A stretch of DNA of 36,388 nt from Candidatus Nanopelagicaceae bacterium (GTDB lineage: Bacteria > Actinomycetota > Actinomycetes > Nanopelagicales > Nanopelagicaceae), in the NCBI GenBank assembly GCA_018882745.1, contig VFFD01000006.1:1-36388 (forward strand), given 5' to 3'. The first letter of the stretch is position 1, and each line of letters opens with the position of its first letter. The position numbers and the translations under genes are program-made. The notes under the pieces are model-generated. The model saw only the letters and a program-made list of their open reading frames with translations, searched no databases and was not told where the DNA came from. Of this stretch, positions 1-36,388 are shown one piece after another.

Positions 1-632
1 TTCTTGGCCCAAATGGAGCCGGCAAAACAACTTTGGTTATGCACCTCAATGGAATCTTGCCGACCATGCAAGGTGCGGTGAAAGTTGCTGGACAACTCGT
101 TGATTCAAAAGATGTTGCTTCCATCAAGGCGATACGACATAAAGTGGGAATTGTCTTTCAGGATCCTGACGATCAACTTTTCATGCCTACTGTTGGCGAA
201 GATGTGGCTTTTGGTCCATTTAACGCTGGTTTGCGTGGCGAAGAATTAAAGCACGCTGTTGATTCTGCGCTTGATCTCGTTGGTATGCGCGAATTTATCG
301 ATCGGCCACCACACCACCTCTCCTTTGGTCAACGTCGCCGCGTCGCAGTTGCCACGGTATTAGCAATGAAGCCTGAAATCCTTGTTATGGATGAACCTTC
401 TTCCAATCTAGATCCGGCATCCCGCAGAGAACTAGCGGAAATTGTTCGTTCACTTGATATCACGCTATTGATGGTCACTCATGACCTGCCATTTGCCTTT
501 GAATTATGCGAACGTTCAGTGATTCTCTCAGGCGGTGTCATCGTTGCAGACGGCCCCACCAGAGAGATCCTCTCTAATGCAGCGCTCCTAAGTGCGCATC
601 GCCTCGAGTTGCCGCGCGGATTTAGTTTCTAA
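1..632 (+). CDS. ECF/CbiO-type ABC transporter ATPase (5' partial)
   Basis: This is the ATP-binding subunit of an energy-coupling-factor type importer, probably for cobalt, nickel or a vitamin, acting on the cytoplasmic face of the membrane. The reading frame is open from the window edge (frame beginning at base 3), so the N-terminus is missing. The first visible residues are the Walker A motif GPNGAGKTT. Next come the Q-loop VFQDPDDQLF, a form typical of CbiO/EcfA proteins, the signature LSFGQRRRVAVA, Walker B ILVMDEPSSNLD and the H-loop MVTHD. All catalytic motifs are intact. The transmembrane (CbiQ/EcfT) and substrate-binding subunits would lie upstream, outside the window. The stop overlaps the convergent SDR gene by 4 bp. 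The substrate cannot be told from this subunit. Confidence 0.93.
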   Translation, partial: LGPNGAGKTTLVMHLNGILPTMQGAVKVAGQLVDSKDVASIKAIRHKVGIVFQDPDDQLFMPTVGEDVAFGPFNAGLRGEELKHAVDSALDLVGMREFIDRPPHHLSFGQRRRVAVATVLAMKPEILVMDEPSSNLDPASRRELAEIVRSLDITLLMVTHDLPFAFELCERSVILSGGVIVADGPTREILSNAALLSAHRLELPRGFSF

Positions 633-1459
633 TCTAAGAAGAAATCCAGCAAGAAGTCTGTTGTTCCTGGAACAACTGCGTACTTATCCAAATCGGTAAC
701 GCCTACTGAAGCCAGAACTTCATCGTCCACGAAGAAGTTTCCCGTGCATTCAGCGCTTGGACGATTAAGGATTACATGCGCTGCATCAGCGAGAATCTCA
801 GGGGTGCGGCACGCTGCAGTATCAACGCCGGGGATCATTTGGAGCGCTGCAGTATCAATGGCAGTTCGAGGCCATAGAGCATTTACTGCGATTCCATCCC
901 GCTTGAATTCTTCTGACATACCAAGAACACACATGCTCATTCCATACTTTGCCATTGTGTATGCCACATGATTCTTAAACCACTTCGCTTTCATCGAAAG
1001 TGGTGGCGAGAGAGTCAAAATATGCGGATTGCGGCCCTGCTTTGCGCTCTCTTTAAGGTGCGGAATAACCGCTTGAGAAGTGAGAAAAGTTCCACGGACA
1101 TTCACATCGAACATGAGATCAAATCTCTTCGCTGGAGTGGCGAGAGTCGGGGTCAGATTGATGGCGCTAGCGTTATTGATAAGGATGTCTAATCCCCCGA
1201 ATTCGGATGCTGCTTTCTCGACAGATTCGGCAATTTGATTTTCATCGCGTAGGTCGCATTGAATGGGAAAAGCCTTTCCGCCTGCCGCTTCAATCTCTTG
1301 AGCTGCAGAGTGGATAGTGCCGGGCAGTTTCGGGTGAGGATCGCTGGTTTTAGCAGCAATGGCAATCATGGCGCCATCTCGCGCCGCCTTGAGAGCGATC
1401 GCAAGTCCAATTCCGCGAGAGCCTCCTGTAACAAAAATCTTCTTTCCGGCGAGTGACAT
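629..1459 (-). CDS. Short-chain dehydrogenase/reductase (HSDL2-like)
   Basis: This is a 276-residue NAD(P)-dependent oxidoreductase of the classical SDR superfamily. Visible features are the Rossmann nucleotide motif TGGSRGIG near residues 12-19, the structural NNAS motif after GGLDILI, and the catalytic Tyr and Lys in YTMAK. Length and the VDDEVL segment near the C-terminus resemble the hydroxysteroid-dehydrogenase-like-2 group, whose bacterial members often sit with acyl-CoA genes. Its start codon directly abuts the stop codon of the upstream enoyl-CoA hydratase gene (no intergenic base), so the two are almost certainly co-translated. A role in the oxidation or degradation of an acyl-CoA or alcohol substrate is inferred from this pairing. 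The exact substrate is unknown. Confidence 0.9.
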   Translation of the reverse strand: MSLAGKKIFVTGGSRGIGLAIALKAARDGAMIAIAAKTSDPHPKLPGTIHSAAQEIEAAGGKAFPIQCDLRDENQIAESVEKAASEFGGLDILINNASAINLTPTLATPAKRFDLMFDVNVRGTFLTSQAVIPHLKESAKQGRNPHILTLSPPLSMKAKWFKNHVAYTMAKYGMSMCVLGMSEEFKRDGIAVNALWPRTAIDTAALQMIPGVDTAACRTPEILADAAHVILNRPSAECTGNFFVDDEVLASVGVTDLDKYAVVPGTTDFLLDFFLD

Positions 1460-2203
1460 TTACTTACCTTTCTTCGCTAGGAAGTTCATGAATGCTTCTC
1501 TAGCTTCATCGGATTGGAGAGCCATTTGAAAGAGTTCACCTTCAGCGCGCATGACTGCAGAGACTTTGTCATGCAGTTCGCTCTTAAGCAAAGCTTTGGT
1601 TTGGATCACTGCGTTTGGTGGTTGTGAAGCAATCTTGGTGGCGTATTCGGTCGCCTTACTTCGTGGTTGATCGCTAATTTCTGCGATGAGTCCTATTTCT
1701 TTGGCAAGTACTGAATCAAAAGGCTCTCCCGTCAGAAAAATTTGAGAAGCTCGTTGGTAACCAGCAAGACGTGGGAAGAGAATGCTGGAGCCTGCTTCTG
1801 GAACCAGGCCAAGATTTACAAAAGGCATTGAGAATTTAGTGGTTGGAGATGAAACAACAACATCGCAATGCATCAACATTGTGGTGCCGATCCCGACAGC
1901 GTTTCCTGAGACGGCAGCTAGAATTGGCTTACTGAAGGTGTGAATCTGCTCAAGGAATTGCATGACAGGTGAGCCAGGTTCAAGCGGCGGCGCATTGAGA
2001 AAATCGAAGAGATCATTTCCTGCCGTGAAGTGAGGTCCTTCATGAGTAATAAGAACCGCACGCACTCCGAAGTCACCGTTAGCCTCTTTGAGTTGATCCG
2101 CCATGAATTGGTACATATCGCGTGTGATCGCATTTTGTTTTTCAGGGCGATTGAGGCTCAGGGTTAGAATTGAGCCATCGAGCGAAGATAGGACTTCAGC
2201 CAT
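1460..2203 (-). CDS. Enoyl-CoA hydratase/isomerase family protein
   Basis: This 247-residue crotonase-fold protein probably hydrates or isomerises an enoyl-CoA in the cytosol. The N-terminal SLNRPEKQNAIT segment, the oxyanion-hole region HFTAGNDLFDF and the second active-site segment NLGLVPEAGSS are visible. The glutamate in the VPEAGSS segment occupies the usual catalytic position of this family. The gene is the first of a two-gene minus-strand operon with the SDR. Only about 35 bp separate its start from the divergent LuxR-type gene, so the two promoters must overlap. This arrangement suggests, but does not prove, that the small regulator controls the pair. Substrate specificity within the crotonase family cannot be assigned. 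Confidence 0.92.
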   Translation of the reverse strand: MAEVLSSLDGSILTLSLNRPEKQNAITRDMYQFMADQLKEANGDFGVRAVLITHEGPHFTAGNDLFDFLNAPPLEPGSPVMQFLEQIHTFSKPILAAVSGNAVGIGTTMLMHCDVVVSSPTTKFSMPFVNLGLVPEAGSSILFPRLAGYQRASQIFLTGEPFDSVLAKEIGLIAEISDQPRSKATEYATKIASQPPNAVIQTKALLKSELHDKVSAVMRAEGELFQMALQSDEAREAFMNFLAKKGK

Positions 2204-2238
2204 TTGGGCATCTTATCGGGCTAGTTACGGAGAGAGTG

Positions 2239-2556
2239 ATGGATCGTTTGACCATCCTGACCAGGGAATTAACTCCCTTTGAGCATTTGGTCGCGACCCA
2301 CCTGTGCGATGGGTTATCAAATGCCGCAATTGCCCGCCAAACTGGTCACACCGAAAAAGTTGTCGAGAACACGGTTTCCCGAATGGCAAAAGCTCTAGGT
2401 GTTCACTCGGGACCAGATATCAATATTCGAGTTTTGATCGCGCTTGCATATCGAGCACATTTTGGCGATAACGCATTCGACAAACTCAATGTTGCATGCA
2501 AGCATCTCGAGGTAGGACCGGACGGTCAGATGATTTGTAACCGTCACATCGACTAA
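2239..2556 (+). CDS. Small LuxR-type helix-turn-helix protein
   Basis: This is a 105-residue protein consisting almost entirely of a LuxR/GerE-type DNA-binding domain. The segment LTPFEHLVATHLCDGLSNAA and the following helices match the family pattern: LTxxE, GxSNxxIA, a recognition helix in EKVVENTVSRM, then KALGV. There is no receiver domain or ligand-binding domain. A longer open frame reaches back to 2170, but that part lies inside the divergent enoyl-CoA hydratase gene. I chose the ATG at 2239 because a GGAGAG ribosome-binding sequence precedes it by a few bases. The C-terminus carries cysteines (VACKHL and MICNRH). It may regulate the divergent operon, itself or the downstream membrane protein. 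Confidence 0.8.
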   Translation: MDRLTILTRELTPFEHLVATHLCDGLSNAAIARQTGHTEKVVENTVSRMAKALGVHSGPDINIRVLIALAYRAHFGDNAFDKLNVACKHLEVGPDGQMICNRHID

Positions 2557-2595
2557 CTCTCATCTCAACCTCAAAAAGCTGTGATGCACATCTAA

Positions 2596-2635
2596 GTGCT
2601 AGCACTCTCCTGATTATCGTGAGGTGCTAGCACTC
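2596..2635. promoter_or_regulatory. Tandem palindromic boxes (GTGCTAGCACTC x2)
   Basis: Two identical 12-base copies of GTGCTAGCACTC lie at 2596-2607 and 2624-2635, 28 bp apart. The first ten bases of each form a perfect palindrome, GTGCTAGCAC. The pair sits between the LuxR-type gene and the membrane-protein gene, in the only non-coding stretch nearby. CTAGCACTC resembles a half-site of the HrcA operator CIRCE (TTAGCACTC-N9-GAGTGCTAA), but spacing and orientation do not fit CIRCE. Spacing near three helical turns suits cooperative binding of two dimers. The binding protein is unknown. Confidence 0.6.
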
Positions 2636-2681
2636 GCATATGTGACTCTATCGTGAGAAAAAAGTTGTTTCATGACTACTG

Positions 2682-2731
2682 GACCTCAAGGTCTGGCCAG
2701 AAATGCTGGCAACTACAAATTAAAGGAGAGG
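2682..2731 (+). promoter_or_regulatory. Leader hairpins and strong Shine-Dalgarno for the membrane protein
   Basis: Two short perfect hairpins lie back to back in the leader: GACCT/AGGTC (2682-2693) and GCCAG/CTGGC (2696-2710). They are followed by a strong ribosome-binding sequence AAAGGAGAGG (2722-2731), five bases before ATG 2737. The Shine-Dalgarno decides the start codon, because the open frame itself extends further upstream to 2653. Confidence 0.55.
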
Positions 2732-2736
2732 TAGTT

Positions 2737-3333
2737 ATGAAACGCAGGACTATCGATCGAATTGTCAGTCTCATTGGACTAGGACTTTCAATCTTTTTAT
2801 TTATCGCAGCAGGATTGCTCAACTGGGGTTATTCCTTCGCAGATAAGAATGTAACCGATCAACTTAGCGCACAGAGAATCATGTTCCCCGCAGCAGATAG
2901 CGATAGTTTCAAAGCTCTTGCCGAAGAAGACAGGGCAGCGATTGAACCTTTTGCAGGAATGCAATTGACAACAGGAGAGCAAGCACGGGCATATGCAGAT
3001 CATTACATCGGTGCGCACGTAAAGGGCATTGCTGCCGGAAAAACTTACTCTGAGGTAAGCGGTGAAGCATTGGCCGCCAACGCCGCTTCGAAAGCAGATC
3101 CCAATAACACTGAACTTGCAGCAAAAGCAGCCGGTTTGATGGGGCAGCGAACAACGCTCTTTATGGGAGAGACACTTAAAGGATTACTTGGAAATGCGTA
3201 CGCATTCTGGCAACTAGGTCAGATCGCAATGTACGCGATGTGGGCAGCGCTGGCTGGTGGAGTCATTATGTTGATTCTCTCCATCCTTGGCTTCATGCAT
3301 CTCCGTCGCACCCCAGAAGGTGAGACGGTCTAA
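2737..3333 (+). CDS. Two-TM membrane protein with extracytoplasmic domain (unknown function)
   Basis: This 198-residue protein begins MKRRTIDRIVSLIGLGLS, with a positive N-terminus followed at once by a membrane segment (about residues 10-28). A hydrophilic, alanine-rich domain of roughly 120 residues follows. A second membrane segment (about 168-190) precedes a short cytoplasmic tail with two arginines. The expected topology is both ends in the cytoplasm and the central domain outside. From memory, related actinobacterial proteins are often labelled 'aromatic ring-opening dioxygenase LigA'. That label looks wrong here, since no dioxygenase motif is visible and the protein is membrane-anchored. 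The start rests on the Shine-Dalgarno at 2722-2731. Tandem palindromes upstream suggest regulated expression. Confidence 0.82.
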   Translation: MKRRTIDRIVSLIGLGLSIFLFIAAGLLNWGYSFADKNVTDQLSAQRIMFPAADSDSFKALAEEDRAAIEPFAGMQLTTGEQARAYADHYIGAHVKGIAAGKTYSEVSGEALAANAASKADPNNTELAAKAAGLMGQRTTLFMGETLKGLLGNAYAFWQLGQIAMYAMWAALAGGVIMLILSILGFMHLRRTPEGETV

Positions 3334-3361
3334 GCCCTCTACTCTCCGTGGGGGCAAGTGA

Positions 3362-3394
3362 AAACCCCTTGGGTCATATCGGCCCAAGGGGTTT
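3362..3394. terminator. Bidirectional terminator between convergent genes
   Basis: A perfect 12-bp stem, AAACCCCTTGGG (3362-3373) and CCCAAGGGGTTT (3383-3394), encloses a 9-base loop. It lies between the stop codons of the plus-strand membrane protein and the minus-strand ino1. The AAA/TTT ends give each transcript a short U tract, so it can serve both genes. Confidence 0.85.
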
Positions 3395-3412
3395 AGCAAT
3401 GGTACGACCTAT

Positions 3413-4501
3413 TTAACTCTGCAATTTTCCATCAATAAACGCACGTGTGCGGTTAAGCGCTTCTTCATCCGAGTACTGCTCTGGTGGAGACTTCATAAAG
3501 TAACTCGACGGTGAAAGTAATGGCCCGCCAATCTTTCGATCAAGAGCTAACTTTGCACAACGAACTGCGTCGATGATCACACCTGCTGAGTTTGGTGAAT
3601 CCCATACTTCAAGTTTGTATTCAATTGTGAGTGGAACATCGCCAAAGGCACGTCCTTCTAGGCGAACGAATGCCCACTTGCGATCATCGAGCCATTGAAC
3701 GTAATCAGATGGTCCGATATGAACATTACCTGGACCCATGTCGTAATCAAGTTGTGAGGTTACCGATTGAGTCTTGGAAATTTTCTTTGATTCCAAACGA
3801 TCGCGCTCCAACATATTCTTAAAATCCATATTTCCGCCAACATTGAGCTGATAGGTGCGATCCACCTTGACGCCACGATCCTGGAAAAGCTTGGTCAGGA
3901 TGCGGTGGGTGATGGTTGCTCCAACCTGGGACTTAATGTCATCGCCCACGATGGGAAGACCGGCCTTGGTGAATTTATCGGCCCATTCTGGCGTGGAAGC
4001 GATGAAAACTGGGAGTGCGTTCACGAAAGCACATCCTGCATCAATCGCGCATTGGGCATAAAACTTCGTTGCAACTTCAGATCCCACGGGGAGATAGCAA
4101 ACCAATACATCAACTTTGGCATCCTTTAGCGCCTGCACAACATTGACAGGAGTTGCAGTTGATTCAGTAATGGTCTCTTTGTAATAACGTCCAAGTCCGT
4201 CATGAGTTTCACCGCGTAGGACAGTGATACCTGACTTTGGAACTTCTGCAAATTTAATGGTGTTGTTTTCACTCGCCCACATTGCATCAACGAGGTCAAG
4301 GCCAACCTTCTTGGAGTCCACATCAAATGCAGCAACGAACTTCACATCCTTGACGTGATATCCCCCAACAACAACATTCATGAGTCCTGGGATCTCTTGA
4401 TCAATCGGCGCATCCTTGTAGTAATGCACGCCTTGAATCAGAGAGTTTGCGCAGTTGCCGACTCCTACGATGGCAACGCGAATTTCTTTTGTTGAGGTCA
4501 C
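3413..4501 (-). CDS. ino1: myo-Inositol-1-phosphate synthase
   Basis: The enzyme converts glucose-6-phosphate to inositol-1-phosphate using a tightly bound NAD, in the cytosol. It is the committed step toward phosphatidylinositol and its mannosides. The 362-residue length matches the actinobacterial form, shorter than the eukaryotic enzyme. The dinucleotide motif [17 protein letters not shown] opens the protein, and conserved segments [25 protein letters not shown] and [16 protein letters not shown] are present. Its start overlaps the stop of the PadR regulator gene by 4 bp (ATGA), so they form one operon. This padR-ino1 pairing also occurs in mycobacteria (Rv0047c-Rv0046c, from memory). A clear terminator lies downstream at 3362-3394. 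Confidence 0.97.
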
Positions 4502-5040
4502 GAAGTTTTCCTTTCAGACTTGATCATTTCTTCGAGCCAAGCGATCTCTCGCTCTGCGGTTTCAAGGGAGTGGCGACGCCATTCCACAAGGTATTTATCA
4601 AGGCCAACGGCAGACCTTTCGAGGTCGGCGCGAAGAATTTCGGCCTTCTCCTTGAGGCGGCGATGGCGCCCCTCAAGAATTCTTAATCTGCTTCGAGTAG
4701 ATGTCGGGCTAAAGAAGGCGACATGTACTTCGAAGTTATCGTCATCCCAGGATTGTGGGCTAACGCTTTCAGTAAGCTCATCAAATTTCTCTTGACCATC
4801 TTTGGTGATGGAGTAAACGATGCGAACTCTTTTGGAACGTCCACCTTTGGGAATTTCAGCCTGAGCAATGAGTCCTGCATCAACCATGCGACGCAGTTGT
4901 GGGTAGAGCACCGAGAAAGAGAGCGCTCGGAATGGTCCAAAGATTGAAGTTAGGCGCTTACGCAGCTCGTATCCATGGAGCGGGTTCTGTGAGAGCAGCC
5001 CAAGGAGCGCAAACTCCAAGGATTCTGAACGGGATCTCAC
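4498..5040 (-). CDS. PadR-family transcriptional regulator
   Basis: This is a 180-residue DNA-binding protein with an N-terminal winged-helix PadR domain: [20 protein letters not shown], then [21 protein letters not shown]-terminal helical Vir-like dimerisation domain rich in charged residues (about 100-175) follows. It starts with GTG, preceded by AAAGGAGAG (5047-5055 on the complement), which fixes the start. It is translationally coupled to ino1. Perfect palindromes immediately upstream overlap the only plausible -10 sequence (TATATA on the minus strand), so autorepression and control of inositol synthesis are likely. The effector is unknown. The palindromes also lie upstream of the divergent uracil permease and may affect it. 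Confidence 0.92.
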
Positions 5041-5061
5041 GTGAGTCTCTCCTTTGTGGCT

Positions 5062-5105
5062 ATATATCGATTCGATATATCGAGTCGGTAGTTAACTCGA
5101 TATAT
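5062..5105. promoter_or_regulatory. Probable PadR operator: overlapping perfect palindromes
   Basis: Two overlapping inverted repeats share bases. The first is ATATATCGA (5062-5070), one central base, then TCGATATAT (5072-5080). The second is ATATATCGAGT (5075-5085), a 9-base spacer, then ACTCGATATAT (5095-5105). Both are perfect. They lie just upstream of the padR ribosome-binding site and contain its likely -10 element. AT-rich palindromes with a TCGA core are typical of PadR-family operators. Confidence 0.75.
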
Positions 5106-5109
5106 GGCT

Positions 5110-5268
5110 GACCTGCAACTTTTCTCCAATCGTGTCGTTATCGAATTCTCAGTTTCGGCGCGTCATACCGCTGCGTAGGTCATGTGCGGTCGTACCCTCT
5201 TTTTCTAGAGATTGCCCGCACCCTCTTGTCGTCTACGGATCTACAGGGCGCTCTAGAAATGAGGACCT
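5110..5268 (+). promoter_or_regulatory. Structured leader of the uracil permease gene
   Basis: The region between the PadR palindromes and the permease start has no gene but contains complementary segments. TTTCTAGAG (5202-5210) pairs perfectly with CTCTAGAAA (5251-5259), closing just before the GAGG ribosome-binding sequence (5261-5264). ACCGC (5167-5171) pairs with GCGGT (5186-5190). AGGTC (5177-5181) can pair either with GACCT at 5110-5114 or with GACCT at 5264-5268 next to the ribosome-binding site. Such alternative pairings suit a riboswitch or attenuator. I recognise no known riboswitch or PyrR-site consensus. The pairings are seen; the function is inference. Confidence 0.4.
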
Positions 5269-5272
5269 CTAC

Positions 5273-6538
5273 ATGAGTCTCTTCTCTTGGAAGCTACACG
5301 GGACCGGAACCAGCATCGCGCCTGGTGCGGTCGTTTCCACAGATGAACGACTAAGTTGGCCACGCACTATCGGAGTTGGCCTACAGCACATTGCAGCAAT
5401 GTTCGGCGCAACCTTCCTCGTGCCGATTCTTACCGGCTTGCCACCTACGACCACACTTTTCTTCTCTGGCGTAGGAACGATGCTCTTCCTCATCATCACA
5501 CAAAACAAAGTTCCGAGCTATCTCGGATCATCTTTCGCTTTCCTTGCACCCATCGCCGCATCTGTAAAGAGCGACAGCATGGCTGTTGCACTCGGTGGCG
5601 TTGTAGCAACGGGCGTCATGTTGGCACTTGTTGGCTTAATCGCTCGCGCAGTTGGAACCGGTTGGATCAACTGGATGTTGCCACCTGTTGTTACAGGGAC
5701 AATCGTCATGGTGATTGGTTTCAATCTTGCTGGCGCCGCTAAAGGTGGATTAGCAAGCGGCCCAATGCTGGGAACAATTACCCTCCTTGCAATTGCTGGG
5801 TTCGCAGCTTTCTCTCGCGGTTTCATCGGACGCATATCGATTTTCCTCGGAGTTGTCGTCGGATACGCGGTTGCCTTCGTTATGGGTGATGTGAAGACTG
5901 ATGGAATTACTGCAGCGAAGTGGGTTGCAGCTCCAACCTTCACAACTCCAGAATTCAAAGTCAGCGCCATCATTCTCTTCATTCCAGTTGTACTTGTACT
6001 TATCGCCGAGAACGTAGGACACGTTAAAGCGGTATCCAATATGACCGGCAAAGATCTCGATGATCAGATGGGTAATGCTCTCTTTGCTGACGGCGTTGCT
6101 ACTACTCTCGCTGGAGCTGGTGGCGGTTCAGGCACAACAACCTACGCTGAAAATATTGGCGTTATGGCCGCAACCCGCGTCTACTCAACAGCTGCATATT
6201 GGATCGCAGCTCTTGGAGCGATCATTCTCTCTATTTCACCGAAGTTCGGCGCAGTGTTGAGCGCTATCCCAGGTGGCGTACTTGGTGGCGCGCAAGTTGC
6301 GCTCTTCGGAATGATCGGAATCCTTGGAGCAAAGATTTGGATTGAATCACGCGTTAATTTTGCTGATTCAACAAATCTCATCGTTGCAGGATCTGCAATC
6401 ATCATCGGTATCGCGGATATCTCATGGACCAACGGTGATTTCACTTTTAACGGAATCATCAATGCAACGGTCGTAGCCATTGTTGGCTATCGTGTATTCC
6501 ACGGAATTTCAAAATCACGTGGAACAAGCGCTGCATAA
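5273..6538 (+). CDS. uraA: Uracil permease (nucleobase:cation symporter-2)
   Basis: This 421-residue integral membrane protein takes up uracil (or possibly xanthine) with protons. It has many hydrophobic segments, as expected for the 14-helix UraA fold. Family landmarks are GLQHIAAMFGATFLVPILTG in helix 1, the helix-8 segment IAENVGHVKAV with its key Glu and His, and GGSGTTTYAENIGVMAATRV, which contains the second conserved Glu. The tyrosine form of that last motif favours uracil over purines. The open frame extends upstream to 5132, but the ATG at 5273 follows GAGG at a good distance and begins where family members begin, so the upstream part is leader. A strong terminator follows at 6555-6590. 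Confidence 0.93.
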   Translation: MSLFSWKLHGTGTSIAPGAVVSTDERLSWPRTIGVGLQHIAAMFGATFLVPILTGLPPTTTLFFSGVGTMLFLIITQNKVPSYLGSSFAFLAPIAASVKSDSMAVALGGVVATGVMLALVGLIARAVGTGWINWMLPPVVTGTIVMVIGFNLAGAAKGGLASGPMLGTITLLAIAGFAAFSRGFIGRISIFLGVVVGYAVAFVMGDVKTDGITAAKWVAAPTFTTPEFKVSAIILFIPVVLVLIAENVGHVKAVSNMTGKDLDDQMGNALFADGVATTLAGAGGGSGTTTYAENIGVMAATRVYSTAAYWIAALGAIILSISPKFGAVLSAIPGGVLGGAQVALFGMIGILGAKIWIESRVNFADSTNLIVAGSAIIIGIADISWTNGDFTFNGIINATVVAIVGYRVFHGISKSRGTSAA

Positions 6539-6554
6539 ATAGATCAGTAACCGA

Positions 6555-6590
6555 GAACGCCCGGCCATTTGGTCGGGCGTTCGTGCTTTT
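6555..6590 (+). terminator. Rho-independent terminator after uracil permease
   Basis: The stem GAACGCCCGGCC (6555-6566) pairs with GGTCGGGCGTTC (6571-6582) around a 4-base loop, with a single G-T wobble. It is followed by GTGCTTTTAT. It lies 16 bases after the permease stop codon. Confidence 0.88.
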
Positions 6591-6611
6591 ATAGCGAATA
6601 CACTCTTCCTT

Positions 6612-7253
6612 ATGGCGCTCGATTTTCCCGCTCGATATCCCGAATATCTCGTTGCTGCGATGGTAATCATTCTTGCTCCAGGACCCAGCGTTCTCTTCAT
6701 CATCGCTCGAGCAATTGCGTGGGGTCGGGCAACAGCCGTTGCAACTGCTGCGGGAAATGTAACGGGCGCTTTTACGCTCTCACTCATGGTTGCTTTTGGC
6801 CTTGGACCAATTCTGCAAAGAAGTGAGGCAGCGTTCATTGGCGTACAAGTACTTGGTGGTTTCTATTTGATCTATCTAGGTATCGATGCAATTCGTCATT
6901 CCAAAATCCACGCCGAAGATATGGTGAATCAAGGAGAGATTAAACCGTCCGCCCTTAGATCTGCCAGAGATGGTTTCTGGGTGGGTGCTCTCAATCCAAA
7001 GGGGCTGGTTTTCTTCGCAGCGATATTGCCGCAATTCTTAGATCGAGATTCATCCAGTGTTACTTCACAACTGGTTCTCATGGGTGCAACATTTGCAGTC
7101 TTGGCTTTCTTCTCTGATGGCTCGTGGGGATTGCTTGCGGGCACGGTTCGAGACTGGATGGCAACTTCTCCAGGGCGACTGGTGACGATGCGCAAGATTG
7201 GTGGGCTCGTCATGATCACATTGGGGATTTTCACTCTGATTTCAGCGGTCTAA
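6612..7253 (+). CDS. LysE/RhtB-family amino acid exporter
   Basis: This 213-residue inner-membrane protein has about six hydrophobic segments. The N-terminal family motif AAMVIILAPGPSVLFIIARA and the mid-protein motif GFWVGALNPKGLVFFAAILP are diagnostic of LysE/RhtB exporters, which expel amino acids or homoserine lactone-like compounds using the proton gradient. The ATG at 6612 gives a normal family N-terminus. It stands alone after a terminator, with the nuclease gene 38 bp downstream. The transported amino acid cannot be determined from sequence. No LysG-type regulator is adjacent. Confidence 0.92.
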   Translation: MALDFPARYPEYLVAAMVIILAPGPSVLFIIARAIAWGRATAVATAAGNVTGAFTLSLMVAFGLGPILQRSEAAFIGVQVLGGFYLIYLGIDAIRHSKIHAEDMVNQGEIKPSALRSARDGFWVGALNPKGLVFFAAILPQFLDRDSSSVTSQLVLMGATFAVLAFFSDGSWGLLAGTVRDWMATSPGRLVTMRKIGGLVMITLGIFTLISAV

Positions 7254-7291
7254 TCAGCGGAAATGTCAGTGGTGCAGGGCAGAATCGCGCC

Positions 7292-7966
7292 ATGAGTAAA
7301 GCCCGAGAATTCATTAGCCCTAGCGATCTGACCTTTTCATGGAATGGTTGCCATCGTTGTTTATGGCTTAATTACAACCATGGCTTGAAGGCTCCATCCT
7401 TTATGCCACTTGTCGGAGAACTCTCGGCGATGCAAGAAAATCACTTCAATGGCGCTATCTCTTCCCAACTCCATCCAGAGATTAAGGAAGGACGCGTTCT
7501 AGATCGTGGTGGCTGGGTGAAATCAGTACCTATTCCTTATAACGGCAAGCCATCTCCATACGCAATCCGCGGAAAATACGACTTACTTATGGAGTTCCAA
7601 GATGGAACTTTTGGAATTATTGACTGTAAGTTCCAAGGTAAAGATAACGATAAGAGTGATTTTTACGCTCCCCAACTTGAAGCCTATGCATACGCTCTAG
7701 AAAATCCAGTCTCAGGTGAAGCGCGAAAAGTATCAGTCATTGGTTTATTAGTCTGGTCCCCCAAAAAACCTATTGGTGATCCTCACTCTGGTTTCTCACT
7801 AGGGCTCAACAGCTCGTGGTTCCCCATCACTCGCAATCCAGATGGTCTACAGGAACGACTTCAGGATTTCATAGAAGTTATATCAGGCCCAACCCCCGTA
7901 AGAGATGCGGGATGTGAGACCTGTAAATTTATCTCCGAACGTCGTGAAATTTTTGGAGCCGAGTAA
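7292..7966 (+). CDS. PD-(D/E)XK nuclease-like protein with four cysteines (Cas4/RecB-like)
   Basis: This 224-residue protein has the layout of a PD-(D/E)XK nuclease. It shows Asp97 in GKYDLL, the DCK motif at 111-113 (in place of the usual ExK) and a QxxxY motif, Gln128-Tyr132. Two cysteines near the N-terminus (C20 and C23 in CHRC) and two near the C-terminus (C208 and C211 in CETC) bracket the domain, as in Cas4 and AddB-type nucleases that hold an Fe-S cluster. The longer open frame to 7124 lies inside lysE, so I take ATG 7292. No cas genes, helicase or CRISPR are nearby. A DNA repair role is inferred. Confidence 0.72.
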   Translation: MSKAREFISPSDLTFSWNGCHRCLWLNYNHGLKAPSFMPLVGELSAMQENHFNGAISSQLHPEIKEGRVLDRGGWVKSVPIPYNGKPSPYAIRGKYDLLMEFQDGTFGIIDCKFQGKDNDKSDFYAPQLEAYAYALENPVSGEARKVSVIGLLVWSPKKPIGDPHSGFSLGLNSSWFPITRNPDGLQERLQDFIEVISGPTPVRDAGCETCKFISERREIFGAE

Positions 7967-7968
7967 AA

Positions 7969-8739
7969 CTATTCGTCGTCGGAATCTTCATCCTCTTTTT
8001 TTCGACGCTTCTCTTCTAGCATTGCTTCCTTAGCCTGCGATGCATATATATCCACATACTCTTGTCCTGACATCTCCTGAAGTTTCTTCATAAGCAAATC
8101 TGTCGCTTTGCGGAGCTCTTCTGGATCATTTGATTTATCAGGGGTCGGGAAGTAGATCGGTTCACCAAAAACCATCTTTACTCGCATAATCTTTGGAATT
8201 ACTTTCCCCGTGGGTTGGATATCTGCTGTGTTAAACATCGCCACAGGAACTATCGGTGCGCCACTCTCCATAGCAAGACGAGCAACGCCTGTTCGACCGC
8301 GATAAAGCCGTCCATCAGGTGAGCGAGTTCCTTCGGGATAAATTCCCAGGCATCCGCCTTCGGCTAAAACGGAGAGACCCGTCAGTAGAGCAGCTTCACT
8401 TCGTGAGCCACCAGCACGATCCACAGCAACTTGGCCGAGAGCGATGAAGGTCAACTTCTTTGCCAGACCTTTGAGGCCAGGTGATGTGAAGTATTCGCTC
8501 TTTGCTAAGAAGGTTACTTTTCTTGGCACAACTAACGGCATAAAGATGGAGTCGCTAAATGAAAGATGATTTGAGGCGATGATGACCGGGCCCGACGAAG
8601 GAACATTTCGCAGCCCACGCACTTTCGGTCTAAAGAGCAAAGTGAGAACAGGAAGTAAGAAGGACTTCAGTAATCCATAAGCGACCTTGTCGCCCTGCAT
8701 CATTGATTGGACCTTGTTCCGCTTTCTGCGTAACGCCAT
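7969..8739 (-). CDS. plsC: 1-Acyl-sn-glycerol-3-phosphate acyltransferase
   Basis: This 256-residue membrane-associated enzyme transfers an acyl chain to lysophosphatidic acid, forming phosphatidic acid for phospholipid synthesis. The catalytic NHxxxxD motif is visible as NHLSFSD (His58, Asp63), and the glycerol-phosphate binding motif as YPEGTR (about 135-139). A hydrophobic stretch near residues 22-36 could anchor it to the membrane. The C-terminus ends in an unusual charged tail, a KRRKK cluster followed by EDEDSDDE. It ends only 2 bp from the convergent nuclease gene and diverges from the alpha/beta hydrolase gene. It corresponds in position to Rv2182c of the mycobacterial lipid block (from memory). 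Confidence 0.94.
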   Translation of the reverse strand: MALRRKRNKVQSMMQGDKVAYGLLKSFLLPVLTLLFRPKVRGLRNVPSSGPVIIASNHLSFSDSIFMPLVVPRKVTFLAKSEYFTSPGLKGLAKKLTFIALGQVAVDRAGGSRSEAALLTGLSVLAEGGCLGIYPEGTRSPDGRLYRGRTGVARLAMESGAPIVPVAMFNTADIQPTGKVIPKIMRVKMVFGEPIYFPTPDKSNDPEELRKATDLLMKKLQEMSGQEYVDIYASQAKEAMLEEKRRKKEDEDSDDE

Positions 8740-8769
8740 GGCCCTAATTTAGAGCCTTTTGCTCTCCAT

Positions 8770-9900
8770 ATGACAAATTGTTATGACAATATGGCGGCTG
8801 TGAGCGTGATTCCAAATGGTGATGAGTTCCATCTTGAGGGTGGCGCGATTGCTGTTCTGATGGTCCACGGTTTTACTGGTTCACCTGCATCGATTCGCCC
8901 ATGGGCGGAGGCGCTCCATCGCGAGGGATTTACTGTTCGCGCACCGCGCTTACCAGGTCATTCACAAACCTGGGAGGAAATGAACAAAACTCGATGGAGT
9001 GATTGGTACGAAGAAGTTGATCGAAATTTCTCTGAATTAAAAAAGAAATATCAGAGAGTCTTTGTAGCAGGCTTTTCCATGGGCGGCGCACTCTCCATAC
9101 GTTTGGCCTCGATTAGAGGTCAAGAGATTGAAGGATTGATGTTAGTTAACCCGTCTATCCATGATCCACGCGCATCCATGAAATTGGTGCCTCTGCTTCA
9201 ATATGTGATTCCTTCCTTAGGAGGTCGCGGAACTGATGTTGCCGCACCAAATCCCCCTAAGCACAGTTATGGAAGGACTCCGTTACGAGCGCTTCGTTCG
9301 CTGCAGAAGTTATGGAAAGTTGTCCAGCGTGATCTCTACTTGGTTGATGTTCCACTGATGGTGGGATATTCAGTGAACGATCATGTGGTTGACCCGAAGA
9401 ATTCTGAGATGGTCATCGACAATGTCTCTTCAATTGATATTCGGGAAGTTATCTTTGAACGTTCATTTCATAATGTAGCTCTCGACTATGACTTAGATTT
9501 ATTGGTCGAAGAGAGCTTGTCATTCATCAAAGATGTTCTATCGGGAGCGGTCAACCGCGATGAACGTGATCTTATTGATGCTGAATTCGATGCCATCGTC
9601 TCGGGACTCTCATTAGACGAATCTGCTCCGACCACATATCTCGATGAATTAGATGAAATCGAGGCTGCTGAAGAGTATCGCGGCGATAACAAACCTTTGC
9701 CTACACTTTCCAGTACTCAACGCGCTGCTCTCGTGGGAGTCATCGGCGGTCCGCTCTACGCAGTATCTGTCCAATTTTTAAACTTTGACCCACTTGGATT
9801 AGGTGCATGGCCTGGCGCAATTGCGCTTTTCGCAGGTATCGTCACATTCTTCTGGCAGATGCGTCCCAATAATGATGACGATGATGGAGTTGCGCTATGA
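8770..9900 (+). CDS. Alpha/beta hydrolase with C-terminal membrane tail
   Basis: This 376-residue protein has an N-terminal alpha/beta hydrolase domain (about 15-255) of the carboxylesterase/monoacylglycerol lipase type. The oxyanion region is MVHGFTGSP, the nucleophile is Ser103 in GFSMGG, an acid lies in NDHVVD (about 204-208), and His234 is in SFHNVALDYD. An acidic linker (about 260-305) follows, then a hydrophobic pair of segments (about 319-363) and an acidic NDDDDD tail. The extension suggests tethering to the membrane. The ATG at 8770 could be replaced by ATG 8791; I see no decisive ribosome-binding site. Its stop overlaps the next gene by 4 bp. It probably acts on lipid esters, given plsC next door. 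Confidence 0.88.
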   Translation: MTNCYDNMAAVSVIPNGDEFHLEGGAIAVLMVHGFTGSPASIRPWAEALHREGFTVRAPRLPGHSQTWEEMNKTRWSDWYEEVDRNFSELKKKYQRVFVAGFSMGGALSIRLASIRGQEIEGLMLVNPSIHDPRASMKLVPLLQYVIPSLGGRGTDVAAPNPPKHSYGRTPLRALRSLQKLWKVVQRDLYLVDVPLMVGYSVNDHVVDPKNSEMVIDNVSSIDIREVIFERSFHNVALDYDLDLLVEESLSFIKDVLSGAVNRDERDLIDAEFDAIVSGLSLDESAPTTYLDELDEIEAAEEYRGDNKPLPTLSSTQRAALVGVIGGPLYAVSVQFLNFDPLGLGAWPGAIALFAGIVTFFWQMRPNNDDDDGVAL

Positions 9901-10877
9901 GTAAAGATTTTCGCTGGGGAATTATCGGTACCGGCGGCATTGCACGGACTTTTGCACGGGATTTAGCTTTCACGCAAGGGCATGTTGTTGCAGCAGTCGG
10001 ATCTCGTGAGCTCGCTAAAGCTGAGACTTTCGCTCAAGAATTCAACGCTGCACCATATGGAAGCTATGAAGAACTAGTACAGCAGGAAGTCGATGGAGTG
10101 TATGTCGCAACTCCTCACCCGATGCATGCTCCCAACACAATCCTGGCTTTGGAAAACGGCAAACCTGTTTTATGCGAGAAACCTTTTGCAGTTAATAGCC
10201 GCGAATCTGCTGCCATGATTGAAACTGCACGACGAAAAAACCTCTTACTCGTTGAAGCGATGTGGAGCCGGTTTCTTCCACCGTATCGGAAAATTAGGGA
10301 GCTGCTCGAATCTGGCGTATTTGGCGAAATCATCTCTATCTCGGCAGATCACGGTCAGCGATTACCGCTACCTAAGTACTATCGATTGCATGCACCAGAG
10401 TTAGCGGGCGGAGCGCTCTTGGATTTAGGTATTTATCCCATCTCATTTGCTTACATGGTTCTCGGAAAGCCATCGAGCATCGTTGCCCAAGGTGAATTCA
10501 CAACTTCTGGAGTGGATTCTCAAACCTCCATGATTTTTAGGTATCCCAACGGTGCTCATGCTCAACTCACAACCACCTTACTTCTCAAATCTCCTTGTAC
10601 CGCACAAATTATTGGAACTGAGGCTTCTCTTTTTATTGATGGAGATTTCTATACTCCTACTTCAATGAGACTTAAAAGAGTTTCAGGTGACGTTATTGAA
10701 TTCCCACGTGTCTATCAAGGTCATGGTCTACGTGAACAGGCTATTGAATTCGCGAAGTTAGTTTCTGAAGGCAAGAAGGAATCAGATTTGATGACCCACG
10801 CCGACACTCAATCGATTATGGAAACCATGGATGAGATTCGAAGCCAAATTGGTCTGCGTTATCCCTTTGAGGATTAA
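9897..10877 (+). CDS. Gfo/Idh/MocA-family NAD(P)-dependent oxidoreductase
   Basis: This 326-residue protein has an N-terminal Rossmann domain with WGIIGTGGIARTFARDL (about 6-22) and the family hallmark EKPFAVN (about 94-100). A C-terminal beta-sheet substrate domain includes GGALLDLGIYPISFAYMVLG, as in dehydrogenases of sugars, inositol or trans-dihydrodiols. It likely oxidises or reduces a cyclic polyol, sugar or related compound in the cytosol, but the substrate cannot be specified. Translation is coupled to the alpha/beta hydrolase by a 4-bp ATGA overlap. It ends 12 bp from the convergent ROK kinase. With ino1 elsewhere in the window, inositol or a sugar derivative is conceivable but unproven. 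Confidence 0.9.
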   Translation: MSKDFRWGIIGTGGIARTFARDLAFTQGHVVAAVGSRELAKAETFAQEFNAAPYGSYEELVQQEVDGVYVATPHPMHAPNTILALENGKPVLCEKPFAVNSRESAAMIETARRKNLLLVEAMWSRFLPPYRKIRELLESGVFGEIISISADHGQRLPLPKYYRLHAPELAGGALLDLGIYPISFAYMVLGKPSSIVAQGEFTTSGVDSQTSMIFRYPNGAHAQLTTTLLLKSPCTAQIIGTEASLFIDGDFYTPTSMRLKRVSGDVIEFPRVYQGHGLREQAIEFAKLVSEGKKESDLMTHADTQSIMETMDEIRSQIGLRYPFED

Positions 10878-10889
10878 AAGAGAATTTAG

Positions 10890-11834
10890 TTACTGACGAG
10901 CAAGATCAGCTACGCCTACTAAGCCAGCATCATTACCCAGTGTTGCAGGAACGATAACTGGAGCCGGGCGCTTGCCAGTAAATGGAATTAAGCGCGACAT
11001 GGATTCACGGGTTGGCGTCAGCAGAATCTCGCCGGCATCGATAACGCCGCCACCTATAACAAAAGCTTCAGGATCAAGAGCAGCAACTAAAGATGCGCAG
11101 AGCGCTCCAAGCCATTGTCCCGTTGTGTTAAATGCAGCAATTGCGACGGTGTCGCCTTCTTGGGCTGCTGCAGTTATTTGGCGGCCGGTAATTCCTTCAA
11201 TAGTTCCATCACCGCGCGCCAAGAGATTTTTGGCTAAGTCAGGTGATGCATGTATCGCTTCGCGCGCGTGGCGCAATAGCGCATTACCCGAGGCATATTG
11301 CTCGAAACATCCACGAATTCCGCAGCCACACAAATGTCCTTCAGGAACTGCTCGTGTATGTCCAAATTCTGCACCGATTCCAAATGCTCCACGATAGAGA
11401 TGATTGTCGACGACTAAACCACCACCAAGGCCGGTGCCGACGGTTAGCATTATGACTGTATTGAAATTCTTACCAGCGCCGAATCTCTTCTCACCCCATG
11501 CAGCTGAGTTGGCATCATTTTCCAATACAACTTTCCGGCCAATTAATTCTTCAAGCTGGTCAGTAAGGCGAACTCCATTCCATCCGGCGATATTTGGAGT
11601 CGCTAGCATCGTTTTCCGGTCGGAGGAGATAAAACCAGCAGCTGAAACGCCAACTGCATCAATATCAAACTCTTGCATCAAATCTTGAGCCACTGCAGCA
11701 ATCGTCCTCGTCAGCGCTGATCCACCTTCACGTGGTGTATCGCGGCGCGCAGTTTTTACTATTGCGCCGGAGTCATCAACAACTCCGCCAAGAACTTTGG
11801 TGCCGCCAACATCAATGCCTAATGCAAAGCTCAT
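10890..11834 (-). CDS. glkA: ROK-family glucokinase
   Basis: This 314-residue cytosolic kinase phosphorylates glucose with ATP. The N-terminal phosphate-binding segment GIDVGGTKVLGGVVDDSG and the catalytic region LENDANSAAWGEKRFGAG (containing the ROK catalytic Asp) are clear. So is the ROK zinc motif CGCGIRGCFEQYASG, preceded by a histidine in EFGHTRAVPEGHLC. No N-terminal helix-turn-helix is present, so it is an enzyme rather than a ROK repressor. Length and context resemble Streptomyces GlkA, which also lies near a fadD gene (from memory). It is probably co-transcribed with the SRPBCC gene 14 bp upstream. Confidence 0.92.
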   Translation of the reverse strand: MSFALGIDVGGTKVLGGVVDDSGAIVKTARRDTPREGGSALTRTIAAVAQDLMQEFDIDAVGVSAAGFISSDRKTMLATPNIAGWNGVRLTDQLEELIGRKVVLENDANSAAWGEKRFGAGKNFNTVIMLTVGTGLGGGLVVDNHLYRGAFGIGAEFGHTRAVPEGHLCGCGIRGCFEQYASGNALLRHAREAIHASPDLAKNLLARGDGTIEGITGRQITAAAQEGDTVAIAAFNTTGQWLGALCASLVAALDPEAFVIGGGVIDAGEILLTPTRESMSRLIPFTGKRPAPVIVPATLGNDAGLVGVADLARQ

Positions 11835-11848
11835 GGCTTAGTTAAAAA

Positions 11849-12286
11849 TTAGCTCTCGAGTTTTTGCTTGAGTTGGGAGATTGTCTGCTCAATAGTTGTC
11901 ATCTCAACTTTGCGACGCATCATGTCAGGCACTGGCATTGATAGCGCGGTACCGAGTGAGTACGTGACGGTTGTGGTTCCATCTCCATTATCTTTAATGG
12001 TGTATCGACCATCCATCTCCGTCATCAAATCCGCTTCATCGAGTGAGAATGAGATTTCTTCGGGGGCTTTGCTCCAGTCATAACTGAGAGTCGCCCGATC
12101 CTTGAGGACGCCTGCTTCAACCTTGATTGTGAGCTTGGTCGGATGTCCCGACCCATCTTTTTCATGGACTTCTACCGACTTAATCGCGGTGGACCATGTG
12201 GGATAGGCCTCAATATCGAAGAGAACTGCTCGTACATCCTCGACGGAGGCATCAATAGTGGTGGAGCTAGAAGACATATCGGCCAT
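11849..12286 (-). CDS. SRPBCC (polyketide cyclase/dehydrase-like) family protein
   Basis: This is a 145-residue single-domain protein of the START/SRPBCC fold. It begins with a beta-strand (SSSTTIDASVEDVRAVLFDI), the EAYPTWSTAIKSVEV segment and alternating strands, and ends in a long helix (about 120-143). Such proteins have a hydrophobic cavity and bind lipids or other hydrophobic ligands. The family includes Rv2185c, which sits beside fadD15 in mycobacteria (from memory), and the same neighbour is seen here across a divergent 53-bp gap. A lipid-carrier or accessory role to acyl-CoA metabolism is inferred. No catalytic residues can be named. Confidence 0.88.
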   Translation of the reverse strand: MADMSSSSTTIDASVEDVRAVLFDIEAYPTWSTAIKSVEVHEKDGSGHPTKLTIKVEAGVLKDRATLSYDWSKAPEEISFSLDEADLMTEMDGRYTIKDNGDGTTTVTYSLGTALSMPVPDMMRRKVEMTTIEQTISQLKQKLES

Positions 12287-12339
12287 GGCGGCAGGCTACC
12301 TCTTCCCGTTACCTATGAGTAACCGCTAATTTTCGCCCC

Positions 12340-14127
12340 ATGACCGAATACTTTGCTCCCGCCCTAGAACCTGCCGCTACCGCAGGAAACCTCACCAATC
12401 TTGTCGCCGAACGCGCTTGGTTTGAACCAGAACGCATCATGGTCTCGCGACCATTAGGAGATGGTTGGCAACCCGTCACTGCACGTGAATTTGAATCTGA
12501 AATTAGAGCAACAGCAAAAGGTCTCATTGCCTCGGGAGTTCAGATCGGCGATCGCGTTGCGATTATGGCGCGCACTCGTTACGAATGGACGATATTGGAT
12601 TTTGCAATTTGGTTTGCAGGTGGCGTTTCAGTTCCCATTTACGAAACTTCGTCTGCAGAACAAGTTGATTGGATTCTCTCGGACTCAAGCGCTGTTGCAA
12701 TCATCGTCGAGACTCCACAACTCCGTGACACCGTCACTCCGATTCTTACTTCGAAGGTAAAAAATTGTTGGGTAATGACCGAAAATGTTCTTGCTCAACT
12801 CTCATATCTTGGTCGCGATATTTCTGATCAAGAGATTGATAATCGTCGCAATGCCCTCAATCCTGACTCGCTCGCGACGCTCATCTACACATCAGGTACA
12901 ACAGGAAAGCCAAAGGGCGTACAACTCACCCACGGTAACTTCCTATCTGAATGTGGCAATGTCGTCATGGGCGCAGCTGATTTATTCATGAAACCAGGAG
13001 GCTCAACTCTCCTCTTCCTTCCAGTGGCACACGTATTCGGACGCATGGTACAAATCGGTTCAATTCGCGCAGGTCTTCATCTCGCTCATTGCAGTGATGT
13101 CATTGGAAGACTCGCCGCAGACCTTGCATCGTTTAAACCAACATTCGTTCTTGCAGTACCTCGCATCTTTGAAAAGGTCTACAACGGCGCAGAAGCGAAA
13201 GCAGATGCCGCAGGTAAAGGCTCAATCTTCCGCACCGCAGCAAATGTGGCGATTGAGTACAGCAAAGCACTTGATGCTGGAAGCGTTTCATTGGCACTGA
13301 AGTTAAAGCATGGACTCTTCGACAAGCTTGTATATTCAAAGATTCGCCATGGTTTAGGTGGTCGCGTTGAGGCTGCTATTTCTGGAGGTGCGCCGCTCGG
13401 TGAACGCCTCGGCCACTTCTATCGTGGAGCGGGCGTACGTGTTCTTGAAGGCTATGGCTTAACTGAAACCACAGCAGGTGCGACTCTTAACCTGACTACA
13501 GCGCATAAAGTCGGATCAGTTGGTAAGCCAATTCCTGGCACTACGATCAAAATCGCAGAAGATGGTGAAGTTCTTATCAAGGGACCAATCGTGATGCGCG
13601 GTTACTGGCAGAACGATGCAGCCAACAAGGAAGTTTTCACCGATGATGGATATTTCCGTTCCGGTGACTTAGGAAAACTCGATGAGGAAGGCTACCTATA
13701 TATCGTCGGTAGAAAGAAAGAACTCATCGTTACATCAGGTGGTAAGAACGTCGCTCCTGCAGTACTTGAGGATCGCCTACGTGCTCATCCACTCGTCAGC
13801 CAGTGCATAGTTGTTGGCGATAATCAGCCTTACATCGCTGCCTTGGTAACAATCGACCCTGAAGCAATTAAGGGTTGGATTACGGCAAATAAGAAAGATG
13901 GTGCGACTCTCGCGGAGCTCACCAAGGATCCAGATCTCATCGCCGTTATCCAAACTGCAGTTGATGAAGCAAATAAGGCGGTCAGCCGTGCTGAGTCAAT
14001 TCGTAAGTTCACAATCTTGCCAGTCGATTTTACGATCGCTGGAGGTCATTTGACTGCGAAGCTTTCAGTCAAGCGTCACGTTGTACATAAAGAGTTCGCG
14101 GCAGAGATCGCCGAACTTTTTGCCTAA
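12340..14127 (+). CDS. fadD15: Long-chain acyl-CoA synthetase (FadD15-like)
   Basis: This 595-residue AMP-forming ligase activates fatty acids to acyl-CoA. The P-loop-like motif YTSGTTGKPKGVQLTHGN lies near residues 182-199. VLEGYGLTETTAGATLN, the hinge/ATP-binding YFRSGDLGKLDEEGYLYIVG and KELIVTSGGKNVAP follow in the right order. C-terminal KLSVKRHVVHKEF contains the late catalytic lysine region. The protein is of typical length for the actinobacterial FadD15 group. It diverges from the SRPBCC gene and its last codons overlap the proposed TTG start of the histidine kinase. Together with PlsC, FadA and FadB in this window it gives a pathway for recycling fatty acids. Confidence 0.94.
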   Translation: MTEYFAPALEPAATAGNLTNLVAERAWFEPERIMVSRPLGDGWQPVTAREFESEIRATAKGLIASGVQIGDRVAIMARTRYEWTILDFAIWFAGGVSVPIYETSSAEQVDWILSDSSAVAIIVETPQLRDTVTPILTSKVKNCWVMTENVLAQLSYLGRDISDQEIDNRRNALNPDSLATLIYTSGTTGKPKGVQLTHGNFLSECGNVVMGAADLFMKPGGSTLLFLPVAHVFGRMVQIGSIRAGLHLAHCSDVIGRLAADLASFKPTFVLAVPRIFEKVYNGAEAKADAAGKGSIFRTAANVAIEYSKALDAGSVSLALKLKHGLFDKLVYSKIRHGLGGRVEAAISGGAPLGERLGHFYRGAGVRVLEGYGLTETTAGATLNLTTAHKVGSVGKPIPGTTIKIAEDGEVLIKGPIVMRGYWQNDAANKEVFTDDGYFRSGDLGKLDEEGYLYIVGRKKELIVTSGGKNVAPAVLEDRLRAHPLVSQCIVVGDNQPYIAALVTIDPEAIKGWITANKKDGATLAELTKDPDLIAVIQTAVDEANKAVSRAESIRKFTILPVDFTIAGGHLTAKLSVKRHVVHKEFAAEIAELFA

Positions 14128-14740
14128 TAACAACGAACACTTCAAAGAATCGCGAATCCGCCAATCTGAGCCGTTTGATCGGCTGGGATTGGCGCGTCGC
14201 CTCCATGAGACGCTCGCTCAGAGCCTTGCCGTTATTGGATATGACTTAGATGCGCTGATTGGCGATGACGCATTAAGTCCTTCTCATCGCGCCGAACTCC
14301 GATCTATCCGGCTTAACGTCATGAGTGCGACTCAGAGCTTTAGGGATGAGATTTACCGTACTCGCCGATTTACACGTGAAGATCTCGAGAATGAGATCCA
14401 GGCCCTCCTTTCCAACATTAATACCGAAGTGAATCTCACATACCCGCAGTTAACAGAAGAGCGTGAAAATCTACTCAATCAAACGCTGATAGAAATCGCT
14501 CGAAATACCCATAAACACTCATCGGCGCGTTCGTTCTATGTGAAATACCAAATAACCCCTTCAGGTTTTCTCCTATTCGTGGGCGATGATGGAAATGGTG
14601 AAGTTCAACTCAAAACGAGAAATTTTGGCCTTCGCGGCATTGATGAAGTTCTCAAATTGATTTCTCAAGATTATCAATGTAAGGCAGATGAGACAGGAAC
14701 CCACTTTCAAATTACATTCCATCTAGAGAATTTAGATTAG
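14120..14740 (+). CDS. Cytosolic histidine kinase (HisKA_3/HATPase_c)
   Basis: This is a short kinase of about 206 residues with no membrane segment and no recognisable sensor domain. The dimerisation/phosphoacceptor helix reads LGLARRLHETLAQSLAVIGY, with the likely phospho-histidine in RLHET. The ATPase domain shows an N-box (IEIARNTHKHSSA), a G1 box (VGDDGNG) and a final GLRGIDEVLKLI, as in NarL-partner kinases. No ATG lies near the start. TTG at 14120, overlapping the fadD stop (14125-14127), is my choice by translational coupling, and TTG 14081 is the alternative. It is followed 6 bp later by its probable partner response regulator. What it senses is unknown, perhaps through a partner protein. 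Confidence 0.82.
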   Translation: MPNNNEHFKESRIRQSEPFDRLGLARRLHETLAQSLAVIGYDLDALIGDDALSPSHRAELRSIRLNVMSATQSFRDEIYRTRRFTREDLENEIQALLSNINTEVNLTYPQLTEERENLLNQTLIEIARNTHKHSSARSFYVKYQITPSGFLLFVGDDGNGEVQLKTRNFGLRGIDEVLKLISQDYQCKADETGTHFQITFHLENLD

Positions 14741-14746
14741 AGATTT

Positions 14747-15364
14747 ATGTCTCTACGAGTTCTCGTTGTTGATGATCACGCCATTGTGCGTGAAGGGTTA
14801 CGACGTCTCATCACAAAAGATTCAACCATTACCGTAGTCGGGGAAGCTGCATCAAAAAGAGAGGCCTTCGCTCAGATTTCTCATCACAATCCAGATGTGA
14901 TTGTCGTGGATCTTCACCTCCCTGATGGAAGTGGCCTCGAGGTCATAGCGTGGGCTCGATCGCTCTCTCAAAAGATTGGCATCGTTGTTCTCACGATGTC
15001 CAATCTTCCTGAGCATGTCTTGGCGTGTATGCAATCTGGAGCGAGTTCACATGTAGATAAGAGCGCACCCATTGGAGATGTTCTCCATGCCATTCGCGCC
15101 AGCGCTGAAAAGCCATTAACTTTTACGGCGCGCCGCATGACGGATGCAGTCATCGCTCGAAATAAAGAGACTGGGTTAACTCCCAGAGAACTTGAGATTC
15201 TTGAAAAACTTCCAACTGGAGATACCGTTCTTGAAATTGCGGCGCAGCTATTTGTCACCGAGTCCACTGTGAAAACTCATCTTTCCTCGGTTTACAAGAA
15301 ATTAGGTGCAACGAATCGAGTACAAGCCATAAACGCTGCGCGAAAGCTTGGTTTGCTTGCCTAG
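14747..15364 (+). CDS. NarL/FixJ-type response regulator
   Basis: This 205-residue regulator has an N-terminal receiver domain with the acidic pair Asp9-Asp10, phosphoacceptor Asp55 in VVDLHLPDG, Thr83 and Lys105. A C-terminal LuxR-type DNA-binding domain (about 142-200) reads LTPRELEILEKLPTGDTVLE and VTESTVKTHLSSVYKKLGAT. All residues for phosphorylation are present. It lies 6 bp after the kinase gene, so the two form a two-component pair co-transcribed with fadD or from a promoter inside it. Targets are not evident. Neighbouring lipid and cell-envelope genes are candidates. Confidence 0.93.
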   Translation: MSLRVLVVDDHAIVREGLRRLITKDSTITVVGEAASKREAFAQISHHNPDVIVVDLHLPDGSGLEVIAWARSLSQKIGIVVLTMSNLPEHVLACMQSGASSHVDKSAPIGDVLHAIRASAEKPLTFTARRMTDAVIARNKETGLTPRELEILEKLPTGDTVLEIAAQLFVTESTVKTHLSSVYKKLGATNRVQAINAARKLGLLA

Positions 15365-15397
15365 CGTTCTGCAGCTCAGTTCTCGATCGAGTGATCG

Positions 15398-16528
15398 TTA
15401 GATCTTCAGCGCTTTATTGAATTCGTGTGACCAGATCTGCCAGCGCCACTCATCAACGACCCACTTCCTACCGGCAGCTCCCATGGTCGCTCTAAGTTCA
15501 GAGTCGCGTAAGAGCTCGATAGAGCGGTCTGCAATCTCTTCAACATTGTTTCCGTCAACCACATAACCGGTGATGCCGTGCTTTACGGCATCGGGAGCTC
15601 CTCCTGATGCGCCACCAATAACGGGAAGTCCGCATGCACTCGCTTCAAGATAGACGATTCCAAGTCCTTCAACTTCAAGACCAAGCAAGCGGGAACGAGA
15701 AGGCATCGCAAAGATATCCCCCATGGAGATGTAACGCGGAAGATCCGCATAGTGAATTCGTCCAATGAAAGAAACATGGTCATCAAGAGCGAGTTGGGAA
15801 ACCAATTTGTCCAGAACTTTTCTATGTGGACCTTCCCCGATAAAAATCAGATGTGCATTTGGAATTTGCGCGAGAATTCTGGGCATCGCTTCAACCAAAC
15901 GATCCTGACCTTTGCGATGTACTAAACGTCCAACGCTCACAATCGTTGGCTTTGCGTTGATGCCATAACTCTTGCGGAGTTCATCGGATTGATGTGGAAC
16001 AAAATGTTCAGTATCAATTCCGGGCGCAATCTTGATGAGTTTTCGAGGATCTTTAAATCGAGGCGCCATTGAATTTCGAGTGAACTCGCCAAGATAGGTA
16101 GCAATATCTACATTCTTAGCTATCTCACTCATGAGCCTTGAGAAGGGCCAGACTCGTGACCACCACACTTCATGGCCATGGGTAAGAGCGACAACATGCG
16201 TTGCGCCAGCGCGCTTCAGCCAGCGCGCCGAAAGCGCTAACGGAGCCGCTGCGCCAAACCAAATCGTTGTTATCTCCCGAGTTCGGAGCACTTTTCGAAG
16301 CTTTGAAATCACTCGGGGCGTCGGTAGAAGAATTTTTGAACGATCGCGGATAACTTCAACGCCAAACTCCCGCTTCCAGCGTTGGTCATACTCATCGCTC
16401 TCTGGCTGAGCTGAGGTGTACACAATTACTTCGCCTTGTGGAACTCGTTCGAGCAACCCGATTACAAATGTCTCAATCCCGCCAGCGCGAGGGCCAAAGT
16501 CATTGGTAACTAAAAGGATTGAAGGCAT
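15398..16528 (-). CDS. pimB: GT4 mannosyltransferase, PimB-like
   Basis: This 376-residue GT-B glycosyltransferase likely transfers mannose from GDP-mannose to phosphatidylinositol monomannoside, on the inner membrane face. The N-terminal acceptor domain begins ILLVTNDFGPRAGGIETFV. THGHE (His118) and VSVGRLVHRKGQDRLVEAMP (Arg201, Lys206) line the donor site. The EX7E motif spans Glu287-Glu295, followed by ASACGLPVIGGASGGAPDAV. The position next to fadD15 and NlpC/P60 genes matches Rv2188c (pimB') in mycobacteria, from memory, which supports the specific call. ino1 in this window supplies the inositol. Another hexosyl acceptor is possible. Confidence 0.87.
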   Translation of the reverse strand: MPSILLVTNDFGPRAGGIETFVIGLLERVPQGEVIVYTSAQPESDEYDQRWKREFGVEVIRDRSKILLPTPRVISKLRKVLRTREITTIWFGAAAPLALSARWLKRAGATHVVALTHGHEVWWSRVWPFSRLMSEIAKNVDIATYLGEFTRNSMAPRFKDPRKLIKIAPGIDTEHFVPHQSDELRKSYGINAKPTIVSVGRLVHRKGQDRLVEAMPRILAQIPNAHLIFIGEGPHRKVLDKLVSQLALDDHVSFIGRIHYADLPRYISMGDIFAMPSRSRLLGLEVEGLGIVYLEASACGLPVIGGASGGAPDAVKHGITGYVVDGNNVEEIADRSIELLRDSELRATMGAAGRKWVVDEWRWQIWSHEFNKALKI

Positions 16529-16568
16529 GGCGATATTGTGAAGGAGTTTTCAGGAGAAGAGTGGAAGG

Positions 16569-17606
16569 TTAGAGACGGCGCGCGCCTACATATTTCTTAC
16601 GGCCGAAGTAATTACCAAATTCTGCAATCTGCACTCGTGCTCCAGGTCGAGGAGCATGAACCATCTTGTTCTTGCCAATATAAATTCCCACATGCGAGAT
16701 TGGAGAGCCGAAGAAAACCAAGTCACCAGGTTGCAAATTACTTCGCGTGATGGAGCGACCATAGGAATATTGGGCGCGAGAGGAGTGAGGTAGTCGGACG
16801 CCTGCTTGTTGGAAAGAGCGCATCGTTAGACCAGAGCAATCCCACCTGATTGGACCAGCTGCTCCCCACACATAACTGTCACCAATCTGTTGGACTGCGA
16901 AACGAAGAGCTACGCCAGCTCGCCCAGAAACAGCATTAGCCAGTTTCGCCTGTTCGATGGAGTATTTGCGTCGTTCTTCTTCATCCATCGCTTGCAATTT
17001 CAGTAAGCGCTCGCGATCCTGCTTCTCAAGTTTTGCGAGCAACTTCTCAGCCTGCGCCAACTTCTTCTCTACTTGAGCGGCTTGGGCGCGGTAACGCGCT
17101 TCCGCAGCTTGAACCAATGTCAACTTATCAGCCACGGTGAGAGTTGTTGCATCGAGTCGCTGCTTTGCTGTTGCAAACTTACGGAGCTCAATCGCTTGCT
17201 TTCGGGTGACATTTTCAAGCGAACCGGCAGCCGAGAGATAGAGTGAAGGATCGGATGAAAAGAGCAGCTCGAGCCCCTCGCCAAGGCCCGTGGATTTATA
17301 TCGAGCGATTGCGATTGCAGCGAGAGATTTCTTGATTGATTCAACGCTCTGACGTTGAACATCTGCTTGTTGCTGGACGGATGAGAGTTGTTTCTTCAAT
17401 TTTGCGAGTTGGATTTTGGCAGCTTGGGCATTCTCTCCGGCTTCTGCGGCATCTTCTTGCAGTTGTTCAACTTGCGCACGCACCGCGCGTAAATCGGTAT
17501 TCGGCGCCGCGTGGGATGCTGGAAGCAAAGTGATTGCCAGGGTCAAGACCAGAAGGGAGAAACTGAGATTGCGCAGGGCTCGTTTCAGCGCCTTCGAGAG
17601 AATCAT
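16569..17606 (-). CDS. Secreted NlpC/P60 peptidoglycan endopeptidase
   Basis: This 345-residue exported enzyme probably cleaves peptide stems of peptidoglycan during cell division or growth. A signal peptide is clear: a basic start, hydrophobic core around residues 14-28 and ASHAAP at the cleavage region. A long coiled-coil region (about 37-225), rich in Q, A, K and E, is typical of RipA/RipC-type regulators. The NlpC/P60 domain (about 228-345) has the catalytic Cys257 in WDCSGLTMRSF, His305 in ISHVGIYIG and His317 in MVHAPRPG. Its position beside pimB and fadD15 parallels Rv2190c in mycobacteria (from memory). Confidence 0.93.
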   Translation of the reverse strand: MILSKALKRALRNLSFSLLVLTLAITLLPASHAAPNTDLRAVRAQVEQLQEDAAEAGENAQAAKIQLAKLKKQLSSVQQQADVQRQSVESIKKSLAAIAIARYKSTGLGEGLELLFSSDPSLYLSAAGSLENVTRKQAIELRKFATAKQRLDATTLTVADKLTLVQAAEARYRAQAAQVEKKLAQAEKLLAKLEKQDRERLLKLQAMDEEERRKYSIEQAKLANAVSGRAGVALRFAVQQIGDSYVWGAAGPIRWDCSGLTMRSFQQAGVRLPHSSRAQYSYGRSITRSNLQPGDLVFFGSPISHVGIYIGKNKMVHAPRPGARVQIAEFGNYFGRKKYVGARRL

Positions 17607-17638
17607 CGGTTTAGGCTAACTGCGGAGACACAGAAACC

Positions 17639-17872
17639 TCAACCCGAGAGCGCTTCGGAATCCTGTGAATTAGAGATTTTTACCTCGTGGTGAGCGTAAC
17701 GCAGGGGCGGAACCATTCCTCGTGAGGCGAGGAGGTCTATTACTCGAGACTCTTCAGCCCCAATCTCAGAACTGGCTGAGGCAGAGGTCCGCGGTGCTTC
17801 AATAAATACAGAGACCACGCAATCTTTACATGCGATATCTCTCATCACGCAGTTTTCGCAATCAATAATCAT
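17639..17872 (-). CDS. Small four-cysteine protein of unknown function
   Basis: This is a 77-residue protein whose first 20 residues contain two CxxC pairs, C5-C8 (CENC) and C15-C18 (CKDC). This zinc-ribbon or metal-binding knuckle is followed by VVSVFIEAP, a low-complexity serine/alanine linker and a conserved-looking ESRVIDLLASRGMVPPLR segment. I recall similar short actinobacterial proteins with an N-terminal CxxC pattern and a PPLR ending, all without a known role. It lies 32 bp upstream of the NlpC/P60 gene on the same strand, so the two are probably co-transcribed. The ATG start gives the cysteine pattern directly. It is less likely to be a chance reading frame because of the ordered motifs. 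Confidence 0.72.
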   Translation of the reverse strand: MIIDCENCVMRDIACKDCVVSVFIEAPRTSASASSEIGAEESRVIDLLASRGMVPPLRYAHHEVKISNSQDSEALSG

Positions 17873-17918
17873 TGCTCCACGATAGAACTCCCCACTGACA
17901 TTTCATGGGGGCGGTAGC

Positions 17919-18482
17919 GTGAGCGCCATGGCAGGCGTATCCGTAACTGAGAAGGCATCTTCCACTCAGGTAATTTCCAATCTTGTTGTCGCCGCTAACG
18001 GCGCCACAACCGTGGCAGGTCGATCGGCGCCGCTGAGTTCGGCCAGCGATCGCCAGCGCTTTCATCAGATTCGCTCCAAAGCCCGCTCTATTGCTATCGG
18101 TGGCAACACTTACCGGAGCGAGCCATATGGAAAAACAAAACTTCCAGTCCTGGTGGCGACTCGAAAAATTCCCCGCGAACAAGAGAGTGAGAGCTTTGTC
18201 CGCTTTCTGAATAACTCTCCGGCGGAAGTTATTGGAATAGCCCTTTCCGAATATGGTGAGCCTGTCTTGGTGGAAGGCGGAGTAAATTTCCTCCGACCAC
18301 TCATCGAGAAGAGATTAATTGATACTTTTTATATAACTCGATCAAGAAAGTCAGGTGATGGAGATTTTCTTGATCCCTCTTTACTCAACTCCAATTATGA
18401 ACTTGTTGATTCTGAGAGTACTGAAGAAAATGAATTTGAATTGTGGCTGCCTAGAAAGCAGCAATCAACACAACACCACTAA
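17919..18482 (+). CDS. RibD C-terminal/DHFR-like reductase (shortened)
   Basis: This 187-residue protein resembles the reductase domain of RibD and related pyrimidine reductases, which reduce aminouracil ribosyl phosphate or similar compounds with NADPH. SNLVVAANGATTVAGRSAPL corresponds to the usual NMVxSLDGAT start. IAIGGNTYRSEPYG matches the VGxxTYxxD region, and VLVEGGVNFLRPLIEKRLID matches the EGGxxLxxxLLxxxLVDE region. The middle section is short compared with the family's 220-260 residues, and the first motif lacks the usual aspartate, so activity is uncertain. The start is GTG 17919 or ATG 17928. Its 3' end overlaps the convergent EamA gene by 32 bp. Confidence 0.75.
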   Translation: MSAMAGVSVTEKASSTQVISNLVVAANGATTVAGRSAPLSSASDRQRFHQIRSKARSIAIGGNTYRSEPYGKTKLPVLVATRKIPREQESESFVRFLNNSPAEVIGIALSEYGEPVLVEGGVNFLRPLIEKRLIDTFYITRSRKSGDGDFLDPSLLNSNYELVDSESTEENEFELWLPRKQQSTQHH

Positions 18483-19290
18483 GCGCAGCCGCAATTCCCA
18501 CGTACTGAACTCCCTGTAGACGTTCATGAAGAAATTTATAAGCTAACAAAATTGTCACAATTGGAAATAGCGAACCAAAAACCATCGCAATAGAGACAAG
18601 GCCTTTTGTCGTGGCGACACCAAGTAAGAAGTTAGCCAGAAAATCAGCAACTCCGATGAAGATTAGTAGTGGAATCTGTGCCTTTCCAAAACCACCGAGC
18701 GTTCTATAACGCAGTGCGAGAATCACACAGACCGTTACTGAAGCGCAACGCATCGCGGTCATTGTGTGCAGTGAATCAGTTTCAGATCCAATCGCAATAA
18801 AGGTCAGCGCCGTTCCGAAACCGAGCGCTGCAATTACTGCGTAGAGAAGAGGACGAATGGGTAGACCATTCTTAACCTCGGGACCGCTAGCCATGAAAGC
18901 ACCTGCAATTGCAATGATGATCCCGGCTGTTTGTACACCCGTGGGACGCTCACCTTGGGATAAAGCAAAAATCAATGGAATCAGTACGGAGAGAGAGCTA
19001 ATGGGCGAGACAACTCCCATGCGCCCTGTTGCAAGTCCAGTGTAGAAAGCAGTTAATCCGATAAAGCCCGCTATTCCCGCAATCACTCCTGGGATGAAAT
19101 AGCCATCAAAAGAGAGAGTGGGCGCGATGAAATCGCTTGCAAAGAAGATCGCCAAGAGGCCAAAGAGAAGTCCGAAGGTTTGCGATACGCCGGTGACTGC
19201 CAGCGCTTTGAATCGCTTAGAGAGATTCCCTGCAAGATAGTCTGCTGTTCCCCACAACAAACTCGAGAGAAGAGCGAGTAGCGAACCCAT
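18451..19290 (-). CDS. EamA/DMT-family transporter
   Basis: This 279-residue inner-membrane protein has about ten hydrophobic segments in two similar halves, the signature of drug/metabolite transporters. The N-terminal MGSLLALLSSLLWGTADYLA and the mid-chain ATGRMGVVSPISSLSVLIPL segment fit the EamA repeat. The final LLAYKFLHERLQGVQYVGIA is the typical last-helix motif. Substrates of this family range from amino acids to nucleotide derivatives, and none can be assigned here. It diverges from the DUF3000 gene across about 93 bp. Confidence 0.9.
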   Translation of the reverse strand: MGSLLALLSSLLWGTADYLAGNLSKRFKALAVTGVSQTFGLLFGLLAIFFASDFIAPTLSFDGYFIPGVIAGIAGFIGLTAFYTGLATGRMGVVSPISSLSVLIPLIFALSQGERPTGVQTAGIIIAIAGAFMASGPEVKNGLPIRPLLYAVIAALGFGTALTFIAIGSETDSLHTMTAMRCASVTVCVILALRYRTLGGFGKAQIPLLIFIGVADFLANFLLGVATTKGLVSIAMVFGSLFPIVTILLAYKFLHERLQGVQYVGIAAALSGVVLIAAF

Positions 19291-19383
19291 TTGGCAAGAT
19301 TATCGGCAAGTGTGCATTTCTTCTGCTTCTATCTCTGCTCGCGCCTCCCGCTTACTCAATTCACCCTCTTCTACCCTTAGACC

Positions 19384-19965
19384 GTGGCAAATCCAACAGA
19401 CTTCTTTCATGCCTTTGTTGCAGAAATGAAATCCTTTTCGCCACGCCCTGAAATTTCACTGGAAGAGATTCCTGCTCCACAGCGTCTAGCGCCTTTTGCT
19501 TATGCAGTCTCAGCCGATCTCGCCGATCTCTCCCAGCCGGCAAATGGAGATGATGTAGAAGATATTGCAACAGGGCGGTTTGTCTTACTACATGACCCAG
19601 CTGGCCAAGAAACGTGGGAAGGTAATTTTCGTTGTGTAACTTTTGTCCGCTCTGCTCTAGAGACTGAGATGGAAGCAGATCCATTACTTCCCGATGTTGG
19701 GTGGTCTTGGTTTATCGATGCTCTCAATAACAGTGGCGCCGATTATGTTGCCCCAAGTGGAACAGTCACGCGCGTTATGAGCGCTTCCTTTGGACAGCTA
19801 TCAACTCACGATGAATCTTCAGAGATTGAAGTGCGAGCTTCCTGGACTCCGACTAATCCGCAACAACTTCTGAAGCATGTAACGGCCTGGCTTGAACTTA
19901 TGGCCAGCGCAGCAGGTTTGGCTCCCTTGCCTGATGGCGTGAGCTCACTGCCCTTACGGCGATAG
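19384..19965 (+). CDS. DUF3000 family protein
   Basis: This 193-residue soluble protein of unknown function belongs to an actinobacterial family (DUF3000), typified by Rv2680 in mycobacteria (from memory). Recognisable segments are FHAFVAEMKSFSPRPEISLE, IPAPQRLAPFAYAVSADL, RFVLLHDPAGQETWEGNFRC, and GWSWFIDALNNSGADYVAPS with ASFG. It starts with GTG. RNase D follows 43 bp downstream, the same order as in mycobacteria and Streptomyces. Its stop codon lies in a 12-base direct repeat (19960-19971 and 19973-19984). I can name no catalytic residues. Confidence 0.9.
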   Translation: MANPTDFFHAFVAEMKSFSPRPEISLEEIPAPQRLAPFAYAVSADLADLSQPANGDDVEDIATGRFVLLHDPAGQETWEGNFRCVTFVRSALETEMEADPLLPDVGWSWFIDALNNSGADYVAPSGTVTRVMSASFGQLSTHDESSEIEVRASWTPTNPQQLLKHVTAWLELMASAAGLAPLPDGVSSLPLRR

Positions 19966-20008
19966 AAAAAGTCGATAGAAAAAGAAGGCGCCGAAAATTT
20001 CTGACGAA

Positions 20009-21322
20009 GTGAAAGTCCTGAAAGCCTTGCACGTTCCAGAACAAGGAACACCGCCCGTCATCACTGATGATGCTGCCCTACGTAACTGCATCTCTGCCCT
20101 CTCCCGCGGCAACGGCCCCATTGCAATTGATGCAGAGAGAGCTTCAGGCTTTCGCTACAGCTCGCGGGCATATCTGATTCAAATTTTTAGACGTAATGGC
20201 GGGCTCCATCTCATTGATCCCATCGCAGTTGCACATTCGGCACACATTGCAGAACTCAACAAAGCTATATCGGATAGCGAAGTTGTCATTCATGCCAGCA
20301 CACAAGATCTGCCCTGTTTACGAGATTTCGGAATTGAACCTGTAACCCTTTTTGATACCGAATTAGGCGCAAGAATTGCAGGATGTGCTCGCGTTGGCTT
20401 AGGCGCGCTCAGCGAATCGCTTCTTGGGATAACCCTTGCCAAGGAACACTCGGCAGTTGATTGGTCCATTCGCCCACTGCAACAAGAATGGTTGGATTAC
20501 GCAGCTCTTGATGTGGCTGTACTTTTAGATCTTCGCGACAAAGTTTCTGAACTCCTTGAAGAACAAGAGAAATTGCAGTGGGCGCAACAAGATTTTGCTG
20601 CAATTCTTAAAGCTGCACCCAATCCACCTCGCAAAGATCCTTGGCGTAGAACATCGGGCATGCATGAAATTAAGTCTCGATATCAGATGGCAATCATCCG
20701 CGAGTTGTGGTCGGTGCGAGACGTAATTGCCAAAGAGATTGATTTAGCCCCAGGTCGCCTGCTCTCTGATGCGATCATCATCGCGCTCGCTAAATCACAG
20801 ATCAAGAGTATTGCTGACATTATGAAACTTCCGGAAGCCAAGGGACGAATTCGTAATGACCTTCAGAAAAGTTATTTGGAGAGGTGGTTGGAGACATTTC
20901 TTCGTGCATCATCACTACCTGAATCCGAATGGCCTCAACTTCGCAGCAAGAGCGATTCCTTGCCGCCTGTGAAAATCTGGAAAGCAAAGTTTCCGTTGGC
21001 TTATGCACATGTCTCACATGCCAAGGCTCGACTTCAGGTAATCGCGGAAGAACTCTTCATTCCCTTGGAGAATCTGATCTCTCCTGAACTGGTTCGTAAA
21101 ATTTCTTTCGATGGTGGTGCAGAGAAGAATTATGAGATGACTCGCTCGCTGACCCAGAAAGTAGAAACTCAGCTCCGGCTCAATGGTGCACGCGAATGGC
21201 AGATTGAAAAATGTGCGGAAGTGCTCGCGCTATCTCTCTGCGAATCTGAACCCCCACCCATTCCTGAACCGCTATCGGAAGTTTCCAGCGCCCGCGCAGA
21301 TGAGGCGGAGAACCCCGTTTAG
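20009..21322 (+). CDS. rnd: Ribonuclease D (DEDD exonuclease with HRDC domain)
   Basis: This 437-residue 3'-5' exoribonuclease probably trims tRNA and other stable RNA. The DEDDy active site is complete: Asp41 and Glu43 in IAIDAERASGF, Asp100 in HASTQDLPCL, Tyr164 and Asp168 in WLDYAALDVA. An HRDC domain follows (about residues 215-300, with RELWSVRDVIAKEIDLAPGR). A longer helical C-terminal region, typical of the actinobacterial form, ends in a proline/glutamate-rich tail. Start is GTG. The gene forms an operon with DUF3000. A perfect palindrome at 21335-21360 follows the stop codon and may end the transcript. Confidence 0.94.
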   Translation: MKVLKALHVPEQGTPPVITDDAALRNCISALSRGNGPIAIDAERASGFRYSSRAYLIQIFRRNGGLHLIDPIAVAHSAHIAELNKAISDSEVVIHASTQDLPCLRDFGIEPVTLFDTELGARIAGCARVGLGALSESLLGITLAKEHSAVDWSIRPLQQEWLDYAALDVAVLLDLRDKVSELLEEQEKLQWAQQDFAAILKAAPNPPRKDPWRRTSGMHEIKSRYQMAIIRELWSVRDVIAKEIDLAPGRLLSDAIIIALAKSQIKSIADIMKLPEAKGRIRNDLQKSYLERWLETFLRASSLPESEWPQLRSKSDSLPPVKIWKAKFPLAYAHVSHAKARLQVIAEELFIPLENLISPELVRKISFDGGAEKNYEMTRSLTQKVETQLRLNGAREWQIEKCAEVLALSLCESEPPPIPEPLSEVSSARADEAENPV

Positions 21323-21334
21323 CCCGTGACCTGA

Positions 21335-21360
21335 ATTACGCAACAGAAATGTTGCGTAAT
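21335..21360. promoter_or_regulatory. Perfect palindrome with GAAA loop upstream of fbpA
   Basis: ATTACGCAACA (21335-21345) and TGTTGCGTAAT (21350-21360) form a perfect 11-bp inverted repeat around GAAA. It lies between rnd and the iron-transport operon. It could be a weak terminator for rnd (no long T run follows) or an operator for the fbp operon. It does not match the consensus I know for DtxR/IdeR or Fur boxes. An AAGG ribosome-binding sequence for fbpA lies at 21376-21379. Confidence 0.55.
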
Positions 21361-21386
21361 TCCTCTCCCCGTTCTAAGGTCGCTCT

Positions 21387-22415
21387 ATGTCCCCGACCGC
21401 CTTCGCACGACTCCGCAAGCGCGCAGCTCTTTTCCTCAGCCTTCTGACAATTGCTTCGCTCGCCACCGCATGTTCCCAAGATTCAGCGAAGAGGGAGACC
21501 ATCACGGTCTACTCGGGTCGTAGTGAAGAGTTCATCGCACCTTTCCTCGAGAAGTTCACAGCAGAAACCGGTATCGAGTTGGATGTGCGTTACGGAGATT
21601 CAGCAGCTTTGGCTGCACAACTTCTTGAAGAGGGCTCCAACTCTCCTGCCGATCTCTTTCTCTCACAAGACGCTGGTTCTCTAGGCGCGGTAAGCAGCGC
21701 ACAATTATTTGCTCAGTTGCCTTCTCAAATTCTCTCTCGCATCGAACCTAAGTATCAATCAGCGTCATCTGATTGGGTCGGTGTTACTGGTCGAGTTCGC
21801 GTCTTTGCATATGCGCCTGATCGAGTATCAGCCTTACCGCAAACTATTGATGATTTAGCGGCACCCTTATGGAAAGGTCGACTCGGGATAGCTCCAACCA
21901 ATGGTTCATTTCAAGCATTCGTAACCGCTCTGATTCAATCACGAGGCGAAGCAGCAACAGAACAATGGCTCACGGCCATTAAGGACAATGAACCCGTTTT
22001 GTTTGAAAAGAATAGTCAAATTGTTGAAGCTATTGATAATGGCCAAATTGATATTGGACTTGTAAATCACTATTACCTATGGGAAGTAGCTGAAGAACTC
22101 GGGCGAGAAATCAATGCAAAAATTGATTTCTTTCAAGCTGGTGATATCGGGAATCTCACCAATGTTTCTGGCGCTGCAATATTGTCGACTTCAAAGAAGC
22201 AATCTGCAGCTCAGAAGTTAATAGAGTTCTTACTTCGAGACGATATCCAAAAGAAGTTTGTCTCTGATACGCATGAGTATTCATTGGTCAATCCTGCGCT
22301 CTGGCCCGATGGACTTCCCGCGCTTCAAGATGTGAAGTCTCCCGCTGTTGACCTTGCATCTCTCGCTGATTTGCGCAGGACTCAAGCGCTGCTGGTAAAG
22401 ATTGGATTGATCTAA
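21387..22415 (+). CDS. fbpA: Ferric-iron ABC transporter substrate-binding lipoprotein
   Basis: This 342-residue lipoprotein captures ferric iron outside the cell. The N-terminus has a basic start, hydrophobic core and lipobox LATAC, with lipidation at Cys29. The mature part begins with the family segment ITVYSGRSEEFIAPFLEKFT. It includes RYGDSAALAAQLLEEG, SPADLFLSQDAGSLG and GLVNHYYLWEVAEELG, whose adjacent tyrosines are the usual iron ligands of FbpA/FutA proteins. VSGAAILSTSKKQSAAQKLI also fits the family. It is the first gene of fbpABC. Iron specificity is inferred from the Tyr pair and overall similarity. Related proteins bind thiamine or phosphonates, but those lack this pattern. Confidence 0.92.
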   Translation: MSPTAFARLRKRAALFLSLLTIASLATACSQDSAKRETITVYSGRSEEFIAPFLEKFTAETGIELDVRYGDSAALAAQLLEEGSNSPADLFLSQDAGSLGAVSSAQLFAQLPSQILSRIEPKYQSASSDWVGVTGRVRVFAYAPDRVSALPQTIDDLAAPLWKGRLGIAPTNGSFQAFVTALIQSRGEAATEQWLTAIKDNEPVLFEKNSQIVEAIDNGQIDIGLVNHYYLWEVAEELGREINAKIDFFQAGDIGNLTNVSGAAILSTSKKQSAAQKLIEFLLRDDIQKKFVSDTHEYSLVNPALWPDGLPALQDVKSPAVDLASLADLRRTQALLVKIGLI

Positions 22416-22495
22416 TTAGTCAGCGAACTGCGCTGCTCCCGTCAGCGGAAACTAATGCGTTCGACACCAGAACACGTCGTACGCCGATAGCGCTA

Positions 22496-24013
22496 TTGCT
22501 CGGAACCCTTCTTTCCCTCAGTTTTGTGGCTATTCCATTGGTCTATCTGGTGCGAAGAGCCCTCGATAGCGAATCTCAAACTCTTGCAACCGTGGTGATG
22601 CGTCGCAAGACACTTGAAATTTTCGTTACAACACTCACTCTTACAACTTTGGTTGTTGCACTCGCAACGATTATTGGCGTGGCCATGGCTTGGACTCTCC
22701 ATAACGTTGCGTTGCCCTTTCCCAATCTAAGCCGCGCTCTCGTCATTCTCCCGATAGCAATCCCGAGTTATGTCTTTACATTCTGCTGGATCTCACTCTT
22801 CCCTGAGCTTCAAGGATTTTGGGCAGCGGTTTTCATACTTGTGCTCTCCACGACGCCTTTCGTCATTCTTGCTGCGCTCTCTGCCTTACGTCGAGTGGAT
22901 TGGTCACAGCACGAAGTAGCTCAGACGCTCGGCCTTAATACCTTTGCTACTTTTTTTCAGGTCACACTCCCCCAGATCAGAAACTCTGTCACAGCAGGCT
23001 CTCTTCTTGTTGCGCTCTATGTCCTAAGTGACTTTGGCGCGGTCTCACTACTCGGCGTAGACACTTTTACTCGCGCAATCTCCAACCTTTACCGCGGTTC
23101 ATTCGATCGAAGTACTGCTGCGGTCTTGGCTCTCATACTTGTGGCTATCTCGGGAATCATCATCTCGATTGAAAGCAGAACCCGATCACACTCTAAGAAC
23201 TTCAGAAGTTCGTCCCGAATAATTAATAATCCGCAGCTCATCCGAAATTTCAAGAGCCGCGCTATCGCTTCTGTCGTGACTCTGGTTTATGTCCTTCTAG
23301 GATTGGCATTTCCATTAACGCTTCTCATCATTAGATTCTTTTCTAATGCAGCAGTGATTGATTACTCCAATTTACTACGTGCCGCGCTTTCAACAATTAT
23401 CGCTTCATTACTGGGAGCATTTGTGGCGTTGCTCTTGGCGCTACCCGTCGGCATATTGGTGCAACAAGGCTCTTCTCTCGCGCGGTTTGCAGATAAGGGT
23501 GTGCTTGTTGTTCATGCGCTCCCAGGAATTGTCATGGGCCTTGCACTTGTGGCCTTTGGATCAGAATTTGGTTGGCTCTATCAAACACTTGGCCTCTTGG
23601 CCTTTGCTTATGCCTTGCTTTTCATGGCCAAGAGCGTGGGAGCAGTGCGAACTAGCCTCTCGCGAGTCCCCCAGAATCTCGTTGATATCTCCGCAACTCT
23701 TGGACAAACCCGCTCGCAAACTTTTCGAAGAATTGTTCTCCCGCTTGCGGCGCCAGGAATTCTCTCGGGCACTCTCCTTGTTTTTCTTGCCGCTATGAAA
23801 GAACTCCCTGCCACTTTGATGCTCCATCCCACGGGATTTGAAACTCTTGCTACAGAAATGTGGACGTACACTTCTATTTTCCGATTTAGTGAAGCTGCGC
23901 CGTACGCACTAGCCTTGGTTCTTGTAGCAGCGATTCCAACTTTTCTCATCAATAGACCTGACCTTGTAAACAGATCAGATAAGTATGTCAGCGGCGAAGG
24001 AGATCTATCGTGA
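22496..24013 (+). CDS. fbpB: Ferric-iron ABC transporter permease (start uncertain)
   Basis: This membrane permease of at least 505 residues has two fused halves of about six helices each, as in FbpB/SfuB. Each half has a binding-protein-dependent loop, QTLGLNTFATFFQVTLPQIR in the first and ATLGQTRSQTFRRIVLPLAA in the second, the EAA motifs that contact the ATPase. The TTG at 22496 is the first usual start codon in frame but leaves little N-terminus before helix 1. The frame is open further upstream. An ATG at 22455 with a nearby GCGGAA would read MRSTPEHVVRR and then hit a stop in the other frame. The stop overlaps fbpC by 4 bp. Confidence 0.9.
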   Translation: MLGTLLSLSFVAIPLVYLVRRALDSESQTLATVVMRRKTLEIFVTTLTLTTLVVALATIIGVAMAWTLHNVALPFPNLSRALVILPIAIPSYVFTFCWISLFPELQGFWAAVFILVLSTTPFVILAALSALRRVDWSQHEVAQTLGLNTFATFFQVTLPQIRNSVTAGSLLVALYVLSDFGAVSLLGVDTFTRAISNLYRGSFDRSTAAVLALILVAISGIIISIESRTRSHSKNFRSSSRIINNPQLIRNFKSRAIASVVTLVYVLLGLAFPLTLLIIRFFSNAAVIDYSNLLRAALSTIIASLLGAFVALLLALPVGILVQQGSSLARFADKGVLVVHALPGIVMGLALVAFGSEFGWLYQTLGLLAFAYALLFMAKSVGAVRTSLSRVPQNLVDISATLGQTRSQTFRRIVLPLAAPGILSGTLLVFLAAMKELPATLMLHPTGFETLATEMWTYTSIFRFSEAAPYALALVLVAAIPTFLINRPDLVNRSDKYVSGEGDLS

Positions 24014-25065
24014 CCTCACTCGAAATCCGCGATCTCGGAGTCAAATTTGAATCTCGTCAGATTCTCTCAAAATTGAATCTCACTATTGAAGCTGGGGCAT
24101 TCGCTGCAATTCTTGGACCATCAGGTTGTGGCAAAACTACGTTGCTACGAACGATTGCTGGGTTGATTACACCATCTGAAGGCACTATTCGTTTCGGTAA
24201 ACAACTTGTGAGCGTCTCGTCTTTAGTTCTACCCCCTCACAAACGAAATATTGGTTACGTTCCTCAAGAAGGTGGACTATTTCCTCACCTCAATGTCGCA
24301 GAGAATGTTGGCTTTGCGCTAGGAAAAAAAATCTCACGCGATGAACGCCAGAGCATTATTGAATCGATGTTGACACTAGTTGGACTTTCAGGTTTTGAAA
24401 AACGACTTCCGCAAGAACTCAGTGGCGGACAACAAACCCGTATCGCTTTGGCGCGTGCGCTGGCGATGAAACCTGCGATGGTGCTTCTCGATGAACCCTT
24501 TGCTGCACTTGATCAAGCTCTGCGTGCCGGAATTAGCGAGGAGGTTGTCGCTCTTCTTAAGAGCACCAACACAACCACTGTCATGGTCACTCATGATCGA
24601 GAAGATGCTCTGGTTTCTGCCGATGTCATCGCTCTTATGCGCTCTGGATCGGTCGTTCAATCTGGAACGCCTGCTGAGGTCTATCTCAAGCCAATCTCTG
24701 CTGACGTTGCTGAGAGCACTGGAGATGTTGTAACAATTCCTGCTGTTCAATCCAACGAGGGCCGTTACTTTTCAATTCTCCACCATTCCGAAGGCCTTCC
24801 ACAGGATGGCTTAAAAGGTGAGCTTCTAGTCCGACCAGAAGAGATCCGAATCAGCGCCAACTCCACAGCCTCTCGGGTTACGGCGACGATCTCTCGGATT
24901 AACTATTACGGACACGACGCCCTTCTCGAACTGGAATTTGCTGGCATGGCAAAGTTGATTCGTGCCCGTGTGGCAGGCCCCATGAACTTTGAAGTCGGCC
25001 AGACCGTCTTTGTTGAGCATCAAGGGCCGATCCGCTGGGTGTCAGGAAATGCTACTCGCGAGTAA
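24010..25065 (+). CDS. fbpC: Ferric-iron ABC transporter ATPase
   Basis: This 351-residue ATPase powers the FbpAB importer from the cytoplasmic face. Motifs in order are Walker A GPSGCGKTT (about 37-45), a Q-loop in IGYVPQEGGLFPHLNVAENV, signature ELSGGQQTRIALARALAMKP, Walker B VLLDEPFAALD and H-loop VMVTHDREDAL. A C-terminal TOBE-like domain (about 240-350) follows, beginning around ELLVRPEEIRIS. GTG start, overlapping fbpB by 4 bp (GTGA). It ends 9 bp before the thiolase gene, so readthrough into fadA-fadB is possible. Confidence 0.94.
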   Translation: MTSLEIRDLGVKFESRQILSKLNLTIEAGAFAAILGPSGCGKTTLLRTIAGLITPSEGTIRFGKQLVSVSSLVLPPHKRNIGYVPQEGGLFPHLNVAENVGFALGKKISRDERQSIIESMLTLVGLSGFEKRLPQELSGGQQTRIALARALAMKPAMVLLDEPFAALDQALRAGISEEVVALLKSTNTTTVMVTHDREDALVSADVIALMRSGSVVQSGTPAEVYLKPISADVAESTGDVVTIPAVQSNEGRYFSILHHSEGLPQDGLKGELLVRPEEIRISANSTASRVTATISRINYYGHDALLELEFAGMAKLIRARVAGPMNFEVGQTVFVEHQGPIRWVSGNATRE

Positions 25066-25074
25066 CCTAGCGGC

Positions 25075-26280
25075 ATGAATACTGCCACTACCTCCACGAA
25101 TGTAGTCCTTGTCGATGCCGTCCGCTCTCCGTTTGGGAAGGCTGGAAGTTTGTACTCCGGAACCCGCGCCGATGACATCATCGTGCGATGCATTCGAGGT
25201 TTACTCGAGCGCAATCCGCAAGTTAAGCCAAGCGATGTTGATGATGTTGCGATTGCAGCAGCAACACAATTCGGCGATCAGGGAATGAACATTGGTCGCA
25301 GCGCAACACTTCTCGCTGGTCTTCCAAACACGGTTCCTGGATACTCCATTGATCGTTGGTGTGCAGGTGCGATGACATCTGTAACAACACTTGCCGGTTC
25401 AATTGTTATGGGTGCATATGACATCGCAATTGCAGGTGGCGTTGAACATATGGGAAATCATCCAATGGGTGAAGGAATGGATCCGAATCCTCGATATCTT
25501 GCAGAGAGATTAGTTGATACTGATGCGCTCTCCATGGGAAATACTGCAGAACGTCTCCACGATAAATTGCCGCATCTCACTAAAGAACGTGCAGATAAAT
25601 ATGCCCTGGCTTCACAACAGAAAACAGCAGCTGCATATGCATCCGGAAAGATTCAACCAAATTTGATTCCAGTTGCAGTGCGCTCTGCTGAACAAGGATG
25701 GGGCGTTGCAACAGTTGATGAACCACCTCGTCCCGGCACAACTATTGAAGCGCTCGCCGCTTTGAAAACTCCATTCCGACCTGCAGGACGTGTTACTGCT
25801 GGAAATGCAGCAGGCCTCAATGATGGCGCCACTGCTGCTCTCCTCGCTAGTGAGAAGAAGGCGAAAGAGCTCGGATTAGCTCCCAAAGCAAAACTTGTCA
25901 CTTTTGCGTTCGCTGGAGTTGAACCAGAAATCATGGGCTATGGACCTGTTCCCTCAACGCTCAAGGCGTTAGAAAAATCTGGCCTTTCCATTAGCGATAT
26001 TGGCCTCTTTGAAATCAATGAAGCTTTCGCAATTCAAGTTCTCTCATTCTTGGATTACTTTGGAATTGCTGATGATGATCCTCGCGTCAATATTTATGGC
26101 GGCGCAATTGCGGTAGGACATCCGCTTGCCTCCTCCGGAATCCGTTTGATGCTTAATTTGGCAGAAGGATTTAAAGAGCGTCCCGATGTCCGATACGGAA
26201 TCACCACAATGTGTATTGGACTTGGCATGGGTGGCACAGTCATCTGGGAGAACCCTCACTACAACGGTAAGGCGGCATAA
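25075..26280 (+). CDS. fadA: Acetyl-CoA acyltransferase (thiolase)
   Basis: This 401-residue thiolase cleaves 3-ketoacyl-CoA to acetyl-CoA and a shortened acyl-CoA in beta-oxidation. The nucleophile Cys96 lies in SIDRWCAGAMTSV. EINEAFAIQVL, GGAIAVGHPLASSG (His349) and TMCIGLGMGG (Cys380) complete the catalytic set. The short N-terminal extension NTATTSTNV precedes VVLVDAVRSPFGKAG. fadB begins 3 bp after its stop, making a beta-oxidation operon. The gap to fbpC is only 9 bp, although function differs. Streptomyces carry fadA-fadB near dxs and hemE (from memory), so fbpABC is the likely newcomer. Confidence 0.95.
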   Translation: MNTATTSTNVVLVDAVRSPFGKAGSLYSGTRADDIIVRCIRGLLERNPQVKPSDVDDVAIAAATQFGDQGMNIGRSATLLAGLPNTVPGYSIDRWCAGAMTSVTTLAGSIVMGAYDIAIAGGVEHMGNHPMGEGMDPNPRYLAERLVDTDALSMGNTAERLHDKLPHLTKERADKYALASQQKTAAAYASGKIQPNLIPVAVRSAEQGWGVATVDEPPRPGTTIEALAALKTPFRPAGRVTAGNAAGLNDGATAALLASEKKAKELGLAPKAKLVTFAFAGVEPEIMGYGPVPSTLKALEKSGLSISDIGLFEINEAFAIQVLSFLDYFGIADDDPRVNIYGGAIAVGHPLASSGIRLMLNLAEGFKERPDVRYGITTMCIGLGMGGTVIWENPHYNGKAA

Positions 26281-26283
26281 CTC

Positions 26284-28395
26284 ATGTCTGACATTACAAC
26301 CCCTGCTGGCGCGCCCGAAGAAGTCGTTACTAAAGCATTTGTCCGTGAGATTGATCTATCAGCTTTTGGCGCGATAGGAACTCTAGCGCTCATCACTATT
26401 GATAACGGTCTTGATCACACACGTCCGAATACCCTCGGCCCTAAGTCTCTGCAAGAACTTGATAATGCAATAACTCAAGCTGAAAATTCTTCAGCGGTGG
26501 CAATTGCTATTACTGGTAAGCCATTCATCTTTGCAGCGGGTGCCGATTTATCTGGTCTTCCTTTCGTGACTGAGAAGAGCCAGTCGCTTGCGATTGGAAA
26601 ACTTGGCCATGATATTTTCAAAAGACTCGGTCGTAGTAAGAAAACAACCTTTGCCTTCATTAATGGATTGGCGCTGGGTGGCGGACTAGAAGTTGGATTA
26701 CATTGCAATTATCGAACGATGGCATCAACTGCGATGACCGCGCTTCCAGAATGCTTCCTTGGAATCGTTCCTGGTTGGGGTGGAGCCACAATTCTTCCCA
26801 AACTCATTGGCCCAGAAAGGGCAGTTCAAGTCATCATCCTTAACGCTTTGAATAACAACACCATGATGAAAGCAAAAGATGCACATGCTCTTGGTGTGAT
26901 TGATGCGGTCTATGAACCTGCCGATTTCCTCGAGAAATCAGTTGCTTTCGCCGCTCGCATCATCTCCGGCAAAGAAAAAATTGAGCGACAGGATTACACC
27001 AGCGATGTTGCCTCATGGGATAAGGCAATTGCCACCGGAAAAGCGGCTATCGCCAAGAAGTATGGTGGCGCAGATATCGAAGCTCCCCGTCGCGCTCTTG
27101 AACTCATTTATGCAGCGCGTACCAATACTCTCGATCAAGGTTTTGATGCGGAAGATGAAATCCTGGCAAATCTTGTGATGGGAAATCCGCTCCGTGCATC
27201 GCTCTATGCATTCAATTTGATTCAGAAGAAGCGCAAGAAGGTCGAAGGTGCACCAAAGCCAGCTCTTGCGCGCAAAGTAACCAAAGTAGGAATCGTTGGC
27301 GCCGGACTTATGGCCTCACAACTTGCACTCCTTATGGTCCGTAATCTCAAAGTTCCTGTCGTGATGACAGATCTTGATCAGGCCCGTGTTGAAAAAGGTG
27401 TGGCATGGGTGCACGCTGAAATTGCCAAGTTAGTGGAGAAGAAGCGACTTAACGAAGAAGCTGGTCGCCGACTTTCACTCCTTGTCACAGGTTCTGTCGA
27501 TCAATCGGTATTCGCTGGCGCAGATTTTATTATTGAAGCCGTTTTTGAAGAACTCTCCATCAAGCAGAAGCTCTTTAAAGATCTCGAAGCGATTATCTCT
27601 CCTGAATGTATTCTCGCCACAAACACTTCTTCTCTTTCGGTGGAGAAAATGGGCGAAGGGCTAAAGAATCCAGAGCGGGTTGTTGGATTCCACTTCTTCA
27701 ATCCGGTTGCTGTCATGCCACTTCTTGAGGTAGCGCGTACCTCCAAGACTGATGATGCAACAACTGCTACGGCAATTAATGTTGGTAAAGAACTGAAGAA
27801 GACCATGATTATCTGCAAGGATGCACCTGGCTTTGTGGTCAATCGTCTCTTGACTCGATTCATGGGTGAAGTAACCGATGCAATGGATGAGGGCACACCT
27901 GCCGATGTTGCCGACAATGCACTTCGTCCGCTTGGCTTCCCAATGTCGCCATTTGAACTCTTTGGGCTTGTTGGACCTGGTGTTGCGCTACATGTCTCCA
28001 AGACTCTTAACGCAAACCTCGGTCCGCGATACCGAGTCTCCCCCACCGTCCAACGACTCGTTGATCAAAGCGTTAAGACTTTCTATGTTAAAGATGAATC
28101 TGGAAAATTAGTACCTAACCCTGAAGCAGTCGCACTTATTGAAAAAGGTACAAAGACTTCGACTTCTGATGAAGTACGTATGCGTGCACTGAAGGCGCTC
28201 GCCGAAGAAGCGCGCATGATGCTTGTTGAGGGCGTTGTGGCAACTCCAGCCGAAATTGATCTATGTATGTTGCTTGGTGCGGGATGGCCGATGCATCTCG
28301 GCGGAATCTTGCCTTACTTGGATCGAGAAGGAATTAGTGAAGCGGTTTGCGGTCAGCGGTTTCATCCGCATGGAGTTGCATCGCTTCCTGCTTAA
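26284..28395 (+). CDS. fadB: Fatty-acid oxidation multifunctional protein (enoyl-CoA hydratase/3-hydroxyacyl-CoA dehydrogenase)
   Basis: This 703-residue bifunctional enzyme forms the hydratase and dehydrogenase steps of beta-oxidation with FadA. The N-terminal crotonase domain (about 1-300) shows FIFAAGADLSGLPF, NGLALGGGLEVGLH and PECFLGIVPGWGGATI. The C-terminal part begins with the NAD-binding VGIVGAGLMASQLALL (about 336-351), in the ASQ form common to actinobacterial FadB. FHFFNPVAVMPLLEVAR holds the dehydrogenase His and KDAPGFVVNRLLTRFMGEV follows. The 3' end overlaps the convergent dxs gene by 62 bp. Length and domain order are normal for the family. Confidence 0.95.
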   Translation: MSDITTPAGAPEEVVTKAFVREIDLSAFGAIGTLALITIDNGLDHTRPNTLGPKSLQELDNAITQAENSSAVAIAITGKPFIFAAGADLSGLPFVTEKSQSLAIGKLGHDIFKRLGRSKKTTFAFINGLALGGGLEVGLHCNYRTMASTAMTALPECFLGIVPGWGGATILPKLIGPERAVQVIILNALNNNTMMKAKDAHALGVIDAVYEPADFLEKSVAFAARIISGKEKIERQDYTSDVASWDKAIATGKAAIAKKYGGADIEAPRRALELIYAARTNTLDQGFDAEDEILANLVMGNPLRASLYAFNLIQKKRKKVEGAPKPALARKVTKVGIVGAGLMASQLALLMVRNLKVPVVMTDLDQARVEKGVAWVHAEIAKLVEKKRLNEEAGRRLSLLVTGSVDQSVFAGADFIIEAVFEELSIKQKLFKDLEAIISPECILATNTSSLSVEKMGEGLKNPERVVGFHFFNPVAVMPLLEVARTSKTDDATTATAINVGKELKKTMIICKDAPGFVVNRLLTRFMGEVTDAMDEGTPADVADNALRPLGFPMSPFELFGLVGPGVALHVSKTLNANLGPRYRVSPTVQRLVDQSVKTFYVKDESGKLVPNPEAVALIEKGTKTSTSDEVRMRALKALAEEARMMLVEGVVATPAEIDLCMLLGAGWPMHLGGILPYLDREGISEAVCGQRFHPHGVASLPA

Positions 28396-30268
28396 CTCCA
28401 TCTGATGCCCAGCCCACAAGCTGACGCGTAACGTTTTGGACGGTAATTCCTAAATCTTCCAAGATTTCTTGACGCTTGGAATGTTCGATGAACTCTAATG
28501 GAACGCCGATGGAATGAAGTGGAATCTCTAAACTATTCTCGCGGAAAATTTCCGAGATAGTGCTGGCGATGCCGCCATGCTTGATTCCATCTTCTAACAC
28601 CACAACTCGCTTGTATCGTCTCGCTAGAGCTATGAGAGACGCTGCAGGTAATGGTTTTACCCAACGCGGATCGATGACAGTAACGCCTACTCCCTCGCGA
28701 TAAGCCTGGGCAGCAGCATCAACCGCGACAGCTGCCATAGCACCAATGCTTACCAATAGAACATCTGCGCTCTCACCCCGATAGAGAATGTCAACGCCTT
28801 CTCTCCGTTCGAAGGCAGGAATTTCTTTTGCAACTGCGCCCTTAGGAAAGCGGAGGATTGAAGGCGCATCAGAGATCGCGATGCACTCACGTAGTAACTC
28901 GCGCAACCTCACGCCATCACGCGGCGCTGCTACATGTGCGGTTGGAATGATTCCGGTAAGAGCAAGATCCCAAATACCGTGGTGTGAAGGACCGTCATCT
29001 CCCGTTATGCCTGCTCGATCAAGAATAAAAGTAACTCCAGCTTTGTGGAGCGCAACATCAAGTAGTAATTGATCAAAGGCACGATTCAAAAATGTTGAGT
29101 ACACGGCGACGACAGGATGCAGACCCGTATAAGCCATACCTGCTGCCGATGTTGTGGCATGTTGTTCTGCGATTCCTACATCAAAGGTGCGCTCTGGGAA
29201 TTCTCTTTGGAATTTATCGAGCCCTGTGGGACCTAGCATCGCAGCTGTTATCGCCACTACATCTTTACGCTCTCGGCCAATTTCCACGAGAGATTCAGAG
29301 AAGATATTGGTCCATGACGGGCCACCTTTGCTGAGTGGCTCTCCCGTTTCTGGATCGACAACGCCAACAGCATGAAATTTCTCAGCTTCATCTTGAATGG
29401 CCGGCGCGTGACCACGACCTTTTTCAGTGATGGCATGCACTAAAACTGGGCCTTCAAATTTCTTCGCCTGCAATAAAGCTTTCTCAAGAGCAGTGATGTC
29501 ATGGCCATCAACTGGCCCTAGATACTTCAAACCTAAATCTTCAAACATGCCTTGCGGAGCGACGATATCTTTGATGCCTTTCTTCATGCCGTGCAAAGTT
29601 TCATAAATCGGTTGACCCACGACTGGGGTTCTCTCCAGAACACCTTTGCCCCAATCCAAGAATTTTTCGTAACCCTTTGTTGCTCGAAGCGTCGAAAGAT
29701 ACGTGGCAACGCCGCCAATCGTTGGCGAATAGGAACGTTCATTGTCATTAACAACAATCACTAGGCGCAAGTTCTCTGAGGCCGCGATGTTATTGAGCGC
29801 TTCCCACGCCATTCCGCCCGTGAGCGACCCATCGCCGACAACGGCAACTACGGTGCGCTCTGTTTCGCCTTGAATCATGAAACCACGAGCGATTCCATCT
29901 GCCCAAGAAAGAGCGGTCGAAGCATGTGAATTCTCAATCACATCATGTGCGCTCTCGCCTCGGTTTGGATAGCCAGCGATGCCGCCTCGTTGGCGGAGCT
30001 TCTCAAAACCATCCGCGCGACCGGTAAGAATCTTATGGACATAACTTTGGTGTCCAGTATCAAAGACCACGACATCACGTGGTGATTCAAAGACTCGGTG
30101 AATGGCGATTGTTAACTCAACAATTCCTAAATTTGGTCCAAGGTGGCCGCCAGATTTAGAGACTTTCTCAATAAGGAAACTTCTGATCTCTTGTGAGAGC
30201 TCTTCGAGTTCTGCCAGATTGAGGCGCGCCAAATCGCTCGGCGATTTTATGCGTGGCAGATACTTCAT
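28334..30268 (-). CDS. dxs: 1-Deoxy-D-xylulose-5-phosphate synthase
   Basis: This 644-residue thiamine-diphosphate enzyme joins pyruvate and glyceraldehyde-3-phosphate, the first step of the MEP isoprenoid pathway. SGGHLGPNLGIVELTIAIHR, VFDTGHQSYVHKILTGR and the TPP motif VVGDGSLTGGMAWEALNN are in the N-terminal part. The transketolase pyrimidine domain includes DVGIAEQHATTSAAGMAYTG and DRAGITGDDGPSHHG. The last 25 residues or so, after RQLVGWASD, are coded antisense to the fadB 3' end and look non-conserved. It is downstream of acnA with a 20-bp gap on the same strand. Gene order with rnd resembles mycobacterial dxs1-Rv2681. Confidence 0.96.
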   Translation of the reverse strand: MKYLPRIKSPSDLARLNLAELEELSQEIRSFLIEKVSKSGGHLGPNLGIVELTIAIHRVFESPRDVVVFDTGHQSYVHKILTGRADGFEKLRQRGGIAGYPNRGESAHDVIENSHASTALSWADGIARGFMIQGETERTVVAVVGDGSLTGGMAWEALNNIAASENLRLVIVVNDNERSYSPTIGGVATYLSTLRATKGYEKFLDWGKGVLERTPVVGQPIYETLHGMKKGIKDIVAPQGMFEDLGLKYLGPVDGHDITALEKALLQAKKFEGPVLVHAITEKGRGHAPAIQDEAEKFHAVGVVDPETGEPLSKGGPSWTNIFSESLVEIGRERKDVVAITAAMLGPTGLDKFQREFPERTFDVGIAEQHATTSAAGMAYTGLHPVVAVYSTFLNRAFDQLLLDVALHKAGVTFILDRAGITGDDGPSHHGIWDLALTGIIPTAHVAAPRDGVRLRELLRECIAISDAPSILRFPKGAVAKEIPAFERREGVDILYRGESADVLLVSIGAMAAVAVDAAAQAYREGVGVTVIDPRWVKPLPAASLIALARRYKRVVVLEDGIKHGGIASTISEIFRENSLEIPLHSIGVPLEFIEHSKRQEILEDLGITVQNVTRQLVGWASDGVKQEAMQLHADETADRKPLH

Positions 30269-30288
30269 GTTGTAATGGTATCGGCGAA

Positions 30289-32946
30289 CTAAGAAATAAG
30301 AGAGCGCAAGACGTACTGCATGATCCCGCCATGGCGGTAGTAATCCGCCTCACCTGGGGTATCGATACGTACCTTCGCAGTAAAACTCTTATCTCCCGCA
30401 GTCACCTTTACGCTAGCGGGGATTCCGCCCTCATTGAGAGCTGTAACACCCTCGATGGAGAACGTCTCTTCGCCAGTAAGGCCAAGTGACTCAGAGTTCT
30501 CGCCATCATTAAATTGAAGTGGAAGAACCCCCATTCCAATCAGATTTGATCGATGGATGCGCTCAAAAGATTCTGCAATAACTGCTTTAACTCCGAGTAG
30601 CGCCGTTCCTTTTGCAGCCCAATCGCGCGATGAACCTGAGCCATATTCTTTTCCAGCCAGAATCACCAATGGAATTTTCGCTGCTTGATAGGCCATCGAA
30701 GCTTCATAGATTGTGCTTTGTTCACCATTGTTGAGGAAGTTTCTTGTAAAACCACCTTCAACGCCGTTAAGGAGAAGATTCTTCAATCGAATGTTCGCGA
30801 ATGTACCTCTAATCATCACTTCATGATTTCCGCGGCGCGAACCATATGAATTGAAATCAGCTTTAGCAACACCATTCTCAGCGAGATATTTACCTGCTGG
30901 CGAGTCCGCTTTTATGGATCCCGCAGGCGAGATGTGATCTGTTGTTACCGAATCACCGAGTTTTGCTAGCACCCGAGCGCCTTTGATATCTGTGACCGGA
31001 ACTGGATTACGCGGCATTCCTTCAAAATATGGTGGCTTACGTACATACGTTGACTTTGCATCCCACTCGAAAACTTTTCCAGTAGGCGTAGCAAGTGAAG
31101 TCCAGCGATGATCGCCGGCAAAAACACTTGAATAATCCTTCTTGAACATTTCAGAGGAAACCACTCCATCAATTACAGCTTGGATCTCAGAAGGGCTAGG
31201 CCAGATATCTTTGAGGAAGACATCATTTCCTTGCGCATCCTTGCCAAGTGGATCCTTATCGAAATCATGATCCATAGAACCGGCGATTGAATATGCAACA
31301 ACTAATGGAGGTGAAGCCAGATAGTTCATCTTCACATCAGGGCTGATACGGCCTTCAAAGTTACGGTTTCCCGATAACACAGCTGCTACCGCTAAATCAT
31401 TCTCATTGACCGCTTTACTTACCTCGACTGGGAGCGGACCAGAGTTTCCAATACATGTCACGCAACCATAACCAACGAGATTGAAGCCAAGCCTTTCGAG
31501 GTATGGCGTTAGCCCTGACTTTTCATAGTAGTTCGTTACGACTTTGGAACCAGGAGCGAGTGTGGTCTTAACCCACGGCTTGCTCTGTAAACCCTTCTCC
31601 ACTGCTTTCTTCGCCAATAAACCTGCGCCAATCATGACGCTCGGATTTGAAGTATTGGTACATGAAGTGATCGAGGCAATTACAACAGAACCATTTGTGA
31701 CCGAGCCAGCTCGCGAATTCACTGTGACATCAACGGGAGTGCGCGCACTCTTATCCGAAAGATAAGTAGGAACACTTTTGGCAAAGGCAGCCTTTGCGTC
31801 ACTCAAGGAGACGCGATCTTGTGGACGCTTAGGTCCAGCGATTGATGGAACTACAGATGCAAGATCTAATTCAAGATGCTCGGAGAAACGCGGAGTTGCA
31901 TTGGGGTCATGCCAAATACCTTGGCGCTTTGAATAACTCTCAACCAAGGCAAGTTGTTCAGCTGTCCTTCCAGTTAATTCAAGGTATTTGATCGTCTCGT
32001 CATCAATAGGAAATATCGCTACAGTCGAACCATATTCAGGCGACATATTTCCAATCGTTGCGCGATTCGCCATCGGAAGCGCACTGACGCCAGGTCCATA
32101 AAATTCCACAAACTTGCCAACTACTCCATGCTTGCGGAGCATCTCTGTGATTGTAAGAACGAGATCAGTTGCAGTAGTTCCAACTGGAAGTGAACCTTTG
32201 AGTTTGAATCCAACCACGCGCGGTATCAGCATCGAGACGGGCTGGCCAAGCAGCGCAGCTTCAGCCTCGATTCCGCCTACTCCCCAACCGAGGACTCCAA
32301 GTCCATTCACCATAGTCGTGTGGGAATCAGTTCCTACAACAGTGTCTGGATAAGCGCGCTCAACACCGTTAACGCTACGCACCATGACGACACGAGCGAG
32401 ATATTCAATATTCACTTGGTGGACGATTCCAGTTCCAGGTGGAACCACTTTGAATTCATCAAACGCGCTCTGGCCCCAACGAAGGAATCTATAGCGCTCC
32501 TGATTTCTCTCATATTCAATATCTACGTTCTGTTGGAAAGAATCCTTCGTTCCATATGTATCTGCAATGACCGAGTGATCAATAACAAGTTCTGCCGGAG
32601 CGAGTGGATTAACACGGCTGGGATCTCCACCAAGTTCAGCGATTGCTTCGCGCATTGTTGCTAAATCAACTACACAAGGCACGCCTGTGAAGTCCTGCAT
32701 TATGACACGCGCCGGGGTGAATTGAATTTCGGTATCTGGTTGAGAATCTGGGTTCCAGGAAGCAAGTGCTTCAATCTGCTTTGCGGTGATGTTGGCACCA
32801 TCTTCGGTTCGCAGTAAGTTCTCGAGAAGAATCTTGAGTGAAAATGGAAGAGTTGCTGCGGATGGAAGTTTTGTGATGTCAAAGATTTCGTAGCTCTTAC
32901 CGGAAACTTCGAGTGAGGTACGCGCGCCAAAGGAGTTTTTACTCAT
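30289..32946 (-). CDS. acnA: Aconitate hydratase A
   Basis: This 885-residue Fe-S enzyme interconverts citrate and isocitrate in the TCA cycle. The cluster ligands are visible in [19 protein letters not shown] and [55 protein letters not shown] and the C-terminal swivel domain with [33 protein letters not shown] and [15 protein letters not shown] are in order. Full length for the IRP1/AcnA group. It heads a minus-strand unit with dxs. As an oxygen-sensitive Fe-S enzyme, it is functionally linked to the nearby iron importer, although no shared control is visible. Confidence 0.97.
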
Positions 32947-33003
32947 GGGCGAATACTAACTTGAAGCGATTTCTCTCTGGCCAGCACCGCTTGCGCAAAA
33001 TTC

Positions 33004-34164
33004 CTACGCTGGCATGAAACGCGCCACACACTCCATATGAGCCGTCATAGGAAAGAGGTCGAAAGCTCGAATCTTCTCTAATGCGAAGCCACGATCCCGT
33101 AGATAGGCAGTATCACGCGCTAAGGCAGCCGGATCGCAGGCAACATACACAATGCTTCGAGGCTTGAGCGCGACAACAGAATCAATAACGGATGCACCAG
33201 CGCCTGATCTCGGCGGATCAAGAACAACGACATTCGCCGCGACATATTTCTGAAGCGAGCGTTCGACTTTTCCTTGAACTACTTCAATTCGATCTTCAGT
33301 TGCGAAATTCCGCTTTGCATCGGTCACTGCGTTGTCATCAGACTCAATCAGCGTGATGCGACCCCCGGGGCCAATGTCGGGTAGGAGCGCGGCAACGAAT
33401 AGCCCTGCACCTCCATACAGATCAAAGACATGATCACCACTTTTAACCTGTGCAAACTCTTTGACAACCTTCGAGAGCAATTCGGCCGCCTGCTTATGAC
33501 TCTGCCAGAATGAAATTGGGTTGAGCGAAAAAGTGAAGCCAGCAACGTCTTCATGAATCAGCGAGTGATTTTCACGACCCTCAATTACAACTTCCTTTTC
33601 ACCGCGAGAAGTGATGGCAACATCAACCCTCTTACCTTTAGGCAACTTGCGCTGATTGATCTCTGAAATATCAATTGCTTCGCTAGCAATGAGACACCGT
33701 TCTATTTCTACAATCTTGGAACTTCGAGCAGCAAAAAGCCCAAGCTTTCCACCTTCGGAGACCGAAAACTCCATTCGATTTCGCCAGTGAAGTGTGGGAG
33801 AAACCTCCTCAACAACTACTTCAACTTCCTCTTTTGCTAAGCGCTGGAACTGTTCCTTGATGATAAGAGCTTTCAACGTTCTTTGATGAGAGACCTCGAT
33901 GTGCTGGAAATCGCAACCACCACAACCTCCAACATGAGCATATTTACACGGAGGGGTAATGCGATGCGGTGATGCCGTGATGACTTCGACACAATTTCCG
34001 CGAGCAAATGACTTTGATACATCAGTAATCTCAACAACAACTCTCTCGCCTGGAATTGCATAACGTACGAAAATTACCTGCCCATCATGACGCGCAACAC
34101 AATGTCCGCCATGCGCAATCGCAGTGACATCAACTTCGACGCGCTCGCCGCTTTGCATCATCAC
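33004..34164 (-). CDS. RlmD/TrmA-type 5-methyluridine RNA methyltransferase
   Basis: This 386-residue SAM-dependent enzyme probably methylates a uridine in rRNA or tRNA. An N-terminal TRAM domain (about 4-62) is followed by cysteines C73, C81, C84 and C157, spaced as the 4Fe-4S ligands of RumA/RlmD. SAM-binding residues are in VFDLYGGAGLFVAALLP and LIESDDNAVTDAKRN. VVLDPPRSGA, the nucleophile Cys343 in VACDPAALARD and Glu378 in MTAHMECVARF complete the site. It corresponds to Rv2689c by position (from memory). It diverges from the trkA pair across 87 bp. Whether the target is rRNA or tRNA cannot be settled by sequence. Confidence 0.92.
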   Translation of the reverse strand: MMMQSGERVEVDVTAIAHGGHCVARHDGQVIFVRYAIPGERVVVEITDVSKSFARGNCVEVITASPHRITPPCKYAHVGGCGGCDFQHIEVSHQRTLKALIIKEQFQRLAKEEVEVVVEEVSPTLHWRNRMEFSVSEGGKLGLFAARSSKIVEIERCLIASEAIDISEINQRKLPKGKRVDVAITSRGEKEVVIEGRENHSLIHEDVAGFTFSLNPISFWQSHKQAAELLSKVVKEFAQVKSGDHVFDLYGGAGLFVAALLPDIGPGGRITLIESDDNAVTDAKRNFATEDRIEVVQGKVERSLQKYVAANVVVLDPPRSGAGASVIDSVVALKPRSIVYVACDPAALARDTAYLRDRGFALEKIRAFDLFPMTAHMECVARFMPA

Positions 34165-34251
34165 TCCTCATGCCGCTTTCATGGTGGATTCCACCGCAAT
34201 CCTTAGCGTGGATTACAGAGTATGTAGCCTAAAGGTGTAAATTCTCCTTTT

Positions 34252-34914
34252 GTGCATGTAGTGATTATGGGTTGTGGCCGCGTCGGATCTACCCTTGCTA
34301 AAGATTTCCAAGCACTCGGACACTCAGTCGCAGTAATCGACCAAGATCGAGAAGCTTTCCGCCGCCTTGGAGCAGACTTCAACGGTTTGACCGTGGCTGG
34401 AGTTGGATTTGATCGAGATACTCTTCTTGAAGCAGGCATCGAGAAAGCCGATGCATTCGCCGCTGTTTCCAATGGTGACAATTCAAATATTCTCGCAGCC
34501 CGCGTTGCACGTGAGACATATGGAGTGGCGAGCGTCGTTGCACGAATTTATGATCCTGCGCGTGCTGAGATCTATCAGCGCCTGGGAATTCCTACTGTTG
34601 CAACTGTGTTATGGACTACCGACCAAATCATGCGTCGCATACTCCCTCAAGGGTCTCGCTCCGAATGGCAAGATGCATCAGGCAAAGTTCAGCTCGCAGA
34701 GGTTCCACTTCATCGTGAGTGGTTTGGTAAACCTGTTTCGCTGATCGAGCAGCACACCGATGCGCGAGTCGCATTCATTACCCGATTAGGCGAAGGGCTT
34801 ATTCCAAACGACCACACTGTCTTGCAAGAGGGCGACGTTGTGCATGTAATGGTGGAGGATCACAATCTCACTGCAACAGAGAATTCCTTAGCAGAAGCGC
34901 CGGGTGGCAACTAA
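34252..34914 (+). CDS. ceoB: TrkA-family potassium uptake regulatory protein (first copy)
   Basis: This 220-residue cytosolic protein regulates potassium transport and binds nicotinamide or other nucleotides. The RCK_N Rossmann motif is HVVIMGCGRVGSTLAKDFQA, followed by the acidic strand end VIDQDREAF. A RCK_C domain (about 136-210) follows. GTG start at 34252. Its stop overlaps the next trkA start by one base (TAATG). The pair matches ceoB-ceoC (Rv2691-Rv2692) in mycobacteria. No Trk membrane channel subunit lies in the window. Confidence 0.93.
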   Translation: MHVVIMGCGRVGSTLAKDFQALGHSVAVIDQDREAFRRLGADFNGLTVAGVGFDRDTLLEAGIEKADAFAAVSNGDNSNILAARVARETYGVASVVARIYDPARAEIYQRLGIPTVATVLWTTDQIMRRILPQGSRSEWQDASGKVQLAEVPLHREWFGKPVSLIEQHTDARVAFITRLGEGLIPNDHTVLQEGDVVHVMVEDHNLTATENSLAEAPGGN

Positions 34915-35573
34915 TGAGAATTGCAATCGCAGGGGCAGGAAATGCTGGTCGAGCAATTGCGCGCGAGCTCATCTCCAATGGCCATCATGTTCTCCTGATC
35001 GATAAGAATCCAAAAGCTCTCAAGATGGAGAGCGTTCCCTCTGCCGAGTGGCTTCTTGCTGATGCCTGCGAAATTAGTGCTTTGGATAAGGCAAAGCTCG
35101 ATACCTGCCAAGTAATGGTCGCAGCAACCGGCGATGACAAAGTGAATCTGGTTTCCTCATTGTTAGCGAAAACAGAGTATGGAGTTCCCCGCGTTGTTGC
35201 ACGCGTAAATCATCCCAAGAATGAGTGGCTCTTTGATTCATCGTGGGGCGTCGATGTTGCAGTTTCAACACCTCGAATCATCGCAGCTCTTGTTGAAGAA
35301 GCAGTTTCCGTCGGCGATGTCGTGCGTTTATTTTCACTTAAAGCTGGCGAAGCTAACCTTGTTGAGCTGACTCTTCCGGATGACTCTATTTGTATAGGAA
35401 AATCGGTTGCTGAAGTCCAACTTCCAGATGATGCCTCGCTTGCTGCAATCATTCGTGATGGCCATGTCATTTCACCATCGGCTCACGATGTCTTTTCAGC
35501 AGGGGATGAATTGATTTTTGTAGCCAGTGCTAGGGCAGAAGAGTTACTAAAGGGCTGCTTCGTTTCAAACTAG
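34914..35573 (+). CDS. ceoC: TrkA-family potassium uptake regulatory protein (second copy)
   Basis: This 219-residue protein is built like its upstream neighbour: RCK_N motif MRIAIAGAGNAGRAIARELI with acidic strand end LLIDKNPKAL, then a RCK_C domain (about 135-215) containing ELTLPDDSICIGKSVAEVQL. The two genes are translationally coupled and probably encode a heteromeric cytosolic gating ring. Its stop lies 3 bp from the convergent DUF3159 gene, with no terminator visible between them. Confidence 0.93.
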   Translation: MRIAIAGAGNAGRAIARELISNGHHVLLIDKNPKALKMESVPSAEWLLADACEISALDKAKLDTCQVMVAATGDDKVNLVSSLLAKTEYGVPRVVARVNHPKNEWLFDSSWGVDVAVSTPRIIAALVEEAVSVGDVVRLFSLKAGEANLVELTLPDDSICIGKSVAEVQLPDDASLAAIIRDGHVISPSAHDVFSAGDELIFVASARAEELLKGCFVSN

Positions 35574-35576
35574 AAG

Positions 35577-36203
35577 TTAGTTAACTGCTCTTAAGTCATC
35601 TCGCAGTTTTGGTCCACTCTTAATCACAATCCAGGTCGCCCATGCTGTTGCAATAAAAAGCGGATAGCCCATGATGAGGCGAGCGGTGCCAAGAGCATTG
35701 ACATTTCCTGAGATATAAAGCGGATACTGAATGAGTAGCCTCACGGTGAACATTCCAACCCATAGCCATGTTGCTTTGATGTATACCTTTGTACGAGCGG
35801 GATCTTTGCGCCAGCGTAGGTTTTCTTCAAGTAGTGGACCAATGATTAAACCAATAACAGGCCACCGCACGAGAATCGAAACCAAATAAGCCGCGCCGTA
35901 AATGGCGTTGGTCCATAGCCCAGGCAAATAAAAATCTTCAGCTTTTCCGCTTCGATTCGATAACCAGGCGCAAATTGCAACTCCCACAACGCCAGAAATC
36001 GCGTGTTGGATAGTCTCTTTTCGCGCTAAACGAAGTGCAGTGAGTGCTAGCGATAAACCTAAGGCTGCATATGATGATTGCCTAACGTCCTTGGTGACGT
36101 TAAATACAATAAGAAAAACTAACGCCGGTAAACCTGAATCTATCAAACCCTTTTTGCCACCCATGGCAGCAACAATCTTTGCTTTATCTTCTTCGTGACT
36201 CAT
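35577..36203 (-). CDS. DUF3159 membrane protein
   Basis: This 208-residue integral membrane protein has about five to six hydrophobic segments and belongs to the actinobacterial DUF3159 family (Rv2693c type, from memory). Recognisable segments are [20 protein letters not shown] near the N-terminus, [40 protein letters not shown] and [18 protein letters not shown]. Function is unknown. Its ATG overlaps the dut stop by 4 bp (ATGA), so it is translated with dut. In other actinobacteria an OB-fold protein and DUF3710 usually lie between them; both are absent here. Confidence 0.9.
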
Positions 36204-36388
36204 GCTCTCCCCGTTGATCCAAATCCACCGGCACCACGACCAGAGCCTGGAAGCTCCTCGACTTCGATGAACTCTGCTCGCTCGACGCGTTGGAATACTA
36301 GTTGAGCGATGCGATCTCCCCGCTTGATGTGAAAACTCTCGCGCAGGTCGTGATTAATGATGATGATCTGTAATTCACCGCGATACCC
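36200..36388 (-). CDS. dut: dUTP diphosphatase (partial at window edge)
   Basis: Only the C-terminal 62 residues are inside the window, running off the right edge. They are diagnostic: [14 protein letters not shown], the [13 protein letters not shown] motif, then the C-terminal flexible arm [13 protein letters not shown] (motif V). The enzyme hydrolyses dUTP to dUMP and pyrophosphate, keeping uracil out of DNA and feeding thymidylate synthesis. It is the upstream gene of an operon with DUF3159, joined by a 4-bp stop/start overlap. Confidence 0.94.

Follow-up and report, generated by a model that had tools for sequence, protein, structure and literature searches.

A predicted stand-alone PD-(D/E)XK nuclease with a 2+2 cysteine frame, kept across the Nanopelagicaceae

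The window analyzed here, the whole 36,388-nucleotide stretch of contig VFFD01000006.1 (assembly GCA_018882745.1, Candidatus Nanopelagicaceae bacterium), encodes a short protein with nuclease motifs and four cysteines, and raises the question of whether a lone protein of this kind is a Cas4 or a nuclease of another sort. The original prediction had suggested a stand-alone Fe-S nuclease for DNA repair in a reduced genome, with no CRISPR or helicase nearby. The surroundings agree with this description. The source genome is small (1,221,823 bases in 70 contigs, or 1.22 Mb; 93.4% complete), and no other PDDEXK_1 protein was detected in it. The window contained no CRISPR array, only one two-copy repeat whose copies are 73% alike, and no helicase was seen among its open reading frames, which were named by inspection. 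The protein itself, NUC in shorthand, is a single domain of 224 amino acids (aa). The gene and its two neighbors are as follows.

7292..7966, + strand: NUC gene; open reading frame with translation, PF12705 at 33.2 bits, model pLDDT of 91, Foldseek and VIA matches
6612..7253, + strand: LysE-type transporter (name by inspection), upstream neighbor, 38 bp before NUC
7969..8739, - strand: PlsC-type acyltransferase (name by inspection), downstream neighbor, convergent with NUC

The frame runs uninterrupted from the ATG at 7292 to the stop at 7964-7966 (224 codons plus stop). A longer frame starting from a GTG at 7124 was considered and lacks support, as the start codons of most homologs align with 7292 or lie close to it. 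Elsewhere in the window, a short histidine-kinase-like frame with no visible sensor region (14081-14740) overlaps the end of an acyl-CoA synthetase-like frame and is followed by a LuxR-type response regulator (14747-15364), all named by inspection.

To place the protein, we compared its sequence with profile libraries, a check that had been proposed along with the original prediction. Pfam PF12705 (PDDEXK_1) matched residues 85-213 at 33.2 bits, above its cutoff of 22 (E = 6.7e-8), and reached E <= 1 in 24 of 27 diverse NUC members (best, 5.8e-11). In NCBIfam, NUC matched only the Cas4 model TIGR00372, below threshold at 12.8 bits versus a cutoff of 65 (best member, E = 9.1e-4). All PADLOC matches were likewise Cas4 models (E = 1.2e-4). 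PF01930 did not match the reference sequence and reached E <= 1 in only two of the 27 members (best E, 0.14). Among PHROGs, the best match (E = 0.012) was a family of unknown function, with exonucleases next. As a single query, the sequence found nothing better than E = 1.3 in the PDB; the NUC profile found 9iab (titled ACE1; E = 0.0036 over the DxK region), plus one chance match. Among the papers listed by a literature search, no title or abstract opening named NUC, and there was no match for ACE1, for Rv2119, or for MGME1, Cas4 and Exo5 together.

The second check, fold prediction, gave a model of the PD-(D/E)XK type. AlphaFold2 with a 27-row alignment reached a mean pLDDT of 91.3 and a pTM of 0.87. 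In a Foldseek search of the PDB, the best match was the Cas4 protein SSO0001 (E = 4.8e-6; TM of 0.52 by query), followed by AdnA (2.3e-5), human Exo5 (3.3e-5), type I-C Cas4 (4.0e-5), MGME1 (1.3e-4), ACE1 (2.6e-4), and AddAB chain A (5.8e-4). VIA ranked a Cas4/Cas1 fusion highest (Z = 14.2; 180 residues at 4.0 Å) and then AdnA (13.2; 181 residues at 3.9 Å), MGME1 (12.5), 3l0a (12.2), SSO0001 (12.2; 165 residues at 3.5 Å), Exo5 (11.6), and Pcal_0546 (10.7). Other branches were also represented: RecE (11.2), LHK-Exo (11.1), a phage exonuclease and DinG (both 10.7), and lambda exonuclease (9.6). BFVD matches included phage endonucleases and viral Cas4-like proteins. Identity across the fold matches was 9 to 19%, and TM scores by query ranged from 0.27 to 0.52 for the 23 Foldseek matches with E below 0.001. 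Cas4 and AdnA thus head the ranking, yet the wider exonuclease fold also matches. That NUC has the PD-(D/E)XK nuclease fold with an intact site is, in our judgment, nearly certain.

Conservation was assessed on 109 distinct NUC sequences, drawn from part of the 179 genomes with NUC; partial sequences were included, and each count refers to the rows covering the position. The conserved residues, all on the + strand, are as follows.

7349..7360, +: C20-H-R-C23, the two N-terminal cysteines, where helix 21-30 begins (DSSP); C20 in 108/108
7433..7438, +: Q48-E49, invariant (108/108 and 109/109), in helix 41-51 near the place of the motif-I His of RecB/Cas4 relatives
7580..7582, +: D97, motif II acid; 108/108
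7622..7630, +: D111-C112-K113, motif III, a DxK whose central Cys is invariant; 107/107
7673..7687, +: Q128-L-E-A-Y132, QxxxY motif; Q128 and Y132 in 107/107
7913..7924, +: C208-E-T-C211, the two C-terminal cysteines, where helix 209-221 begins (DSSP); 105/105
7940..7942, +: R217, invariant (105/105), six residues past C211, at the place of the last Cys of the A2/A3 nucleases (see below)

The motifs read from the sequence at the outset (D97, D111-x-K113, and Q128xxxY132) are therefore present and invariant in the 107 to 108 sequences that cover them. In the model, D97 lies in the turn that joins strands 91-95 and 98-102, D111 to K113 in strand 107-114, and E49 in helix 41-51; as a helix acid, E49 presumably recalls lambda-exonuclease-type sites. 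The columns between 39 and 67 that are invariant or almost so include no motif-I His, and position 46 is variously A, D, N, E, S, Q, T, or K. The pattern C-x2-[CE] ... C-x2-C-x5-R was found in 104 of the 109 sequences; the remaining five are cut at contig ends. Position 23 is Cys in 103 of 108 sequences and Glu in five (L078, L079, L158, L159, and L162), all from genus g8 and 89 to 92% identical to one another. In this clade (CHRELW), the active site and the three remaining cysteines are intact; Cys23 is present in other g8 sequences.

How does this frame compare with those of known relatives? In Cas4 proteins, a single cysteine stands near the N terminus and three stand near the C terminus (Cys32, Cys188, Cys191, and Cys197 in SSO0001, as described in PMC4176176 and PMC3466216), and the metal ligands given for SSO0001 are His62, Asp99, and Glu113 (PMC4176176). 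NUC shares with Cas4 (SSO0001, Pcal_0546, and solo-Cas4) the fold, the size, the D..[DE]xK..QxxxY order, an N-terminal Cys, and a C-terminal CxxC, but it has 2+2 cysteines instead of a C-terminal triplet, Asp111 instead of Glu113, no counterpart of His62, and a score below the TIGR00372 cutoff. The likeness to AdnA/AddB lies in the fold (see the AdnA match above) and in having cysteines at either end of the domain; those proteins carry a helicase part, whereas NUC is a single 224-aa domain with Arg217 at the last Cys place and an extra Cys23. A helicase partner of NUC might be encoded outside the window. Exo5 and MGME1 are DNA exonucleases that, like NUC, consist of one domain with this fold, but they are eukaryotic and share only 11 to 14% identity in VIA. 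Another RecB-like fold with a four-Cys site is the Eubacterium rectale DUF3799 protein (3l0a), in which Zn sits on the four-Cys frame, an assignment that its authors do not rule out as an artifact (PMC3466216). It differs from NUC in occurring in bacteria and phages and in having its cysteines arranged as in AddB/Cas4 (PMC3466216).

A further comparison comes from the canonical actinobacterial solo RecB-like nucleases of relatives, which we collected as two sets, A2 (9 rows) and A3 (5 rows), from loci L142 to L155. Both sets have 1+3 cysteines (CxxC-x5-C), an invariant His, and DYK in motif III. Like NUC, they are stand-alone PDDEXK_1 proteins with a DxK and a four-Cys pattern, from the same bacterial family; unlike NUC, they are about 250 to 280 aa long with 1+3 cysteines and the motif-I His, and none of the neighbor genes of the window was found within the flanks of their loci. 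When NUC was aligned with them over the full length in hhalign, without accuracy filtering, C20 came to stand opposite their N-terminal Cys and C208xxC211 opposite the CxxC. The probability was below 1%, which is not significant alone, and the register is anchored by the shared DxK. By spacing in this register, the last Cys of A2/A3 falls on R217; because of this register, one ligand position appears to have gone and a new cysteine, C23, to have arisen three residues past C20. Judged by its sequence, NUC is thus not the textbook Cas4/AddB "iron staple": it has 2+2 rather than 1+3 cysteines, and the motif-I His is gone. The earlier assignment of the cysteines to Cas4/AddB-like positions stands for three of the four, and it fails for the overall pattern. 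The Asp noted in place of Glu as the second acid is confirmed as Asp111 and does differ from Glu113 of Cas4, but, with DYK in both A2 and A3, it is an ordinary residue among RecB-like relatives.

Taken as a whole, these features lead us to favor, with moderate confidence, a stand-alone metal-dependent DNA nuclease like Cas4, AddB, AdnA, Exo5, and MGME1, with a rearranged four-ligand staple and a task in housekeeping repair. D97 and D111 would hold the catalytic divalent metal, K113 would activate water, and Q128/Y132 and probably E49 would complete the site. The substrate is likely DNA, and NUC would trim single-stranded DNA ends or flaps in housekeeping repair or recombination, without a fused helicase. 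A role in end processing during repair is plausible, at slightly under even chances. A four-ligand metal center made of C20/C23 and C208/C211 would tie the first long helix to the last, as a rearranged iron staple that lost one C-terminal ligand and gained a new one on the N-terminal helix. Conservation and alignment register make such a four-Cys center probable, and the model is compatible with it in one respect: C20 and C208 each lie one residue ahead of a helix (21-30 and 209-221). The putative staple need not be essential for catalysis, because Cas4 Pcal_0546 is active without its cluster; SSO0001 is not (PMC4176176).

We then asked how widely the gene is distributed. A single-sequence scan of contigs found 39 NUC loci, all at 58 to 96% identity, and NUC occurred in 48 of 100 near genomes, none of them outside the family (f1). 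The profile detected it in 179 of the 201 genomes searched from the order, which fall in 12 of 16 genera, and in 102 of the 108 genomes with completeness of >=90% and contamination of <=5%. Genomes usually have one copy, and a few have two or three matches. One second copy, in genome G049 (L088:1753-2439; 38% identical), adjoins a CPBP-like membrane protease and a subtilase-like gene (named by inspection), with neither LysE nor PlsC. Contigs titled "Clavibacter sp." or "Bifidobacterium breve" (L041, L060, L065, and L069) also carry NUC, at 58 to 79% identity; these titles are probably mislabelings, since the contigs carry the Nanopelagicaceae gene. Across a phylum sample of 396 genomes, the profile matched only the source genome and G387 (28.5 bits over 57 positions of a 1,055-aa frame, too long for NUC), and the single sequence matched the source genome and gave three weak partial matches, so nothing convincing was found outside the family in this sample. 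Other phyla may have unnamed nucleases with a comparable CxxC near the N terminus.

The neighborhood of NUC is kept as well. Among 31 loci picked for their flanks, LysE lay on the same strand less than 150 bp upstream in 26 and 1.1 to 1.3 kb upstream in three (L053, L054, and L085); it was not found near NUC in L074 and L088. PlsC was convergent with NUC, the frames 3 to 26 bp apart, in 30 of the 31, the exception being the paralog L088. Neither gene is regarded as a functional partner of NUC: LysE and PlsC adjoin each other without NUC in four g10 loci (L252, L256, L257, and L260), and LysE is more than 1 kb away in three of the NUC loci. The neighbors look metabolic rather than like repair genes. 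Given its broad presence in the family and the kept PlsC/LysE locus, NUC is a core gene of Nanopelagicaceae, which are freshwater acI actinobacteria, and has by and large been passed on vertically.

Against this background, the alternative readings can be weighed. NUC could be a true solo-Cas4, a Cas4 member that lost its CRISPR locus and retained ordinary Cas4 biochemistry, as the top rank of SSO0001 in Foldseek and the PADLOC Cas4 model would suggest. Solo-Cas4 proteins have been suggested to serve defense or repair in small, CRISPR-less genomes (PMC5704561), which makes them a neighboring case. We nevertheless consider this reading unlikely, as NUC does not show the sequence hallmarks of Cas4: its TIGR00372 score is far below the cutoff, PF01930 reached very few members, and neither the 1+3 cysteines nor the motif-I His is there. 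Even two canonical solo RecB-like proteins of the family, at 56.4 and 48.7 bits and still below 65, outscored NUC on TIGR00372. A defense or mobile-element nuclease acting against phages, instead of a housekeeping enzyme, is less probable still. Foreign DNA can be a target of RecB-like and Cas4-type nucleases, and the PADLOC matches, all to Cas4 models, would fit such a role. Set against this are the usual single copy, the presence in most genomes of the family, and the kept metabolic neighborhood. NUC had no match among 50,697 phage records and only two weak ones among 72,556 plasmid records, both in UvrD-helicase genes (E = 0.3 and 0.6), and the paralog L088 matched neither collection. Nor did the L088 query find a relative among viral contigs. 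One viral-contig candidate from the search with NUC (L093; 27% over query residues 56-160, in a 210-aa frame with the DCK) was not counted as a relative because it is without the Cys pairs. The dN/dS ratio was low (0.02 to 0.08) in the six of 36 genus pairs for which it could be computed, at high dS values of 1.3 to 2.6, the other 30 being saturated in dS. A search for cas1 gave no match in 37 genomes of the family, while the same search matched in four of 23 class relatives.

Two further alternatives concern the chemistry of the protein. The cysteines might be zinc ligands, or be linked by disulfides or a structural bond of another type, with a purely structural task and no Fe-S cluster. The natural Cys23-to-Glu change in one clade would suit this reading and speaks, on sequence grounds, against a strictly four-Cys Fe-S cluster; the VIA match 3l0a offers a possibly artifactual precedent for Zn on such a frame. 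The other four-Cys homologs with a reported metal (SSO0001, SSO1391, Pcal_0546, and AddB) hold Fe-S instead (PMC3466216; PMC4176176). We therefore lean modestly toward Fe-S rather than Zn for the NUC center and regard the zinc or structural reading as a minority option, though the most credible of the alternatives. Least probable of all is a catalytically altered PD-(D/E)XK protein that acts on RNA or serves as a binding subunit. It would account for the missing motif-I His and the unusual invariant Cys112 inside the DCK, and it conflicts with the complete invariance of the motif II and III acids, the Lys, and the QxxxY. The housekeeping DNA nuclease with a rearranged staple thus remains our preferred reading.

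NUC-less genomes of the order showed a consistent pattern. At E below 1e-141, A3 was found in nine of 202 genomes, from genera g6, g10, g13, and g15 (next score, 93.6 versus 472.8 bits). None of the nine has NUC, and A3 is absent at that threshold from all 179 genomes with NUC (Fisher's P = 4e-10, with genomes that are not independent). The six high-quality genomes without NUC (G028, G032, G042, G053, G057, and G569) all carry A3. Thirteen of 201 genomes had neither, and none of these meets the 90/5 quality bar. The NUC profile found nothing in 11 PlsC loci of NUC-less genomes; in four g10 genomes, where LysE and PlsC adjoin, NUC appears to have been cleanly inserted or removed. An aconitase tree (25 rows, with 13 of its 22 inner branches left open) requires two changes for the NUC-less rows, so the split may reflect one or two displacements. 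The A3 loci L143, L145, L147, L149, and L151 occurred, in the order's sample, only in the four NUC-less genera. NUC may thus take the place of a canonical solo nuclease with 1+3 cysteines, which was itself found only in NUC-less genera.

A different absence marks g1, the genus of the window. In a six-frame search of 75 genomes, PF12705 matched in none of the 24 g1 genomes (G000 to G023), whereas it matched in 21 of 22 family genomes of other genera, the exception being G036 (g14). Since the same search also misses NUC in its own genome, this result means that g1 has no PDDEXK_1 protein canonical enough for a six-frame search. Among the matches listed, the frames were of AdnA/AdnB size (roughly 960 to 1,180 aa) or solo size (roughly 260 to 380 aa), besides pieces at contig ends. 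UvrD_C matches in G000 fell only in frames of 759 and 556 aa; for the other g1 genomes, match counts were used, with three or fewer matches in 23 of the 24 (G005 has five). On this sequence evidence, g1 seems to be without AdnAB, the actinobacterial machine for resection of double-strand breaks, and without canonical solo nucleases. NUC is the only protein of its class detected there and may be the last of its class left. It is not simply a substitute for AdnAB, since it co-occurs with AdnAB-sized proteins in other genera.

Joined together, these observations would make a longer history, which we regard as doubtful in its entirety. The iron staple would have been rearranged from 1+3 to 2+2, with an invariant Arg in place of a Cys and the motif-I His dropped. 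NUC would have displaced the canonical solo nuclease in Nanopelagicaceae and, after the loss of AdnAB in one genus, have become the only RecB-class nuclease there, so that double-strand break ends would be handled by a single-domain nuclease and separate helicases.

Planktophila and Nanopelagicus, both genera of this family, are described as among the most ubiquitous and abundant in fresh water (PMC7527133). The 2+2 cysteine frame and its natural Cys-to-Glu variant would offer a natural experiment on rebuilding the Cas4/AddB metal staple. If g1 is truly without AdnAB and canonical solo RecB-like nucleases, how recombination starts in this genus becomes a testable question, for which NUC would be an obvious candidate.
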